A DNA stretch of 64,000 nucleotides from contig QCWI01000001.1 of the NCBI GenBank assembly GCA_003149635.1, positions 2,037 through 66,036 of the forward strand, given 5' to 3'. The notes beneath the pieces are model-generated. The model did no database searches and was not told the origin of the DNA. It saw only the letters and a program-made list of their open reading frames with translations. The stretch is from Fluviicola sp. XM-24bin1. GTDB taxonomy: Bacteria > Bacteroidota > Bacteroidia > Flavobacteriales_D > Crocinitomicaceae. Below are positions 1-64,000 of this stretch, one piece after another. The position numbers were made by a program, and so were the translations under genes. Every line of letters starts with the position of its first letter. Position 1 is the first letter of the stretch.

Positions 1-1
1 C

Positions 2-144
2 ATTGTAATGTACCTCCTTGGTTCTTGTTATCTTTTTTAGGAAGAATACACTTGCAAAAGACTTTTCAAAACAACCTTAATTGAAGTAGTTTTTTCATAT
101 CGATAGGAAGCCCTCATACATTTTTTGATGGGGGCTTTTTTGTT
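2..144. repeat. 143-bp direct repeat, copy 1 (pairs with 1838-1980)
   Basis: This stretch aligns without gaps to 1838-1980 (constant offset 1836) with 7 mismatches over 143 bases, about 95% identity. It contains a terminator hairpin near its right end. The copy starts at the very edge of the window, so the true left boundary may lie outside. The two copies flank the delta-60-repeat gene, as expected if gene plus spacer arose by tandem duplication and another paralogue lies just upstream. Confidence 0.9.
108..141 (+). terminator. Rho-independent terminator in repeat copy 1
   Basis: AAGCCCTCAT pairs with ATGGGGGCTT (one G-T pair) and is followed by a run of T. It probably ends transcription of a plus-strand gene that lies left of the window. 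Confidence 0.75.
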
Positions 145-233
145 TAGCAATTGAATAGCCTTTTCAGAAACTCAAAGCCAGAGTTACGAGTTATTCTATT
201 TTCCTTTGACTTGAAATACTAAAACAAGATTTA

Positions 234-1784
234 ATGAAAACAATTTTACTAATAGCATTATGCTTAGCAAGTCTAGTAACTGCATATGGGCAGGGGTATT
301 TGCAAGAGGATAACACCTTCGGTTCGAATGGATCAATTCTTGCTAGCACGAATTACAATATGATTATTGGTTACGATGCAAAAATTAAGAATTTAATTGC
401 CATTGACGATCAGACATTGGCATATTCTCACCGTGTTGCTACTTCCACTTCGATTCCCTTTGATGTTATTCAAGTAGCAGAAGAAACTGGTAATGAGTAT
501 GAAATTCTAACTACTCCGACTTCGTGGGACTTCAGTACCACCGTAGGTGCTATCTCCAGTAATGGATCGGGTGGTTTTTTCACAGCGGTAAATTACGATT
601 CTGTGACTGCAAACAGTACCGATTATGCTGTACTTCAAAACTATTCCCTTACCTCTGTTTCAACAGCTACATTGAATACTAATTGGGGAGTAAATGGCGA
701 GTTAATCTTGGAGGAGCCAGGCACATCTCTCAAAGCACAAAAGATACTTGTCGATAACAGCGGTGGTGGATACGTTATTGGTATATTGGATGACCATCAG
801 ACGCCGCTAGATTTTTTCATTTTTAAGTTCACAAGTAACGGTCAAGCCGATACTAATTACGGCAATAATGGCTTGGCAGTATTCACTTTCGGAGACGCCG
901 CTACGGAGGTTGTCTGCGCTACTTTAGCACCAACTGGGGAGGTGTTTTTCGGTGGGACGTTATATTACAATGGTGATTGGGAATCTTTTATCGCTAAAAT
1001 AACATCTGACGGTCAAAAGGATGCTTCCTTTGGTTCTGATGATGTAGGGCTTTCCTACCTTTATTTTCAGTCATCAAATAATTCTGGAACAGTAAGGGAT
1101 ATCGCTCTTGATGATCAAGGTGAACTTATTGTACTGGGCTCTGGTATTATCATCGGTGCTTATCGAACTAGCATAGCGAGAGTATTGGTTGATGGCTCCG
1201 TGGACACCAATTTTGGATATGTTACTGATGCAGACATGAATGCTGGATATGATGAAGTGAGGTATAACGATTTACAAATTTTATCGGATGGTAATATATT
1301 GGTCTCAGGCGAGGCAACTCCAACGGGACAGTCCACAAGTAATCATGCCCTTTTTCTCTTCAACGCAGATGGTACTATAAATACGAGTGAGTTGAGTAAT
1401 GGATACTATTTGTTGCCTACTTACGGTGACATTCTGGATGCAACAATGACTCCGAATGGAAAGTTATTTTGGGTTGGTTCTGTCGAACCTGGTGATAATC
1501 CCTTCTCATCTTATTCAGGGCGCATTGAATTTTCAGGCGCAGCAGCTCTTTTCGAGTCTGATGTACAAAGCAATCTCTTGATCTATCCAAATCCAGCGAA
1601 GGATTATCTGAAAATAGAGGTGGACAACCAATTGACTGAAGTTCGAATACTCAACAATCTCGGGCAAGAGGTATACACTGGTAAAGAGACACTTATTGAT
1701 ATTTCACGACTTCAGGCTGGAGTGTACACGGTAGAAGTTACCTCTTTGGGAGTGCATTCCGTGGAAAAATTCATTAAGGAGTAA
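234..1784 (+). CDS. Secreted delta-60-repeat protein with T9SS type A sorting domain
   Basis: The 516-residue product begins with a clear signal peptide (residues 1-20, ending in AYGQ). The body carries several units of the delta-60 repeat type, recognisable by D-x-x-F/Y-G-x-N/D-G signatures near residues 25, 147, 205, 256 and 325. This family forms beta-propeller-like extracellular domains of unknown ligand. The last 70 residues are a T9SS type A C-terminal domain starting with IYPNPAKDYL and ending in EKFIKE, so the protein is exported by the Por/Gld machinery and attached to the cell surface or released. No enzymatic motif is visible. The gene stands alone between two near-identical 143-bp spacer repeats. 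Function beyond surface display is unknown. Confidence 0.85.
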   Translation: MKTILLIALCLASLVTAYGQGYLQEDNTFGSNGSILASTNYNMIIGYDAKIKNLIAIDDQTLAYSHRVATSTSIPFDVIQVAEETGNEYEILTTPTSWDFSTTVGAISSNGSGGFFTAVNYDSVTANSTDYAVLQNYSLTSVSTATLNTNWGVNGELILEEPGTSLKAQKILVDNSGGGYVIGILDDHQTPLDFFIFKFTSNGQADTNYGNNGLAVFTFGDAATEVVCATLAPTGEVFFGGTLYYNGDWESFIAKITSDGQKDASFGSDDVGLSYLYFQSSNNSGTVRDIALDDQGELIVLGSGIIIGAYRTSIARVLVDGSVDTNFGYVTDADMNAGYDEVRYNDLQILSDGNILVSGEATPTGQSTSNHALFLFNADGTINTSELSNGYYLLPTYGDILDATMTPNGKLFWVGSVEPGDNPFSSYSGRIEFSGAAALFESDVQSNLLIYPNPAKDYLKIEVDNQLTEVRILNNLGQEVYTGKETLIDISRLQAGVYTVEVTSLGVHSVEKFIKE

Positions 1785-1837
1785 ATACACATGAATTACA
1801 CTTGAGTTGAATACATTAACTAATGAATAAGTCAATA

Positions 1838-1980
1838 ATTGTAATGTACCTCCTTGGTTCTTGTTATCTGTTTTAGGAAGAATACACTTGCAAAAGACTT
1901 TTCAAAGCAACCTTCATTGGAGTAGTTTTTTCATATCGAGAGGAAGCCCTCATGCATTTTTTGATGAGGGCTTTTTTGTT
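1838..1980. repeat. 143-bp direct repeat, copy 2
   Basis: Second copy of the repeat at 2-144, in the same orientation. It lies between the delta-60 gene and the histidine kinase gene. A long open frame for the kinase can be traced into this repeat from 1952, but that part is non-coding terminator sequence. Confidence 0.9.
1944..1977 (+). terminator. Rho-independent terminator after delta-60 gene
   Basis: AAGCCCTCAT and ATGAGGGCTT form a perfect 10-bp stem followed by six T. It is the exact counterpart of the hairpin at 108-141 and should end the delta-60 transcript before the kinase gene. Confidence 0.85.
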
Positions 1981-2023
1981 GAATCAAAAAGATTTAAAAA
2001 AATCATTGAGTTATGTTAACTTA

Positions 2024-4858
2024 ATGCAAAAGAAGCGATCGTTGAAGACCATTTTTATATTCCTTTTTTGTTTTCCCTTCCTGGCAACTGGCCAGTATTC
2101 TGATGCTAATTATGCAAAATTAGACCTAGTAAGCACGGATGTAAAAACCATCTTCGATTTGGACTTTGATCATGATGGTGATCTTTGGATTGCGACAGAG
2201 TACGGTTTGTTCGAATTTGACGGTGCAAAAAGTAAACTGATAGTGAAGCCAGGTCAGGGAGGATTGTCAATGTCTAGAGTTGAAGTTGACTCATACAATC
2301 GTGTTTGGTCTGCAGATTTTAATGGTAATGTCTTCCTGTGTGAAGCATCTCGTCTTATCAAAATACCTTTTGACTCGGAACGAAATGGTATGATAGAGCT
2401 TTTCATTTTAGAAAACGATGTCTATGCATACGGAGGTAAGGCTATTTGGAAGTACGATAAGCAAAAAAACAGCTTCATTGAAGTAGCAAGATATAACGAA
2501 ACGGTATATAGTCTCTTTGTTAAAAATCAGCAACTAGTGGCCGTATTTTATCGTGAAGCTGAGCGCTGCGCTCATGATGGTGAAACTAGAATTAGATGTT
2601 TGACTATTACTTCTGATGATGATCTGTATGATGGAAATATATACGTATCGCATCAAGAAGATGATGTTTGCTTGTATTTTGGCCACACGCGTAACTCTGC
2701 AAAATTCGAGAATCTTCTTGAGAGGAATGATCAATACACGAAATATGATTATTCAGCAAAAGTTACCAATATCAAAAAATTAAACAAGAGTTTTTTTGTT
2801 TGTGGATATGATGGTGTAAAAATATTTGATTTTTCAGGGAATCTGAAAAGACATATTTTAAGGGGAATACAGGTTTCGAAGGTAGACCAAGATTTGAATG
2901 GGATAATCTATATATCCACACTTAATCACGGAATCTATTATATCGAGAACCTTCAAGAAAATCGAATTGATCTTTCAAAATTTCTGGATGATTCATACGT
3001 CAACAAGGTGTTCTTGACAAACAAAACACAAACTGCTTACATCGGTTCTACAAAAGGAGAATTCATTAGATACTCATTAAAAGACCAAAAAATAAGTAAA
3101 CTCAGTTTTTCTTCCCTCTCTGAGGTACAGTCAATCTATGTTGATGAGGACAAATCATTTGCATTGGCATTTTGCGATAGTTTGTATCGAATTGACTTAA
3201 ATACATTTTCTATTGATAGGAGCTATAACAGTGCCAGTATCAAATCAATGAATGCTATTGGCAATAGGGTTTATCTCGCCTCAAGTAATGGACTATACTG
3301 TTACACAGGGGATTTTGGAGTTGAACGAATCACAGATTCTGATTGGTTGTCTGATGTTTATCCTTTGAATGATTCAACATTATTAATAGCCTCAAAAAAT
3401 GGTCTTTTCTCATACGACTCCAAGAAAAATAGTAGTACACGTATCGGAAATGGTAAAATTAAAAACGCTCAGGTAATACTAAGGAACGAGCAAAAAGACA
3501 TTTTTGTATTAACCGATTATGAAAATGTCTGGAAACTGAACAAAAACTTAGAACTAAGACTACTTTTTAAGTCGGAAAGGAGAGATCTAAAGAATGCTAT
3601 TCCTTCTGATGAAGGGATTTTTCTGGATGGCATCACCAAGGACTATTACATTGACGACCAAAGTGGACATAGGTTATTTAACCCGATAGAATACTGTGAC
3701 AGCAGATCATTGCGACTGTTCCTACGTAATAAAAATAAATTTCTCCTGATTGATGAGAGCTCCGTGAGTACTTGTTTAATAGCCAACGACCGAAAAAAGT
3801 CTCAACCAAGTCTACTTCTGAAAATAAAAAATGGAACCTTTCATGGAACCTCGAAATACTTAACATCAGATTTTGACGAGAATGATTTTCGATTTCAGCT
3901 TAAAATGAGGCATCATTTGATCGGGAAAGCTGAATTTTTCTATCGGCTTAACAGTGGAGAGTGGACCCAAGTGAGTCAGGGAGAGCTAGTGTCTATACAG
4001 AGATTGCCTGTTGGAGAAAATATTGTGGAGATATATGGTAAAGATGCCAATGGAAGAAAAACAAGTGTCGAGAAAATCGTTCTCAAGGTTAAAGCGCCGT
4101 ATTATCAAACTTGGTATTTTTATTTTGCCTTGATATGTATTTTGCTGGTAATCTTTTTTCTGATCTATAAATTTAGCCTGCATCAGATTCGGAAAAGTCA
4201 ACGTAAAATATTGGAGAAAGAAAGGCTCTCGAATAGGGTGCTGAGCGCAGAATTAACAGCTATTCGTACACAAATGAACCCGCATTTTATTTTCAATGTT
4301 TTAAGCGCTATTCAGACAAACGTTATTCTTGGAAAGAAACATGATGTTTACAGAAATATCGGAGATTTTTCGGCGCTTATACGAAGTATTTTAGATAATT
4401 CTGGTAGAGAATACATGTCTCTCGCGGAAGAGTTGGATTTAATGGAAAACTATGTTCGTTTGGAAAACTCAAGACTCAACGAACCAATTCAATTTACGAT
4501 TCAGTTAGATGAAAATATTGATCCAGATTTAGTTCAAATACCTACATTAATTACGCAGCCATTCATTGAAAATGCAATTAAACACGCATTTCGATTGGAT
4601 CAGAAACTTAAGACAATTCAATTCTCCGTGGAGAAAGAAAACGAGCAAATTACACTACTAATTTGCGATAATGGGATGGGTATGCATGCTTCTAGTAAGA
4701 AAAAAAAGAAGGGGCATAATTCATTTGCGTTGGGAGCCATGAGAGAAAGAATTGAAAAAACGAATGCGCAAGGAAGGTTTGAAATTACACTTGATTTGAA
4801 AACGAATGTTACCGGCACTTGTATTTCAATAAAATTGAAGGAAAAGAGTAGAAAATGA
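2024..4858 (+). CDS. LytS-type sensor histidine kinase with beta-propeller sensor
   Basis: A 944-residue membrane kinase when started at 2024, where a signal-like segment (MQKKRSLKTIF...FLATGQ) begins. An upstream in-frame ATG at 1952 lies inside a terminator and is rejected. The N-terminal two thirds contain Reg_prop-like propeller repeats such as DLWIATEYGLFEFDG. These are followed by a Y_Y_Y-like beta domain, one transmembrane helix near residues 697-717, and a His_kinase (PF06580-type) domain with the phospho-acceptor motif NPHFIFN (His about 754). The ATPase N box is ENAIKHAF and a glycine box is NGMGM. The 3' end overlaps the LytTR regulator gene by ATGA, so the two form a two-component pair. 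The ligand is unknown; propeller sensors of this type often respond to extracellular glycans or redox cues. Confidence 0.9.
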   Translation: MQKKRSLKTIFIFLFCFPFLATGQYSDANYAKLDLVSTDVKTIFDLDFDHDGDLWIATEYGLFEFDGAKSKLIVKPGQGGLSMSRVEVDSYNRVWSADFNGNVFLCEASRLIKIPFDSERNGMIELFILENDVYAYGGKAIWKYDKQKNSFIEVARYNETVYSLFVKNQQLVAVFYREAERCAHDGETRIRCLTITSDDDLYDGNIYVSHQEDDVCLYFGHTRNSAKFENLLERNDQYTKYDYSAKVTNIKKLNKSFFVCGYDGVKIFDFSGNLKRHILRGIQVSKVDQDLNGIIYISTLNHGIYYIENLQENRIDLSKFLDDSYVNKVFLTNKTQTAYIGSTKGEFIRYSLKDQKISKLSFSSLSEVQSIYVDEDKSFALAFCDSLYRIDLNTFSIDRSYNSASIKSMNAIGNRVYLASSNGLYCYTGDFGVERITDSDWLSDVYPLNDSTLLIASKNGLFSYDSKKNSSTRIGNGKIKNAQVILRNEQKDIFVLTDYENVWKLNKNLELRLLFKSERRDLKNAIPSDEGIFLDGITKDYYIDDQSGHRLFNPIEYCDSRSLRLFLRNKNKFLLIDESSVSTCLIANDRKKSQPSLLLKIKNGTFHGTSKYLTSDFDENDFRFQLKMRHHLIGKAEFFYRLNSGEWTQVSQGELVSIQRLPVGENIVEIYGKDANGRKTSVEKIVLKVKAPYYQTWYFYFALICILLVIFFLIYKFSLHQIRKSQRKILEKERLSNRVLSAELTAIRTQMNPHFIFNVLSAIQTNVILGKKHDVYRNIGDFSALIRSILDNSGREYMSLAEELDLMENYVRLENSRLNEPIQFTIQLDENIDPDLVQIPTLITQPFIENAIKHAFRLDQKLKTIQFSVEKENEQITLLICDNGMGMHASSKKKKKGHNSFALGAMRERIEKTNAQGRFEITLDLKTNVTGTCISIKLKEKSRK

Positions 4859-5586
4859 AAGCATTTATAATCGATGATGAGGAGCATCCGAGGGTCCTAC
4901 TTAGGTATCTTCTCAAAGAGAATAACCCTGAAGTCGAGGTGGTAGGTGAGGCATCTAACTTGGTGTCGGGAATTCGTCGTATTCATGAATTGGGCAACAT
5001 AGATGTTTTGTTTCTAGACATTGAAATGCCGGAGAACGATGGCCTAGAAATAAAGAAATTATATCCAGGGGATATTAATTTTGAAATAGTCTTCATCACG
5101 GCTTACAATCAATATGCTATCCAAGCAATAAAACTTTCGGCGCTTGACTATTTACTGAAGCCATTGAATGAGGATAGGCTGAGTGAAGCTATCCTAAGAT
5201 TAAAAGAAAGAGTTGATGAGAAAAGACAAATAAAAGACAAATTGGAGATATTAAGCTCTAACCTCACCAGCAAGAATCAAAAACTATTTATTAAAACAAC
5301 CAAGGGAGAGCGACACATCATACTGTCTGATATTTTGTATCTAAAAGCCGATGGAATGTATACACATATTCATGGTAAAGGAGGCGATTTGATGGCCTCG
5401 AAACCTCTAAAGGAAATAGCTTTCAAACTACCTGATTACTTTTTCCGATGCCATCGAAGCTATGTTGTAAATACGAAAAATGTTTCGCACCCAATTTTAG
5501 TCAATGTACATGGTATTTTACTTGAGAATGGCCAGCATATACCCGTTTCATCTCAACAAAAATCAGCGCTTTTAGATTTACTATAG
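4855..5586 (+). CDS. LytTR-family response regulator
   Basis: A 243-residue response regulator. The receiver domain (residues 1-120) has the acidic pocket IIDDEEHP, phospho-acceptor Asp55 in LFLDIEMP and the conserved lysine in YLLKPLNE. The C-terminal LytTR DNA-binding domain begins near LFIKTTKGERH and includes the typical FFRCHRSYVVN segment. Its start codon overlaps the stop of the kinase gene (ATGA), which implies translational coupling and cognate signalling. LytTR regulators bind pairs of direct repeats upstream of their targets; no obvious target site was identified in the window. Confidence 0.92.
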   Translation: MKAFIIDDEEHPRVLLRYLLKENNPEVEVVGEASNLVSGIRRIHELGNIDVLFLDIEMPENDGLEIKKLYPGDINFEIVFITAYNQYAIQAIKLSALDYLLKPLNEDRLSEAILRLKERVDEKRQIKDKLEILSSNLTSKNQKLFIKTTKGERHIILSDILYLKADGMYTHIHGKGGDLMASKPLKEIAFKLPDYFFRCHRSYVVNTKNVSHPILVNVHGILLENGQHIPVSSQQKSALLDLL

Positions 5587-5968
5587 AGAATATCACTGCG
5601 TAGTAGAGCGTAAAGTCATATTTGTCTGTAGTGCCTTTCAATTGATCTTGGCAAATAGGCTTCAGGTATGTGAGCAGCGAACTTACGCCCAACCACTTTT
5701 GAAGTACTACCTTACTAGATGCTGTCAATATTTGAAAAGATCCCGCACAGGTTAAAGTAGAAAAAAAAGAGGGAAAAGAGACATCCAAAAAATTCAAGAG
5801 GAGGAATCTATGAATACTTAATTGAGCACATAGCTAATTATGAAGCAAACCGTCAAGTATGATCTAAGAACGCGTCGGTTGTTGCCGGTTCAGCAACACG
5901 AACTACTCTAGATAGAGTAATTTTGTAACGTTCAGGTTCCCTGCTGCCACAGGCCGTGAATGTCGTGA

Positions 5969-6000
5969 AGAAAAAAAGCTTCCATTTCTGGAAGCTTTTT
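5969..6000 (+). terminator. Hairpin terminator, possibly bidirectional
   Basis: AAAAAGCTTCC and GGAAGCTTTTT form an 11-bp stem around ATTTCT. A/T runs lie on both sides, so it could end transcripts on either strand. It is followed by bases resembling the 3' end of the tRNA-Arg gene at 6119. Confidence 0.6.
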
Positions 6001-6087
6001 ATGACCTCGTCAGAATTAGCTTCCCTTCGTCAGTGCTTTCGTAAAATCTTGATTTACTTCAGGTCAAACAGATTTGAATGACGAGAA

Positions 6088-6117
6088 ACAAAAAAAGCCC
6101 CCTTTCGGGAGCTTTTT
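6088..6117 (-). terminator. Terminator of the tRNA-Arg gene
   Basis: Read on the minus strand, AGCTCCC-GAAA-GGGGGCT (one G-T pair) is followed by a long T run. It lies immediately 3' of the tRNA. Confidence 0.8.
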
Positions 6118-6118
6118 G

Positions 6119-6192
6119 TGACCCCGGCAGGATTCTAACCTGCAACCGCTGGAGCCGAAATCCAGTGCTCTATACAGTTGAGCTACGGAGCC
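6119..6192 (-). tRNA. tRNA-Arg (anticodon TCG) with altered 19/56 pair
   Basis: A full 74-nt cloverleaf on the minus strand. The acceptor is GGCTCCG/CGGGGTC with two G-T pairs, the D stem GCTC/GAGC, the anticodon stem CTGGA/TCCAG with loop TTTCGGC (anticodon TCG, reading CGA and possibly CGG), the T stem GCAGG/CCTGC and discriminator A. CCA is not encoded. A20, an arginine identity base in bacteria, is present. The D loop is AACTGTATA and the T loop TTAGAAT, so position 19 is T instead of G and position 56 is A instead of C. The almost universal G19-C56 tertiary pair is thus replaced by a possible U19-A56 pair. It is followed by its own terminator. It could be functional or in early decay. 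Confidence 0.88.
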
Positions 6193-6203
6193 TAAAAAAG
6201 TCT

Positions 6204-6230
6204 GGTACGCTGAGGCTCTCGAAGTGTACC
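6204..6230. repeat. CTGAG..CGAAG dispersed palindromic repeat
   Basis: The 15-mer CTGAGGCTCTCGAAG (6210-6224) is flanked by inverted GGTAC/GTACC. The same 15-mer recurs at 13169-13183 and 16704-16718. Confidence 0.7.
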
Positions 6231-6377
6231 AAACAAGTAAGCACAAATTTAACCCACATTCCGAAATAGACAAGCAGCGATCCGTTTTTGGTAAAACTGT
6301 CCCCAAACCGATTTAGGATTTCTGGAATCTTCGGCATTATTTTTGTCTTACAAGTCATTCTTACGTATCTTAGTTAT

Positions 6378-6857
6378 ATGCGAGTTCTCTCCAAAGCAAT
6401 AGTATTCTTCTGGGCAAGCACCATTTTGGTGGCTTCCACATGCTTTGGTGCAGATATACATTACTGCAAGGGAGAAGTGCAATCGTTTAGCATTTATGAC
6501 GTGGCAAAGCCATGTGATATGCACAAAAAACAAGCCGCTCAAAAGCCGAAAAAAGAACTCCCACCTTGCTGCAAAGCCAGAAAAATAGCCAAAGAAAAGG
6601 CATTGGAAGGAAAACCAGTGATCAAATACGGTAAATGCTGTTACAACGATCAGGTGGTGTTTAGAACAGATGGAGATACGCAACAAGCTATCGTCAATGT
6701 TAAAGCATTACAACTCGAAAAGTCAGATCATTTCTTAGGCGAATATTTAGCCTCAAGCTGGAACGATTTCGCTATCACGAACCCTCCGTTCCGAGGGCCG
6801 CCCGAAGCCATTTACAAGAACAATCTTCACATTTTCTTTCAGGTTTTTCTAATTTGA
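6378..6857 (+). CDS. HYC_CC_PP family protein
   Basis: A 159-residue small exported protein of the Bacteroidota family named after its invariant HYC, CC and PP motifs. All are visible: HYC at 28-30, CC at 64-65 and 87-88, and NPPFRGPPE at 136-143. Residues 1-24 form a signal peptide (MRVLSKAIVFFWASTILVAST). The cysteine pairs suggest metal or disulfide chemistry, but the family has no proven function; it is commonly seen beside copper or heavy-metal genes. The start at 6378 is preferred over an upstream in-frame ATG at 6288 because it gives a clean signal peptide. A TTTG-N20-TATCTTAG promoter-like element ends only four bases before the ATG. It is first in a run of same-strand copper-related genes. 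Confidence 0.8.
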   Translation: MRVLSKAIVFFWASTILVASTCFGADIHYCKGEVQSFSIYDVAKPCDMHKKQAAQKPKKELPPCCKARKIAKEKALEGKPVIKYGKCCYNDQVVFRTDGDTQQAIVNVKALQLEKSDHFLGEYLASSWNDFAITNPPFRGPPEAIYKNNLHIFFQVFLI

Positions 6858-6921
6858 TGCTTACTCCCACAACGTTGGGATTACAAGCAATTGAAGTTAA
6901 ATTATACAAAACCAAAAGAAT

Positions 6922-7269
6922 ATGTTAATCAAATCATTAGTGGTCTTTGTGGCCATCTTATCATTCAGCTTTGCACCGCAGGGCGACAAAAAAGAAAAAG
7001 CAACCTTCACTGTGTATGGAGTTTGTGGAATGTGTGAAACACGCATCGAAAAAGCAATCAATGAAATGGACGGAGTGCTCTGGTCAGATTGGGAATTGGA
7101 AACCCTTGAATTGACTGTAAAGTACGATCCATCCGTTGTTACATTGGAACAGATCAAAGAGAAAGCAGCAGAAGTGGGCCACGATACGGATGACGTACGT
7201 GCTACCGAGGAAGCGTATGAAAACCTTCACCCATGCTGTAAGTACGATCGACCTAAAGCGAAAAAATAA
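6922..7269 (+). CDS. Exported heavy-metal-associated (HMA) domain protein
   Basis: A 115-residue protein with a signal peptide (residues 1-18) and one HMA fold at about 26-92. The metal site is GVCGMCETRIE (Cys35, Cys38), a CxxC variant of the usual GMxCxxC; such sites bind Cu(I) or other soft metals with two cysteines. A second cysteine pair (Cys105-Cys106) lies in the C-terminal tail, so the protein has four thiols. It is likely a periplasmic metallochaperone that passes copper to the oxidases or MbnP proteins downstream. It is separated by 64 bp from the HYC_CC_PP gene and by 17 bp from the next gene. The copper role is inference from family and context. Confidence 0.85.
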   Translation: MLIKSLVVFVAILSFSFAPQGDKKEKATFTVYGVCGMCETRIEKAINEMDGVLWSDWELETLELTVKYDPSVVTLEQIKEKAAEVGHDTDDVRATEEAYENLHPCCKYDRPKAKK

Positions 7270-7286
7270 AATAACATACTAGAATT

Positions 7287-7964
7287 ATGAAAACTCTTCT
7301 ACTTTTTTTATCCGTTGTTGTTCTTAGTGGTGCCGTATCAGCTCAATCAACTTTCCAGTGGGATACAAACGATACAATTGAGACGAATCTTACTCCTAAT
7401 GTAACGGAGCAATATCCAATGTACCAATCGGTTGTAGGAAACGACACTGTTACTCTTGCGATAGAAGTTATCTATAACGACCTTCCGCAATCATGGGACG
7501 GAATGGTGTGCATTTTTGGGATATGTATGGGTCAAATTCCTCCTGTAGGTACCCAAGCAACAATGAGTCCAATTTATGGATCCAACCAAGGAATGATACG
7601 ATTAACGGTTAATCCTTACAACGGAACTGAAACGGCCAAATTGCAAGTCATGGTTTGGGATGTTGATTTTCCTAATGAAACAGACACGGCCACATTTTTA
7701 TTAAACACCACTCTTAGTACACCAGAGTTATTAGCAAGTAATGTTGAAATACGCCCAAACCCTGTTCAGGATGTACTTTCCATTGATTCGGACTACGATT
7801 TGAACAATGCGCAAATTATAAATACTACTGGTCAGGTAATCAGAAAATTCGAGCTCTCTAGTGTTCAGCAAGTACTTAACGTGGGAGATCTTCCAAAAGG
7901 AGTCTACACAGTTCGTTTGATAGGAGATGTAGGAACAGTTGACAAACGATTTGTGAAACTATGA
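7287..7964 (+). CDS. Small T9SS type A sorting-domain protein in copper locus
   Basis: A 225-residue secreted protein with signal peptide MKTLLLFLSVVVLSGAVSA and a beta-rich body of about 120 residues. The body has a short Cys/Met-rich segment, CIFGICMGQIPP, that could bind metal. A T9SS type A domain beginning IRPNPVQDVLSI and ending in KRFVKL closes the protein. No enzymatic motif is recognised. Its stop codon overlaps the start of the first multicopper-oxidase gene (ATGA at 7961), so it is translationally coupled to it. It may serve as a surface partner or subunit of the oxidase; this is inference only. Confidence 0.75.
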   Translation: MKTLLLFLSVVVLSGAVSAQSTFQWDTNDTIETNLTPNVTEQYPMYQSVVGNDTVTLAIEVIYNDLPQSWDGMVCIFGICMGQIPPVGTQATMSPIYGSNQGMIRLTVNPYNGTETAKLQVMVWDVDFPNETDTATFLLNTTLSTPELLASNVEIRPNPVQDVLSIDSDYDLNNAQIINTTGQVIRKFELSSVQQVLNVGDLPKGVYTVRLIGDVGTVDKRFVKL

Positions 7965-8815
7965 TGCGATGGATTTTTATGTTGTTTCTGCTATTAACTA
8001 CCAAGGCGGAGGCAGCTACTGTTAATACTTCGTTGTACATACTCAGGGATAGTATTCATTTTGATAATGGCACCTCCTTGCCCTACGCGACGTTCAACGC
8101 GACCAATTCGTACAACGCGACGAATGCTAGAATTGTGGTAGACCTTGGAGATCAATTGGATCTTTGGGTTTACAACTTCGATACGGACGTACACGAATTC
8201 CGTATTCAAGGGCAAACGAGCACGGTTTCTATTCCATCTGGAGATTCAGCACAGGTACTGTACAATTGCAATACCGAAGGTGTGTATATCTTCCACGACC
8301 CCATGAATTTTCCGGATAATGCTTCCGTTGGACTCTCTGGAATGCTGGTGGTGAAGAATACAACACATGCTGGTTTCTTCTGGAACATTAAAGAGCATCA
8401 AGTTGGTTACAACAGTACGGTCTTTACCGGCTCATCACCTGATTGGATGACTTATTATCCCGAACACTTTACGATAAATGGCATGAGTAACCCAAATATC
8501 AATAATGATCCAAGTGCACGAGTAGTGGGTAATGTCAACGACACGATTTACATCTACATGGCGAACACTGGTCAAAGTATTCACTCCATGCATTTGCACG
8601 GATATCATGCCACAATCGTCTATTCATCCAAAGATCCGTCGCACGCAGGTTGGTCGAAAGATTCCATGCCTATTTTCCCATCTGAAACTATGGTGTTGGA
8701 ATTGGTTCCTAACCAACCAGGTGAATATCCAGTACACGATCATAATTTGATAGGTACTACAGGAGGAAATCTATATCCCCAAGGAATGTTTACTACTTTA
8801 TTGATAGCACCATGA
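7961..8815 (+). CDS. Half-size multicopper oxidase, subunit without type-1 copper
   Basis: A 284-residue exported protein (signal peptide 1-18) made of two cupredoxin folds. Domain 1 (about 25-135) keeps only VHEFRIQG and FHDPMNF. Domain 2 (about 165-284) carries two HxH motifs of the multicopper oxidase type: HSMHLHG (His208, His211, His213) and HDH (259-261). The position normally occupied by the type-1 copper cysteine (HCH) is Asp260, so no type-1 site can form. No T9SS domain is present. Start and stop both overlap neighbours by ATGA. The next gene encodes the complementary half, with HLHG, HCH and the full type-1 ligand set. The pair could assemble one trinuclear copper centre. The alternative is a degenerate oxidase serving only as a structural copper binder. 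Confidence 0.8.
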   Translation: MMRWIFMLFLLLTTKAEAATVNTSLYILRDSIHFDNGTSLPYATFNATNSYNATNARIVVDLGDQLDLWVYNFDTDVHEFRIQGQTSTVSIPSGDSAQVLYNCNTEGVYIFHDPMNFPDNASVGLSGMLVVKNTTHAGFFWNIKEHQVGYNSTVFTGSSPDWMTYYPEHFTINGMSNPNINNDPSARVVGNVNDTIYIYMANTGQSIHSMHLHGYHATIVYSSKDPSHAGWSKDSMPIFPSETMVLELVPNQPGEYPVHDHNLIGTTGGNLYPQGMFTTLLIAP

Positions 8816-10017
8816 GCAAATTTAGAATGAGAATTACTCTTGCGCTTGCGCTCATTTTGGCAACCTCAATAGGAGGATTTGGTCAGATGGATACAACTGT
8901 CATGATCATTTCTAAGGTTGACTTTCAGGAACAGTATGAATTACACGATGGAAATTTAATCCACTTGATGGGGTACACACAAACGTTGAGTGCTCCTATC
9001 AATATTCCAGCACCTACTTTAATATTCGAAGAAGGAGACTCCGTCAATTTAAATATGTGGAATTTATCTCAAGGAGCCCCGCATACCATTCATTTGCATG
9101 GGTTGGACGTCAATCAGGAAAATGATGGTGTACCACATTTATCATTTGAAGTCGTTCATGATGATACCGGAAGTTATTATTTTGAAGCTCCACACCCGGG
9201 GACTTATTTGTATCATTGTCATGTAACTTCTGTACTACACGTTCAAGGTGGTATGTATGGTTTACTGATAGTAAAACCCAAAAGTGATCCAAATCTTACT
9301 TGGGAAAACGGTTATGCCTTCGATAGCGAGCATGCTTGGTTAATGTCGGAAGTAGATACTATTTGGCATCATGACTCAATAGTGAATCACCCCCATGATC
9401 CACAAGCGATGACTCATACCATTTTGGACTATCAACCACAGCATTTTGTTGTGAATGGAAAGTCCGAATCTCAGTTAAGTTCACAAGCCATTGTCGCAAG
9501 TGTAGGAGAGAAGGTATATATGCGTTTGGCAAATATTGGATACTATGGCAATCGGATAATATTCCCAGCTGGAATGAATGCAGAGGTGATTGCTTCTGAT
9601 GGACGACCAATACCAAATCCGTTTAATTCTGACACCGTTGAGGTGTATCCTGGAGAGCGGTTCGGAGTGATGTTGGAAACCAATGCGGAATTTACAGATG
9701 TGATCCAAGTGGATTATATAAATCTCAACACGCAAACTATAGAGAATACGCAAGAAGTTGATGTGACCATTTCCGGATTTATCGGACTAGATGAACTCGA
9801 AAATCAAGATTTACTTGTGTATCCGAATCCAGCAAATAACGAAGTTCAATTACCGCTTTCTGGTGAATGGGTGACCTTAGACCTCTCTGGTAGAGAGATT
9901 GCGCAGTTGAACTCAGGGAGCAACAATTACGATGTTAGCGGACTTGCAATCGGAACCTACATTTTAAGAAGTGTAGAGCGTCCTGATATGTCCGTCAAAA
10001 TAATGATTCAGCGATGA
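8812..10017 (+). CDS. Half-size multicopper oxidase with type-1 site and T9SS domain
   Basis: A 401-residue protein with signal peptide 1-25, two cupredoxin folds and a T9SS type A domain. Domain 1 has HTIHLHG (His91, His94, His96) and HCH (135-137), followed by His143 and Met148. This gives a complete type-1 set (His91, Cys136, His143, Met148) and two HxH motifs for a type-2/3 cluster. Domain 2 (about 205-310) has lost all copper histidines. The C-terminus (LLVYPNPANNEVQL to IMIQR) directs export by T9SS and surface attachment. Oxidases of this superfamily couple one-electron oxidation of phenols or metals to reduction of oxygen, or reduce nitrite in the two-domain relatives. It overlaps both neighbours by ATGA. 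Confidence 0.85.
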   Translation: MSKFRMRITLALALILATSIGGFGQMDTTVMIISKVDFQEQYELHDGNLIHLMGYTQTLSAPINIPAPTLIFEEGDSVNLNMWNLSQGAPHTIHLHGLDVNQENDGVPHLSFEVVHDDTGSYYFEAPHPGTYLYHCHVTSVLHVQGGMYGLLIVKPKSDPNLTWENGYAFDSEHAWLMSEVDTIWHHDSIVNHPHDPQAMTHTILDYQPQHFVVNGKSESQLSSQAIVASVGEKVYMRLANIGYYGNRIIFPAGMNAEVIASDGRPIPNPFNSDTVEVYPGERFGVMLETNAEFTDVIQVDYINLNTQTIENTQEVDVTISGFIGLDELENQDLLVYPNPANNEVQLPLSGEWVTLDLSGREIAQLNSGSNNYDVSGLAIGTYILRSVERPDMSVKIMIQR

Positions 10018-10994
10018 AATATAATTGGAAATATGGAATCTTAGTACTGTTATTGACAGGTTTCTCTTCAGCATATGCTCAGACAGATATCAATTTGAAA
10101 TTGTACCATCACGTTGACGGTGCTTCGTTTCAATACGGACAAGTGTACGAAATTGATGGACAGGCTGTTCGTTTCAGTCGTATGCAATACTACCTCAGTG
10201 GGTTTGAAATCACACACGATGGCGGGCAAACGACATCAATGCCTGATGCATACGTATTAGCAAGCGCTAACATTTCTGATTATACATTGGGACAGGAAAA
10301 CATCACCAATTTAGAGGGAATTTCCTTTGATTTAGGTGTGGATTCCGTTCGAAATGGAATGAATACGAGTGCTTGGCCTGCTGGGCATCCACTAGCTGCT
10401 CAAAATCCCTCCATGGATTGGAGTTGGCCCGATGGTTACTTTTTCTGGACAATCGACGGGAAGGTAGATAGCGATAATGATGGCGAACCCGATTTGAACT
10501 TTTCGTTGCACGGAATGGGCAACGATTTGCTCCGACCCGTCAATGGATTTAGTGGGTTGAACCTCTCTGGAAATGATGTTAAGGTCGAACTATATGTCAA
10601 TATTGCCGATTGGCTCCATGAAATTGAATTGCGATACGTGGGTGTGGCACACGACGGCCTGCATGACAACACCAATGTGGCGAATAACACGAACCCAGAA
10701 ACGGTGTTCACTTTGGATCTTCCGTTGTCAATTGAGGAATGGGAGAATCAAGAATCGAACATTTATGCGGATTACACCTTGCCGTATGCCCCTTCAATCT
10801 ATTACAATTTGGCATCTAAGGAGAACGTATCCATCACGGTAACAGACGCGGCAGGAAGAGTGGTTCTTGAGGCCGATGACCAACCCAGTGCAGGGAACTT
10901 TTTCGTTCGTAAAGAACTTCCCGACGGAACATATGTAATAACTTTTAACTCAAACCATAACTCTGATAAATTTCGATTTATCGTAAAAAATTAA
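10014..10994 (+). CDS. MbnP-like copper-binding protein 1 with divergent T9SS-like tail
   Basis: A 326-residue exported protein (signal peptide 1-23, ending AYAQ). The body matches the MbnP family: an N-terminal beta strand region with FSRMQYYLSGFEITHDGG, then the Trp-rich core MDWSWPDGYFFW (Trp136, 138, 145) and several histidines. MbnP proteins bind Cu(I) at a site that needs a tryptophan converted to kynurenine by MbnH, a di-heme enzyme; an MbnH-like gene lies at 12057. Unusual here is an acidic DxDxDG loop at 148-160 that resembles a calcium loop. The C-terminal beta domain ends in GTYVITF...KFRFIVKN, like a T9SS tail but without the usual YPNP start. It overlaps the oxidase gene by ATGA and is about 60% identical to its neighbour. 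Confidence 0.8.
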   Translation: MKYNWKYGILVLLLTGFSSAYAQTDINLKLYHHVDGASFQYGQVYEIDGQAVRFSRMQYYLSGFEITHDGGQTTSMPDAYVLASANISDYTLGQENITNLEGISFDLGVDSVRNGMNTSAWPAGHPLAAQNPSMDWSWPDGYFFWTIDGKVDSDNDGEPDLNFSLHGMGNDLLRPVNGFSGLNLSGNDVKVELYVNIADWLHEIELRYVGVAHDGLHDNTNVANNTNPETVFTLDLPLSIEEWENQESNIYADYTLPYAPSIYYNLASKENVSITVTDAAGRVVLEADDQPSAGNFFVRKELPDGTYVITFNSNHNSDKFRFIVKN

Positions 10995-11007
10995 CTACTT
11001 TGAAACT

Positions 11008-11985
11008 ATGAAAACGAAAAAATTACTTTTAAGTTTAATCCTTACTGGAGCAGGATTTTCGGTGCATGCGCAGACCGATATCAACCTAGCATTGAACCAC
11101 CAATTCAACGGTGCTTCGTTCTCTTACGGAACCACATATGATCTGAACGGAACGGCGGTTTCATTGTCACGTGTTCAATACTACATGTGTGGATTTGAAA
11201 TGACGCACGACGGTGGACAAACGACTTCCATGCCGGACGCTTACGTATTGGCAAGTGGAAACGTATCCAACTACACGTTAGGATCAGAAAACATCACGAG
11301 CTTGGAAGGATTCTCTTTTGATTTGGGAGTGGACGCGGCACGCAACGGAATGGGAACACAGTCTTGGCCTGCAGGTCACCCGTTAGCGGCACAATCTCCT
11401 TCAATGGATTGGAGCTGGCCAGGTGGATACTTCTTCTGGGTATTGGACGGTGATGTAGATACAGATGCCGACGGTACACCAGATCAAGCTTTTTCACTAC
11501 GCGGATTGGGAGATGTACTTCTAACTGATGTATCTGCTTTCTCTGGAATTAACCTCTCAGGAAACGCGATTACGATCGCAATGGATGTGAATGTTGCAGA
11601 CTGGTTGCAAAACATCGATTTGGCAACGGTATTCTCTCAGCACGATGCCGGGGCAAACAACCAATTGATTGGAACGAACACCAACAACGAAACGGTATTT
11701 ACTTTGAGCGCTTCATTGAGTACAGAAGAGTTGACATTGGAAGAAAGTCATATCTATGCAGATTACCAAATGGCTTATGCACCTACAATCTACTACGATT
11801 TGGCAACAGCTAACGAAGTAGATATTACGGTTGTTGATATGACAGGAGCGGTAGTTTTGGAGGCGAAGCAACAGAATCCGGAAGGAAACTACTTCATCCG
11901 TAAAGAATTACCAGACGGAACATACTTGATCAACTTCACGAATGGAGAGATCAACGAGCAGTTCCGCTTTGTAGTGAAAAACTAA
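11008..11985 (+). CDS. MbnP-like copper-binding protein 2, tandem paralogue
   Basis: A 325-residue tandem copy of the preceding gene, roughly 60% identical over the whole length, separated by 13 bp. It keeps the signal peptide, the THDGGQTTSMPDAY block, the MDWSWPGGYFFW core, the DGDVDTDADGTPD calcium-loop-like insert and the T9SS-like tail ending EQFRFVVKN. Differences that may matter are loss of several histidines found in copy 1 (LHGMG to LRGLG, VAHDGLHD to SQHDAG) and a lone Cys in YYMCGF. The two copies may therefore have different metal affinities. Duplication followed by divergence is the simplest history. Confidence 0.8.
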   Translation: MKTKKLLLSLILTGAGFSVHAQTDINLALNHQFNGASFSYGTTYDLNGTAVSLSRVQYYMCGFEMTHDGGQTTSMPDAYVLASGNVSNYTLGSENITSLEGFSFDLGVDAARNGMGTQSWPAGHPLAAQSPSMDWSWPGGYFFWVLDGDVDTDADGTPDQAFSLRGLGDVLLTDVSAFSGINLSGNAITIAMDVNVADWLQNIDLATVFSQHDAGANNQLIGTNTNNETVFTLSASLSTEELTLEESHIYADYQMAYAPTIYYDLATANEVDITVVDMTGAVVLEAKQQNPEGNYFIRKELPDGTYLINFTNGEINEQFRFVVKN

Positions 11986-12007
11986 GAGATACTAAATATC
12001 AAGTGCG

Positions 12008-12034
12008 AACCCGTGTCTCTTTGGATGCGGGTTT
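12008..12034 (+). terminator. Possible terminator after MbnP pair
   Basis: AACCCG and CGGGTT form a 6-bp stem around a 15-nt loop, followed by TTGTAGTT. The T tract is weak, so read-through into the MbnH-like gene is likely. Confidence 0.4.
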
Positions 12035-12056
12035 GTAGTTATACGCAATCGATTTC

Positions 12057-13055
12057 GTGAAAACCTTTCTTTACATAGGACTTTTTGTAACAACAGCCTT
12101 TGTTCTAATTCGATGCGCTAGCGCTGGGATGTCAGAACCGACTGGGGCTCTGAGTCGCGAGCATGCATTTGAATTGGATTCAACCGATTATTATCGTGTG
12201 GAACTTGGAAAACACCTGTTCTACGACCCAATTCTTTCACGTGATTCGACAATCTCCTGTGCGACCTGTCACAAGCAAGAATTGGCATTTACGGATGGAT
12301 TGCAGAAAAGTGTCGGAATTCGGAACCGAATGGTAACGCGGAATTCACCTACCTTATCCAACGTTGGTAATCGTACGATGTTCCTATTGGACGGCGTAAA
12401 TCCATCGTTGGAATCACAGGTTGGCGTGCCGATTCAGGAACACAACGAGTTCGATTTTCACGTATTGTTGGTAATCGATCGGATTCAGAACAGCCCGAAA
12501 TACGTCGCGATGGCCGAAAAAGCCTACAATACGTCAGAAATTACAGAGTTCATTCTGAAGAATTCCATTGCCACCTTCGAAAGAACGTTGATCAGCGATA
12601 ATTCTCCCTACGACAAGTTCCTTGACGGAAACTATGCCGCTTTGGACAATCGTCAGAAGAAAGGAATGGAGCTTTTTTTCGAGACGCTTTACTGCTCAAA
12701 ATGCCATTCCGGCCCCGATTTTACTGAAGATCGTCTCACCAACAATGGTCTGTACACAGCTTACGCCGATTCAGGTCGCATGCGATTGACAGAAGCGGAA
12801 GCCGATCGTGCTATTTTCAAAGTACCAACACTCCGAAATGTCGCGAAAACGGCGCCCTATATGCATGATGGAAGCATCGCAACGTTGGAAGAGGTCATTA
12901 AACACTATGAATCGGGTGGTCATCCGCATCCCGGAAAAGGAGAAGAAATCGTTCCTTTCGAACTTACCGCAGAAGAACGCCAAAACCTTATTCGCTTTCT
13001 GGAAGCACTTACGGATGAAGATTTTTTGACGAATCCAGCATTTCGAGTGGACTGA
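12057..13055 (+). CDS. Di-heme cytochrome c peroxidase / MauG-MbnH family protein
   Basis: A 332-residue periplasmic di-heme protein. Two heme-binding motifs are present: CATCH (68-72) and CSKCH (213-217). The conserved C-terminal KVPTLRNVAKTAPYMHDG block contributes distal residues. The N-terminus is hydrophobic and ends in LIRC, a possible lipobox (Cys20). The family includes hydrogen-peroxide-reducing CcpA and MauG/MbnH enzymes that oxidise tryptophan in a partner protein. The position directly after two MbnP-like genes argues for the MbnH role, in which a tryptophan of MbnP becomes kynurenine to build a copper site. A GTG start is used; no nearer ATG keeps the leader segment. Distinguishing MbnH from CcpA needs structural comparison. 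Confidence 0.85.
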   Translation: MKTFLYIGLFVTTAFVLIRCASAGMSEPTGALSREHAFELDSTDYYRVELGKHLFYDPILSRDSTISCATCHKQELAFTDGLQKSVGIRNRMVTRNSPTLSNVGNRTMFLLDGVNPSLESQVGVPIQEHNEFDFHVLLVIDRIQNSPKYVAMAEKAYNTSEITEFILKNSIATFERTLISDNSPYDKFLDGNYAALDNRQKKGMELFFETLYCSKCHSGPDFTEDRLTNNGLYTAYADSGRMRLTEAEADRAIFKVPTLRNVAKTAPYMHDGSIATLEEVIKHYESGGHPHPGKGEEIVPFELTAEERQNLIRFLEALTDEDFLTNPAFRVD

Positions 13056-13069
13056 TGCGATTTTTCGGA

Positions 13070-13150
13070 TCACCCTCCGCCTGCGGCACCTCCCTCAAGG
13101 GAGGAGAGGAAAGCCCCTCTCCCCTTGAGGGGAGAATTAAAGAGGGGTGA
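13070..13150. repeat. TCACCC...GGGGTGA inverted-repeat element, copy 1
   Basis: An 81-bp element with terminal inverted TCACCCTC/GAGGGGTGA. It holds two inner palindromes, CCTCCCTCAAGGGAGG and CTCCCCTTGAGGGGAG. A related 108-bp element is at 47085-47192 and a fragment is near 25267-25298. The CTGAGGCTCTCGAAG 15-mer follows at 13169-13183, and a CTTTCAACTTTCAGCC motif at 13213-13228. Confidence 0.75.
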
Positions 13151-13292
13151 CTATCGGAAATGGGTAGACTGAGGCTCTCGAAGGCAAATTAACGCTGCGT
13201 TTCATCTTTCTGCTTTCAACTTTCAGCCTTTAACCAATGCAACAATCTTCTCTTTTATCTTTTCACTTCTAGTCTTTTCTCTTGAATTCAAA

Positions 13293-13300
13293 TATTTTTG
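13293..13300 (+). promoter_or_regulatory. TAnnTTTG -7 box upstream of porZ
   Basis: TATTTTTG matches the Bacteroidota -7 consensus. It lies 36 bases before the preferred porZ start at 13337 and 6 bases before the alternative ATG at 13307. Confidence 0.5.
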
Positions 13301-13336
13301 TTTCCCATGCGTTTATACAGCTACATTTTGGTAAAC

Positions 13337-15646
13337 ATGCGACTACTTATAGCTTTTACGTTTCTATCGTTTGCAGCATCTGCTCAAATTGGAACCGGAC
13401 AATGGCGACTTCATATTCCTGAACGAGCTATCGACGTAACGTATCTTTCTGGGAGTGCCTATGTGGCATACGAGAAGGGTGTGGGCGTTTACGACGAAGC
13501 TTCCAGTGAGTTAAGTATTTGGGATAATGTTTCCGGGCTTTCCGATATCACGGTTTCATGTATTCAGGTATGTCAATCGGATAATTCCGTATTTATTGGA
13601 TACGAAAACGGAAACTTAGACAAGCTCAAAGGCAATCGCGTTACCAACATTCCTGCGATCAAATTGGCACAAATTCAAGGGTCGAAGAAAGTATTCAATA
13701 TGGTGGAGTACGACGAACACATGTACATCGCTACGGGGTTTGCTATCGTAAAAATTGATCCAAAGAAAGATGAGGTGCGAGATACTTATTATCCCACGAA
13801 CGGATCGAAGCCGATTGTTGATATTGTCTTTGCCAACGATAGTATTTATGCCCTGACCGAAGATGAAATGTACCGTGGATCGGTTAACAACATTGCTTTG
13901 GCCGATCCAGCACAATGGACATTAGACTCCCGAGTAACCCCAGCATGGTATCCATTTTCAGATATCGAATTTGCTGGAAATGAATTATTCGTTTTATCTA
14001 AAAGCGACGATTTTGGCGGTGATACGGTGTATCAAGTAGATAACACTGGATTACAAGTTGCCATTTTGGAATCCTTCACGATGGAAGTCAATTCCATTGC
14101 TACCATTGAAGATCGACTTTTGATCGACTTTTCTGGGGGCGGGCGGATATACGAAAGCAATTGGTCAGTACATGAAAATTTAGGACTGTTCAATGGTGCT
14201 ATTGCAAGTCCTATGGCAACCGTTTACGACGGAACGAATTACTGGATTGCAGACAAGAATAACGGCTTGGTTAAGTATCCAGGGCCGTATCAAAATACGT
14301 ACGTTAACCTCACAGGGCCGCCGAAATCAGAAATGTATGCACTGGATTATCAGCAAGGAACCATTGCTGTTTGTAGTGGATCGCGTTCTGGTGGAGCACC
14401 TACGTTTAATCGTGGAGGGATTTATACTTTCAAAGACGAAGAATGGCGATTGATTGATCAGCAGAACGTTACCGCATGGGCAGATACCATTCACGATTAC
14501 ATGGGCGTTTCTATTAATCCGAATGACGAAAATGAAATCGGAATTGGAACCTATTCCAGTGTTCCCGTAACGGTTATTGATGCATCGGGACAAGCGTCGG
14601 GTTATTTCACACCGCAAAACAGTGAGGTAGAGCCTACGACCATCAATAACGGATGGAGTTTCGTGTCAGATGTGCAATACGATAACGAAGGAAATCTTTG
14701 GGTACTCAACGGATATGCAACCGAACCTTTGAAGGTTTATACGAGCGACGGTCAATGGTTGTCGTTCAATTTGGGGCCAAGTGCCATCAGCAAGATCACT
14801 GAGCGTCTCGAAATCGATTTTAATGGTAACAAATGGATGTCTATTCGTGGAGCAGGATTGTACGGATATAACGATGGTGGAACTGTCGACAACCCAACGG
14901 ACGATCAATGGGTGAATCTGAATCAAGGTGATTTATCCGGTGCCTTGCCTTCTTCCGAAGTGACTGCAATTGCCGTGGATTTCGATAATGAAATTTGGAT
15001 TGGAACCGATGCCGGATTTGCGGTGTTGTACAATTCAGAGAATGCTTTTGGAGCACCGGCCGGAGACTACAATGCACAACGAATCAAGTTGGAATTCGAA
15101 GGAAATGTGGAGTTCGTTCTTGGAGCAACGCACATTACGGATATTGAAGTAGATGGAGGGAACCGAAAGTGGTTCGGAACAGCAAACAGTGGAATTATCC
15201 TGCTGTCAGAAGATGGACTGACGATCCTAGAACAATGGACGATGGAGAACTCACCGCTTATTTCCAATACGATTATCGATATGGAGATCAATCAAGAAAC
15301 AGGGGAGATGTTTATCATTACCGATCAAGGATTGATATCTTACCGAACGGATGCCACGTATGAAGATCCAAATTACTCAGATGTTCAAGTCTTCCCGAAC
15401 CCTGCACGACCGGATTTCGATGGTGTGATTACAATTCAGGGAATCAAGTACGATTCGGATGTGAAAATCACGGACGTCGCAGGAAATTTGGTATACCAAA
15501 CAACGTCAAATGGCGGAACCGCAACATGGGATCGTAAAACATTGACAGGCGAATTGGTTCGCTCTGGAGTGTACCTCATTTGGACGGCATCGAATCAAAA
15601 CGACGGCCGATTTGTAGGCAAGGTCTTGGTGATGAACGAACGATGA
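13337..15646 (+). CDS. porZ: T9SS attachment-complex protein PorZ
   Basis: A 769-residue surface protein. After the signal peptide (MRLLIAFTFLSFAASAQ) comes the characteristic start GTGQWRLHIPERAIDVTYL, then two beta-propeller domains with repeats such as NLWVLNGYATEPLKVY and EIWIGTDAGFAVLYN. A C-terminal sorting domain (VFPNPARPDFDG to GKVLVMNE) follows. In Porphyromonas gingivalis PorZ carries A-LPS and, with PorU, PorV and PorQ, attaches T9SS cargo to the cell surface. The downstream overlapping recO gene is the usual neighbour in this phylum and supports the call. An ATG at 13307 would give a longer leader; 13337 is preferred because the signal peptide then has normal length. Confidence 0.9.
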   Translation: MRLLIAFTFLSFAASAQIGTGQWRLHIPERAIDVTYLSGSAYVAYEKGVGVYDEASSELSIWDNVSGLSDITVSCIQVCQSDNSVFIGYENGNLDKLKGNRVTNIPAIKLAQIQGSKKVFNMVEYDEHMYIATGFAIVKIDPKKDEVRDTYYPTNGSKPIVDIVFANDSIYALTEDEMYRGSVNNIALADPAQWTLDSRVTPAWYPFSDIEFAGNELFVLSKSDDFGGDTVYQVDNTGLQVAILESFTMEVNSIATIEDRLLIDFSGGGRIYESNWSVHENLGLFNGAIASPMATVYDGTNYWIADKNNGLVKYPGPYQNTYVNLTGPPKSEMYALDYQQGTIAVCSGSRSGGAPTFNRGGIYTFKDEEWRLIDQQNVTAWADTIHDYMGVSINPNDENEIGIGTYSSVPVTVIDASGQASGYFTPQNSEVEPTTINNGWSFVSDVQYDNEGNLWVLNGYATEPLKVYTSDGQWLSFNLGPSAISKITERLEIDFNGNKWMSIRGAGLYGYNDGGTVDNPTDDQWVNLNQGDLSGALPSSEVTAIAVDFDNEIWIGTDAGFAVLYNSENAFGAPAGDYNAQRIKLEFEGNVEFVLGATHITDIEVDGGNRKWFGTANSGIILLSEDGLTILEQWTMENSPLISNTIIDMEINQETGEMFIITDQGLISYRTDATYEDPNYSDVQVFPNPARPDFDGVITIQGIKYDSDVKITDVAGNLVYQTTSNGGTATWDRKTLTGELVRSGVYLIWTASNQNDGRFVGKVLVMNER

Positions 15647-16329
15647 AACAGAACGATCAAGGCATTTTCTTAAATCGAACCGCATTCTCGGATTCTAGTC
15701 TCATTGTAACGTATTACACCGCCAGTAAAGGCCTCCGAAAGTTTGTATTCAAAGGAGGAAAGAAGAAAGCCCATCAATTGTTCCCGCTCGCACCTACAGA
15801 GTTGACCTTTTACGGTCGTCAGGAAAGTGATTTACTGCAATTAACGAGTACGGAAGCGTTGTTCCCAACAGACTTTCAGTTCGATCCTGTAAAATCAACG
15901 ATTGCTTTTTTCATTGCCGAAACGGTGCGCAAATGTGTCCATGAGTTTGACTCAGACGCTCACGTGTTTACCTTCATTCGAGAGAAGGTACTTGAATTGC
16001 AACAAGCCGAGGAGGAGTTGGCCCATTTCCCTTTATTCTTTTTAATTGATTTCACCGAAATTTTAGGGGTTCAGCCACTCGTGGAGCAAGGCGGTTCAAT
16101 CTTCGATTTGGATGAAGGTAATATTGGAAAGTTCGCGCCGCAAGGACATAGAACTGCACAGGGAGAACAAGTAACATGTATTCTAAAGCGCATCAACGGA
16201 ATCGAAGTATCGGTGAACAAAGAAGTGCGCGACGCGACGTTACAACTTATGATGGAATACTATAAAATCCACGTTCCGGGGCTTCGTGAATTCGAAACCT
16301 ATTCTATTGTTCAGGAGATTTTGAGTTAA
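15643..16329 (+). CDS. recO: DNA repair protein RecO
   Basis: A 228-residue RecO, which loads RecA with RecF/RecR during recombinational repair. The N-terminal OB fold is recognisable from GIFLNRTAFSDSSLIVTYYT and GLRKFVFKGGKK, and a helical C-terminal half follows. The zinc-finger cysteines found in some RecO proteins are absent, as is usual in this phylum. The start ATG overlaps the porZ stop, so a frame beginning at 15580 is rejected. Length and gene order match other Bacteroidota. Confidence 0.92.
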   Translation: MKQNDQGIFLNRTAFSDSSLIVTYYTASKGLRKFVFKGGKKKAHQLFPLAPTELTFYGRQESDLLQLTSTEALFPTDFQFDPVKSTIAFFIAETVRKCVHEFDSDAHVFTFIREKVLELQQAEEELAHFPLFFLIDFTEILGVQPLVEQGGSIFDLDEGNIGKFAPQGHRTAQGEQVTCILKRINGIEVSVNKEVRDATLQLMMEYYKIHVPGLREFETYSIVQEILS

Positions 16330-16719
16330 TGCTTTACCGCAAAGGCGCAAGGAGCGCAAGAGATATTTGCGGTGGATTAAGTAAATCAATAAGTTGATTT
16401 TATTCGGAATGGCAAACTTTGAGCGCAGCGAAAAGTCCAATATTTTTAAACTACTTTGCGAACTTCGCGCTCTTGGCGGTTAAAAGCTCACCTATGGGCT
16501 TCCAGAATTCAATTTACAAATGATATTAACCACAGATGCACCAGGGCACTATTTGGGTCGATACCCGAACTGTCTATGCACACGGAGGATTATGACGCTG
16601 TCATAATATAGCGTACTAAACTCATATGTTCAAAAGAAATCTTCGCGCCCCTTGCGGTAAAATGTCACCCTTGGGCTTCTAGAATTCGAACCCGAAATGC
16701 AAGCTGAGGCTCTCGAAGC
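16330..16719. repeat. Composite GCGCAAG/CTTGCGGT inverted-repeat element
   Basis: This 390-bp spacer has no gene. Left arm TTTACCGCAAAGGCGCAAGG (16333-16352) is mirrored by CTTCGCGCCCCTTGCGGTAA (16641-16660). In the middle ATTATGACGCTGTCATAAT forms a perfect 8-bp hairpin inside a 29-bp block (16588-16616) that recurs at 18657-18687. A 43-bp direct repeat (16468-16511 and 16645-16687) ends each time in GGGCTTC-AGAATTC. The 15-mer CTGAGGCTCTCGAAG sits at 16704-16718 against the next gene's stop. The structure resembles a decayed miniature element. Confidence 0.65.
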
Positions 16720-18444
16720 TTACTTCTTCGTGCGAATCTCTTTGATGTAAACGCTTGTAAGATCCAAAGTCTCCATCTGCGTAGCACTGAAATCGCGAAC
16801 ACGAGCGTTGATGATAATGATGTGGTCATCCGTCATAACTGGAATTACCGGAGCCGTTTGAATCACCATTTGATCACACTGTACGAATAAATCCATTCTT
16901 TTTTCGCTATCTGTTTCTACTAGGGCTCTTTCATACACAGCATCGAATGCTTCGTTGCTGTAATTGAAATCGTTCACCATCGTAGACTGCTTCTTCATAT
17001 TGTTGCCGTAGAACTGAGCGAGGAAGTTTGACGGATCTGGGTAATCAGCAATCCATCCAGCACGCCAGATTTTCGCTTTTCCAGATGCAACAGCTGCACG
17101 ACGCTCATCCAAACTACACAAGATCACGTTCAGGTTCACGTTCAAGTTTTCTTTCAACTGATTGGCAATTGCAACACACGATTTATGCGCTGCAGAACCT
17201 TCAATTCCGTTTACATAGAAATCTAGTGTTGGGAAACCGTTTCCGTTGGCATATCCCGCTTGTTTCATTAGGCTTTTGGCCAACTCAGGATTGCAAGAAT
17301 GTCCACGAACTTTATCTGAAGGATATCCCTCCATGTCCGCAACGAATCCGTTGATTGCAGGCCAACCTTCTCCTTCCAAATCTTTATCTACGATAGTTAC
17401 GCGATCGATGGCTAGGTTGAAGGCATGACGCACGCGCTCATCCGAAAACTCTTCGCTTTGGTTTTGCATGGCAACGTACATCATATTCAAACTCTTCTTG
17501 GCATCTACCTTGTGCTTCACGTTCAATCCACGCTGTGCTTCTTCCAAAGTACCCAAGATGTTTTCTGTTTCTTCTACTGGCAATTCCAATACCAAATCCA
17601 CCTTCGATTCGCGGAAAGCTTTCAATTCGCTACGCTTATTTTTTACATAGGTCATCGTCACTTTCGACAAGAAAGGCAAACGGTTTCCGAATTCATCTTT
17701 ACGCCAATATTTTGGGTTGCGCTTTAATGAAATCTTGCTGCTAGACATAGACTCCAAAGAGAACGGCCCAGTTCCGACAGGGTGTTTCCCGATGTTCTTT
17801 CCGTATTTCTTGTATGCTTCTTTCGGTGTAACGCCCAATCCGTGGTGCGTCATGATTTTTTCAAATCCAACGTATGGCTCTGTCAATGTGATTTGCAAGG
17901 TATGCTTGTTGATCACCTTAATTCCTTTCACACCACCATTACGAATTTTACCGGTTGATTTATCGAAATGCTCTTTTGCTCCTTCAATGAGATCCACGAT
18001 TAAGTACGATACCTCGTTGTTTTTCACATCCGTACATGCCAAATCCAATGAGAATTTAACGTCCTCTGCAGTAACTTCTCTCGTTTTGTTTTTGAAACAT
18101 GCATCTTCATGGAACTTCACCCCTTTGCGAATGTTGAACGTGTAAACACGTGCATCGCTGCTTAGTTTCCAATCTTTTGCAATTCCTGGGTTCACTGTTC
18201 CTGATTCAGGATCGATAGATAACAGCGGCTCGAAGATTTGAGAAATAATTCGGCTGGAGTACACGTCACCTGTGTAAATTGGGAACAAGTTGTCGATTTT
18301 CTCAGTGGACATGAATTTCAATTCACCACCGTACATCTTGTTTCCTTTGGCAACTAGTTGTTCTTCCGGTTTTTCATCGCCGCCGCAGCTAGCAACCACA
18401 AAGCCAACGATTAGAAATAGCAGAGTAAAGGGTTTTTTAAGCAT
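16720..18444 (-). CDS. Peptide/oligopeptide ABC transporter substrate-binding lipoprotein
   Basis: A 574-residue SBP_bac_5-type binding protein. The start at 18444 gives the lipoprotein signal MLKKPFTLLFLIVGFVVAS followed by Cys and Gly-Gly, so the protein is lipid-anchored. Family hallmarks are the N-terminal LFPIYTGDVYSSRIISQIFEPL, AKDWKLSSDARVYTFNIRKGVKFHED and the mid-domain YVAMQNQ...VRHAFNLAIDR. Such proteins deliver di- or oligopeptides, or sometimes nickel or heme, to DppBCDF-like permeases. No permease or ATPase gene is nearby, so it is an orphan component here. A TACATTTG -7 box lies 18 bases before the start. Confidence 0.88.
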   Translation of the reverse strand: MLKKPFTLLFLIVGFVVASCGGDEKPEEQLVAKGNKMYGGELKFMSTEKIDNLFPIYTGDVYSSRIISQIFEPLLSIDPESGTVNPGIAKDWKLSSDARVYTFNIRKGVKFHEDACFKNKTREVTAEDVKFSLDLACTDVKNNEVSYLIVDLIEGAKEHFDKSTGKIRNGGVKGIKVINKHTLQITLTEPYVGFEKIMTHHGLGVTPKEAYKKYGKNIGKHPVGTGPFSLESMSSSKISLKRNPKYWRKDEFGNRLPFLSKVTMTYVKNKRSELKAFRESKVDLVLELPVEETENILGTLEEAQRGLNVKHKVDAKKSLNMMYVAMQNQSEEFSDERVRHAFNLAIDRVTIVDKDLEGEGWPAINGFVADMEGYPSDKVRGHSCNPELAKSLMKQAGYANGNGFPTLDFYVNGIEGSAAHKSCVAIANQLKENLNVNLNVILCSLDERRAAVASGKAKIWRAGWIADYPDPSNFLAQFYGNNMKKQSTMVNDFNYSNEAFDAVYERALVETDSEKRMDLFVQCDQMVIQTAPVIPVMTDDHIIIINARVRDFSATQMETLDLTSVYIKEIRTKK

Positions 18445-18462
18445 CGTCTCGATTTTCAATTG

Positions 18463-18470
18463 CAAATGTA
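18463..18470 (-). promoter_or_regulatory. TACATTTG -7 box of binding-protein gene
   Basis: On the minus strand TACATTTG exactly fits TAnnTTTG and gives a leader of roughly 15-18 nt to the ATG at 18444. Confidence 0.6.
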
Positions 18471-18591
18471 ATGAATTTTAGGTCTCAAATCATGTTAAAA
18501 CACTCAGTTTGTACCCATTCGTATGGAGTTTTGAATCCTAGGTTACAAAAAGTTTGGAGGGTGTAATTACCTCGGAAAGCGAATTGAAAGA

Positions 18592-18744
18592 ATTTACCAC
18601 GAAGACACAAAGCAAAGTCAAGCCTTGCGGTGAATTGTTGCTCTGTGAGGTCACAAGATTATGACAGCGTTATAATCCATAGCGTACACCACCCGAAATT
18701 TCAATTATAAAGAGTCAAATTGTGCCATTGCGCCTTTGCGGTGA
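18592..18744. repeat. Second copy of composite inverted-repeat element
   Basis: Left arm TTTACCACGAAGACACAAAG (18592-18611), a central 31-bp block at 18657-18687 matching 16588-16616 (GATTATGAC...ATAGCGTAC in both), and right arm TTGCGCCTTTGCGGTGA (18728-18744). Arms and core have the same order as in the 16.3 kb element, with shorter internal spacers. No gene is present. Confidence 0.65.
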
Positions 18745-18831
18745 GAAAAAGAATTCGCGTGTTTGAAATGAATTGATCGGGAACGGAATCGTACTTATGA
18801 ACTAACTATACTATCGAACGAACTATTGAAA

Positions 18832-19005
18832 ATGCTAAGGTTGACTAGAAACCCTTGGCGGATCCCGCTCCCTTATATCAATTCTCTCAAGACAAACTTC
18901 GGTATTTTCCACCCCGGGGATGTTCCGTTAGCTTTAAAGTTATGTGAAGAAAAAGAGTCGATTTTGGGCCGTTTCGACAAGAACGAGATCAAAATTCCTC
19001 ACTAA
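18832..19005 (+). CDS. Possible small hypothetical protein, 57 residues
   Basis: An ATG-started open frame of 57 codons, basic and Pro/Ile-rich, with a protein-like composition (for example FGIFHPGDVPLALKLCEEKE). It lies in an otherwise gene-poor 680-bp spacer and is not the antisense shadow of a larger gene. I do not recognise the family and see no signal peptide, membrane helix or metal motif. No clear promoter or ribosome binding site was found. It could be a real small gene, or the surviving end of a degraded one. The frame is open upstream of the ATG as well. Confidence 0.4.
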   Translation: MLRLTRNPWRIPLPYINSLKTNFGIFHPGDVPLALKLCEEKESILGRFDKNEIKIPH

Positions 19006-19126
19006 ACGGTTTTTGGACGACGCCAATGTTAGCTGATTATTAACAGATGAGTGGTGAGAAGGGAGTGTGAGAGTGAATTGTGAGAAGCAAGAAGTGGCAC
19101 ACTCACACTCAACCTCACACTAATTT
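19006..19126. repeat. GTGTGAG/CTCACAC inverted repeat downstream of trpS
   Basis: Left arm GTGGTGAGAAGGGAGTGTGA and onward (19051-19084) is rich in GTGAG units. Right arm CACACTCACACTCAACCTCA and onward (19098-19120) is its approximate reverse complement. It could form a long hairpin acting as trpS terminator. No coding sequence is seen here. Confidence 0.55.
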
Positions 19127-20095
19127 TTAGTATCCGACTTTCGCTCGCACTCTTTTCAGCACATCCGAAGCCACTTTTCGTGCTCTTTCAGCACCAATGG
19201 CCAAGGCTGCTTCCACCTCCTGCGGGTTTTCAATCAAGTGATTGTAACGCTCACGCTCCGTTTTGAAACGCTCACAGATCAATTCGAACAACTCCTGTTT
19301 CGCATGACCGTAACCGTATCCACCAGCTTGATATTTCCGTCGCATTTCAGCAATCTGATCTTCATTCGCCAACAAAGCGTATAGCGCAAAAGCATTACAC
19401 GTATCGGGATCTTTTGGCTCCTCCAATCCTTTGGAATCCGTTTCAATGGACATTACTTTCTTGCGCAATTTCTTGTCTGGAAGGAAGATATCGATGTAAT
19501 TGTCGCGCGATTTACTCATCTTCTCTCCATCCGTTCCGGGTACCAACATCGTCGCTTCATTGTGACTTACAGCCGGCATCACGAAGGTTTCACCCATTTG
19601 ATCGTTGAATCGACGGGCAACATCTTGCGTGAATTCCAAATGCTGTTTTTGATCTTTTCCTACGGGAACAATTTCGGCATCGTACAAGAGGATATCCGCT
19701 GCCATCAGCATTGGGTAGGTAAACAATCCTGAGTTTACATCTTCCAAACGATCGGCCTTGTCTTTGAAACTGTGCGCCAACGAAAGACGAGAATACGGGA
19801 AGTAGCACATCAAATACCACGTGAGTTCTGTCACTTCGGGGATATCACTCTGCCGGTAAAAGACCACATTCTCAGGGTTCAATCCAAAGGCAAGCCAGGT
19901 AGCAGCGGTAGACAGCGTATTGTTTCGCAGGGTATCGCCCTCTTTGATCTGTGTCAATGAGTGCAAATCTGCAATAAACAAGTACGAATCGTTCTCTGCT
20001 TTTTCCGACATTTCTATCGCCGGAAGGATTGCACCAAGAATATTCCCTAGATGAGGGGTTCCTGTGCTTTGAATTCCTGTTAAAATGCGTGCCAT
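19127..20095 (-). CDS. trpS: Tryptophanyl-tRNA synthetase
   Basis: A 322-residue class I aminoacyl-tRNA synthetase that charges tRNA-Trp. The start MARILTGIQSTGTPHLGNIL holds the HIGH-like motif PHLGN (14-18), and the second signature KMSKS is at 192-196. The PVGKDQKQHLEFTQD segment is typical of TrpRS. An in-frame upstream extension to 20140 is rejected because the family begins with the MARIL-type start. It is transcribed alone; a GTGTGAG inverted repeat downstream may end the transcript. Confidence 0.95.
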   Translation of the reverse strand: MARILTGIQSTGTPHLGNILGAILPAIEMSEKAENDSYLFIADLHSLTQIKEGDTLRNNTLSTAATWLAFGLNPENVVFYRQSDIPEVTELTWYLMCYFPYSRLSLAHSFKDKADRLEDVNSGLFTYPMLMAADILLYDAEIVPVGKDQKQHLEFTQDVARRFNDQMGETFVMPAVSHNEATMLVPGTDGEKMSKSRDNYIDIFLPDKKLRKKVMSIETDSKGLEEPKDPDTCNAFALYALLANEDQIAEMRRKYQAGGYGYGHAKQELFELICERFKTERERYNHLIENPQEVEAALAIGAERARKVASDVLKRVRAKVGY

Positions 20096-20130
20096 ACTTC
20101 TGTTTTGAGAACACGAAAATACTGTTTTTT

Positions 20131-20160
20131 TTAACCGCAAGGGGCGCTAAGGGCGCAAGG
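20131..20160. repeat. Single GCGCAAGG repeat arm
   Basis: TTAACCGCAAGGGGCGCTAA followed by GGGCGCAAGG is one arm of the same family as at 16333 and 37856, here without a visible partner. Confidence 0.55.
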
Positions 20161-20212
20161 ATTTATGTGTCATGAAGTCGAATCTGGATAGTGGTTTCCG
20201 GCGGCGTTTTGC

Positions 20213-20220
20213 TAATTTTG
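20213..20220 (+). promoter_or_regulatory. TAATTTTG -7 box four bases before ATG
   Basis: An exact TAnnTTTG match ending at 20220, with ATG at 20225. Transcription would start at or next to the start codon, giving a leaderless or nearly leaderless mRNA. Confidence 0.6.
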
Positions 20221-20224
20221 TTAT

Positions 20225-20986
20225 ATGAAAGTGTTCGTAGGGGTTCCCGGCTTCATCTGGAAATTATACATTGCTGTGATATTCATAGCAACGGCACTTA
20301 TTTTGTACCCAATAATTCGACTGCAATTGGGCACCGATAAAGGGAGAAAACGCGCATTCAAAGTGTTCGTTTTTTGGAGCTGGTGGTTCCGAGTTCTTTG
20401 CTTGTATTGGGTGAAAAAAGTTAAAAACAGTCCGTTGCCCGAAGCACCCTACATCATTTTGGCCAATCACGCATCGTATTTGGATATCTTCCTCATGTAC
20501 TCGGTATTGCCGCAGAACCCTTTCTTGTTTTTAGGGAAAAGCGAACTCTTGAAATATCCTCTTATCAAATCGTATTTCAAACGGATGAACATTCCCGTTT
20601 TTAGAGGAGACCGTGTGAAGGCCGCGAGATCATTGATCCGAGCATCGCAAGAAGCTAAAAATGGCTGGTCGATTATGATCTTCCCCGAAGGAGGAATTCC
20701 AGATGGACAGGCGCCCAAAATGATTCGTTTTAAAGACGGCGCCTTTCGATTGGCGAAGAGTTTGGAGCTTCCGATAGTGCCGATTACTTTCCTCAACAAT
20801 TACAAGTTATTCTCTGATCCATCGGAGTTTTTAGGTTCGGCGCGACCAGGAATTAGTCGTGTGTACATTCACGAGACCATAACCCCAGAAGAAATTGAAA
20901 AAATGGAGGTGAAAGAGCTTCGTCAGCATTGTTTTGACATAATCAACGGACCGATTCTCGAAGAACATCCGCATTTGAAGCAATAG
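20225..20986 (+). CDS. plsC: 1-acyl-glycerol-3-phosphate acyltransferase (PlsC family)
   Basis: A 253-residue membrane acyltransferase that converts lysophosphatidate to phosphatidate in phospholipid synthesis. Motif I NHASYLD (81-87) holds the catalytic His and Asp, and motif III FPEGG (153-157) binds the phosphate. A hydrophobic N-terminal helix (about 10-31) anchors it to the inner membrane. The segment GKSELLKYPLIKSYF is the expected motif II region. It is followed 15 bp later by gatC. The -7 box lies only four bases before the start codon. Confidence 0.88.
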   Translation: MKVFVGVPGFIWKLYIAVIFIATALILYPIIRLQLGTDKGRKRAFKVFVFWSWWFRVLCLYWVKKVKNSPLPEAPYIILANHASYLDIFLMYSVLPQNPFLFLGKSELLKYPLIKSYFKRMNIPVFRGDRVKAARSLIRASQEAKNGWSIMIFPEGGIPDGQAPKMIRFKDGAFRLAKSLELPIVPITFLNNYKLFSDPSEFLGSARPGISRVYIHETITPEEIEKMEVKELRQHCFDIINGPILEEHPHLKQ

Positions 20987-20989
20987 TAT

Positions 20990-20997
20990 TACATTTG
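20990..20997 (+). promoter_or_regulatory. TACATTTG -7 box four bases before gatC ATG
   Basis: An exact TAnnTTTG match, then TCAC, then ATG at 21002. The geometry is the same as at 20213 and 28326. Confidence 0.6.
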
Positions 20998-21001
20998 TCA
21001 C

Positions 21002-21292
21002 ATGAAAATCACAGAGGATATTGTGGATCACATCGCGCACCTGTCGCGGTTGGAGTTTGAAGGTGAAAGCAAACAAGCGATCAAGGAAGATATGGAGCGC
21101 ATTGTAAACTTCATGGAAAAACTTCAGGAAATGGACACTGAAAACGTGGGACCATTGATTTTCATGACCAAGGAAATCAATCATTTGCGTGAAGACGTTC
21201 CAGCTGAAACGGTGACTCAAAAGGAGGCACTTCACAATGCTCCGAAAGCAGATTCTGATTATTTCCGAATTCCAAAAGTACTTAGCAAGTAA
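21002..21292 (+). CDS. gatC: Asp-tRNA(Asn)/Glu-tRNA(Gln) amidotransferase subunit C
   Basis: A 96-residue GatC, the small stabilising subunit of the GatCAB amidotransferase that converts Glu-tRNA(Gln) or Asp-tRNA(Asn) to the correct amide. The pattern DHIAHLSRLEFEGE near the start and the C-terminal LREDVPAETVTQKEALHNAPKADSDYF-type region are diagnostic. gatA and gatB are not nearby, which is common in this phylum. The gene may share the upstream acyltransferase transcript, but it also has its own -7 box. Confidence 0.93.
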   Translation: MKITEDIVDHIAHLSRLEFEGESKQAIKEDMERIVNFMEKLQEMDTENVGPLIFMTKEINHLREDVPAETVTQKEALHNAPKADSDYFRIPKVLSK

Positions 21293-21300
21293 TTCTTACA

Positions 21301-23418
21301 TCAAGAAGCGGCCTTCGGAGGTTCATCTTTGATGGCACGGTAAATCTTCCGCATCAAATTGTCGGGTTCGAAAGGTTTTGAGATGTAATCGTCCATCCCC
21401 ACTTCGATACACTTACGGTTATCACCAATCATCGCAGAGGCCGTCATGGCTATGATGGGAACATGCTGACTTGTCTTTTTTTCTAATTCCCGAATGGTTT
21501 TGGTGGCTTCGTATCCATCCATTTTCGGCATGCGAATATCCATTAGAATCAGGTCGAAGTCCTTGCTTTTCCACGTTTCTACTCCTTCCAGGCCATTATT
21601 CGCCACTTCAACGTGGAGTTCCCATTTTTTCAAAAGCGTACTAGCGACCAATTGGTTGATTTCATTGTCTTCAATCAACAACACGCGTTTTCCCTGAATG
21701 GCATTCAAACGCCCGGAGCTACGTCTTTTCGTTTCATCATTTTTAGCAATGATCTCTTGAATTTGCGCAATCTCGAAAGGAATTTCGAAGGCAAAAGTAC
21801 TTCCTTTACCGTACGTGCTTTCCACCCAAATGCGTCCGCCCATGTGCTCTACCAATTGCTTACTGATCGTCAATCCCAACCCTGTTCCTCCGTATTCGCG
21901 GGTTGTGCTGATGGAGGATTGCGTGAAACTGCTAAAGATCTCACTACGTTTGTTTTCAGGAATTCCAATGCCAGTATCAGTAACTTCAAACGTAAGTAAA
22001 GTGTTTTTTTCATCCGTTAAATTTGATTTGATCCGAATGCTCACACCTCCACGATTGGTGAATTTCAGTCCGTTTCCGATGAGATTGTTGAGTACTTGAA
22101 TCAGGCGAACGGGATCTCCCGTGAGTTCCTCGGGCAATTCAAGACCGTAATCTACTTTCAAATACAAATTTCGCTCTTGAGCGCGGACGGTCATCACTTC
22201 AATGGCTGTATCAACCTGATAGCGTAAGTTGAAAGGAATGTTTTCAAAGGTCATTTTGCCCGCTTCGATCTTCGAGAAATCCAAGATATCATTGAGGATG
22301 ACCAACAAATTCTTCGAAGAATTCTGAATGGCGTTGAGGTATTTCTGTTGCGTATCATCTAAGCGTGTTTCCTCCAATAACTTGGACAGTCCGATAACTC
22401 CGTTCATGGTTGTTCGAATCTCATGGCTCATATTCGAGAGGAAGACACTCTGCATTTCTTTCGATTTTTCCGCTTCTTTTTTGGATTGAATCAACTGTTC
22501 TCGCGCATGAACTTGATCCGTGATGTCCCGCACAATGGCCGTATAGTGTAATTCACCATCGATCATTAATTTGGAGAAAGACGTCTGAATGGGAAATGTT
22601 GATCCATCAGAATGAAGGGCGTTGATCTGTTGATCTCCTTTGAGCTCGTCCTTTTCATTGGCATCTTCAAAGAGCTGCACCCCGGAATCTTCATCTTCCT
22701 GAAGTTTTTTTGGAATGAGCACCTTAAGGGGTTTACCAATGGTGTCCTCTTCCGTTCTTCCGAACATGCGCTGAGCAGCCGGGTTGAAGAGAACGATATT
22801 CGATAAAGGATCAATCATAATTACTCCATCATTGGCGCTATTGATCAATTGCGAATTGCGTTTTTCCGCTTCCTGTAATGCATGCGTTTTGCGCGTGTCG
22901 CGCTTCAATTGCTGAAATCGAAGTTCAATTGAAATAATCATCAAAACGAAAAGGGTAGAGGTGAGCATTCCACCAGCATTGATGTAATCTAGGAAGGTTC
23001 CCTCCCAAAAAAGAAATGCGGCAAGGTAGGTTGTGAAACCATTGAGCACTCCAAACAGAACCGACCATTGCCACTTCCAATAAAAGAACATGCCGCACCC
23101 CGTGAAAACGATTACCTGATTGTAAATAAATTGCGAAAACTCTGCCTGATGCAAAACGAACTGCATGATCGCGGAGCCAAGCACGAGGTACATGACATAG
23201 ATGAATCCGATCAGTTGGGCGAATTTTTGCGGGGTTCGATGAATCACGAATAGCGCCACGGCGGTCATTAGAATGATGAAAATATCAAACCCAATGGTAG
23301 TTGCGTGATCTGTTCGGAATGCGATATCAATCGATGTCCAAACAACTGCCACGAGGAACGCCACTTTGAAACCAAATTTATGCTGGCGATGCACTCTTTT
23401 GTCTAGAATTTGTTCCAT
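21301..23418 (-). CDS. Hybrid sensor histidine kinase with PAS and receiver domains
   Basis: A 705-residue membrane hybrid kinase. Residues 1-170 hold about six transmembrane helices. A PAS domain (about 185-310) with the typical SNIVLFNPAAQRMFGRTEED and DGSTFPIQTSFSKL follows. The HisKA dimerisation domain has the acceptor in MSHEIRTTMNGVIG. The HATPase domain has NLIGNGLKFTN, DTGIGIP and GGTGLGL. A C-terminal receiver domain has its phospho-acceptor in LILMDIRMPKMDG. The usual HEIRTP Pro is replaced by Thr. There is no output domain, so the signal is presumably passed to a separate partner. The start at MEQILDKR is chosen because residues before it are poorly hydrophobic; the family start is uncertain by a few codons. 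Confidence 0.9.
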   Translation of the reverse strand: MEQILDKRVHRQHKFGFKVAFLVAVVWTSIDIAFRTDHATTIGFDIFIILMTAVALFVIHRTPQKFAQLIGFIYVMYLVLGSAIMQFVLHQAEFSQFIYNQVIVFTGCGMFFYWKWQWSVLFGVLNGFTTYLAAFLFWEGTFLDYINAGGMLTSTLFVLMIISIELRFQQLKRDTRKTHALQEAEKRNSQLINSANDGVIMIDPLSNIVLFNPAAQRMFGRTEEDTIGKPLKVLIPKKLQEDEDSGVQLFEDANEKDELKGDQQINALHSDGSTFPIQTSFSKLMIDGELHYTAIVRDITDQVHAREQLIQSKKEAEKSKEMQSVFLSNMSHEIRTTMNGVIGLSKLLEETRLDDTQQKYLNAIQNSSKNLLVILNDILDFSKIEAGKMTFENIPFNLRYQVDTAIEVMTVRAQERNLYLKVDYGLELPEELTGDPVRLIQVLNNLIGNGLKFTNRGGVSIRIKSNLTDEKNTLLTFEVTDTGIGIPENKRSEIFSSFTQSSISTTREYGGTGLGLTISKQLVEHMGGRIWVESTYGKGSTFAFEIPFEIAQIQEIIAKNDETKRRSSGRLNAIQGKRVLLIEDNEINQLVASTLLKKWELHVEVANNGLEGVETWKSKDFDLILMDIRMPKMDGYEATKTIRELEKKTSQHVPIIAMTASAMIGDNRKCIEVGMDDYISKPFEPDNLMRKIYRAIKDEPPKAAS

Positions 23419-23566
23419 TGACTTTGAGATTTGAGGATGAAACAATGTCTTGAAACGTGAGTTGAAGTTACGGCATATTTATGCAATGCTGTCCTCCGAA
23501 TTTCCCAAAGTTGCCATTCGCCTTCCGAATGAATCATTATATTCGTCTGGACCAAAAATTGTCGCT

Positions 23567-24673
23567 ATGGCTGAAGAAAAAAAAGTACGGATCCTATCTC
23601 TTGATGGAGGAGGAATTCGCGGAGTAATCCCTGCAACAGTAGTTGCTTATATCGAATCAGAAATTCAGAAAGTAAAGGGTGAAAACGCCCGAATCGCCGA
23701 TTATTTCGACATGATTGTTGGAACTAGCACCGGTGGGTTATTGACTGGATTTTATCTAAAGCCGAATCAAGATCCAACCCCGGGAGGACCATCTACAGAT
23801 TACAAGGCTGAGGATGCGTTGAAACTCTACAAGGATCGCGGGTACGACATTTTCAATAAATCCAAGAAGAAGGCCTATGCCATCCGACAATTGGTAAATG
23901 CCACGAAATACGATCCCACCGTACTGGAGGAAATCCTAAGAAGTCACTTTCGAGTGAAAGATGAGAATGGTGGAGAGCGTGATATGATGATGCACGAATT
24001 GTTGTTGCCTTGTACGGTGACCACGTATAATATGAACGACAGGAAAAGCCTTTTCCTTAGAAGCGTAGATAAGGATAGAGAAGACGGGCCGCGTGAATTC
24101 AAAGTCTGGGAAGCCTTGCGATCGACTTCAGCAGCGCCAACGTATTTCCCGCCAGCAGCGATTCATAATTATGCTGCAAAGGCTACGGAAAAGACTACGT
24201 TATATAACTTGGATGGAGGTGTTTTTGCCAACAATCCAACAATGTGTGCCTATGCTGAAGCACGAAATATGACCTTCCCGCATCGAGGTATAAACACGCC
24301 ACCTTCAGCGAATCAAATGTTGATTTTATCCATCGGAACTGGAGGTGGAAACTTTGCTCTTGACGGGTATCAAAAAGCATCCAAATGGGGCGTAATCAGC
24401 TGGGCGAAATCCATTCCAAATATCATGATGGACGGTAGCATTGACACCACGAATTATCAAATGCGTCAAATCTATACCACGTTGAATGAGATTCATCACG
24501 ATTCTTATTTACGTGTGGATGTGCAACCCGACGATCGGGGTTACGCAGCCGATATGGCCGATGCGAGTCCGGAGAACATTAAACAATTGGAATTAGCTGG
24601 TCAAAAGACGGTTGAGTACTATAAAGAACACTTAGACCACTTTATCAAGCGCCTGCTAGACGAAGAAGACTAG
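23567..24673 (+). CDS. Patatin-like phospholipase
   Basis: A 368-residue cytoplasmic patatin-domain lipid acyl hydrolase. It has the oxyanion motif GGGIRG (14-19), nucleophile elbow GTSTGG (Ser54) and catalytic DGG (Asp216) in LDGGVFANNP, the complete Ser-Asp dyad of the family. Related enzymes cleave phospholipids or galactolipids; some act in anti-phage systems such as CapV, but no cyclase or defence partner is adjacent here, so a housekeeping or membrane-remodelling role is more likely. An in-frame extension up to 23450 exists; MAEEKKVRIL at 23567 is preferred because the patatin fold starts directly after it. Confidence 0.9.
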   Translation: MAEEKKVRILSLDGGGIRGVIPATVVAYIESEIQKVKGENARIADYFDMIVGTSTGGLLTGFYLKPNQDPTPGGPSTDYKAEDALKLYKDRGYDIFNKSKKKAYAIRQLVNATKYDPTVLEEILRSHFRVKDENGGERDMMMHELLLPCTVTTYNMNDRKSLFLRSVDKDREDGPREFKVWEALRSTSAAPTYFPPAAIHNYAAKATEKTTLYNLDGGVFANNPTMCAYAEARNMTFPHRGINTPPSANQMLILSIGTGGGNFALDGYQKASKWGVISWAKSIPNIMMDGSIDTTNYQMRQIYTTLNEIHHDSYLRVDVQPDDRGYAADMADASPENIKQLELAGQKTVEYYKEHLDHFIKRLLDEED

Positions 24674-24722
24674 TCTGGTGAAAGATGAGAAGTGAATATC
24701 ACCTTTCCCTATTGTTTTCAAC

Positions 24723-25196
24723 TTACGTTTGAAATGTCGTTCCCAGATTATTTGGGGTAGCGTTATTCGCTGGTGGTGCCATTTGCGGAGTTTGACTTGG
24801 CTGCTGTTGTTGCATCTGCTGTTGACGGTTCTGCATCTCTTGCATACGCTGATCCATTCGTTGCTGCATTTCTTTCATGCGTTGATCCATTTCCTGCATT
24901 CGGAGATCCATATCGCTTTGCGCTTTCTGCATCATTTGTTCGGATCGTTGCTGCATCTCTTGCATGCGCTGTTCCATTTCGGCTTGTTTGGCGGCCATTT
25001 TAGCTTCCATCTCAGCGAATTCTGGCATATCGAAATCTTCCCCAGCGATCGCACGACCGTTTTCTTCCAGGTAGTATTTATCCTCCTTTAATTCGCCATT
25101 TTCATAGCGCTCATATTTCTTCTCTACACGTGATTCTGATTGTCCAAAGGCAAAAGAACCTCCAATTAGGGCGAGTATTAAAATTGCATGTTTCAT
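24723..25196 (-). CDS. Exported Met/Gln-rich hendecad coiled-coil protein
   Basis: A 157-residue protein with signal peptide 1-18 (MKHAILILALIGGSFAFG), a charged 40-residue segment, then a long coiled coil built of 11-residue units: MEQRMQEMQQR (74-84), SEQMMQKAQSD (85-95), MDLRMQEMDQR (96-106), a 7-residue unit, and MDQRMQEMQNR (114-124). A Gln-rich and Pro/Asn-rich tail ends the protein. Met is extremely frequent, with many MxxM pairs that could bind Cu(I) or scavenge oxidants. No family is recognised. The real start is MKHAIL at 25196; a further Met eight codons upstream would spoil the signal peptide. Confidence 0.7.
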   Translation of the reverse strand: MKHAILILALIGGSFAFGQSESRVEKKYERYENGELKEDKYYLEENGRAIAGEDFDMPEFAEMEAKMAAKQAEMEQRMQEMQQRSEQMMQKAQSDMDLRMQEMDQRMKEMQQRMDQRMQEMQNRQQQMQQQQPSQTPQMAPPANNATPNNLGTTFQT

Positions 25197-25426
25197 GACT
25201 ACAGTTTTTGGGGTTTTCACTGCTGTAATGCTAATTCCATGCCAAGGAGTTGATTGCCTTAGTAAAATTAATTCCCCCTTTGGAGGGGGCTAGGGGAAGG
25301 ACTACAACGTATTTAACTCATTTACCCTCCAATTGCGAATTCCGCAACTCCTCGTTTTGCCCTTGTTTCATTCCGTATCAACATCAGTAGAAAGCGCCGT
25401 AAAATTGTATCAACAAAACGAACAAA

Positions 25427-25807
25427 ATGAAAACGATTTTACTACTTCTTGGATTAATGATAACAAGTGTTTCTGTTGCTCAAGACCTCAACGATACGCT
25501 GTACTATAAATCAGGTGCTGAACGTCCGGTTCAGATGGTGAAGGAAACGGAGAGCTCGCTTTCTTACAAATACGAAAAAGAAAATGGTTGGATTGTATCA
25601 GGGCGAACAAGAAAGTCCATGCTTCGTGGCTACGCCATTTATGATGAGAATAACAACTTGGTAGCTTCCGAATTGAAACCGTTGAAGAAAAAGACGAGAG
25701 ATGAAGTGGTGCAAGAAGAAAAATCAAGCTCTTTCCTAGGTGGCTTTTTGACGGGTACTATCGCTGGTGTAATAACAACGGCAGTAGTAATATTCTCTGT
25801 GTTTTAA
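25427..25807 (+). CDS. Small exported protein, paralogue array member 1
   Basis: A 126-residue protein: signal peptide (ending SVSVAQ), one small beta-rich domain of about 60 residues with NDTLYYKSGAERPVQMVKE, YKYEKENG and the signature YAIYDENNNLVAS, then a C-terminal transmembrane helix (about 103-124). The same domain recurs in the next three genes, so they are a tandem family. Function is not recognised. The topology suggests a periplasmic domain tethered to the membrane. A TAAAATTG -7-like box lies about 20 bases upstream. Confidence 0.75.
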   Translation: MKTILLLLGLMITSVSVAQDLNDTLYYKSGAERPVQMVKETESSLSYKYEKENGWIVSGRTRKSMLRGYAIYDENNNLVASELKPLKKKTRDEVVQEEKSSSFLGGFLTGTIAGVITTAVVIFSVF

Positions 25808-25838
25808 CCATCCGATTAATGGATTTCAATCAGCTCAA

Positions 25839-26225
25839 ATGAAAACACTATTAGCCTTAATCGTCCTTAGTTTAATAAGCTACTCCTAGGGACAAATGCA
25901 CAATGATACTCTAGTTTATACATTTGGAGAAAAGCAAGCCGTTCACATTTCAAAAGAAACGGGGTATGCCTTGAAATATGATTATTTGAACGACGAAGGA
26001 AAATCGTTAACGAGACGTGTGAGTATATCGAATCTGGAAAGTTTTGCCATCTATGACGAGAACAACAAACTGGTGACAACGTCAGTAACGGGGAAATCAA
26101 AACGAAAGCTTTCCCGTGAAACCAAACGCGCCGGAGTGATTGTCGGAAGCTTGGCTGTTGGAGCTGGATTATTGGTAGGTGCAGGAATATTGGTTCTGAA
26201 TGGCCTCAGCGGATGGTTTTATTAA
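25839..26225 (+). pseudogene. Paralogue array member 2, broken by amber codon in signal peptide
   Basis: The gene starts with ATG at 25839 and encodes the expected signal peptide MKTLLALIVLSLISYS, but codon 17 (25887-25889) is TAG. After it the frame continues in register through GQMHNDTLVYTFGEKQAVHI and FAIYDENNKLVTT to a C-terminal transmembrane segment, ending at 26225. The rest of the domain is intact and alignable to its neighbours. An internal ATG at 25896 could produce a 109-residue product lacking the signal peptide, which would be mislocalised. A recent nonsense mutation is the simplest explanation; a sequencing error is possible. Confidence 0.8.
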
Positions 26226-26236
26226 AGAAGAAGAGA

Positions 26237-26608
26237 ATGAAAACAATAGTACTTCTAATCGGAATTCTCATTTCCGGATTATCCTCTGCTCAAACTATGA
26301 ACGACACACTTGTATATACTTCAGGCGAAAAGGAAGCTGTGCATATTATAAGAGAAGGCAAGCATCTAATTTCCTATCGACACATGGATGAAAATGGAGA
26401 AGTTCAACGCACGCGAGTTCGTCGTGGTAAACTTCAAAGCTTTGCCATCTATGATGAAAACAACAAACTGGTCACAAAATCATCCCCAAATCGAAGCAAA
26501 GGGAAGTTCTCAGATGGGGCCAAATCGGCGATAATTACAACGGTGGCTGTTATCGGTGGAGCAGGACTGGTAACCTGGGGTGTTGCTCGGTTCTGGACGC
26601 AGCTATAA
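26237..26608 (+). CDS. Small exported protein, paralogue array member 3
   Basis: A 123-residue member of the same family. The signal peptide is MKTIVLLIGILISGLSSA, followed by NDTLVYTSGEKEAVHIIRE, a YRHMDENGEV segment, the signature FAIYDENNKLVTK and a C-terminal transmembrane helix (about 95-118). It is closest to member 2 and lies 11 bp after it. The start at 26237 follows the family pattern; an upstream in-frame Met at 26213 is rejected. Function unknown. Confidence 0.75.
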   Translation: MKTIVLLIGILISGLSSAQTMNDTLVYTSGEKEAVHIIREGKHLISYRHMDENGEVQRTRVRRGKLQSFAIYDENNKLVTKSSPNRSKGKFSDGAKSAIITTVAVIGGAGLVTWGVARFWTQL

Positions 26609-26640
26609 TTAATTCAACCCATTATATTTTTAAAAATATC

Positions 26641-27219
26641 ATGAAACCATTTCTACTTCTATTAGGCTTTTTCTTGACTGGATTTTGCTTCGGTCAGACA
26701 ATGAATGACGCCACATATTTCCCAAATGGACGAAAACGTATTGCTCACATAAAAAAGGAATCAGAAACAAGTGTTAGCTACAAATATCAAAAACAAGGCG
26801 GGGGAACGGCATTCTCCAAGACACGAAAAAGCATGATTGCTGGGTATGTCAAATACGATGAAAATCAAGAGCTGATCTCTGAATTTACCAACGAAAGGAA
26901 AACTATCCTCTTGAACGATACGCTGGTTTATCGAAATGGAGAAAAAGGAGTGGTAGGCGTTAAAAACAATAAAAAGCGTGCCGTTGTTTACCACTACAGG
27001 GGCCAGGACGGTAAGTTTCAGGAAGAATCTGTACGCAAGAAAAACCTCAAAGGTCTCATCATTTACGATAGCAAGAACGAACTTCTCGTCAAAGATGAGG
27101 TCGAAGAAGGAGGATTACACAAGTTCAAACCTGTTAAATGCGCAATTGTCTCTACCGGCACTGTCGTGGGTGTAGGGCTATTCACCTATTTAATTATCGC
27201 TGCCGCTAGCCCTTATTAA
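26641..27219 (+). CDS. Two-domain member 4 of the small exported paralogue array
   Basis: A 192-residue protein with signal peptide (ending CFGQ) and two consecutive copies of the array domain: copy 1 at about 20-85 (NDATYFPNGRKRIAHIKKE ... YVKYDENQELIS) and copy 2 at about 90-160 (NDTLVYRNGEKGVVGVKNN ... LIIYDSKNELLV). A C-terminal transmembrane helix follows. It therefore looks like a fusion of two array units with loss of the intervening membrane helix and signal peptide. It supports recent tandem duplication as the origin of the cluster. Function unknown. Confidence 0.75.
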   Translation: MKPFLLLLGFFLTGFCFGQTMNDATYFPNGRKRIAHIKKESETSVSYKYQKQGGGTAFSKTRKSMIAGYVKYDENQELISEFTNERKTILLNDTLVYRNGEKGVVGVKNNKKRAVVYHYRGQDGKFQEESVRKKNLKGLIIYDSKNELLVKDEVEEGGLHKFKPVKCAIVSTGTVVGVGLFTYLIIAAASPY

Positions 27220-27228
27220 TTCTAGTCG

Positions 27229-28278
27229 CTATTGAAAGCTCCAATCGTGCTGATCAAGATCCGAAATACATGCAGTTAACAAATCGATGCTTCCTTTGAT
27301 GTCCTCTTTGTGAGCCATTTCAATCACTTGATGCAAATGACGCGTCGGAATGGAAACAGCACCGGCGATAGACCCACCTTCTGTCATGCGTTGGATTCCT
27401 GCTGTATCGGTTCCTCCAGCAGTAAGGATTTCAGGTTGCCACTTGATCTCGTGTTTGTCGGCGGTATTTTTCATGAACTGTACCATGCGATAGTCACAAA
27501 TGGTAGATGCATCCATAATTTTGATCGCAGTTCCTTTTCCAAGTTCAGTGATTTTTTCATGCGCTGCAGCTCCTGGTAAATCGAATGCGATGGTGGTATC
27601 TAATCCAAATCCAAAGTCAGGGTTGATACGCAAGGAAGAAACATTTGCTCCACGAATTCCCACTTCTTCCTGAACGGTAAATACCCCGTACAAATCATAA
27701 GGAATCTCCTTACCCTTCAAGTTTCGAAGCGTTTCAATCAAAATAAATACCGCCAATCGGTTGTCCAGTGATTTCCCGTTCACGCAATCTCCCATTTCAA
27801 TGAATTCGCGCTCACGAGTAATTGAATCGCCAATGTTGATTCGTTTTTTCACCTCTTCTGCCGACATTCCCGTATCGATGAAATAATCCTTTGTCTTCGC
27901 CACTTTATTGCGTTCTTCAGGTGACATCACGTGAATCGGTTTGGACGCCATAACACCAATTAGGTCTTCGGTTCCATGCACAATTACACGTTGCGCGGTA
28001 AGCGTTTTGGGGTCAAATCCACCCAGGGTATGGAAGCGAATAAAACCGTTGTCATCGATGTGCGTTACGATGAACCCGATTTCGTCCATATGCGCTCCCA
28101 CCATTACGCGTTTGCTTTCTTTCCCTCGCTTGATCGCATAGACGTTACCCATGTTATCAATTTCCACTTCATCCACCAAGTCCTTAATCTCCTCAAGAAC
28201 CAATGCGCGTACTTTTTGCTCGAATCCTGGTGCACCCGGAGTCGTGCATATTTTGTTAAGTAATTGTGTGTCGATCAT
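27229..28278 (-). CDS. M42 family metallopeptidase
   Basis: A 349-residue M42 (glutamyl aminopeptidase/TET type) di-zinc aminopeptidase acting in the cytoplasm on peptides. Metal and catalytic motifs are VGAHMDEIGF (His63, Asp65), NGKSLDNRLAV (bridging Asp), VQEEVGIRGA (catalytic Glu and metal Glu), GLDTTIAFDLPG (metal Asp) and the final metal His in IPTRHLHQ. Length and order match the family. It is transcribed alone on the minus strand, with its start divergent from the SCO1 gene. Confidence 0.93.
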   Translation of the reverse strand: MIDTQLLNKICTTPGAPGFEQKVRALVLEEIKDLVDEVEIDNMGNVYAIKRGKESKRVMVGAHMDEIGFIVTHIDDNGFIRFHTLGGFDPKTLTAQRVIVHGTEDLIGVMASKPIHVMSPEERNKVAKTKDYFIDTGMSAEEVKKRINIGDSITREREFIEMGDCVNGKSLDNRLAVFILIETLRNLKGKEIPYDLYGVFTVQEEVGIRGANVSSLRINPDFGFGLDTTIAFDLPGAAAHEKITELGKGTAIKIMDASTICDYRMVQFMKNTADKHEIKWQPEILTAGGTDTAGIQRMTEGGSIAGAVSIPTRHLHQVIEMAHKEDIKGSIDLLTACISDLDQHDWSFQ

Positions 28279-28325
28279 CTGTCTTTATTGTGTTCTTAAA
28301 ATTAGTAATCATTTTGCAGAAGCTG

Positions 28326-28333
28326 TAACTTTG
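28326..28333 (+). promoter_or_regulatory. TAACTTTG -7 box four bases before SCO1 ATG
   Basis: An exact TAnnTTTG match followed by TTGC and ATG at 28338, predicting a leaderless transcript. Confidence 0.6.
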
Positions 28334-28337
28334 TTGC

Positions 28338-28997
28338 ATGTACAAATTGATCCTCGTTTTGGTAATTACAGTGGCCGGAATTAGTGCCGCTTATTTCATT
28401 ACGACCGACAAGAAAGAGCAGCTTCCGGTGTTGAATCCAAATGAGCTGAACCCAGAGGTGGTGGACGAATCCGTTCGAAACATTGGGTACGGACATACCA
28501 TTGGAAATTTTTCGATGACCAATCAATACGGAAAGGAAATTACGGAGAGCGAAATCAAAGGAAAGGTTCACGTGGCGGAGTACTTTTTCACGCATTGTGG
28601 TTCGATTTGTCCAAAGATGAACAAGCAAATGCAGCGGGTACATCGAAAGTTCAAGTCGAATGACGACGTTAAGATCCTAAGTTTTACGGTTGATCCTGAG
28701 AATGATACGGTGCAGCGAATGAAATGGTACGCGGATAAACACGGAGCTTCAGGCAACAACTGGCATTTTTTAACGGGAGAGAAAGAGGATCTGTATCAAT
28801 TGGCGCGCAAATCGTATTTCACATTGAAACCGGCTGAGGCGAGAAACCTAGGCGATGCCGGGAGCGATTTCATTCATACTAACAATTTTGTTTTGGTGGA
28901 TCGGGAGTTACGAATTCGTGGGTACTATGATGGCACGAATCAAGCTCAGGTGACCAAGATGATGCGGGATATGGAGTTGCTGTTGGAGGAGGATTGA
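28338..28997 (+). CDS. SCO1/SenC-family copper chaperone
   Basis: A 219-residue membrane-anchored thioredoxin-fold protein. The N-terminal helix (3-22) anchors it. The copper site is Cys87 and Cys91 in THCGSICPKM with His180 in FIHTNNFVLVD, the exact CxxxC...H pattern of SCO proteins. These deliver copper to the CuA site of cytochrome c oxidase or act as thiol reductants. No oxidase gene is adjacent. A link with the copper locus at 6.4-13 kb is possible but not shown by position. Confidence 0.9.
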   Translation: MYKLILVLVITVAGISAAYFITTDKKEQLPVLNPNELNPEVVDESVRNIGYGHTIGNFSMTNQYGKEITESEIKGKVHVAEYFFTHCGSICPKMNKQMQRVHRKFKSNDDVKILSFTVDPENDTVQRMKWYADKHGASGNNWHFLTGEKEDLYQLARKSYFTLKPAEARNLGDAGSDFIHTNNFVLVDRELRIRGYYDGTNQAQVTKMMRDMELLLEED

Positions 28998-29025
28998 CTA
29001 TATTATAGAGAATCAACGTACTAAA

Positions 29026-29841
29026 TCACCTCTCCAAAAATCCTACAACCCTATCCAACACAAAATCCGTCCTTAAAATCCGAAAATGCCCTGTTCTTTC
29101 AACCGTTTCAAAGCTTGATTCCTTCCAATGTTTGTGTACGTTCAATGACTGACTTATCGGTATGATTTTATCGTTCTTATCATGAATGATTAAGGCTTTT
29201 TCCACGTTCGCCTTTTGAACGAAATCGTGTACGTTCAAATCCCCAGCGGAATACCCCGTTTCCTTTTCCAATTTCTGAATCAGTCGGTGCTTTACTTTAT
29301 CGGTAATTCCTGTCTGGAGTGCGACGTCATCAATACGTTCCACAAATCGATCCGGTGTTGTCAGCAACACGTATTTATCTATTTCCAAATCTTGATTGGC
29401 ATACAACGAATAGGTGGTTGCGACCCCTCCAAAAGAATGACTTACCAGCTTTTTGACGTCGTGTTTTCGAATGAGAAGTCCTACAAGTTCTGTGAACTCA
29501 AACAAGCTTGTTTTTCCTTTGGAACTAAGTCCATGAGAAGGCCCGTCGAACGCGTAAATATTATAGTTATTGGACTGTAGCCGAAGAATTAAATCGGCAA
29601 AATTACCCGCCTGACCTTACCATCCATGGATAAGTAGAATGGCATCTCCTTTCCCTTGCCAGTGGTAACATTGAATGTCAAATCCTTTGTAAGGGAGCGT
29701 ACTTTTTTCGGCGGCATCCAAGACTTCCATTTCATGGTCACGCAATTTGTGAACTTGAGGTCGCGTGAGTTTGTCATAGGCGAAAGCCATCACTTTATTG
29801 GGAACGAGGATGGAGACCAAGCGCACTGCAGTTTTCTTCAT
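29026..29841 (-). pseudogene. Alpha/beta hydrolase broken by one in-frame TAA
   Basis: The reading frame from 29841 encodes a normal hydrolase N-terminus up to the oxyanion motif LLIHGW, where a TAA (29617-29619) stops it. The same frame then continues without further damage through GQAGNFADLI, YAFDGPSHGLS, the nucleophile elbow HSFGGVATT, the acid loop IHDKNDKIIPIS and the catalytic GHFRIL, to 29026. Family members have Glu at the position of the TAA (HGWEG), so a single GAA to TAA change explains the break. Without the stop the protein would have 271 residues. It is last in the minus-strand run and overlaps the DUF2007 gene by ATGA. Confidence 0.85.
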
Positions 29842-30278
29842 GCTTCCAATTGCTTAGTGGTTTCTTGATCAAACTCAGTGTCGCACTCTTTGCATCGGAG
29901 TACTCGTTTCCGATAGATGGGGAATACAAACGTCCAAAAGGCGATCAAAAAAGCAATTATGCTGCGCGCGTCCCGCATGGAATTGAAGTGCGTATAATAA
30001 GAAGTGGATCCACAATTTGGGCAGGCAATGACCTCGTCATTATCGTCGGTATAAGGCGTGTCTTCCAATGCTTGAATCAATCGAATTGCCTCCTCGGCAT
30101 CTTTCTCACGAACTTTAATTTTTACACCGCCGAGCGCATTACTTACTAGTGGATTCAAATCGATCATGTGCGCATCGAAAACGAAGCAGACCATGTCGTG
30201 ACCCTCCAAATGAGCTTTCACGATATGCGCTCGAATGGAACTGTCGTATCTGGCAACGGTAACTAAATCGTAACTCAA
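29838..30278 (-). CDS. DUF2007 protein with zinc-ribbon-like cysteines
   Basis: A 146-residue protein. The N-terminal DUF2007 fold (about 1-70; VTVARYDSSIRAHIVKAHLE ... VREKDAEEAIRLI) resembles PII-like signal-transducing domains. It is followed by four cysteines in CPNCG and CKECD that flank a membrane helix (about 108-127). The paired CxxC motifs could bind zinc across the helix. The family is often annotated as putative signal transducing protein, with no proven role. It lies in a closely packed minus-strand cluster. Confidence 0.8.
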   Translation of the reverse strand: MSYDLVTVARYDSSIRAHIVKAHLEGHDMVCFVFDAHMIDLNPLVSNALGGVKIKVREKDAEEAIRLIQALEDTPYTDDNDEVIACPNCGSTSYYTHFNSMRDARSIIAFLIAFWTFVFPIYRKRVLRCKECDTEFDQETTKQLEA

Positions 30279-30288
30279 TAATTTGATT

Positions 30289-30735
30289 TTAATAGACTAG
30301 TTTGATGCTAATCTTACGTGCTTTTTGCAAAGAAAAGGAACAATCGCTGAACTTCGGTGTAGAAAGGGATGGGCGGAAGTTTCTAGAAAAAGCGTAGGCT
30401 TCCGTCGGAACCCCAATCATGTTTTTGTTACACTTTTTATCGCCGTTTTCATCATGATAAATCCCGATGGCGTATTTACCCGGCTTGAGTCCAGTGAATT
30501 TATGCTGAATGGTTTTTCCAGTGGGTTTAATCCGCACCATTTTGTGGTGTTTCCCCACTTTTGGGAAGTTCTTATAGTTATTGTACAATCCAATCTGAAC
30601 GCGCCCTTTCTTGTTTTTGACGTTGGTGATTTCCACCGTCAAAGTAGCCGTGTTCTCGTCTTCAGGAGAGAACGACGAACTCATAAAGAAGATCGCTGCG
30701 ACAGCCAACAAGAAGTACCATTTCTTACTTTCCAT
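30289..30735 (-). CDS. DUF2141 domain exported protein
   Basis: A 148-residue protein with an N-terminal signal segment (about 1-22) and a DUF2141 domain from about 29, with VEITNVKNKKGRVQIGLYN, GLKPGKYAIGIYHDENGD and the C-terminal FSDCSFSL. These domains have an immunoglobulin/transthyretin-like beta fold and are exported; their ligand is unknown. Its first 11 bases overlap the sterol-desaturase-like gene, so the two are translationally linked. Membership in a membrane-lipid-related operon is suggested only by neighbours. Confidence 0.85.
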   Translation of the reverse strand: MESKKWYFLLAVAAIFFMSSSFSPEDENTATLTVEITNVKNKKGRVQIGLYNNYKNFPKVGKHHKMVRIKPTGKTIQHKFTGLKPGKYAIGIYHDENGDKKCNKNMIGVPTEAYAFSRNFRPSLSTPKFSDCSFSLQKARKISIKLVY

Positions 30736-31429
30736 TTTCGCTATATTCAGTTTTCATGACTTTATCCCAGATGGAAAAGAACGAGGCGTAATTACCGTTC
30801 AGTTTGGCATGGTGAACATCATGATTTTTCGTACTACTCATGAATGGAATCCAGTTCAACCAAGGGATGTCCAGATCTGAGTGAATGTGTATTTCATGTA
30901 GGTTACGAATTATTCCCATAACCCATATAACGTAAATATTCACGGGCATTACAATGAAAATCAAGCCAATACCAATCGCGATACCGATCATTCCTAACAT
31001 CCACTCAAGCGGATGGACGTACAAATATTCCATTGGGAAAGGAGTCGTAGCACGATGATGAATGCTATGAATGTTCTTTAAGGCCCACTTGTTCTCATGC
31101 ATCCAGCGATGGGCGAAGTAGAACCAAACGTCATCAATCAGGAAGATGAATAGAAGCTGTCCCAGTAGCAACCAAATGCTGGGAATTGTTGTGTCAAGCG
31201 TATCGCCCAAGATGAACAAGCTCCCGGCCGCCAATCCGATTACCAGAAAGACATTGAGAATATATAATGGAAATCGTTTCCCGAAAATTCCCTTGGTGTA
31301 GGCTTTCTCTTGGATTCTGTATCGTTTGAAAACAGTGGAATAAAGAGCGAAATACGAATAAATCAGCCCAAAAACATTGGAGGCCGCGAACACGATAACG
31401 GTTCCCATGACTATTTCGAATTTCGTCAT
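30725..31429 (-). CDS. Sterol desaturase / fatty acid hydroxylase family protein
   Basis: A 234-residue integral membrane di-iron oxygenase with four or five transmembrane helices. The eight-histidine signature is present: HRWMH, HSIHH, HEIHIH and HDVHH. Family members hydroxylate or desaturate sterols, fatty acids, sphinganine or carotenoids using oxygen. The substrate cannot be told from sequence; in flavobacteria a carotenoid or lipid substrate is plausible. It overlaps the FkbM methyltransferase gene by 4 bp and the DUF2141 gene by 11 bp. Confidence 0.88.
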   Translation of the reverse strand: MTKFEIVMGTVIVFAASNVFGLIYSYFALYSTVFKRYRIQEKAYTKGIFGKRFPLYILNVFLVIGLAAGSLFILGDTLDTTIPSIWLLLGQLLFIFLIDDVWFYFAHRWMHENKWALKNIHSIHHRATTPFPMEYLYVHPLEWMLGMIGIAIGIGLIFIVMPVNIYVIWVMGIIRNLHEIHIHSDLDIPWLNWIPFMSSTKNHDVHHAKLNGNYASFFSIWDKVMKTEYSENGK

Positions 31430-32226
31430 GCCCGGGTCGCGTAAAGATTATACATTTTCGTGTCCTCCAGTCCTTGCTCTCGCTCTACATGAATGGAACC
31501 AAATCCATTCTCTGCTAATAGACCGCGAATGGTTTCCACACGACCATCGATATCGTGTACTTCGATTACCGCTGACTTCACCTTTGGCCAATCTTCTTTC
31601 GAAATGCCTTCAAGCACTTTTAATTCAGCACCTTCGCAATCCACTTTAAGTAAGTCAATGCGATCCAACTTCTCTTCATCTATGATGGAAGAAACCGTCT
31701 TCAAGTCACAATGCACCTGCTTCTTACCCTTGAGCAAATGTTTGGCAATCATAGGAGCGGCAAAAGACGGAATCAACTTCATCCAACGCATTTCTCTCGG
31801 TGGATTTTTCATGGTTCCGCGCACCGCATTTTCGAAGGCTTTGGGGTTGTGTTCCCAGTCGTCAGGAAGTGAAGTAGATAATGCAGGAGTATTGGGGAAA
31901 TACGTGAATTCCGCTTCTCCCAAATCATCAGATAGACCGCAGCGTTTCACCACCATTCCGCCATTGCTTAATTCCGTTGCGTTTTGTTGCAGAACATCAG
32001 CAATATCAGGGATCGGTTCAAAACAATAGATTTTTACGTCCTTATGTTTTTGAGTGGCGCGCACACCGAAAATTCCAATGTTGGCTCCAACATCGAAAAC
32101 GATATCATTGTCTTTAATAGAAATTCCATGTTGAAAATATCCCTCAACATGATGATCGAGCATTTTAGCTTCAGGCGCTTTGAGACAATACACTTTCGTA
32201 CCGTCGCTCAGGTTTGTAGTTCTCAT
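31426..32226 (-). CDS. FkbM family methyltransferase
   Basis: A 266-residue S-adenosylmethionine-dependent methyltransferase. The SAM-binding motif I is VFDVGANIGIFGVRA, followed by KIYCFEPIPDIADVL and, in the second half, DRIDLLKVDCEGAELKVLEG, all typical of the FkbM class that O-methylates sugars and secondary metabolites. Its real substrate is unknown. It heads the minus-strand cluster 32226 to 29026 and overlaps the next gene by ATGA. The start codon lies 19 bases from a poorly conserved TACCTTAG promoter-like box. Confidence 0.88.
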   Translation of the reverse strand: MRTTNLSDGTKVYCLKAPEAKMLDHHVEGYFQHGISIKDNDIVFDVGANIGIFGVRATQKHKDVKIYCFEPIPDIADVLQQNATELSNGGMVVKRCGLSDDLGEAEFTYFPNTPALSTSLPDDWEHNPKAFENAVRGTMKNPPREMRWMKLIPSFAAPMIAKHLLKGKKQVHCDLKTVSSIIDEEKLDRIDLLKVDCEGAELKVLEGISKEDWPKVKSAVIEVHDIDGRVETIRGLLAENGFGSIHVEREQGLEDTKMYNLYATRA

Positions 32227-32287
32227 TCAGTCCCTAAGGTACAAAAACAAAGCAATAATGAGTTGATTTACAACCACAGGAATACGA

Positions 32288-33227
32288 TTATTTTTTGATG
32301 AAACGAGCGGAAGTATTTCTTTGAGAAATGGAGAGATAAATGAAGTAGTTTCCCGGTTTCAAATGGCGGACATCAACGTATAAATTGTTACTTCCTTTCT
32401 TCAATGGGTGATCGGTAGATTGAATGATTCTTCCCGAATTATCCAAAACGAATAACTGCCCAATTTCAGTGCTTTCTGATTCGAACTTAACGGTAATGGA
32501 TTCATTCGCTGGATTTGGGAAAACTTCGAGGTTTTATGCAATACTGGAATAAGACAAAGCAATGGTGCCTACCACAGTGTTTTTCCCGTTCAAATCAACT
32601 TGCGTAAGGCGATAATAATTGATACCCTCAATCACATGTGGATCAACGAAATCGTACGTCGTGAGTTCATCTGTGGTACCTTGGCCTTGCACCCAACCAA
32701 CTTGCTCAAAACTGAAATCTTCGGATGAGCGTTCCAAAATGAAATGACTGTTGTTTAACTCACTAGCCGTAATCCAATGTAAGTGCGCCTCGCGATCGAT
32801 AAGAATACCTTAGAATGAAACGGTCGTCACCGGCAATCCTAAAGAGCAACCTCCAAATGACGTCGTGCTTTCTGGTATGGATTGACTCGTAAGGTTGACT
32901 CCTACTTGTCCACTATTACCACCATTCGTAGCGCCAACGGTACAATTTCCTTGTCCCGTATTGGTGATTGGTGATGTTTCCGAAATTACTGTCATTGGTT
33001 TCGGTGATTGTGGCACCTTGCATTTGAATCAGCAATACATTGTCGCCGATAGTTAGTCCTGCAACTGAGTTAAGAGTTACTGTGTTATTGGGTAGATCGA
33101 CTGCGGTTATTTCAAAATACTGATTGACAACACCCGAGATATTGGTTTGAGCCATGACATTTAAAGCCAATACATTGAAGAGCAGTAATATGTATTTAAC
33201 GGATTGCAGAAAGGTTGATTTAAGTAT
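32288..33227 (-). pseudogene. Relic of a T9SS-exported surface protein (deletion, frameshift, two TAA)
   Basis: The remnant starts with an exported leader (ILLLFNVLALNVMAQTN) with no ATG in front of it; an ATA at 33225-33227 sits where the start would be. A domain typical of large flavobacterial surface proteins follows (VLLIQMQGATITETND). The frame then shifts by one near 32960-33010 and jumps to the end region of such a protein, suggesting a large internal deletion. The tail reads through ITASELNNSHFILERSSED to the T9SS domain LEVFPNPANESITV ... SARFIKK, but TAA codons interrupt it at 32810-32812 and 32534-32536. At both the expected residue is probably Glu (GAA). Confidence 0.8.
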
Positions 33228-33316
33228 TTGTGAGCAGGGAATAATTCAGGCCTGTTACCCTATTTACGCATAAATTTTGCAAACGGTTGCCTACATCGCG
33301 AAGTTGTTAGATTCAG

Positions 33317-33514
33317 CTATTCCTCCAGATTTTCCAATATTTTAGAGATATCCGAATCCGTTGCCGAAAGCTTTTTCTTGCAGATTTTAATGAGTTCTGA
33401 GGCGCGTTTTACTTTCACACTCAACTCGTCGACGCTGATTTCACCATCCTCAATATCTGCTACTATTTGCTGTAGTTCTTCAAATGCTTCGGTATATTTT
33501 GGTTCTTCAGCCAT
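33317..33514 (-). CDS. xseB: Exodeoxyribonuclease VII small subunit
   Basis: A 65-residue XseB, the helical small subunit of exonuclease VII, which degrades single-stranded DNA into oligonucleotides. The pattern YTEAFEELQQIVADIEDGEISVDELS-type N-terminal helix and the SELIKICKKKL segment are diagnostic. It overlaps the 3' end of xseA by 8 bp, the normal arrangement. Confidence 0.92.
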   Translation of the reverse strand: MAEEPKYTEAFEELQQIVADIEDGEISVDELSVKVKRASELIKICKKKLSATDSDISKILENLEE

Positions 33515-34889
33515 CGTTTTCTTTTTTTAGAACTTTCGAGGTAAGCGTAAAATTAGCAGTTCTTGTCGTAATAGTATCGCCTTCATTCACGCTGTTCGAT
33601 TTCGATATGGTTTTACCATCTTTTGTCGTGATGGAATAGCCGCGCTGCAAGACATGAATTGGATCCATCAATTTAACCAACTGCTCCATTCTTTCTGTGG
33701 CGTTTCGGGCATCTTTCAAGAATTGCGCACTTCCATTTGAAAGTCGATTTTTCTGTTGATTCAAGGTGTTTTGATGTCCTTGCAAGAGCAACTGACTGCC
33801 GCTAGAAATTTGAGTCCTCAAACGTTGAATGTGTTCAGAATTTCTTTGGGTGAATCGATTGGTGACGTGCACCAGTTCTTTCTCCTCTAGTTTCAAATGT
33901 TGTCTTTCGCGATCAATTGCCTGACGAACGACATGCCCGAAGTTTTTGGAGTGTGTGTTCAATTGTAAATGTGCTACTTCCAATTGTTGAGAAACGTGCA
34001 GTCGTATGCTTTTCACTGCTTCCTTTAACGGCACAGAGAAATTGTGAAAGGCCTGGATGAGAAAATCGCCTAGTTCGGTGGGAGTGATTGCGTTACGATA
34101 CGAAATCATTTCAGCAACGGTAAGATTGGTAGAGTGTCCAATTCCGGTCAGAATGGGTAGAGGAAAAGAAGCGATCGCCCTACACAAATTGTAAGTATTG
34201 TAGCAACTCATTCCAACTTCACCACCACCGCCGCGAACAATCACCACGATATCAAAATGCTCCTGAACTTTCGCAATGCGATTCAATTGATTGATAATCG
34301 AATGTTCTGCCTGATCTCCTTGTAAATACGCCGGAAACAAATGCGTTATAAAGCGATAGCCCCATTCGTTTTCGTCAATCACTTTCATGAAATCCGAGAG
34401 TCCCTTACTGGATTCGGCAGAAATAATTGCGATGCGTTTCGGAAGCAATGGAAATTCCAGTTGTTGATTGGCATCAAGCAATCCTTCCTTTTGCAGTTTT
34501 CGCAGCGTTTCTGCACGTTCACGTTGCAATTCTCCTAAGGAATAGTTCGGATCGATGTCCGTAATCTGCAAGCTCAAGCCATAAATTTCATGAAACTGAA
34601 CCTTGACTTTCATCAACAACGTGGTGTCTTCTTTCAATGGTTCTTTCACCACACTCATAAACCGCTTGTTGATGGCCTCGAAATGATGGCGCCAAATCGT
34701 ACCTCGAATTTCCGCAACGATTTTACCATCTTCCTTCTGCACCAATTCCGGATAACAATGTCCGCTAGGAGTTTTCCCCAGTTTGTGCATCTCCGCTTTT
34801 ACCCAATACTCACTTTGGTAGCGCTCTTCAATCGTTTTTCGGATCGAAGAAACTACTTGTTGCAGCGTAAAAACTTTGGGTTGAGACAT
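33507..34889 (-). CDS. xseA: Exodeoxyribonuclease VII large subunit
   Basis: A 460-residue XseA, the catalytic subunit of exonuclease VII. It has an N-terminal OB fold (residues 1-105, with YWVKAEMHKLGKTPSGHCYPE), the central nuclease domain with IAIISAESSKGLSDF, DIVVIVRGGGGEV and LPILTGIGHSTN, and the long coiled-coil C-terminus ending in DPIHVLQRGYSITTKDGK. The start at 34889 (MSQPKVFTLQQVV) matches the family; an in-frame upstream Met at 34958 lies in a repeat and is rejected. It is co-transcribed with xseB. Confidence 0.94.
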   Translation of the reverse strand: MSQPKVFTLQQVVSSIRKTIEERYQSEYWVKAEMHKLGKTPSGHCYPELVQKEDGKIVAEIRGTIWRHHFEAINKRFMSVVKEPLKEDTTLLMKVKVQFHEIYGLSLQITDIDPNYSLGELQRERAETLRKLQKEGLLDANQQLEFPLLPKRIAIISAESSKGLSDFMKVIDENEWGYRFITHLFPAYLQGDQAEHSIINQLNRIAKVQEHFDIVVIVRGGGGEVGMSCYNTYNLCRAIASFPLPILTGIGHSTNLTVAEMISYRNAITPTELGDFLIQAFHNFSVPLKEAVKSIRLHVSQQLEVAHLQLNTHSKNFGHVVRQAIDRERQHLKLEEKELVHVTNRFTQRNSEHIQRLRTQISSGSQLLLQGHQNTLNQQKNRLSNGSAQFLKDARNATERMEQLVKLMDPIHVLQRGYSITTKDGKTISKSNSVNEGDTITTRTANFTLTSKVLKKENDG

Positions 34890-34927
34890 GAGATTAAAGG
34901 TAGGGATAATTTGGATGGTTTTTTGGC

Positions 34928-35022
34928 TAAAAGTAGAAGGCAGAAGGATGTTCATCAAAACTACTGATAGTTGAAATGATAATGGATACTGTCCTTCTTC
35001 CTTTAGCCTTCAATCTTCTACC
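34928..35022. repeat. AGAAGGCAGAAGG inverted repeat between xseA and pgk
   Basis: Left arm AAAAGTAGAAGGCAGAAGG (about 34928-34946) and right arm CTTCTTCCTTTAGCCTTC onward (34996-35022) are approximate reverse complements. They belong to the same low-complexity family as 13201-13228 and 63092-63154. Confidence 0.5.
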
Positions 35023-35052
35023 CACAGATTTCATAATTCCTGATTATCTGCC

Positions 35053-35060
35053 TATTTTTG
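35053..35060 (+). promoter_or_regulatory. TATTTTTG -7 box of pgk
   Basis: An exact TAnnTTTG match 20 bases before the pgk start at 35081. It supports that start over an upstream in-frame ATG at 34976. Confidence 0.6.
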
Positions 35061-35080
35061 CACCACAAAATCGTATCAAA

Positions 35081-36274
35081 ATGCAAGACATTCACTCATA
35101 CAATTTCGAAGGTAAAAGAGCTTTAATCCGTGTTGATTTTAATGTTCCATTAGACAAAGAAACTATGGAAATCACCGATGACACGCGAATTCGAGCGGCT
35201 GTTCCTACCATCAAACATATTTTGGAGAATGGCGGAAGCGTAGTGATAATGTCGCATTTGGGCCGACCTAAAACAGGGAATGAACCAGAATTTTCTCTGA
35301 AGCATATTGTAGCGCAAACATCCGGCTTGTTGGGGACGGAAGTGCAATTTGCAGGAGATTGTATTGGTGATGCAGCCTACGAATTGACGGCGAACCTTGC
35401 AGCTGGTAAGGTGGTTTTGTTGGACAATGTGCGCTACCATACTGAAGAGACTGCCGGAGATAAAGGTTTTGCGGAGAAGCTTTCAAAACACGGCGATGTT
35501 TACGTGAATGATGCTTTTGGAACGGCGCACAGAGCGCATGCTTCGACGACAGTTGTTGCTGAGTTCTTCCCGAATGACAAAATGTTCGGATTCTTAATTG
35601 AGAGTGAAATCAAAAGCGTAGCGAAGGTGTTGGAAAGCGATGACAAACCGGTGACGGCAATCGTTGGTGGAGCTAAGGTATCTTCCAAAATCACAATTAT
35701 CGAACGTTTGTTGGATAAAGTGGACAATTTGATCGTTGGCGGTGGAATGGCCTACACTTTCGTAAAAGCGAATGGCGGAAAAGTAGGAAGTTCTTTGGTA
35801 GAAGATGACTACTTAGATGTGGCGAGTAAAATTATGTCCGAAGCGAAAGCGAAAGGAGTGAACTTGTATATTCCAGAAGACACGGTTATCGCTGATAAAT
35901 TTGATAACGATGCCAATCGTGATGAGGTGGCCATCGAAGCTATTTCAGACGGATGGATGGGCTTGGATGTAGCGGGCAAAACCGTTGCCGCCTGCGAGGA
36001 AATCTTAGCGAACTCGAAAGTAATTTTGTGGAACGGGCCGATGGGTGTTTTTGAAATGGAAAACTTCCAGCACGGAACTGCGGCCGTAGCCAAAGCGATT
36101 GCCAAATCTACTTCAGAAGGAGCCTTTTCTCTCATAGGAGGAGGTGATTCCGTAGCGGCAATCAACAAATTCAACCTAGCAGATCAAGTAAGCCATGTAT
36201 CCACAGGAGGTGGTGCCATGCTAGAGTACCTAGAAGGAAAAGTGCTCCCAGGAATCGCAGCCATTCAGAATTAA
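35081..36274 (+). CDS. pgk: Phosphoglycerate kinase
   Basis: A 397-residue cytoplasmic glycolytic enzyme that transfers phosphate from 1,3-bisphosphoglycerate to ADP. It begins [20 protein letters not shown], containing the family signature RVDFNVP. Also visible are [27 protein letters not shown], the hinge region [11 protein letters not shown] and the nucleotide loop GGGDSVAAI near the C-terminus. Length is normal. The start at 35081 follows a good -7 box and agrees with the family length. Confidence 0.96.
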
Positions 36275-36285
36275 TTAGCTTTTTA

Positions 36286-36834
36286 TTAGCTCTCTGGAGC
36301 AGTTGCTGAGGAAGTGTCGTTTGACGCACCTCCGTTTTGAATGAAGTCATTCAACCCCTTGAGGAATTCAATGGTTTCCTTCGGTTTTGGAGCTACCAGC
36401 GCCGTACTAAACAACGATTTCTTCTTTCCGTTGACAATCAAAAATGCGATCACCATCGTTTTGGACATCATCGATTGTTCGTGGTAATCAATGTTGGAAA
36501 TATCGCCGAAAGGAACCACTTTACCGCGCACCGAAATTTCTTGTGTATGCTTGTTCAAGACAATTTTCGGGTCTTGATTCATGGCCAATTTGATGATAAA
36601 TGAAACCACTCCCACTACAATAACCAAAATGGATCCCCAAACAAGCCAAGGCCCAACGGCTCTTCCGATGGTTCCACCAAAAATTCCAATTAAAAGTCCT
36701 GCAAGGAGCATCAGTGCACCCATTCCGAGGATGGTAAGCACCATTTTAACGGTTCCTTTTTTCTTTTCTTCGATTAAAATACCCTCATCGGTATGGTAAG
36801 CAGTCAATGAATCGTTTTCAAAGTATTTTTCCAT
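36286..36834 (-). CDS. Membrane protein with PH-like C-terminal domain
   Basis: A 182-residue protein. The N-terminal cytoplasmic stretch holds EGILIEEKKKG, followed by two transmembrane helices (about 35-57 and 64-88) separated by a Gly-rich loop. A C-terminal beta domain of about 70 residues (KIVLNKHTQEISVRGKVVPF ... KETIEFLKGLNDFI) resembles bacterial PH-like domains and ends in a helix. The last residues are low-complexity. I cannot assign a function. The start MEKYFENDS at 36834 is preferred because a TACATTTA promoter-like box lies just upstream. Confidence 0.7.
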   Translation of the reverse strand: MEKYFENDSLTAYHTDEGILIEEKKKGTVKMVLTILGMGALMLLAGLLIGIFGGTIGRAVGPWLVWGSILVIVVGVVSFIIKLAMNQDPKIVLNKHTQEISVRGKVVPFGDISNIDYHEQSMMSKTMVIAFLIVNGKKKSLFSTALVAPKPKETIEFLKGLNDFIQNGGASNDTSSATAPES

Positions 36835-36986
36835 GGTTGTAGTGTTATGGTTTAAATGTAATGATGACAAACAACTTAAAATACAACTCCACCGAAATCT
36901 CGTATTCTAAAGAAATTTGCAGTTGCTCACAATAATATGCACGCATAACTAGTTATAATTATGTAAAACCCACTAAAACCAGAAAC

Positions 36987-37850
36987 ATGAAATTGAGATC
37001 TCTCCTGGCAGCCGCCTTGGTTGCTATTCTCTCCTTTGGTGCATCTGCCGAAGGCATTTCCTTTGAACACATCTCCCTAGAAGCCGCATTAAAAAAGGCG
37101 AAAGCAGAGAACAAGCCTATTTTTATCGACGTGTATGCCACGTGGTGTGGCCCTTGTAAATACCTCACGAATGAAGTCTTTGTCGATGGAGATCTGGGCG
37201 CCTACATGAACAAGCATTTCATCAACTTAAAATTGGATGGTGAAAAAGGCGACGGCGATTACCTAATGGCCGAATTTGGATTGGATGCGTATCCAACGAT
37301 GTTGTTCCTTTCGCCGGACAGAGAAGAGTTGAATCGAATTGTTGGTGCAGCAGGTGCCGATGAAATTCTCGAAGTAAGCAAAGGTGTTATCGATCCCTCA
37401 ACCACGCTGATTTACCAACAGGAACAGCGATATGCTAAAGGCGATCGTGATAAGGAATTCCTTCAAGATTACATCAGCGAAATGATTGACAAGGACAAAG
37501 ATTTTGAACCTATCGTGGCCGAGTACATTGAACTATATCCGAAACTAGATCTTGAGAGTGAAAATGAATTCCTCATTTTTTGCGTCGGTATGAATGACTT
37601 GGACGCCCCCTTAAATCAGTCGTTTTTGAAAGAAATTGTAGCGCACAGCGAGAATTTCCCAGAGCTGACGCAAGCGAAATTGTCCATTCTTATCTATTCT
37701 ATTTGCGAAGAAGCAGCCGAGTCAGGGAATAACGAATTGATTGAAAAAGGCGTCAAACAATTGACCGGCCCACTGAATAAAATTCTAGAAGATACCATCA
37801 CCGAAGACGATCTCCGCGAGCTCATGTTGGAAACTGTCTCTGAAGTGTAG
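36987..37850 (+). CDS. Exported thioredoxin-fold protein
   Basis: A 287-residue protein with signal peptide 1-22 (MKLRSLLAAALVAILSFGAS) and a thioredoxin domain (about 28-135) holding the active site WCGPC (Cys54, Cys57) and the cis-Pro region LDAYPTMLFL. The extra C-terminal 150 residues are helical, like TPR-type repeats, with no motif recognised. It probably acts in the periplasm as a disulfide reductant or oxidant. Its copper or T9SS relevance, for example folding of cysteine-rich exported proteins, is speculation. It stands alone; a repeat element follows. Confidence 0.88.
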   Translation: MKLRSLLAAALVAILSFGASAEGISFEHISLEAALKKAKAENKPIFIDVYATWCGPCKYLTNEVFVDGDLGAYMNKHFINLKLDGEKGDGDYLMAEFGLDAYPTMLFLSPDREELNRIVGAAGADEILEVSKGVIDPSTTLIYQQEQRYAKGDRDKEFLQDYISEMIDKDKDFEPIVAEYIELYPKLDLESENEFLIFCVGMNDLDAPLNQSFLKEIVAHSENFPELTQAKLSILIYSICEEAAESGNNELIEKGVKQLTGPLNKILEDTITEDDLRELMLETVSEV

Positions 37851-37855
37851 GGCCA

Positions 37856-37913
37856 ACCGCAAAGGATTTTGACAAAGTCTAAATTTTGCGCTCTTTGCGC
37901 CCTTGCGGTGAAA
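37856..37913. repeat. Short GCGCAAAG inverted-repeat element
   Basis: ACCGCAAAGGATTTTGACAAAG is mirrored by TTTTGCGCTCTTTGCGCCCT followed by TGCGGTGAAA. A tail TATGGGC-TCTA follows, as after the copy at 16.5 kb. It is the smallest of three related elements. Confidence 0.6.
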
Positions 37914-37990
37914 CAATACTATGGGCATCTAATAGTCAGCAGTAAATATGGAATCACTAACCATAGTGCATCTATCTAAAAAATGGCACT

Positions 37991-40369
37991 ATGAAATATT
38001 TACTGACACTTCTAATTGGTTTTTCGCTTTCCTGCTATGCGCAAGATGGTGCATTGAACTTGACGATTCTAAACAACCCAACATTGGGGCCGCTGGAGAT
38101 GAGCGTTTTCCTAAAAGGGGATTCAACAAATACCTGGGTCGGAGTTACCGATGAATACGGCCAGGTGATCACAAAGAACCTTCCTCAGGGAATGCAAACC
38201 CTACAGTTCGTTTATCTTGGAAAAGAATATGGAACACGTGATTTCTTTGTCCAAGAACGGCAATTGTTGAGTACAACCGTTTTGATTGACACCGTCCTCG
38301 CCGGAATTCAGGTGAATCAATACGGAAAATACGAGATTGGTGCAGGCGGTGAAGTTGGTACGTCAGGAGGTATTTGGGTGGATGGAAATTTATCAGTTGC
38401 CACTATTACCCGCTACGATATTGCAAGAATGCCTGTCAGTTTTGCAGCAGAGGTACAAAGCATTCAGGAAGTATCGATTGTATCGTACAAAACACCTTTG
38501 ATTAGTAAAGATGGAGGTGCTTCAGGAACTGCTATCAGCCGAGATGAGATTCGACAAATGCCGACGCGGAGTGTTTCCCAAATTGCAGGAACGGTTGGCG
38601 GTGTTCAAATGAACGAAGACTCAGAAATGGGGCCGAATATTCGCGGAGCAAGATCCGATGGTTCCATCTATTTTATTGACGGAGTGCGCGTGCGTTCTAT
38701 GCCCGTAGTTCCGCAAACTTCCATGAACCAAATTACCGTTTGGACAGGAGGTGTTCCAGCGAAGTACGGAGATTTTACTGGAGGTGTTATTTCTGTAGAA
38801 TCGATCAGCTATTTTGATTTGTACCGCGCTTGGAAATCGGATCAAATCCGAAGTGGACCTTACTTCACGTATTCGGAGCCTGAACCCGAACCCGAACCAA
38901 TTGAGGAGAGTGTTCCGGATGTTGCTGAGGTGGAGATTGTTGAACCTGTGGAGCTCGAATTGACTCCAGAAGAAATTGCAGCGAAAGAACGAACAGAATT
39001 TATCGCTTCCCTGGAACCTCGAATTACAGCAGATCGTTTCCATCCTATATATGAAAACATGTTCTTATCGCCTTCGGAGCATCCGAATTCAACCTTTGGA
39101 CTGGATGTGGATCGCGCTTCTTGGACGTATGTTCAGAATTGTATCGACAGGAACGTGGCGGTACAGAGAGATGCTGTTAAGATGGAAGAAATGATCAATG
39201 CATTCAATTATCGAAATGTTGAAGTGCCAAAAGACGAGTTGTTGCATGTGAATGTGGTGCGCTCCGAATGCATGTGGAATGAAAACAGCGAGCTATTATC
39301 CGTGCACCTGAAAGCTATGGATTTACCAAAAGATCTCCCGCGCAAAACACACAATTTCGTATTCCTTGTTGATGTTTCAGGATCGATGTCCTCGGCGAAC
39401 AAATTGCCACTGTTAAAGGCTGGTTTGACGGAGTTTGTAAAAACGCTCAAAGATGATGATGTCGTTTCTATTGTTACGTATGCGGGACATGTAGGGGTAG
39501 CGCTTGAGCCCACTTCTGACAAACAAAAAATCTTGAACGCCTTAAATAACTTAAGTTCTGGTGGATCTACCAACGGAATGGGAGGGGTTCAGAAAGCCTA
39601 CGAATTGGCGGAGGCGAATTTGGATACCACGAAAAACAACCGAATCATCTTGTGTACAGACGGTGATTTTAATGTGGGGATCAGCAGTACAAGTGAATTG
39701 GAAGCATACATTTCTGAAAAACGTGGCTGCGGAATTTATCTGACAGCGCTAGGATTCGGAATGGGGAATTACCGCAACGATATTTTGGAATCCTTGGCAG
39801 ATCGCGGCGATGGAAATCACTTCTACATTAACTCGTTGGACGAAAGTCGCAAGGTGCTGGTAGAGCAAGTTGGGAATCTCTTGAATATCGCTCGAGATGT
39901 GAAATTGGACGTAGAATTCGATTCCACCATGGTGACTTCCTACCGTTTGATTGGCTATGAAAACCGCATGTTGCAGCCCGAGGATTTCGTCGACGATACG
40001 AAAGATGGAGGAGAGATTGGGTACAGTCACGAAGTAGTTGCGGTATATGAAATCCAACGGATTCACGATTCATTATTGGTGGAAAACGAAGATCGAATTG
40101 CCAATGTACGATTGCGATACAAGCCCTACGAAGCCAAAAGTAGTATTGAGCGCACCTATCCGGTGTATTGTAAAGATGCAATCGAACGCGGACGAAAATT
40201 AAACACGGTAGTCGGATTCGGATTGGTCATGCGTGGTTCAGCGTACAGCAACCGATTGACGATCGAAGAATTGTACAATTTTTCCCTTCTCGTAAAACCA
40301 CAAAATGACAACGATAAACGACTTCTTCAACTTATCGAAGCATACAAGAACGGACAAGTAGGAATTTAA
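37991..40369 (+). CDS. TonB-plug / YfbK-type von Willebrand A fusion protein
   Basis: A 792-residue exported protein with four parts. The signal peptide is 1-18. A carboxypeptidase-regulatory-like beta domain is at about 20-110. A TonB-dependent-receptor plug-like domain is at about 185-272 (MPTRSVSQIAGTVGG, GPNIRGARSDGSIYFIDGVRV). A Glu/Pro hinge (296-330) precedes a YfbK-type von Willebrand A module: STFGLDVDRASWTYV (367-381), MIDAS motif DVSGS (461-465) and the C-terminal DUF3520-like region. There is no beta-barrel after the plug, so it cannot be a receptor itself. The plug may dock to a receptor or outer-membrane partner while the VWA part binds a metal-dependent ligand. Function unknown. 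A terminator follows at 40493. Confidence 0.85.
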   Translation: MKYLLTLLIGFSLSCYAQDGALNLTILNNPTLGPLEMSVFLKGDSTNTWVGVTDEYGQVITKNLPQGMQTLQFVYLGKEYGTRDFFVQERQLLSTTVLIDTVLAGIQVNQYGKYEIGAGGEVGTSGGIWVDGNLSVATITRYDIARMPVSFAAEVQSIQEVSIVSYKTPLISKDGGASGTAISRDEIRQMPTRSVSQIAGTVGGVQMNEDSEMGPNIRGARSDGSIYFIDGVRVRSMPVVPQTSMNQITVWTGGVPAKYGDFTGGVISVESISYFDLYRAWKSDQIRSGPYFTYSEPEPEPEPIEESVPDVAEVEIVEPVELELTPEEIAAKERTEFIASLEPRITADRFHPIYENMFLSPSEHPNSTFGLDVDRASWTYVQNCIDRNVAVQRDAVKMEEMINAFNYRNVEVPKDELLHVNVVRSECMWNENSELLSVHLKAMDLPKDLPRKTHNFVFLVDVSGSMSSANKLPLLKAGLTEFVKTLKDDDVVSIVTYAGHVGVALEPTSDKQKILNALNNLSSGGSTNGMGGVQKAYELAEANLDTTKNNRIILCTDGDFNVGISSTSELEAYISEKRGCGIYLTALGFGMGNYRNDILESLADRGDGNHFYINSLDESRKVLVEQVGNLLNIARDVKLDVEFDSTMVTSYRLIGYENRMLQPEDFVDDTKDGGEIGYSHEVVAVYEIQRIHDSLLVENEDRIANVRLRYKPYEAKSSIERTYPVYCKDAIERGRKLNTVVGFGLVMRGSAYSNRLTIEELYNFSLLVKPQNDNDKRLLQLIEAYKNGQVGI

Positions 40370-40377
40370 CAGGTAGT

Positions 40378-40466
40378 ACACTGAGCAAGGAGAAGCACTG
40401 CTTCTGATGGTACCGAAGTGTACCGCATTATAATCAAGTTTGTACGCACTTCGACTTCGCTCAGTG
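40378..40466. repeat. CACTGAGC..CTCAGTG inverted pair
   Basis: CACTGAGCAAGGAGAAGC (40378-40395) and CACTTCGACTTCGCTCAGTG (40447-40466) are imperfect reverse complements. The right half recurs with one change at 58553-58572. Confidence 0.65.
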
Positions 40467-40492
40467 CTCTGATTCTCCATCACTTAACCACT

Positions 40493-40536
40493 AGAAGAGC
40501 GACTGAATCCTTATGGATGACAGTCGCTTCTTTTTG
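40493..40536 (+). terminator. Terminator between VWA and DUF4153 genes
   Basis: AGAAG-A-GCGACTG pairs with CAGTCGC-TTCTTTTT around a 15-nt loop. The T run lies on the plus strand, after the VWA gene. Confidence 0.75.
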
Positions 40537-40549
40537 CGATAGGGTTGGG

Positions 40550-42058
40550 TTAATCGTCCACAGAATCGAAGTAGGCAAATGCCTTCGCGTCCTGATAATT
40601 CCATGATTTCCACGAGAAGTGTTTTTTATCCTTCTTAAATGCTCGAATCCGGCGATCCAGATACATCACGTTGCTTGAGGAAGAATAGGCATTGTATCCG
40701 TTCAGGTTGAGTTTGTCTTGGTTTTCGTGCAGAATTGGAAGCGTTTTGTCGGAAAGAGATAACAAGAATTCAACATCCATGTTTCGTTCGCTTGTGTATT
40801 TAATGTTGTGTTTCACAATAACCACATCCCAGTTCACCGAACTCAGAATTAACAGCAATCCATAAACGGCCCAGCTATTCACACGGAGCAAATAGAATGT
40901 CGTTTTCGCCTTATTGATTTTGATGTAGAGGGTAATCAAACCAACAATTACAGCAGTTAGGAAGAACATCACCCCAATACGTTTGTACGCCAAACCAAAA
41001 TGATGCATGTAATGGTAGTTTCGAACAACCACAGAAATAACCAGAATGGTATTCTGAAGAATCCAGATGTTTGCGAATCGTCGGAGCCAAATATTGTTGT
41101 GTAGGAAGTTGATGTTCTTTCGGAAAAAGTAGAGCAAAATTCCCATCGAAAGTAGAATGCTTAAGATCAGGAGATACGTTCCTTCGTGCACCAACTGAGA
41201 CAAATTCATAATGCCGTCGTATTCAAAATTGAACCAGATCCAATTGATATCAATCACATTGGCAATAAGCAGCAATGCGTTGATGGACGCAGTTAGAAAT
41301 AATGCCGATTTGAACTCGTTCTTGAGAGAAATCATATTGGGCGTTCGGAATGTGTATATGTGCTCACGTTTTGTTCTCTTGCGTTGGATGTCATCGCTCA
41401 ATCGATTTTCATAAACGACTACGCTATTGCGCTTGGATCGGAAGACGATCAAGCCTGTAATGACCATTCCGAAGAGCAAGGATACCAACCACGGGAACGA
41501 AATGTCTTCAAAAATGGAGGTCAGCACTTCTCCGATTGAATTCCAAATGGCATCCGAGTATTTTTTAAATACAGGATTGGATGCGTAGAAAATCAAGTAG
41601 AAGATCCAGAAGATTCCAATGGGAATGACAATCAATTTGATCAGTCGCAATCGCTTTCGGAGCTTATCGTAATTCTTATGGCCATGGAACAATTCGTAGG
41701 CAATGGATTTTGGTAAATCGAACGCATTTAATAGGTTAGCTGCTAAAGCATGATATACGGCTCTGATATCGGGCTCACACAACAAACCGAGGAACACGAA
41801 GATGCTCAATAAATGGACAAAACCGGAAACGAACGAATGATGGAAAAGCACCATGATTCCTGTAAGAGCGATCCCTCCGAGGCATACCAAAACTCCACGC
41901 GATTTGATAATTTCCGGTCGTGTAAGAATGCCTAGTCCAACGATTAATCCAGAAAATAAAAGCAGATTGACTCCAATCATTTCGTCCCAAAAAAGGAAGT
42001 TGAAGAGGAATCCTCCGCCGATAAAAATGACCAACTTGGTGATGTGATGTAATTCCAT
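40550..42058 (-). CDS. DUF4153/DUF4173 family multi-pass membrane protein
   Basis: A 502-residue integral membrane protein with about 11 transmembrane helices in the first 410 residues. Central motifs FRTPNMISLKNEFKSALFLT and YDGIMNLSQLVHEGTYLLI are typical of DUF4173-like proteins. A C-terminal soluble part follows. The family often sits next to a small winged-helix regulator and a second membrane protein, as here (42112 and 42402). Its role is unproven; a transport or sensing role in envelope stress has been suggested for relatives only by context. The start at 42058 is the first ATG giving a normal N-terminal helix. Confidence 0.8.
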   Translation of the reverse strand: MELHHITKLVIFIGGGFLFNFLFWDEMIGVNLLLFSGLIVGLGILTRPEIIKSRGVLVCLGGIALTGIMVLFHHSFVSGFVHLLSIFVFLGLLCEPDIRAVYHALAANLLNAFDLPKSIAYELFHGHKNYDKLRKRLRLIKLIVIPIGIFWIFYLIFYASNPVFKKYSDAIWNSIGEVLTSIFEDISFPWLVSLLFGMVITGLIVFRSKRNSVVVYENRLSDDIQRKRTKREHIYTFRTPNMISLKNEFKSALFLTASINALLLIANVIDINWIWFNFEYDGIMNLSQLVHEGTYLLILSILLSMGILLYFFRKNINFLHNNIWLRRFANIWILQNTILVISVVVRNYHYMHHFGLAYKRIGVMFFLTAVIVGLITLYIKINKAKTTFYLLRVNSWAVYGLLLILSSVNWDVVIVKHNIKYTSERNMDVEFLLSLSDKTLPILHENQDKLNLNGYNAYSSSSNVMYLDRRIRAFKKDKKHFSWKSWNYQDAKAFAYFDSVDD

Positions 42059-42111
42059 AATTGTGATTTTAAAAAGTACTTTGAAAAACAAAGTGAATAG
42101 ATAAAAAAATA

Positions 42112-42405
42112 TTATTTGCCTATGAGATCTTCCAATGCCTGTAAGTGTTTCTTAAATGCCAATCTTCCTTCTTTTGATAACGAATAAGACGTGTTAGGCT
42201 TCTTCCCGATGAATTGTTTTGTCACGATGATATATTCTTTTTTCTCTAGCGCTGCTAGGTGACTTGCAAGGTTTCCGTCTGAAACATCCAGCGTTTCTTT
42301 GATCGTCTTGAAGTCCACGGAATCATTGACCATTAACATGGACATAATCCCCAGTCGGACTCGACTTTCAAAGGCTTTATCAAGATGTGCGATGATATTT
42401 TTCAC
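42112..42405 (-). CDS. Winged-helix transcriptional regulator
   Basis: A 97-residue single-domain winged helix-turn-helix protein of the HTH_34/ArsR-like class: KAFESRVRLGIMSMLMV, the recognition region TLDVSDGNLASHLAALEKKE and the wing GKKPNTSYSLSKEG. There are no metal-binding cysteines. It overlaps the upstream membrane-protein gene by ATGA and lies 53 bp before the DUF4153 gene, so it probably controls this three-gene operon. Confidence 0.88.
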   Translation of the reverse strand: MKNIIAHLDKAFESRVRLGIMSMLMVNDSVDFKTIKETLDVSDGNLASHLAALEKKEYIIVTKQFIGKKPNTSYSLSKEGRLAFKKHLQALEDLIGK

Positions 42406-43022
42406 GCTCTGTCGTACTTAAAATGCATGATGGTTCCGTAGACGATGTGCAAGACTCCGAAACCGATCGCCCAAAATAGCAAACCGTACCCAATAAACCA
42501 CGCCGAAAGTAATCCAAGTACAATCTCGCAATATCCGAGATATCGGATGTCCTCTAAAGTATATTTACTGGCATTGATAAGGGCCAATCCATAAAAAACC
42601 AGCATAATGGAGGGAAGTAAGAAATAGCCTCCGTGATACATCACGATCAATCCGAACGCACCTCCAGTTGCTAAAGGAATACCTAGATTGACGAGCATAC
42701 GAATACCCATTTTATTGAACATTCGCTGACCATTTTTCTTGGCTTTTCGAATGGTGAAAAGACTTCCGAAGCCAATAGCTACAATAAGAACAAGAAATGC
42801 ATCCAGAGCTAAGAATTGAATGACTTCAGCTTGAGTCCCATTATAGAGGTAGTTTACAAATACTCGGGAGCTAAGATATTCGTGTGCCGCCCAGGCTCCA
42901 CCAAGTGCTGCAATTCCCGCAACCACGCCTGACAAACCACTCAAGGATAAGAATCGCGTGGACTTGTTCATGATGTCCCGAATCTCTGCCAGTTGCTCTA
43001 AATGTTGTGTGTCTTTTTCCAT
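42402..43022 (-). CDS. Six-helix membrane protein of wHTH/DUF4153 operon
   Basis: A 206-residue protein with a short N-terminal soluble part (LEQLAEIRDIMNKSTRFLSL) and about six transmembrane helices. It is the first gene of the operon with the winged-helix regulator and DUF4153 protein. The arrangement is a recurrent unit in Bacteroidota, but the protein has no known function. There are no metal or catalytic motifs. Confidence 0.78.
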   Translation of the reverse strand: MEKDTQHLEQLAEIRDIMNKSTRFLSLSGLSGVVAGIAALGGAWAAHEYLSSRVFVNYLYNGTQAEVIQFLALDAFLVLIVAIGFGSLFTIRKAKKNGQRMFNKMGIRMLVNLGIPLATGGAFGLIVMYHGGYFLLPSIMLVFYGLALINASKYTLEDIRYLGYCEIVLGLLSAWFIGYGLLFWAIGFGVLHIVYGTIMHFKYDRA

Positions 43023-43107
43023 AGGGCTAAAAGTACTTTGTAATTCAAAGTTGATGAATTATTTGAAACAGACAAAGAATTTTGGGTTTTTTAAGAAATG
43101 ATTTGGA

Positions 43108-43908
43108 CTAACGAAGAACCACTTTCTCACGGATCACCTGGCCGCAATCTAGAACAACAATTATGTAATACATACCTCGGGAAAGCTGACCCACAGGGAG
43201 CTGAACAATGGTATCGTCTTGTTCGAAATCGATAGGAACATATTGTCCGATTTCGTTGACCAAGTGCAAATCAATTACATCCGAGTAAACTTTTTCTATG
43301 TAGAGCGATTGCTGGTCTTGGTACATGAAATGATTCCCCTGAAAACAATCGGTTGATGGCAATACGGGTGGGTAGGCGTTCAAGTATATCTCATGAATCC
43401 GGATAAACCCTGGATTGTAGCCTTGACCCGTACCGTGGATAATTACAATACTATCAACGGCCTCGTAGTAGACGTTCATTGAGCCATCGGTATCGAAAGT
43501 TCCTGGACCCGGATGTACAGTGTCATTTGAAAAGGAAAGTCCGAGACCATCGAAGAAAACGGGATCCCCTGAGAACACCAACTGGTCGTTGTAGCCGGTG
43601 CCATAGTTCACGTTACCAACTTTAAACTGGACACTAATCGTCTCGGAAAATCGAAAGACATACCTGTGTTTAATACCATTTGATCCAGTGTTATTGATGC
43701 CGGTTGTAATCGTATTTAAACTACATTCTTCGTAAGCCAATCCGGAAATCTCAACATCAATACCGCTGTTATTTACGTTATAACTGATTGCACCGCCAAT
43801 TTGATAACCATCCCAGCACCATTGATACGGCGGAAACAATTGACTTTGAGCATCGATCGAGATTAGAGATACAAGTAGAACTAGGAAAATATATCTAGCG
43901 TTTCGCAT
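43108..43908 (-). CDS. Secreted protein with divergent T9SS-like C-terminus
   Basis: A 266-residue protein with signal peptide 1-23 (ending AQSQ). The body is beta-rich with Asn/Gly-rich loops and no known motif. The last 75 residues (IEKVYSDVIDLHLVNEIGQY to REKVVLR) look like a T9SS type A domain without the canonical YPNP start, ending in the usual positively charged residues. It is likely surface-exported. Two cysteine pairs (CCW-like near residue 30 and Cys near 63) may form disulfides. Function unknown. Confidence 0.7.
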   Translation of the reverse strand: MRNARYIFLVLLVSLISIDAQSQLFPPYQWCWDGYQIGGAISYNVNNSGIDVEISGLAYEECSLNTITTGINNTGSNGIKHRYVFRFSETISVQFKVGNVNYGTGYNDQLVFSGDPVFFDGLGLSFSNDTVHPGPGTFDTDGSMNVYYEAVDSIVIIHGTGQGYNPGFIRIHEIYLNAYPPVLPSTDCFQGNHFMYQDQQSLYIEKVYSDVIDLHLVNEIGQYVPIDFEQDDTIVQLPVGQLSRGMYYIIVVLDCGQVIREKVVLR

Positions 43909-44007
43909 AGGTAGTCAAAATACAGGGTAAACACCAGTTACGACAGAGCAACAACGCAATATTGCTTTTATTTATACACGTCTAAGATACGGGATGAGAT
44001 CTTGGAA

Positions 44008-44937
44008 TTACATGTTCTCCAAAAACTGAACGCGCTTCATGATCGGTGGATGCGTTGCAAACAATCCCGTAAGTCCGGAAAGCCCTGCTTCACCTTCTTT
44101 CGGGCCGTTATCGATAAACATTTGTTTCACATCATCGCTCCGTACATCTACATCTGAGTTCCCACTGATTTTACGCAATGCACTCGCCAACGCCATTGGG
44201 TTTCGCGTCATGTCGGCTGCGCCTGCATCTGCCATATATTCTCGTTTTCGGGAAAGGGCAAATCGGAACAAAATCGAAAGGAAATACACAACGAGCGCGA
44301 TCACCAATGCGATAATGAGTAATTGACCACCGCCATCTTTGTTGTTTCGTCTTCTTGCTCCACCGTACAATAGGCTTCGGAACAAAACGCTTACAACAAA
44401 AGAGAAGATCCCAACGAAGATGATCGAAACGATCAGCAATCGAACATCACGGTTTCGGATGTGCATCAATTCGTGCGCGATGACACCTTCCAATTCGCGA
44501 TCATCTAATTTTTCGATGATTCCACGAGTCAACGTAACCGTGTACGTTTTCTCATTGATCCCTGAGGCAAAGGCATTCAATTGATCTGATTCAATAATCC
44601 GCAACTTCGGCATCGTCATCCCCACAGAGATACATAAGTTCTCGGTAAGATTGTACACGCGCATGTTCTCCTTTCTGTCCAAAGTTTCAGAACCCGTGGA
44701 AAGATTGATCATGGCGGAATGCCCCGAAAATGCGATCAAAAACCAAATGGCTACACCGCCTAAGACAAAAGGAATGGTGACAATAAATTCATAGGCTGCC
44801 GCATCCAAATCTCCTTGCTCCACCCACAAAAAGAATCCGAAGACTCCCGCGAGAATGAGCAGCGGAAACATCATAAGCAACACGATCGAACGCGAATTGT
44901 TGCGTCGAATCTGCGTGTCAAGTCCAACGTATTTCAT
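44008..44937 (-). CDS. M48 family HtpX-like membrane metalloprotease
   Basis: A 309-residue membrane zinc protease. The catalytic HELMH motif is at 155-159. Transmembrane helices lie at about 19-37, 52-70, 168-187 and 205-223. The later KREYMADAGAA segment supplies the third metal ligand (Glu). HtpX-type enzymes degrade misfolded membrane proteins during envelope stress. The upstream LemA gene, in the same direction and 8 bp away, is its usual partner. Confidence 0.9.
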   Translation of the reverse strand: MKYVGLDTQIRRNNSRSIVLLMMFPLLILAGVFGFFLWVEQGDLDAAAYEFIVTIPFVLGGVAIWFLIAFSGHSAMINLSTGSETLDRKENMRVYNLTENLCISVGMTMPKLRIIESDQLNAFASGINEKTYTVTLTRGIIEKLDDRELEGVIAHELMHIRNRDVRLLIVSIIFVGIFSFVVSVLFRSLLYGGARRRNNKDGGGQLLIIALVIALVVYFLSILFRFALSRKREYMADAGAADMTRNPMALASALRKISGNSDVDVRSDDVKQMFIDNGPKEGEAGLSGLTGLFATHPPIMKRVQFLENM

Positions 44938-44945
44938 CGAACTTC

Positions 44946-45509
44946 TTAGAATTTAATTTCAGGAGCCTTGTCCATTTCAGCACGCTGCGCAGATCCCAAA
45001 TCGAACATGGGCTCTGGCTTCATGTTTTTGAATCCTGCAACAATATTTGAAGGAATGGACTCAATCGCATCATTCAATTCGCGTGTTGCGGAATTAAAGA
45101 AACGACGTACAGCTGCCAATTTATTTTCAATATCAGAAATCTCTGCTTGCAATTGCATAAAGTTGCTGTTCGCTTTCAAATCCGGGTAAGCTTCCACTTG
45201 AATATTGAAGGCACTCATCGCAGCACCCAGTTCCGCTTCAGCGGCAATCTTTTCATTAATTGATCCAGCATTCATCGCACCAGAACGGGCAGCAGTTACA
45301 CGTGTCAACACTTTTTCTTCGTGTTCCATGTATCCTTTTACCGATCCCAAAAGCTGAGGAATGAGGTCGTGACGTTGTTTCAACTGAACGTCAATATCTG
45401 CAAAGGCGTTTTCTCTGCGGTTTTTTAAACGAACCAATTTGTTGTTCGCTGAAATGTACCAAATCACCAGTATCAGTACAATTCCGCCGCCTATAAGTAA
45501 TCCAATCAT
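44946..45509 (-). CDS. LemA family protein
   Basis: A 187-residue LemA protein: one N-terminal membrane helix (2-20), then a four-helix coiled domain. Diagnostic segments are NRRENAFADIDVQLKQRHDLIPQLL and ENKLAAVRRFFNSATRELNDAIE. LemA is membrane-anchored with its bulk outside the cytoplasm. Its exact role is unknown, but the LemA-HtpX pair is conserved. The start at 45509 is preferred; an in-frame extension reaches 45629 across the divergent promoter region. Confidence 0.9.
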   Translation of the reverse strand: MIGLLIGGGIVLILVIWYISANNKLVRLKNRRENAFADIDVQLKQRHDLIPQLLGSVKGYMEHEEKVLTRVTAARSGAMNAGSINEKIAAEAELGAAMSAFNIQVEAYPDLKANSNFMQLQAEISDIENKLAAVRRFFNSATRELNDAIESIPSNIVAGFKNMKPEPMFDLGSAQRAEMDKAPEIKF

Positions 45510-45560
45510 TGTGTCTTTTTTCGTAAATTTATATGAAGATAAATATTTTTTCAGGTTTGG

Positions 45561-45589
45561 TGTAACTTTTTCGAAACTCGAAAGTCTTA
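45561..45589 (+). promoter_or_regulatory. Probable autogenous ECF promoter (TGTAAC-N17-GTCTTA)
   Basis: TGTAACTTTTT at 45561 and GTCTTA at 45584, 17 bases apart, resemble ECF-type -35 and -10 elements. Similar TGTAACTTTTT sequences precede many Bacteroidota ECF sigma genes. The downstream sigma gene starts 21 bases later. Confidence 0.6.
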
Positions 45590-45609
45590 CCCATGAGACG
45601 CAAAACAAA

Positions 45610-46092
45610 ATGACTGTAAAAGAATACAATATCTCGGTCGATCAATTTTCGGATAACATATTCCGATTTGCGATGAAACACCTGAAAAACGAGATGTCAG
45701 CAAACGATATCGTTCAGGAAACTTTCACAAAAGTGTGGGAGAAGCATGAGGACATCAGCTTCGAAAAAGTGAAGTCCTATTTGTTCACAACAGCGTACCA
45801 TGCCATCATTGATTGGTCCAAGAAGGAAAAGCGATCGGGTGATATGGAACATGCGCAGGAGCAAGCGGGTGCTACAGAAGACAACTTCGATTTGAAAGAA
45901 GTGTTGGAAGAAGCACTCAACACACTCCCTGAAAAGCAAAAGGCGGTAATTCTTTTGCGCGATTACGAGGGATACAGTTACGATGAGATTGCGGAGATTA
46001 CCGAGCTGAGTGCGTCTCAAGTAAAAGTGTACATCTTCAGAGCTAGAAAAGCTTTGCAGGCGTACATCAAACGATTAGACTTAGTGATATAA
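45610..46092 (+). CDS. ECF-type RNA polymerase sigma factor
   Basis: A 160-residue group 4 sigma factor. Region 2 holds NEMSANDIVQETFTKVWEKHE and SYLFTTAYHAIIDW. Region 4 has LPEKQKAVILLRDYEGYSYDEIAE and SASQVKVYIFRARKALQAYI. It is followed directly (TAATG overlap) by a membrane protein with an anti-sigma-like start, giving a standard ECF/anti-sigma pair. A likely self-recognised promoter is upstream. The start at 45610 agrees with the family; an upstream in-frame ATG at 45439 is rejected because it would cross the promoter. Confidence 0.92.
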   Translation: MTVKEYNISVDQFSDNIFRFAMKHLKNEMSANDIVQETFTKVWEKHEDISFEKVKSYLFTTAYHAIIDWSKKEKRSGDMEHAQEQAGATEDNFDLKEVLEEALNTLPEKQKAVILLRDYEGYSYDEIAEITELSASQVKVYIFRARKALQAYIKRLDLVI

Positions 46093-47072
46093 TGGAACGA
46101 ATTAGCATATTTAACTACGAGGCATTTTACCTCGACTATCTTGAGGGAACGCTTTCTGAGGAAGACACAAAGATGCTACTTCAGTTTTTGGAAGAGCATC
46201 CTGAATGCCGCATGGAAGAGGAAGATTTGGTGACATTGGATGATGTTGTACCGATGACCTTTAGCGGAAAACAGAATTTGAAGCAGGTGGATGAAGAAGG
46301 GCCAATTGTCGCTGACAATGTAGAGCACTTTATGATCGCCGATGCAGAAGGAATTCTTAGCGAAGAAAAAACAGCAGAATTAGATGCAGTTGTCGCAAAC
46401 AATGAAGATTTAGAAGCGACACGCCGTCGATATAATGCTGTGTACTATACACCAGAAGAGTCTGTGGTATATGGTGCCAAAGGAGATTTGAAACAACGAC
46501 GTACGATTGCATTGTGGCCATACATGACTGGAGCGGTTGCAGCTGCGGCAGTGGTAGCAATTATGATGATCCCGAGTACGTTTGAGGGCACAATTGGAGA
46601 TGTCAATTCGGCATCTGTAATTCCTACGGGAGAAGTGAACAATGATCCTGATCCAGAAGTTGTCGATCCAAAGAAAGACGATATCAAGCCAATCAGCGCT
46701 GATATTAAGAAGAACAATCCGATTGTTTTTACAGCTTCTACAAATACAAACGCGACGGGAGACAAACCGGTAACCCGCTTGACTCGCATGGATCGCCGTG
46801 CGAACATGCAAATTTCACCTGCTAATGTCGCAGGAGATGTGGCGACGCGTCCAGTGAACATGAGCGATGCGCCTCCAATTTACACGGGAGACCCGAACTC
46901 AAAACCATCATTTGGGCCGAAAATGGAAAACCCTATTGAGCCTATCACGGCATTCATTTCGGATAAGTCGAAGAAAGACGTAGAGTTCAAACGTCGTAAG
47001 GCATCTGAAGACAAAAAAGGTGGATTCTTATTGAAAATCGGAAAGTTCGAGTTTTCTAAGAATAAGCATTAA
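46092..47072 (+). CDS. Anti-sigma-factor-like membrane protein
   Basis: A 326-residue protein with a cytoplasmic N-terminus that starts YEAFYLDYLEGTLSEEDT, similar to anti-sigma domains. A single transmembrane helix lies at about 142-160 (PYMTGAVAAAAVVAIMMI). The long Pro/Lys-rich periplasmic part carries no known motif. The overlap with the sigma gene and this topology indicate that it sequesters the sigma factor until an envelope signal is sensed. The zinc ZAS motif HxxxCxxC is absent, so the mode of binding is not clear. Confidence 0.75.
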   Translation: MERISIFNYEAFYLDYLEGTLSEEDTKMLLQFLEEHPECRMEEEDLVTLDDVVPMTFSGKQNLKQVDEEGPIVADNVEHFMIADAEGILSEEKTAELDAVVANNEDLEATRRRYNAVYYTPEESVVYGAKGDLKQRRTIALWPYMTGAVAAAAVVAIMMIPSTFEGTIGDVNSASVIPTGEVNNDPDPEVVDPKKDDIKPISADIKKNNPIVFTASTNTNATGDKPVTRLTRMDRRANMQISPANVAGDVATRPVNMSDAPPIYTGDPNSKPSFGPKMENPIEPITAFISDKSKKDVEFKRRKASEDKKGGFLLKIGKFEFSKNKH

Positions 47073-47084
47073 GAATTCTGAGGG

Positions 47085-47192
47085 TCACCCCTCATTGATT
47101 CTCCCCTCAAGGGGGGAGGGGTTAATACTTCCAACTCTAGATTTTTCATGAGGGGCACTATGCCCGTCCCCTTGAGGGGACTTTAGGGGTGA
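47085..47192. repeat. TCACCCCT...AGGGGTGA inverted-repeat element, copy 2
   Basis: A 108-bp element with perfect terminal inverted TCACCCCT/AGGGGTGA and two inner palindromes, CTCCCCTCAAGGGGGGAG and CCCCTTGAGGGG. It is related to 13070-13150. It fills the gap between two converging genes. Confidence 0.75.
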
Positions 47193-47209
47193 CAATAATT
47201 CACTTTGTA

Positions 47210-48514
47210 TCACTTCCTATCTTCTTTAACCATCATATACACCGCGTTCTTTCGAAGTGCTTCCTCTAAAGAAATGCCTTCTTGTTTCGCTTGCTTTTTG
47301 ATGGAAGCCAACCAGCCCGGAGTATTGTGGATATCCTGAATGATTTTCGCAATTCGCTTTTCGCGTATCTCACGACCATTTAGGCAATATTCTTCGTACA
47401 ATCGTTCGATAAAATCGTAGGCGAAATCTTTCAAATTGGCATCGGTGAACATGATGAGAACTACATCATTCTTTTCCACCTCGTACGCAAGATCCACCAA
47501 ATTGGAAACGAAGGTTTGTTTGGTAAACGATTCCGGATAAATCTCTCGGTTGTAGTACCAGAAAGGACTGTTATTGAAGTAATCTTCAGCCCCCCAATGG
47601 TACATTCCCCAGAAGTAGCTGTCGGCGATGGTCAAAACTTGCGTCGTTCGCTCCGCTGAATGTTTCACAGGCCTGAAATCCGGGTAGCCCAAAGTCCCAT
47701 CATCCATATTGAAAAGCAAGTTCATGGATTCTTCAATGTCCTCATCTCTGTTATAGGCGTACGGCGATGGATTCACAGCATCGATCTGAATGGAATTGAG
47801 CTGAGATTCGGTGGTAAGTCCATTGATGAAATGGATCAAACTATCTCCTGCCAAAACCTCGCCATAACTGCTCCAATGAATGCCGCCTTTCGGAAACAAC
47901 GGGTATTTTGAAGTCGCTTTCATGGAAGCGAACCAAGCGCGGAAATCGATAAATGGAACATCGCTTTTTTCAAATGCTTCTTTGTACGCTGCGTAGTTTG
48001 TGCGTTGCTTCTTCGATTTCAGTTCGTCTGGGAAAAACTCAGGATAAAAGCTACCTTTTCCAGGTGCGAATGCCACAAGCAATTGCACACCTCGTTTGTT
48101 CAACGAATCCGTGACTTGCGCCAATTTTTTCATTTTCGAACGAATCACATCCTCCCCAATGAAATCAGTTCCGTAATACGCATCAATGTAGCTTTGTTCG
48201 TAGAGATAATTATCCTTTCCGATGACCACCGAATTGGCATTGGCCTTCTCAAACATCCAAAAATCCAACTGATTGTTGATGCGCACCAAATAAGGTCGAC
48301 CTCCCGTATTATCGTTGAGGTATTCCTCCATCGACTTCTGGTATTTGCAATAATACAAGCTGTCGAAATTCAGTTCCGGTTGCTTCTTTTCCTCGAACGA
48401 CCCATCCAACGGTTCGAACTCAACGATTGGGAAGAAGGTCAATAGCATCGGTACCGAAATCGCAAAAAGGATTCCCGCAAACATCAGTTGTTTTATGAGT
48501 TTCGATTTGTCCAT
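47210..48514 (-). CDS. AlgX/AlgJ-like SGNH acetyl-transfer protein
   Basis: A 434-residue membrane-anchored protein (N-terminal helix 12-30) of the AlgX/DHHW class. Motifs include LLVAFAPGKGSFYPE, a DFRAWF segment and the SGNH-like histidine in FPKGGIHWSSYG. Such proteins accept an acetyl or acyl group from an MBOAT partner and put it on an extracellular polysaccharide. The MBOAT gene is directly upstream with a 1-bp overlap. The polymer is unknown; alginate is not implied. Confidence 0.85.
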   Translation of the reverse strand: MDKSKLIKQLMFAGILFAISVPMLLTFFPIVEFEPLDGSFEEKKQPELNFDSLYYCKYQKSMEEYLNDNTGGRPYLVRINNQLDFWMFEKANANSVVIGKDNYLYEQSYIDAYYGTDFIGEDVIRSKMKKLAQVTDSLNKRGVQLLVAFAPGKGSFYPEFFPDELKSKKQRTNYAAYKEAFEKSDVPFIDFRAWFASMKATSKYPLFPKGGIHWSSYGEVLAGDSLIHFINGLTTESQLNSIQIDAVNPSPYAYNRDEDIEESMNLLFNMDDGTLGYPDFRPVKHSAERTTQVLTIADSYFWGMYHWGAEDYFNNSPFWYYNREIYPESFTKQTFVSNLVDLAYEVEKNDVVLIMFTDANLKDFAYDFIERLYEEYCLNGREIREKRIAKIIQDIHNTPGWLASIKKQAKQEGISLEEALRKNAVYMMVKEDRK

Positions 48515-49923
48515 CAGAATCGGTAATAAATGAATGGGTTAAAACCAGAACTAATGACGACGCTGACGCAGAGGTAGAAAACAAATCCAAGGGAAATCGT
48601 AAGGATTCCGTGCTCAACCAAGGAGTAGCGATCTTTCACGAAGAAGTAATTGCCCAACTTTTTCCCGAATCCGAAAAGGGTGATGAATGAGAAAATTGCG
48701 GCAATGATAAATGGCAACCAGAATTGCGACAACACTTCGAAAGTGCCTAAAGGAGAAGCGAATAATTTGCCGAAGTATGCAAACAAATGATCTACATTTT
48801 CGATGCGGAAGAATACCCATCCCATCATTACAATGAAGAAGGTGATAAGAATGGCAAACGGCCCAATTCGATCTAAGAATTTCTTCAAGAACAATCGATC
48901 CAGAACGAGGAAAATACCATGGAATGCCCCCCATAACACATAATTCCATGACGCGCCGTGCCAAAATCCAGAGATTAGAAAGACGACCGTTAGGTTTACA
49001 TAGACGCGGTTCTTCCACTTGTTTTTGTTACCACCCAAGGGAATGTAGAGGTAATCGCGCATGAAATTACCAAGCGTAATATGCCATCGGCGCCAGAACT
49101 CGGTTATGCTTTTCGAAGTGTAAGGGCTGTCGAAGTTTTCTGGGAACTTGAATCCAATCATGCGTCCCATTCCAATGGCCATATCGGAGTATCCAGCAAA
49201 GTCAAAATAGATCTGGAAGGTGTAGGCCAGAATTCCGATCCATGCTTCAGAACCGTTAATTCCAGAAACCTTGGCATCCATGATTAAATCGGCTTGTTCT
49301 CCCAAGTAGTTCGCGATTAAGACTTTCTTGGCCAAACCGATGGAGAAGCGGTAAAAACCGAACAGTTTATCATCGATGACTTCCTTACGACTAGTGATGT
49401 CTCTGGCTACCGTTCCGTAGCGAACAATTGGGCCGGCAATCATCTGTGGAAACGAAAGAATGTACAGCAGATAATCGGTTAGCTTGTTTAAGGGTGGATT
49501 CTCCTTTCGATAGACATCTACTGCGTAGGTGATGGTCTGGAACGTGTAAAATGAAATCCCGATAGGCAGAGCAACTTTTGTCCAACCAACTTCATCAATT
49601 CCCATGGAATGCAACGCGGCATTAAAGTTTCCAACGAAGAAATTCGCGTATTTGAAATAAAGCAACAAACCGAGATTCAAAACTATGGAGGCCGTCAAAT
49701 ACCGTTTTCGATGTTCGCTTGCCTTGTCCATGATTCGGACTATAAAGAAGTTGGCGGTACTAGCGATCAGCAAGATTCCTACAAAATCCATTGCTCCCCA
49801 TGCGTAGAAAAACAAACTGAAAATCAGGATTATATAGTTCTTCGCCAAGCGCGGCACAAGGTGGTAGCAAACCAAAAAGGCAGGCAAAAACCAAAGAAGA
49901 AATATAGTACTGCTAAAATTCAA
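48514..49923 (-). CDS. MBOAT family O-acyltransferase (AlgI/DltB-like)
   Basis: A 469-residue multi-pass membrane acyltransferase with about 11-12 helices. Conserved segments are FWRRWHITLGNFMRDYLYIP and SGFWHGASWNYVLWGAFHG, which contain the catalytic histidine. AlgI-like proteins move an acyl group across the inner membrane for transfer to sugars by an AlgX/AlgJ partner. The two genes form a 1-bp-overlapping unit. The region 49924-50013 upstream of it is a short spacer. Confidence 0.92.
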   Translation of the reverse strand: MNFSSTIFLLWFLPAFLVCYHLVPRLAKNYIILIFSLFFYAWGAMDFVGILLIASTANFFIVRIMDKASEHRKRYLTASIVLNLGLLLYFKYANFFVGNFNAALHSMGIDEVGWTKVALPIGISFYTFQTITYAVDVYRKENPPLNKLTDYLLYILSFPQMIAGPIVRYGTVARDITSRKEVIDDKLFGFYRFSIGLAKKVLIANYLGEQADLIMDAKVSGINGSEAWIGILAYTFQIYFDFAGYSDMAIGMGRMIGFKFPENFDSPYTSKSITEFWRRWHITLGNFMRDYLYIPLGGNKNKWKNRVYVNLTVVFLISGFWHGASWNYVLWGAFHGIFLVLDRLFLKKFLDRIGPFAILITFFIVMMGWVFFRIENVDHLFAYFGKLFASPLGTFEVLSQFWLPFIIAAIFSFITLFGFGKKLGNYFFVKDRYSLVEHGILTISLGFVFYLCVSVVISSGFNPFIYYRF

Positions 49924-50013
49924 TTTTTCGCTTGGATTCCGGTCTCACGAAATTACACATTTCGTTTGCAGGAAGTCAGACGCTTATCCTAATTGTGACA
50001 GATTTACCAGGAA

Positions 50014-51153
50014 TTAATGTTGTATCGTTATTTGTAAAGATTGCTCACCAATTACAAGAACGTAATTTCCGCTCGGGAAGTTCGTAACATCAATTTCGTT
50101 ATTAGATGCGCTCAATTCTTTTTGTAACAGTACTTTTCCTGAAGTATCAAGAAGTTGGACGTCCGTTTTTTGCGTGATTCCTTTCACTGTTACTGTGTGG
50201 TCGGATGGGTTGGGAATTACACTAAAGCTTGATGATGTATTTTCATCTACGTAAAGCGTTTGACAGTTTCCAATAACTCCATTAATATCAAAACGTGAAA
50301 CGAAATTCCAAACCTCAGCGGATGCGTCGATGTCATAATTGGTTCCCGTCAAATTGACGATACTTCCTGGCCAAGTGTGTCCACCGTTGGTGATTTTGTA
50401 ATGCACCACCAAATCACAACCATTTTGATCCAAATACGAATAGCGCTCTACCGTTGAGCCGTCATTGGTTGAAATATTCGGAACTTGCTCAATAACTGGA
50501 GTCGTGTTGCAATTATTAAAGGTCGTCCAGTGATTTAAAATATCAGAAATAGACGATGTCCAAGTGTCTCCATTGTAGGGAACAGTGGCGTCATTTGTAC
50601 CGTGAATTTGTAGAATCGGAGTTGAATGTGTAGCTCCGCAATTGTTCAATGTAGCAGGCACCATCGCTCCGGTCACTGAAGTCACTGCCGCAATGCGATC
50701 GCTGAGATTACACGCCAAATGGAAACTCATGTATCCTCCGTTCGACATCCCTGTGGAATACACGCGGTTTTCGTCAATAGCGTATAAAGAAATCAAGGTG
50801 TCAATTAGGGCAGAAGTGAATCCAACATCGTCCGTGGAGCTTCCTCCAAACCCAACGTTAAAATGCGTAGTTCCTGTGTTGTCCAATGTTCCTTGAGGAT
50901 GCACAATTAGAAAACCAGCTGTATCGGCGATTGGTCGGAAATCTCCATACACCAACTGTTGACTCGCGTTGCTGGTATATCCGTGAAAGTTAAACAACAC
51001 AGGTACGTCCGTTGTCCCATCATAAGAGGCCGGAACGTAGAGAATGTAATCGCGTTGGATATTATCGTGCGTAATTGAAGCATTGATTGTTTGTTGCGCC
51101 AAAGTGCTCGAAATGATTGCAAAAACGCAACTCAGGGTGAGGATTGCTTTCAT
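50014..51153 (-). CDS. Secreted PHB-depolymerase-type esterase with T9SS domain
   Basis: A 379-residue secreted hydrolase (signal peptide 1-20). The esterase domain has the oxyanion region FNFHGYTSNAS, nucleophile elbow GMSNGG (Ser137), HGTNDATVPYNG with the catalytic Asp, and the His in ITNGGHTWPG. This is the LpqC/polyhydroxybutyrate depolymerase or feruloyl esterase class. The C-terminal 75 residues (FSVIPNPSDHTVTV to LQITIQH) are a T9SS type A domain. It acts outside the cell on ester-linked polymers or hemicellulose esters. The substrate cannot be told from sequence. Confidence 0.88.
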   Translation of the reverse strand: MKAILTLSCVFAIISSTLAQQTINASITHDNIQRDYILYVPASYDGTTDVPVLFNFHGYTSNASQQLVYGDFRPIADTAGFLIVHPQGTLDNTGTTHFNVGFGGSSTDDVGFTSALIDTLISLYAIDENRVYSTGMSNGGYMSFHLACNLSDRIAAVTSVTGAMVPATLNNCGATHSTPILQIHGTNDATVPYNGDTWTSSISDILNHWTTFNNCNTTPVIEQVPNISTNDGSTVERYSYLDQNGCDLVVHYKITNGGHTWPGSIVNLTGTNYDIDASAEVWNFVSRFDINGVIGNCQTLYVDENTSSSFSVIPNPSDHTVTVKGITQKTDVQLLDTSGKVLLQKELSASNNEIDVTNFPSGNYVLVIGEQSLQITIQH

Positions 51154-51264
51154 GAAACGAAAATACAATTTTCAAATTTCATTTTTTTGAGATTTCAATT
51201 TCTGAATAATTCCAAATCATGGCTATATTTAGAGTTTGCGCAAACGCAGAGTACAGTATTCGAT

Positions 51265-53190
51265 TTGAAAGAGACGCAGTTTATAGAACAAAACAAGGAA
51301 AAATGGAACCGCTTTGAGGAGCTGTACCAGTCCAAATCGCGTGACCCTGAAGAATTGAGCGACCTGTACATGGACATCACAGATGACCTCAGTTATGCGC
51401 AAACATTTTACAAACGACGTACGGTTCGCGTTTATCTGAATCAATTGGGACAACGCGTTTACACCGGAGTCCACAAGCAGAAAGGAGAATCTCTCAAGAA
51501 GTTTATTACTGTTTGGCGCACCTCATTGCCACTTGAGATCTACCGTTCCCGAAAGAACTTGCTTTTCGCCTTCGTTCTGTTCATGATTTACTTCATTATT
51601 GGAGCGGTGACTGTTGCCAACGATCCTTCTTTTGCTGAGCAGGTGTTAGGGTCGGATTACGTGGCGTTTACCAATGACAACATTGCAAAAGGGAAACCGC
51701 TAGATGTCTACACCGAAGCCTCTGCCAAGGGGCATATGGACATGTTCGTGCGAATCACGACAAATAACATTCGCGTCGCCTTTATCGCATTTTTCGGAGG
51801 ATTTTTCCTGACGATTGGAGCGCATGTTGTCCTATTTGGAAACGGAGTTATGGTAGGTGTGTTCCAGTATTTTTTCAGCACAAAAGGACTTCTGGTGACG
51901 AGTTTCCTTGGAATTTGGATTCACGGTGCATTCGAGATATCAGCAATCGTGCTATCCGCCGGCGCAGGATTTACCGCCGGGAATGGACTACTCTTTCCGG
52001 GCAGTAGGACGCGCTCGCAATCCTTACAAATCTCAACCAAGCGCGGACTCAAAATCATGATGAGTCTTGTGCCGTTCTTGATTGCGGCCGGATTCCTGGA
52101 AAGTTATGTAACGATGAACTATCAGGATTTGCCTGATTGGTCAAAATGGGCGCTTATCGGTTTGTCTTTCGGATTGATCCTATTCTATTACGTTTTCTAC
52201 CCGATGTACGTGGCGCGAAAGCACCCAGAATTATTGGACAAAGAAGAATCCACGACGTTCAAACCAAGAACCGGATTCCGATTCAATGTAATTCGTCCGA
52301 TTAACGAAATCGTGGCAGATTCCTTCCGCTTCTTCCGAGTAAAATTGGGAGTGCTCACTCGAATTAATTTGACGGTTACCGTTCCATTGATGATCGGTTT
52401 GATTGTCATCCAAGACATCCGCCATTACGATTTATTACTGAAAGAATATTGGTACGATTGGGCGGCGCAACTCTCCTACATGATGGGCTTCTGCTTCATC
52501 GATGAATACGATTATTTAGTGTCATTTATCTGGTCGGTGTTGATCGCCTTCCTTTTCTTATCGGTCTTCTTCACCGTGAAGAATTATGGAAAGGAATTCG
52601 AATGGCGTTCCTTCTGGGATTTCGCCGGGAAACGCATTTTCGCGGTCTGGCTGGGGAATATCTTCTTGGCATTTATCGTTTTCGCATTGTCATGGGAATG
52701 GTTGTTACTCGCATTCTTCGGATTGCCATTCTTCTATTTGAATGCGGCCACAATGGGCTTAGACGACACACCATTCGCTAAGCGATTCAGTAAAGGATTC
52801 AGCTATAGCTCGAAGAATTACGGAAACGGATTACTGGCACTTTTAATCATGTTGTGTATCGTCTTTATTGCGGCGCAACCGATAGCCTTCTTGTTCAGTA
52901 TTCACTTCAACGCTGGAGGGCCGGGAATGTCGGATGTCTTGGATTTGATCTGTGAGTTTATCAAACGAATTGCTCAGATTTTTACGGATGATTACCTCAT
53001 ATACGCGAACATCTTCCGTCAGTTTGTATATCTCATCTACGTGCTCGTTGTGTTAGGTGTGCTTGCTGTGATGATGTCGTTTGCGTATTTCAATGAGGTT
53101 GAGCGAAACGAAGCGGCTGGATTGAAAGAATCCTTCAAGAAATTCGGGAAACGAAATAGAAACAAGGAAACTTCTGTCGATTTTGATTAA
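51265..53190 (+). CDS. SpoIIM-domain protein fused to a second membrane module
   Basis: A 641-residue protein. The first 320 residues match the SpoIIM (stage II sporulation M, DUF95) domain with KETQFIEQNKEKWNRFEELY at the start and ATFFGG-type helices. The second half adds about six further helices and a soluble tail, with no recognised family. In many relatives the SpoIIM protein is about half this size, so this looks like a fusion. A TTG start at 51265 is chosen because it gives the family N-terminus; no ATG lies nearby. It is the first gene of the MoxR operon and has no sporulation role in this phylum. Confidence 0.82.
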   Translation: MKETQFIEQNKEKWNRFEELYQSKSRDPEELSDLYMDITDDLSYAQTFYKRRTVRVYLNQLGQRVYTGVHKQKGESLKKFITVWRTSLPLEIYRSRKNLLFAFVLFMIYFIIGAVTVANDPSFAEQVLGSDYVAFTNDNIAKGKPLDVYTEASAKGHMDMFVRITTNNIRVAFIAFFGGFFLTIGAHVVLFGNGVMVGVFQYFFSTKGLLVTSFLGIWIHGAFEISAIVLSAGAGFTAGNGLLFPGSRTRSQSLQISTKRGLKIMMSLVPFLIAAGFLESYVTMNYQDLPDWSKWALIGLSFGLILFYYVFYPMYVARKHPELLDKEESTTFKPRTGFRFNVIRPINEIVADSFRFFRVKLGVLTRINLTVTVPLMIGLIVIQDIRHYDLLLKEYWYDWAAQLSYMMGFCFIDEYDYLVSFIWSVLIAFLFLSVFFTVKNYGKEFEWRSFWDFAGKRIFAVWLGNIFLAFIVFALSWEWLLLAFFGLPFFYLNAATMGLDDTPFAKRFSKGFSYSSKNYGNGLLALLIMLCIVFIAAQPIAFLFSIHFNAGGPGMSDVLDLICEFIKRIAQIFTDDYLIYANIFRQFVYLIYVLVVLGVLAVMMSFAYFNEVERNEAAGLKESFKKFGKRNRNKETSVDFD

Positions 53191-54178
53191 GTGGACTTAC
53201 ATAGCGATTTTGTGCTGTCTCATGGCAGGGAATGCTTGGTCTCAAGACAAATCCACGAAGAAAAAAGTGGAACCGAAAGAAGCTACTTGGAAGAAGGAGA
53301 AAGAGCTCTTGGATTACAAAAAGAAGGAAGGCTATAACGGACCGGATGATTGGAATTCAAGCGCACCGACTGACATTAGAGATGAACGCTATATTTCCGA
53401 TGAGGAATTGCAAAAACGCATGTATGGAAATACATCAACCGGGCCGGGAAATTCCAATAGTTATCCAGGATATGGTGGATCGGGAGGTCGCGGAACCATG
53501 CGATACAAACCGCAGCAAATTCAGCGTCAACGCCAGAAAAAACTCAAGGGATTTGATGATGGAACTGGGGATGGTGATGGAAACCTGAAGGAAGATCCAG
53601 CCATTGAACGTCCGGGAAGCAAAAACAACAAGAAGCCAAGAGTAAAACCAAGAAGTCGTAATGTAAAACCCCGATCTTCTTCTTCATCAAGCTCTTCAGG
53701 ATCCTATAAAGGAAGCGGATCTTCCAGTGTTTGGAGAACCTTGCTTATTATTCTTGCTGTAGTTGCAGGGGTGCTATTGCTCTTCCTATTCCTGAGAAAC
53801 AAGAAACCTCAAGAAACAAAAATCGTTGTCGATGTACAGGACGAATGGAATCCGGAAGTGGTCACGAAAACGGAACTGGAACTAAAACTCGAAGCGGCCA
53901 TCGAAAGGGAAGATTTCCGCGAATGTGTTCGAATCTATTTTACGTTCATTCTGAAAGAATTGATCAAAAAAGGCTGGATTCGCTGGAAGAAAGAGAAAAC
54001 CAATCACCATTACGTGATGGAAATGGGCGGCCGCGACGGATCGATTTGGTTTATGGAATGTGTGCGCATCTATGATTTGGTTTGGTACGGAGAGTACGAA
54101 ATCGATCGCGACATCTTTGAAATGCTGCAGCCAACATTGTTGAACTACTACAAATCATTGGATCCATCAGATGACTAA
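53183..54178 (+). CDS. DUF4129 domain membrane protein
   Basis: A 331-residue protein with signal peptide (1-20), a long disordered Lys/Pro/Ser-rich region (about 25-180, including a nine-residue Ser cluster), one transmembrane helix (about 186-206) and a C-terminal DUF4129 domain (FRECVRIYFTFILKELIKKG, LVWYGEYEIDRDIFE). DUF4129 is often attached to transglutaminase-like proteins, and in MoxR operons it stands alone. It starts with TTG, overlapping the SpoIIM stop by 8 bp. Confidence 0.82.
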   Translation: MIKWTYIAILCCLMAGNAWSQDKSTKKKVEPKEATWKKEKELLDYKKKEGYNGPDDWNSSAPTDIRDERYISDEELQKRMYGNTSTGPGNSNSYPGYGGSGGRGTMRYKPQQIQRQRQKKLKGFDDGTGDGDGNLKEDPAIERPGSKNNKKPRVKPRSRNVKPRSSSSSSSSGSYKGSGSSSVWRTLLIILAVVAGVLLLFLFLRNKKPQETKIVVDVQDEWNPEVVTKTELELKLEAAIEREDFRECVRIYFTFILKELIKKGWIRWKKEKTNHHYVMEMGGRDGSIWFMECVRIYDLVWYGEYEIDRDIFEMLQPTLLNYYKSLDPSDD

Positions 54179-55883
54179 CAGTAGGAAAATAATTTTGATT
54201 GGAGGGTTTTTACTCTTTGGGTTGCTACTGGTTTGGTTGATGACTCCGGGTGGAGGCTCGGCATCCGGTGACGCGAAGCAGAAAGCGCAGGTATTCACCT
54301 CTTCCGATTGGGGAGAACGATATCAACCTTTTGATAAGAAACCACGAGGAACGTACTTATTCCACACACTCTTGAAAACACATATCAAAAAGCAAGATAT
54401 GTACATGACCAAAAAGTACGCGCAATTGGATTCTGTGCTTCGAAAGGACAACAAGAATCGGACGTATTTATTCGTTGGGAACAAGTTCGCGTTGAAGAAT
54501 TCCGAGATCGATTCCATCATGAAAAAGGTGGAAAATGGATCAGACATCTTCTTCAGCTTCGAAGAAATTACAGAGAACGTTTTGGATCGCTTTTTTGATA
54601 CCGTGTACTTCCGCTCTGATTATGCCGAACAAGAAATGGTTTACACGCCGAGAGCGAAGTACGGCATGCTCGAAATCTATCAGCAAGATACCATCGCGCG
54701 ACTTTGGAACGCATTCGGTCAAATCAAACCGAAAGGAAAGGCGAAGGCGCTTTCGACTTTCATGGAGATGGAGAACTTCCTCGTAATCAATATGGGGAAA
54801 GGAAAAGTGTTCGTACACACCAATCCTAACATGTTCTACAATTACCAATTGAAACGCAACGACGGATTCCGACATGCGCGCTACGTGATTGATCAATTAT
54901 CTAGTAAGAAAGACGTTGTATTGCTTGAATTGGGGCGCTTGCCAGATGATTTCGATCCGGATAAAGAAGATGAAGCCGAAAAGACAGGAAAAGGCGATGG
55001 CAAAGCCGACACGAGTTTATTGAGATGGCTACTGGAGCGTGAGAACCTTCGAAATGCATTGCTCTTGTTCATCGGTGGATTGCTCTTGTATGTGATATTC
55101 CGTACGCAACGTAAGCGACCAGCCGTGCCTGATTTCCGTAAGAAGAAAGACATGACACTGGCCTTTACTGAAACCATCACGTCGATTTACTATTCGAAGC
55201 AGAATCACTATGGAATGCTGCAAGTGCAACGCAAGAACTTCTATGCAACGATCTTGAAGCATTATTTCGTGGACTTGAACCGTCGAGATGGAGATCGGGA
55301 AATCCGAATTCTGGCCGAGAAAAGCAACAAGCCGTTCGATGAAATTAAATCCTTGGTAGACAAATTGGAAACGAAACAAGCGGCCAGTGTAAACGATCAA
55401 ACGATTATCGAAATCGCCAAATTGCAGCACAATTTCTACAAGGACATGGGCATCATCAACGAGAAAATCGATAAGCGTTTCAAGAAGCGCGAATTAGTTT
55501 TTCGACGTGGTTTGTTGCTCCCAACAGGACTCATTCTCTTCGGAATTATCGCCATTTTATGTGGATTCTATTTCTTAGTGAATTCCATCGGCCCGGGAAT
55601 CGCTCTTTGGCCTGTAGGAGCCATCCTGATCACCTTTGGGGTACTCCGATTGTTGAATCCTTATCTCCGCGTTACTGAAACACATTTGATTACCTATTCG
55701 GAATTTGGACGCAAACGAGAATACATGCGTGAAGACGTTATTAGTGCGAAATCAAACAACTCAGGAGTGGAAATTCGACTCCGAAACAACAAAAAGATAG
55801 TTATTAATTATTGGGACATGAGCCGTTTCGACAGAGAACAATTCGAGCGCTTTATTTCCAAAGTTCATACTTTAGACCTATGA
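54171..55883 (+). CDS. DUF4350-type membrane protein
   Basis: A 570-residue protein with an N-terminal helix (8-24), an extracytoplasmic DUF4350-like domain (about 40-260, containing YLFHTLLKTHIKKQ and GSDIFFSFEEI), then a helix (about 290-308) and a cytoplasmic portion. Two additional helices (near 448-490) and a short PH-like C-terminus follow. The C-terminal extension exceeds the usual DUF4350 length. It overlaps the DUF4129 gene by 8 bp and the MoxR gene by 4 bp. Its role in the operon is unknown. Confidence 0.78.
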   Translation: MTNSRKIILIGGFLLFGLLLVWLMTPGGGSASGDAKQKAQVFTSSDWGERYQPFDKKPRGTYLFHTLLKTHIKKQDMYMTKKYAQLDSVLRKDNKNRTYLFVGNKFALKNSEIDSIMKKVENGSDIFFSFEEITENVLDRFFDTVYFRSDYAEQEMVYTPRAKYGMLEIYQQDTIARLWNAFGQIKPKGKAKALSTFMEMENFLVINMGKGKVFVHTNPNMFYNYQLKRNDGFRHARYVIDQLSSKKDVVLLELGRLPDDFDPDKEDEAEKTGKGDGKADTSLLRWLLERENLRNALLLFIGGLLLYVIFRTQRKRPAVPDFRKKKDMTLAFTETITSIYYSKQNHYGMLQVQRKNFYATILKHYFVDLNRRDGDREIRILAEKSNKPFDEIKSLVDKLETKQAASVNDQTIIEIAKLQHNFYKDMGIINEKIDKRFKKRELVFRRGLLLPTGLILFGIIAILCGFYFLVNSIGPGIALWPVGAILITFGVLRLLNPYLRVTETHLITYSEFGRKREYMREDVISAKSNNSGVEIRLRNNKKIVINYWDMSRFDREQFERFISKVHTLDL

Positions 55884-57106
55884 GAAACGACGATGAAATG
55901 AACAACACGAATCCTGAAGACGCTGGACAGCAGGATCACAGTGCATACATGCCGAAAAGTTCTGAAGAATCTGCAGATCCAACTCCGGAATCAACGCCGG
56001 AACCGGCACCAGAGGTGAGTGAATCACCCGAGACACCTGCTCCGGCGGAAACACCTGCTCCGGCAGAGATTCCTTCGGAGAGCGCTTCCGAGCCTACTAG
56101 TCCGGTGACACCTCCAATGGGGTCTGGAACAGGATTTGGATTTGAGCGTCAAAACTCGGATTTACTTTGGGTAGCGCAGAAGGTAAGTGATGTTCGAAAC
56201 GAATTGGCGAAATACGTAATCGGCCAGTCCGAAATGGTGGATTTGCTCCTTACGGGAATCTTCTCCAACGGTCACGTATTGTTAGAAGGTGCGCCGGGAG
56301 TGGCGAAAACGCTTTCAGCGAAGGTTCTTTCCAAATCATTGAAAGTAGATTTCTCTCGTATTCAGTTTACGCCGGATATGATGCCATCCGATGTAATCGG
56401 TACTTCTGTGTTCAACATGAACGACGCGAAATTTACCTTTAAGAAAGGGCCAATTTTCTCGAATATCGTGCTCATTGATGAGATCAACCGTGCCCCGGCT
56501 AAAACGCAAGCCGCCTTGTTTGAAGTAATGGAAGAACGTCAGATTACCTACGACGGCGAGCGCTATCCTATGTCGTTCCCGTTCCTAGTAATTGCGACCC
56601 AAAACCCGATCGAGCAAGAAGGAACGTACAGTCTTCCGGAAGCACAATTGGATCGATTCCTTTTCAAAATCAAATTAGGATACCCTGAATTGCACGAGGA
56701 AGAGCAGATTTTGTCGCGCTACAAGAATAACATCAAGCCACCTAGTTTGGGGGATGTCGAAGCAGTGTTCAATGCAGATGAAGTTCAGAAGATTCAAGAT
56801 ACTGTGGAGAAGGTAATCGTTGAGGATAATCTGGTAAAATACATTGCTGCATTGATTCACAAAACGCGTAATCACGGTAAGATTTACCTTGGAGGATCTC
56901 CGCGAGCTTCCCTTGCTATTTTGCGCGCATCCAAAGCGATGGCAGCAATTCGAGGTAGAGATTTCGTGACTCCTGAAGATATTCAGTTCGTGGCCGTTCA
57001 CGTTTTAAATCACCGTTTGATTATGACTCCAGAAGCAGAAATGGAAGGTGTGACAACGGAAGATATCGTGAAGGAAATTGTACAAACTTTAGAAGTACCC
57101 AGATAA
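55880..57106 (+). CDS. MoxR-type AAA ATPase
   Basis: A 408-residue AAA+ ATPase. A Pro/Glu/Ala-rich extension (about 20-90) precedes the core, which has Walker A GAPGVAKT, Walker B LIDEINRAPAK, sensor 1 VIATQNPIEQEG and sensor 2 near SPRASLAILRASKA. MoxR ATPases act as chaperones that mature metal- or protein-containing complexes with VWA or DUF58 partners. The neighbouring DUF58 gene is its expected partner. It overlaps the upstream gene by ATGA. Confidence 0.93.
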   Translation: MRNDDEMNNTNPEDAGQQDHSAYMPKSSEESADPTPESTPEPAPEVSESPETPAPAETPAPAEIPSESASEPTSPVTPPMGSGTGFGFERQNSDLLWVAQKVSDVRNELAKYVIGQSEMVDLLLTGIFSNGHVLLEGAPGVAKTLSAKVLSKSLKVDFSRIQFTPDMMPSDVIGTSVFNMNDAKFTFKKGPIFSNIVLIDEINRAPAKTQAALFEVMEERQITYDGERYPMSFPFLVIATQNPIEQEGTYSLPEAQLDRFLFKIKLGYPELHEEEQILSRYKNNIKPPSLGDVEAVFNADEVQKIQDTVEKVIVEDNLVKYIAALIHKTRNHGKIYLGGSPRASLAILRASKAMAAIRGRDFVTPEDIQFVAVHVLNHRLIMTPEAEMEGVTTEDIVKEIVQTLEVPR

Positions 57107-58438
57107 TTGAATAAACTGCTCAACATACACCTCACCCGATGGTTTTTCGTGGTATTCGGAAGTGCAGTTGCTATGTACATCTTAGCTTACACGTACCCAT
57201 TCATGGCCTTTATTGCCAATGTAACGTTGGTGGTATTGTTGGCGGTGACTTTATTGGATATTCTTCTCGTATTCTCTAGTAAGGAGCCATTAACGGTGAA
57301 ACGCGAAGTAGCCGATCGTTTGAGTTTGGGCGATGACAATCCAGTGCGTTTGGAAGTAACTAATAATACGGTACAACCTATCGCTTACAAGTTGATTGAA
57401 GGGTATCCGGTTGAGATGCAAGAGCGAACGGCTTCGTATAGCTATGTTTTGGGCCCTGGAGCAACCAAAGAGTACCATTATAACTTCAAGCCTGGCTCGC
57501 GTGGGGAATTTGAATTCGGAGATTTATTCGTAATCATTCGTTCCGTCTTCTTTATGGCTTCGCGAAGTATCAAAATTCCTTTGAAGCAGACAATTCAGGT
57601 GTATCCGTCGGTGGTGCAGATGAAGCGGTATGAGTTGCTCGTGTTCCAGCAGCAAAAAACCAGCGCAGGGATTAAGAAAATACGTCGTTTGGGGAATAAC
57701 AGTGAGTTCGAGCAGATCAAGAATTATGTACAGGGAGATGAGCTCAAGCGTATCAATTGGAAAGCCACCAGCCGAAGAAACGAGTTGATGGTGAATCAAT
57801 ATCAGGAGGAGAAGTCACAAAACATCTTCTGTATCATTGATAAGAGTCGAAACATGCAAATGGAATTCGACGGCTTATCGTTGTTGGACTACGCGATCAA
57901 TTCCACCTTGGTATTCACCAATATCGCCCTCCGAAAAGGAGATAAAGCTGGTTTGTACACCTATTCGGATAAAATCGGAACGCAACTTCCAGCGGATCGT
58001 TCGGCAGGTCAAATGCGACGAATCCAAGAGGCATTGTACAACCAACGGACACACTTCAAAGAAGCCAATTTTGAATTGTTGTATCAATCCATCCGGCGAT
58101 CTATAAACACCCGCTCATTGCTAGTATTGTTTACCAATTTCGAAACGGAATTCTCCATGAGACGCGCCCTACCGATGTTACGTCAATTGAACAAGAAACA
58201 CGTGTTGGTTGTAGTATTCTTCGAAAATAGTCAACTGCAAGAACTGGCCTATCAGCCAGCAAGAAGCTTGCAGGAAGTGTACCAAGGAGCCGTGGCAGAA
58301 AAGATGATGACCCTCAAAGCTAGAATCGCACAAGAGCTTCGTCGAAACGGAATTCAAACCGTACTTACTTTACCCGACGAACTCTCGGTAAACACCATCA
58401 ACAAATACTTGGAGCTAAAAGCGAAAGGGGCGATCTAA
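57107..58438 (+). CDS. DUF58 domain protein
   Basis: A 443-residue membrane protein with two N-terminal helices (about 10-30 and 35-55) and a DUF58 domain with GDELKRINWKATSRRNELMVNQYQEE-type and FCIIDKSRNM segments, where the VWA-like fold begins. DUF58 proteins are standard partners of MoxR. The start is a TTG placed directly after the moxR stop codon (TAATTG), which implies translational coupling. It ends the operon; no terminator was recognised before a low-complexity repeat. Confidence 0.9.
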   Translation: MNKLLNIHLTRWFFVVFGSAVAMYILAYTYPFMAFIANVTLVVLLAVTLLDILLVFSSKEPLTVKREVADRLSLGDDNPVRLEVTNNTVQPIAYKLIEGYPVEMQERTASYSYVLGPGATKEYHYNFKPGSRGEFEFGDLFVIIRSVFFMASRSIKIPLKQTIQVYPSVVQMKRYELLVFQQQKTSAGIKKIRRLGNNSEFEQIKNYVQGDELKRINWKATSRRNELMVNQYQEEKSQNIFCIIDKSRNMQMEFDGLSLLDYAINSTLVFTNIALRKGDKAGLYTYSDKIGTQLPADRSAGQMRRIQEALYNQRTHFKEANFELLYQSIRRSINTRSLLVLFTNFETEFSMRRALPMLRQLNKKHVLVVVFFENSQLQELAYQPARSLQEVYQGAVAEKMMTLKARIAQELRRNGIQTVLTLPDELSVNTINKYLELKAKGAI

Positions 58439-58682
58439 AGGAGATGGGACACTAGACTTTTAGACACTAGAAGCTAGACATCTTATCGAACCATCAAATA
58501 GTCAAACAGTCTAATAAGTCAGGTAGTCAAGCAATCGAACAGTCCAGAAGTCCACTTCGACTGCGCTCAGTGCACTACTTAGTCAAACAATCTAGTGTCT
58601 AGCATCTAGCAGTCTAGCGTCTTAATTCCCATTGAACCTGTTACTTTTCTCGTTGTACGCATTATACGTAAAACCTCTTGAG
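58439..58682. repeat. TAGTC/CTAGAC low-complexity inverted repeat
   Basis: A 240-bp spacer without a gene. GGACACTAGACT...CACTAGAAGCTAGAC and AATCTAGTGTCTAGCATCTA are mirrored arms around direct repeats of AGTCAAACAGTC-like units. The CACTTCGACTGCGCTCAGTG palindrome (58553-58572) lies in the middle. Confidence 0.55.
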
Positions 58683-59345
58683 ATGAAACTTGTTATTTAC
58701 CTCCCACTTATTTTGCTGGCTACCATAGGCTTTACGAATATTTCTTGTTTGCCGAAATCGGACGTTGAGAATGCTATCGTAGCTGAGGAAACGACCTCTG
58801 AGAACGCGTCAGAAGCAGAGGAAGAATTGGTCATCGCGCATGTGGCAGTGCCCGATCCAACGGAGAAGTTGGTCGATATCATTGCAGAAAATGGCATTCG
58901 CAAAAGCGATTTGAAAATTTACATCGACAAATCAGATTACTATTTGGCCGTGAAGCACGCAGATTCTGTATTGATCAAATATCCGTGTGTATTTGGTTTC
59001 AATGCAGTAGATGACAAAGCCATGGAAGGGGATGGTTGTACACCTGAAGGCGATTTTGGCGTTCGAAGCATGTACGCACATCGCAGTTGGAAATACTTCA
59101 TTTGGATCGATTATCCAAATGCCGAATCATGGAATCGTTTTAAGAAGCGAAAAGCGGATGGCGAGATTCCAGAGGACGCTACCATTGGTGGTGAAGTTGG
59201 AATTCACGGAGTTCCTGAAGGAATGGACAGCATGATTGATGATGGAACCAATTGGACGTTGGGCTGCATTTCACTTAAGAATGCGCATATCACAGATTTA
59301 TACAAGTCCATCAATAAGTACACGAAAATTGAAATCGTTCCCTAA
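58683..59345 (+). CDS. L,D-transpeptidase family lipoprotein
   Basis: A 220-residue YkuD-family protein. The start at 58683 gives a lipoprotein-like signal peptide with Cys22 (FTNIS-C). A charged linker follows, then the catalytic domain from about 75, with the catalytic His region EVGIHGVPEGMDS and catalytic Cys in TLGCISLKNA. L,D-transpeptidases make 3-3 cross-links in peptidoglycan or attach lipoproteins to it. It sits alone between a repeat-rich spacer and converging genes. Confidence 0.85.
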   Translation: MKLVIYLPLILLATIGFTNISCLPKSDVENAIVAEETTSENASEAEEELVIAHVAVPDPTEKLVDIIAENGIRKSDLKIYIDKSDYYLAVKHADSVLIKYPCVFGFNAVDDKAMEGDGCTPEGDFGVRSMYAHRSWKYFIWIDYPNAESWNRFKKRKADGEIPEDATIGGEVGIHGVPEGMDSMIDDGTNWTLGCISLKNAHITDLYKSINKYTKIEIVP

Positions 59346-59355
59346 CAATTGGGCA

Positions 59356-59387
59356 CAAAAAAACCGACCTCAAAAAAGGCCGGTTTC
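59356..59387 (-). terminator. Terminator of lipoprotein gene 59407-59820
   Basis: On the minus strand AAACCGGCC and GGTCGGTTT form a 9-bp stem (one mismatch) followed by a run of T. Confidence 0.75.
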
Positions 59388-59406
59388 GAAATAGTTTCTG
59401 GTCTGA

Positions 59407-59820
59407 TTATAGTCCTGACCAAGTTGTAATTTCATCGTGACCTCCGTGGTCATCTTTCAACTTTAGATCTTTGTTCTTCAACTGAACGATATCGTACTCA
59501 TCAGTATGACCATCGTGTGACATTTTCACTTTTGTTTTGTCACTGTTGAACTCCCAAGTTCCAGTTTCTGAATCACTTAAAGATCCAACAGTAATAGTCA
59601 TAGTGAATGTTCCGTCTTTTTTGATTTCCATTGTTGTAACTCCAACTAGAGGCTCTGCAACACCATCATCTGTTACGCTAACAAGCGTCCAAGTGTTTGC
59701 CAAACGTCCTTTAGCCGTGCGCAATGAGAAGTTAGATCCCTCTTCGTACTTGTTACATGCTGCGAACACGAACAACAAAGAAAGAAGTCCAAAAGTCTTT
59801 AAAATAGTAGATTTCTTCAT
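59407..59820 (-). CDS. Small lipocalin-like lipoprotein, paralogue A
   Basis: A 137-residue lipoprotein: signal peptide MKKSTILKTFGLLSLLFVFAA followed by Cys22, then a beta-rich domain of about 110 residues (GRLANTWTLVSVTDDG ... GTWEFNSDKTKVKM) like lipocalin-type DUF5004 proteins. It shares its first 50 residues almost identically with the gene at 59998, but the rest differs. The C-terminal part is His/Asp-rich. Ligand unknown. A TACATTTG -7 box is 23 bases upstream. Confidence 0.8.
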   Translation of the reverse strand: MKKSTILKTFGLLSLLFVFAACNKYEEGSNFSLRTAKGRLANTWTLVSVTDDGVAEPLVGVTTMEIKKDGTFTMTITVGSLSDSETGTWEFNSDKTKVKMSHDGHTDEYDIVQLKNKDLKLKDDHGGHDEITTWSGL

Positions 59821-59843
59821 TTCAAAATTTTTATTGTGGTCTG

Positions 59844-59851
59844 CAAATGTA
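59844..59851 (-). promoter_or_regulatory. TACATTTG -7 box of lipoprotein A
   Basis: An exact TAnnTTTG match on the minus strand, with a leader of roughly 20 nt. Confidence 0.6.
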
Positions 59852-59942
59852 TGTAAATTCTGTTCTTATTGCAATAGTGTTGCATTAAACAGTTTTAGAC
59901 GTTCGATATAAATTGTTTATCCACTACTATGATTAATGCCAT

Positions 59943-59977
59943 TAAAAAACCCTGACCTCTTATGAGCGCCAGGGTTC
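59943..59977 (-). terminator. Terminator of lipoprotein B gene
   Basis: On the minus strand AACCCTG and CAGGGTT form a stem around a 15-nt loop, followed by T residues. Confidence 0.7.
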
Positions 59978-59997
59978 AGTATAATAAAGGTTCTTAA

Positions 59998-60441
59998 TTA
60001 AGATCCCGTGTAATCAGTACGTGTAACGTTTCCGTTAGCATCTGTCTCTGTCAAGGCCAATTCCTTGTTCTTCAACTTGATAATTGCGAACGTACGAACG
60101 TCTCCGTTTTCGTTATCCGTCATGATCACTTGCGTCTTATCGCTATTCAACACCCATGTTCCAGCGTCATTATCTGTAACTGGCTGACCGAAGATCGTGT
60201 ACGTAGTGGATGAACTCCAAGTTCCATCCTTGTTCACTGTAACTGTTCCAGTAGTTCCTGTAATAGTCGTAGTCGTCGATCCAGTTGTGTAAGTGATTGT
60301 CTGGATAGTCCATGTGTTTGCCAGACGTCCTTTCGCTGTGATAAGAGAGAAGTTAGATCCCTCTTCGTATTTGTTACATGAAGAAACAACGAAAATCAAA
60401 GCTAGTAGTCCGAATACTTTCAAAAAGGTTGATTTTTTCAT
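59998..60441 (-). CDS. Small lipocalin-like lipoprotein, paralogue B
   Basis: A 147-residue lipoprotein, tandem paralogue of the previous gene. The signal peptide MKKSTFLKVFGLLALIFVVSS and the following CNKYEEGSNFSLITAKGRLA are almost the same as in A. The rest is diverged but keeps GTWVLNSDKTQVIMTD, so the fold is the same. It is Thr-rich, with strands that fit a small beta-barrel. An in-frame extension to 60624 is rejected because the lipoprotein signal starts at 60441. A TATTTTTG -7 box lies 29 bases upstream. Confidence 0.8.
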   Translation of the reverse strand: MKKSTFLKVFGLLALIFVVSSCNKYEEGSNFSLITAKGRLANTWTIQTITYTTGSTTTTITGTTGTVTVNKDGTWSSSTTYTIFGQPVTDNDAGTWVLNSDKTQVIMTDNENGDVRTFAIIKLKNKELALTETDANGNVTRTDYTGS

Positions 60442-60470
60442 TTGGTAATGTTTTTTGGTTAACTCGTCCG

Positions 60471-60478
60471 CAAAAATA
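60471..60478 (-). promoter_or_regulatory. TATTTTTG -7 box of lipoprotein B
   Basis: An exact TAnnTTTG match on the minus strand, with a leader of about 25-29 nt. Confidence 0.6.
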
Positions 60479-60737
60479 CGCAATTTATCGAATGTTACAT
60501 TTTCCCATAGACTGAGTAGAGTAAACAGGCCTTTTCGGACTATCACTTGTTGATGTAATTCGTTACACCACTTTCGTAAAAATAAGGAACAAGAATTATA
60601 AGGCAAGGGCAGTCTTACTCTCATTTTATCAATGATTTACATAACTGATTTAATACATAGAGCATTGGCAATTAGTATTCGAAAGGTAGGGTAGATATGA
60701 ACTGATCTGTTCAAAGAATAGAACTAATCAATTGCGT

Positions 60738-61457
60738 ATGAAATGGATCATCTCCCTTTGGCTTATCGTACTTTCGACATCATTTAGCACAGCTCAAGAT
60801 GCATTGGAACCCGACGAACAATTTGAACCCGAAATAGAAACTTCACAAGATGGTGCTTGGCTAGGAATTCCAGTAATGAATGCCGATGGCATCGCGCTCA
60901 TGGATCAGGATGGCTTCTTCATTCTTATGGGCGCTGCAGGACTTTCCTATCTACTTTCTGAGTTCGTTTTCAAGGATACCAACCTGAATTATTACCAAAC
61001 CCGATTCGGAACCTACGGAGTATCGGATAGAACTACTATCACGTTTCAGACTTTCGGTATTGAGAAACGCGTTTCGCCATGGTTCGGTATTGGAATTGAG
61101 GGTAATTTCCAGCAGTGGAAATCCAGAAGTCCGTCGAATTATACAGGTGCCGGACTCGGAATAAACACGTATTACCGTTGGCATATTTTGGGCAAGCGCA
61201 AATTCAGTCCTTACCTTGAATACGGCGCGGGAATTTTCCATGGATTCAAACCATTACCGTACAACGGATCGAATTTTACGTTTCACCTCACGACTTCCAT
61301 CGGTGCGGAATACACGTTCAATAATCGAAACAAATTGCGCTTAAGCTACGGACATTTGCATCAATCCAATAATGGATTATTAGAAGTCAACCCCGGACTG
61401 GATGGTGCTGGCTTTCAAGTATCTTTCCTCTGGTTCTGGGATGAATCGAAATGGTGA
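60738..61457 (+). CDS. Probable outer-membrane beta-barrel protein
   Basis: A 239-residue exported protein (signal peptide about 1-20, ending STAQ). The mature part has alternating hydrophobic beta strands: RFGTYGVSDRTTITFQTFGI, YRWHILGKRKFSPYLEYGAG and the C-terminal FQVSFLWFW. These are consistent with an eight-strand outer-membrane barrel. No enzymatic motif is visible. An in-frame TTG two codons upstream (60732) would add two residues; ATG at 60738 is preferred. Function unknown. Confidence 0.75.
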   Translation: MKWIISLWLIVLSTSFSTAQDALEPDEQFEPEIETSQDGAWLGIPVMNADGIALMDQDGFFILMGAAGLSYLLSEFVFKDTNLNYYQTRFGTYGVSDRTTITFQTFGIEKRVSPWFGIGIEGNFQQWKSRSPSNYTGAGLGINTYYRWHILGKRKFSPYLEYGAGIFHGFKPLPYNGSNFTFHLTTSIGAEYTFNNRNKLRLSYGHLHQSNNGLLEVNPGLDGAGFQVSFLWFWDESKW

Positions 61458-61513
61458 TTTTCCCAATCCTCAAGAAGCTGACAATTCGCGCAATTCTTCT
61501 CTCCTAAATTGAT

Positions 61514-61521
61514 TACATTTG
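61514..61521 (+). promoter_or_regulatory. TACATTTG -7 box of acyl-CoA carboxylase gene
   Basis: An exact TAnnTTTG match 19 bases before the ATG at 61541. It supports that start over an in-frame TTG at 61523. Confidence 0.65.
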
Positions 61522-61540
61522 TTTGCTCAATCGCACGCAT

Positions 61541-63082
61541 ATGGACAAGAATCAAGACCTTCTGAATCGCAGAGAAGCCTCTAAAATTGGAGGAGGAGAA
61601 GCACGAATTGAAAAGCAACACTCGCAGGGCAAACTTACTGCCAGAGAGCGTATTGAATTACTTCTTGACGAAGGTTCTTTTCAGGAAATCGGTCAGTTTG
61701 TAGAACACCGCGCTACCTCTTTCGGACTGGAGAAAAACAAAATCCCGGGAGACGGAGTTGTTACAGGTTTTGGTCGCATTCACGGTCGTTTGATTTACGT
61801 GTACTCTCAAGATTTCACAGTTTTGGGTGGATCTTTGTCTGAAACGCATGCGGAGAAAATCTGCCGTGTGATGGACTTGGCGATGAAAAATGGAGCGCCC
61901 GTTATCGGATTGAACGATTCTGGAGGTGCCCGAATTCAAGAAGGAGTAGTTTCCTTGGCAGGATATGCTGATATCTTCTATCGCAATACGCGTGCATCAG
62001 GTGTGGTTCCACAAATCAGTGTGATTATGGGGCCATGTGCCGGTGGAGCGGTTTATTCACCTGCGTTGACAGACTTCATCGTGATGGTGGAAGATACATC
62101 GTACATGTTCGTAACGGGGCCAAACGTTGTAAAAACGGTAACGCACGAAGAAGTAAGTTCTGAAGATTTGGGAGGAGCGAAAGCGCATGCAGAGAAATCA
62201 GGAGTGAATCATTTCACGGCTGATAATGATGTAGAAGCGTTGAAGAAAGTTCGTGATCTCATCACGTTCATGCCGCAAAACGCGAACGAATTACCGCCGC
62301 AACCCACCATTTTCGATTACACAGAATCGAAGAAGTCAACGATTGATACCATTCTTCCGGAGAACAATCAAATGCCATACGACATTCGTAAGGTGGTAGA
62401 TTGTGTAATCGATGATAACAGTTTCCGTGAAGTTCATGAGGATTATGCAAAGAACATCGTCGTTGGATTTGCACGCATTGAAGGAAGAACTATTGGAGTT
62501 GTAGCCAACCAACCGATGGCATTGGCCGGAGTATTGGACATCGATTCTTCTCGAAAAGGGGCACGTTTCGTTCGATTCTGTGACGCCTTCAATATTCCAT
62601 TATTGGTATTCGAAGACGTACCTGGATTCTTACCGGGAACAGATCAAGAGTGGAACGGGATTATTTCCAATGGAGCCAAATTGTTGTACGCATTTGCTGA
62701 AGCGACGGTTCCGAGAATTACGGTAATTACCCGTAAGGCATACGGTGGAGCATTCGACGTAATGAACTCCAAAAGTATCGGTGCCGATTTGAACTACGCT
62801 TGGCCAACAGCCGAAATTGCGGTAATGGGAGCCAAAGGAGCAGCAGAAATCATTTTCAAACGCGAAATTGCAGCAGCCGAAGATCCAGAAGCGAAATGGT
62901 TGGAGAAAGAAGCTGAATACGCAGAAATGTTCGCCAATCCATACAGAGCAGCAGAACGTGGAATCGTGGATGATGTCATTCTTCCAAGCGAAACACGCGA
63001 CAAAGTAATCGCTGGATTCAAGATGCTTGAAAACAAAGCAGAAGTCTTACCACAGAAGAAGCACGGGAATATTCCGTTGTAA
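61541..63082 (+). CDS. Acyl-CoA carboxylase beta subunit (propionyl/methylmalonyl-CoA type)
   Basis: A 513-residue carboxyltransferase subunit. It begins [20 protein letters not shown] and [17 protein letters not shown]. The two crotonase-like halves have acyl-CoA-binding glycines, [12 protein letters not shown] in the first and [15 protein letters not shown] in the second. The [20 protein letters not shown] region is typical of propionyl-CoA carboxylase. It carboxylates propionyl-CoA or runs in reverse with a biotin subunit that must be encoded elsewhere, since none is seen here. It is preceded by a clear -7 box. Confidence 0.92.
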
Positions 63083-63091
63083 GTCCTGTAT

Positions 63092-63154
63092 AAGGTAGAA
63101 AGTTGAAAGCAGAAGGAGGACTTAGACCTTTTACTTTCAGCCTTCAGCTTTCCA
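63092..63154. repeat. GAAAGTTGAAAGCAG/CTTTCAGCCTTCAG inverted repeat
   Basis: GGTAGAAAGTTGAAAGCAG is mirrored by CTTTCAGCCTTCAGCTTTCC. The same low-complexity family occurs at 13201-13228 and 34928-35022. It lies between converging genes and may act as terminator. Confidence 0.5.
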
Positions 63155-64000
63155 CTAATCTTTCTCAAAAATATACATCGTGTCCACCACATTCCCGCGG
63201 GTTTCTGGTCGGATGAAATCCATGGTGAGAATCGTAACGCGGTAACTTGGGATTTTATGAGCGATATGGAAATCTAAATCGCGCGTTTCCACAAATTCTT
63301 TCCCCACTTGATCCGTGTACACCCAATCCCCTTGATCTAGGTTTTTGAAGTTGTGCGGCACTTTCGGCACGAGATTGTTGTAATAGAAATCCAACGAGTG
63401 ACTGTGCGATGAAAAATAGTAGAACTGCCCTTCGCCTTTCCCATTTTCTTTCGCCAATCTTCCTGCAATTCCAGGCGCTTGATAACCATCAATCAGGTTC
63501 GGGTAAAAATGCGTCGACATCATCAAGTTGAAGCCTATCGCTGTGATGGCGGCACTAAAGAAGATTCTGGATGAAATCGAATTTCCCTTGATGAAAACCC
63601 ACCAAGAACCTGCGCAAAGCAAAACGAGCAAGATGGCGAGGAAATAATTCCCGCTTGGGAAAACATAGATCATTCCAATTGCACAAACGATCCAGAATAA
63701 AACGTTGAAGAAGGCCTGAACATAGAGCATCGTTCTCTTTTTCAGACTCAATAAATAGTTTGCCGCAATAATCGCTGCAAACGGGAAGGTCACGAAAATG
63801 TAGTGAGGCAATTTGTATTTCGACATGGATAACGCCAAAAATGTGAGTACAAATCCTCCTAAGGTCATGAACTCTTTTTGCGCGGATAATCCACCTTTAA
63901 TGTAGATGCGTACCACAGCAATTAGACCTAAGATGAAATACAGCACCCACGGTTGTAAATCCCACAAAATGGAATGGAAGAAGAAGAAGAATCCAGCTCC
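63155..64000 (-). CDS. Membrane glycosyltransferase, C-terminal part (truncated by window edge)
   Basis: The C-terminal 281 or so residues of a multi-pass membrane protein with at least five helices, followed by a soluble domain (GQFYYFSSHSHSLDFYYNNL and further). Its helices include LTFLALSMSKYKLPHYIF, the SKYKLPHY pattern of GT39/ArnT-like mannosyl- or arabinosyltransferases. The frame is open to base 64000 (the residues before WDLQPW are Phe-rich), so the N-terminus with the catalytic Asp residues lies outside the window. An internal TTG at 63967 is not a real start. It probably transfers a sugar from a polyprenyl carrier to lipid A or protein. Confidence 0.8.
   Translation of the reverse strand, partial: GAGFFFFFHSILWDLQPWVLYFILGLIAVVRIYIKGGLSAQKEFMTLGGFVLTFLALSMSKYKLPHYIFVTFPFAAIIAANYLLSLKKRTMLYVQAFFNVLFWIVCAIGMIYVFPSGNYFLAILLVLLCAGSWWVFIKGNSISSRIFFSAAITAIGFNLMMSTHFYPNLIDGYQAPGIAGRLAKENGKGEGQFYYFSSHSHSLDFYYNNLVPKVPHNFKNLDQGDWVYTDQVGKEFVETRDLDFHIAHKIPSYRVTILTMDFIRPETRGNVVDTMYIFEKD

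Follow-up and report, generated by a model that had tools for sequence, protein, structure and literature searches.

Background and closest described systems

Two-domain multicopper oxidases are viewed as an intermediate that links single cupredoxins to the oxidases with three or six domains. In the type C enzymes, represented by 3g5w (Nitrosomonas europaea) and 2zwn (a metagenomic two-domain laccase), each chain has two cupredoxin domains. Domain 1 holds a type-1 copper site with an HCH motif, domain 2 holds an HxH and an HDH motif, and the chains, each with four HxH motifs, form homotrimers. Among the six-domain oxidases, ceruloplasmin has a single trinuclear centre at one domain interface, and its other interfaces are degenerate. 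In heterodimeric fungal laccases, the large subunit holds all copper sites and the small subunit none, and the type-2 site of NirK, the copper nitrite reductase, requires three His. In PMC13151041, a trinuclear centre between protomers is described as usual for two-domain oxidases.

The window analyzed here, a 64,000-nucleotide stretch from Fluviicola sp. XM-24bin1, contains two adjacent genes, P1 and P2, that differ from all these systems. Both proteins have two cupredoxin domains, as type C oxidases do, and P2 resembles their domain 1 in its type-1 site with HCH, while P1 resembles their domain 2 in its HxH and HDH motifs. However, P1 and P2 have two HxH motifs each, and the proposed interface lies between unlike proteins. 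The docked four-domain model aligns to the six-domain oxidases and their relatives (ceruloplasmin and Mnx, with factors V and VIII as proteins of the same fold), but these have six domains in one chain, whereas the pair has four domains on two chains, two on each. The single live interface of ceruloplasmin among degenerate ones resembles the arrangement proposed for P1 and P2. NirK shares the two-domain fold and the domain 1 type-1 site with the pair, and its profile matches weakly, but the pair keeps a full eight-His set. As in the fungal laccases, two different polypeptides are involved; there, copper is confined to one side, whereas each of P1 and P2 would supply half of the cluster.

P1 and P2 very probably make up an obligate heteromeric multicopper oxidase whose one trinuclear centre lies at their interface, copper and oxidase activity being putative. 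The novelty lies in unlike protomers encoded by two genes, as an inter-protomer trinuclear centre is in itself already usual in two-domain oxidases. A literature search found no multicopper oxidase with a trinuclear cluster shared by two different gene products, most subscription papers lying outside that search.

Organization of the locus

The features of the locus, all on the forward strand, are as follows.

7287..7964, +, P0, a T9SS-tailed protein with a conserved Cys pair and no assigned function, a frequent upstream neighbour
7961..8815, +, P1, half-oxidase A, 284 aa, two cupredoxin domains, T9SS tail absent
8591..8602, +, P1 HLHG, residues 211-214, first cluster motif of domain 2
8735..8743, +, P1 HDH, residues 259-261, second cluster motif, with Asp260 replacing the type-1 Cys
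8812..8815, +, ATGA overlap of the P1 stop and the P2 start
8812..10017, +, P2, half-oxidase B, 401 aa, two cupredoxin domains and a T9SS tail
9082..9102, +, P2 type-1 His91 and HLHG, residues 94-97
9214..9255, +, P2 HCH, residues 135-137, with Cys136, His143 and Met148 completing the type-1 site
9817..10014, +, P2 T9SS sorting tail, residues 336-401 (Pfam PF18962, Por_Secre_tail)
10014-10994 and 11008-11985, +, two MbnP-family proteins, local context
12057-13055, +, MbnH-family di-haem enzyme, local context

Read by eye, P1 starts with a Sec-type signal peptide, and P2 has a signal peptide as well. Pfam assigned Cu-oxidase_2 to residues 170-263 of P1, and Cu-oxidase_3 (64-158), Cu-oxidase (203-292) and the T9SS tail (336-391) to P2. 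With Pfam and NCBIfam together, both proteins matched multicopper oxidases in general terms only. Membership of the three-domain laccase, CopA or CueO families was not obtained, the best scores being 72.2 bits against a cut-off of 478.95 for TIGR01480 and 47.2 against 525 for CueO.

The sequence-only reading had assigned to P1 two HxH motifs with Asp in place of the type-1 Cys, and to P2 two HxH motifs with a full type-1 set (His91, Cys136, His143 and Met148). It had also described one cupredoxin domain without the usual sites in each protein, an ATGA overlap of the genes, and a T9SS tail in the second protein only. The motifs lay at the residues given, the overlap was found at 8812-8815, and Pfam detected Por_Secre_tail in P2 and none in P1. 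The claim about the site-less domains also held, with one conserved exception described below. The 4-base overlap recurred in 77 of 117 pairs.

Conservation of the copper ligands

A total of 212 loci were collected, and P1 and P2 were separate frames in 203, a number in which some loci occur more than once. Of the remaining nine, four (L027, L156, L176 and L198) had a gene located at, or close to, a contig end or the edge of the fetched stretch, one (L091) had a merged frame, two (L123 and L157) had an undivided protein, one (L153) had both genes broken, and one (L155) had P2 alone. Both proteins were near full length in 196 pairs, from which 117 non-redundant pairs with <90% identity were obtained.

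In these 117 pairs, the cluster His residues of P1 (H211, H213, H259 and H261) were invariant, as was G214. Residue 260 of P1 was D in 87, N in 26, A in 3 and E in 1, and Cys was found in 0/117. Every ligand of P2 (H91, H94, H96, H135, C136, H137, H143 and M148) was likewise conserved in 117/117. The matching positions in P1 domain 1 and P2 domain 2 were not kept as His or Cys, except for P1 His78 (111/117). Further invariant residues were His216, Lys233 and Asn262 in P1, and Asp99, Asp263, Arg265 and Glu282 in P2. A type-1 site in the N-terminal domain, the type C arrangement, was present in P2 in every pair but not in P1, which lacks the Cys. The type C arrangement of all four HxH motifs in a single chain was not found, as P1 had two and P2 had two in 117/117 pairs. 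The half-site anatomy of P1 and P2 is evident from these counts, and its motif pattern is more than chance.

The loss of half of the sites in each gene, together with one genome (G554) in which both P1 and P2 were interrupted, could be taken to mean that the genes are decaying towards loss and form no working centre. This reading has almost no probability, as it is contradicted by twelve invariant ligands in 117 divergent pairs.

Pairing across genomes

Among the initial 30 loci of the family (L001-L031, excluding the duplicate L002), P2 adjoined P1 in 29, and the remaining locus, L027, stopped within P1. When genome_contigs loci were found by P1 alone (best 80 of 229 relatives), P2 was directly downstream in 80/80; a contig end cut P2 in L034 and L037 and P1 in L110, and L091 was one frame. 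The record titles of these best 80 of 229 relatives include Flavobacteriales, Crocinitomicaceae, Saprospirales, Cytophagales, Sphingobacteriaceae and one Ignavibacteriae MAG. The culturable Lishizhenia tianjinensis (L043) is also among them.

In 150 family genomes, P1 (E up to 1e-10) and P2 (E up to 1e-30) matched the identical 33 genomes, and since one of them (G052) had an undivided protein, the pair was present in 32. Among 349 genomes of the order searched at 1e-30, P1 was found in 95 and P2 in 98; all 95 P1 genomes carried P2, and 95/98 P2 genomes carried P1. The other three P2 genomes were G052, with its undivided protein, G751, in which P2 starts at contig base 1, and G646, in which P2 stood alone, P1 being absent from the upstream stretch and, at 1e-30, from the genome. 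The two matches were on separate contigs in G618, G680 and G707, and in G591, P1 contained a stop while P2 was intact. Genomes with several copies kept them as pairs, with three P1 and three P2 in each of G018 and G612, and two of each in G003. G734 had an intact P1 beside P2 and an interrupted second copy of P1 with no P2 match. This interrupted copy and the P2 without P1 of G646 were counted as exceptions to the pairing.

Co-occurrence, which had been put forward as a check, was near absolute in both directions, which excludes solitary halves being as common as paired ones, and the pairing is obligate. The fused versions anticipated in the same check did not appear, with none genuine among the 80 loci. 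The one apparent case, L091, with an open frame over both genes, was not accepted as a fusion, since its reading frame is disrupted close to the P1 terminus, which is thereby out of frame. In a wider draw from the phylum, P1 was found in 1/395 genomes, the window's own (E 1e-20, scoring limited to six candidates per genome). Thus, the pair is common in the order and rare in the draw.

Relatives and origin

The best solved sequence matches of both P1 and P2 were 3g5w and 2zwn. Domain 2 of P1 aligned with domain 2 of these enzymes, HDH included, and P2 aligned with their domains 1 and 2, the domain 2 ligands being absent. Of the 286 positions of the P1 profile, 257 (27-283) aligned with 3g5w, and the P1 and P2 profiles aligned with each other end to end (262 columns, 99.3%). 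Accordingly, each is a whole two-domain protein in which one half-site is live and the other dead. By sequence comparison, P1 and P2 are full-length paralogues and kin to the type C two-domain multicopper oxidases. The pair would function like a type C two-domain oxidase, yet it is not a plain member of that class because the four motifs are not all in one chain.

An undivided relative was found in G052 (434 aa, L123:3894-5195), in which a Tat-like signal was recognized by eye. Its domain 1 has HTIHWHG and HCH with the type-1 site, its domain 2 has HNLHLHG and HDH, and its best solved match was 2zwn (3.1e-57), both domains being covered. Two further undivided proteins were found in L092 (12502-13783) and in L157 of G670, and in both cases the split pair was also present in the locus or genome. 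In 198 genomes of the class, a search for the undivided relative at 1e-40, performed without a positive control, gave no match.

A domain tree was constructed from 62 domain sequences of 14 loci and three undivided proteins; its columns were few and many of its forks unresolved. Every D2 domain fell on one side (support 99/99), and the D2 domains of P1 and P2 were sisters relative to the undivided D2 (support 90/79). The dead domains had long stems (2.64 for P1D1 and 1.34 for P2D2), and the live domains had short stems (0.56 for P1D2, and 0.41 for P2D1 in 12/14 rows). P2D1 was not one clade, 2/14 rows falling outside on weak forks. Long dead stems and short live stems are the pattern predicted by duplication with complementary loss, and the order of duplication and loss events suggested by the tree is moderately supported.

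The most likely history is the duplication of a two-domain type C oxidase, with a different half-site lost from each copy. The gene of such a type C-like ancestor would have been duplicated in tandem to give P1 and P2. P2 would have retained domain 1 together with its type-1 copper site and two HxH motifs, shedding the domain 2 ligands. P1 would have retained domain 2 together with the remaining two of the four HxH motifs, shedding the domain 1 ligands. The earlier suggestion of an oxidase split into two polypeptides that assemble across an interface is supported by the co-occurrence and by the linked fold described below, with the refinement that the two genes are most likely duplicates and not one gene cut in two.

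Predicted assembly of P1 and P2

As the genes of the window could not be linked in one frame, those of the homologue L084 were folded instead. In L084 the genes are in frame, and the intervening TAA was read as Gly; the alignment had 5 linked rows, 25 P1 rows and 25 P2 rows. The linked chain of 595 residues gave a mean pLDDT of 90.8 and a pTM of 0.91. With positions counted by hand, the ten-residue blocks containing the four motifs had pLDDT values of 83-94, and the linker was near 54-62. As a control, the adjacent genes of P0 and P1 in L057 were linked likewise, with 30 rows and hence a shallower alignment, and gave a pLDDT of 87.8 and a pTM of 0.60. In the control, the parts were each predicted to fold well, but how they lie relative to one another was not predicted with confidence.

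In a Foldseek search with the P1-P2 model, ranks 1-20 were ceruloplasmin, factors V and VIII and Mnx oxidase, a loose match over 694-835 columns (TMq 0.57-0.68, rmsd 7.1-9.1 A). Since one protein alone gives a TMq of at most about 0.55 (326 of 595 residues), the better matches need both proteins to be superposed, if loosely. The type C structures 2zwn and 3g5w matched a single unit (321-325 columns, TMt 0.70-0.72). Mean-field DCA on the 117 pairs (effective number 95) placed 180 inter-protein pairs in the top 400, against 204 expected, so that an interface was not evident from the covariation. In the structural check that had been proposed, the linked pair of a homologue docked confidently and resembled the rings of six-domain oxidases, and a ring-like arrangement of P1 and P2 is predicted.

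The proteins might instead work singly and merely be co-transcribed, P2 as a blue-copper carrier or NirK-like protein and P1 as a separate copper binder built from like subunits. The weak match of P2 to the copper nitrite reductase profile TIGR02376 (68.6 bits; P1 29.3 bits; cut-off 296.3) and the lone P2 of G646 would agree with this. However, all eight cluster His residues are kept, the co-occurrence is near-perfect, the losses are complementary, and P1 and P2 dock confidently while the control fails; separate functions are accordingly very improbable. NirK identity itself was rejected, given the full eight-His set and the low profile scores.

A larger assembly, in which an extra P1, an extra P2 or P0 would complete a six-domain ring as its third unit, is a tentative possibility. 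The docked model, with its four domains, matches part of the six-domain rings, and the homotrimeric relatives possess three units, as described in PMC13151041. P0 is upstream of the pair in 124/186 loci; on the other hand, it is absent there in 62/186, its fold with P1 lacks confident docking, and with an extra P1 or P2 one half-site would have no counterpart. P0 was rejected as a third subunit on the linked fold. Its Cys75 and Cys80 were conserved in 51/51. In a ring of three two-domain units, an even alternation of two kinds is impossible. A third partner would extend the heteromeric oxidase explanation and not replace it.

Neighbouring genes

The genes adjoining the pair in the window encode MbnP, MbnH, HMA and HYC_CC_PP, a copper-flavoured set. 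In such a setting, P1 and P2 could associate through a shared His cluster that stores or buffers extracellular copper, or handles copper within the operon, and does not reduce O2. However, the invariant full type-1 site and its His-Cys-His link (117/117) would be superfluous for storage. Moreover, in loci with enough flank, MbnP recurred near the pair in 11/63, MbnH in 10/63, HMA in 5/65 and HYC_CC_PP in 5/65. This alternative is therefore improbable. MbnP and MbnH are not general partners of the pair, and since copper neighbours are rare across loci, copper handling is a local hint and not a rule; a copper operon was rejected as the general function for the same reason.

Proposed enzyme and export

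Two halves meeting in one working copper centre are, by a wide margin, the best explanation of the modelled pair. Domain 1 of P2 would dock onto domain 2 of P1 like adjacent protomers in the homotrimeric two-domain oxidases, and eight His would meet at the interface and bind one trinuclear cluster of copper. The substrate would deliver its electrons to the type-1 copper of P2, from where they would enter the His-Cys-His path to the shared cluster, where O2 would be reduced to water. For this enzyme we infer copper occupancy, oxidase activity, substrate and stoichiometry.

The tail of P2 has a PNP-like motif in 116/117 pairs, and P1 ends 21-22 residues past its HxHN motif in 117/117. The tailless P1 is probably exported in complex with the tailed P2, and these sequence features suggest joint export through T9SS. 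For the Tat system, a natural hitchhiker complex is known, as described in PMC4273604.

Significance

With complementary half-sites lost from the copies, two genes would now be needed for one metal cluster. The pair would represent another exit from the homotrimer, through duplication and complementary half-site loss and not through fusion. We lean towards regarding it as a widespread, overlooked class of heteromeric oxidase, with a cluster that exists only at the interface, complementary loss acting as a ratchet, and a tailless partner carried via T9SS. P1 and P2 would provide a clean natural case for how heteromers become obligatory, and if P2 is required for P1 to reach the surface, they would serve as a test of the transport of assembled complexes by T9SS as well.

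Conservation of the putative oxidase pair

Among the relatives' genomes, the sole clear exception to the pairing of P1 and P2, the putative halves of one multicopper oxidase, was locus L155 (genome:contig:positions, G646:C127:14000-19500), where P2 was present and the upstream region was without any P1. This lone P2 may be due to misassembly. At L153 (G554:C3:214000-220500), many stops broke P1 and P2 alike at the same place in one genome, reflecting either joint decay of the pair or sequencing error.

Outside the cluster motifs of P1, His216, located two residues past HLHG, was kept in all of the 117 non-redundant pairs (<90% identity), and His78, in the dead domain, was kept in 111.

The undivided relative at L123 (3894-5195), a type C two-domain oxidase, carried a Tat-like signal, and a copper-type P-ATPase with Cys-rich repeats was encoded nearby (L123:6380-9082).

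Genes surrounding the putative oxidase pair

The neighbours of the pair in the window were as follows:

6288-7269, immediately upstream, HYC_CC_PP protein and a CopZ-like HMA protein whose end is rich in Cys
7287-7964, P0, T9SS-tailed protein, often found upstream of the pair
10014-13055, two MbnP-family proteins in tandem, then an MbnH-family di-haem enzyme

In P0, the Cys75-Cys80 pair and Trp70 were invariant, and Pfam gave no named family beyond the sorting tail. Both tandem MbnP-family proteins carried a T9SS tail. The HYC_CC_PP and HMA genes suggest that the cluster is copper-related.
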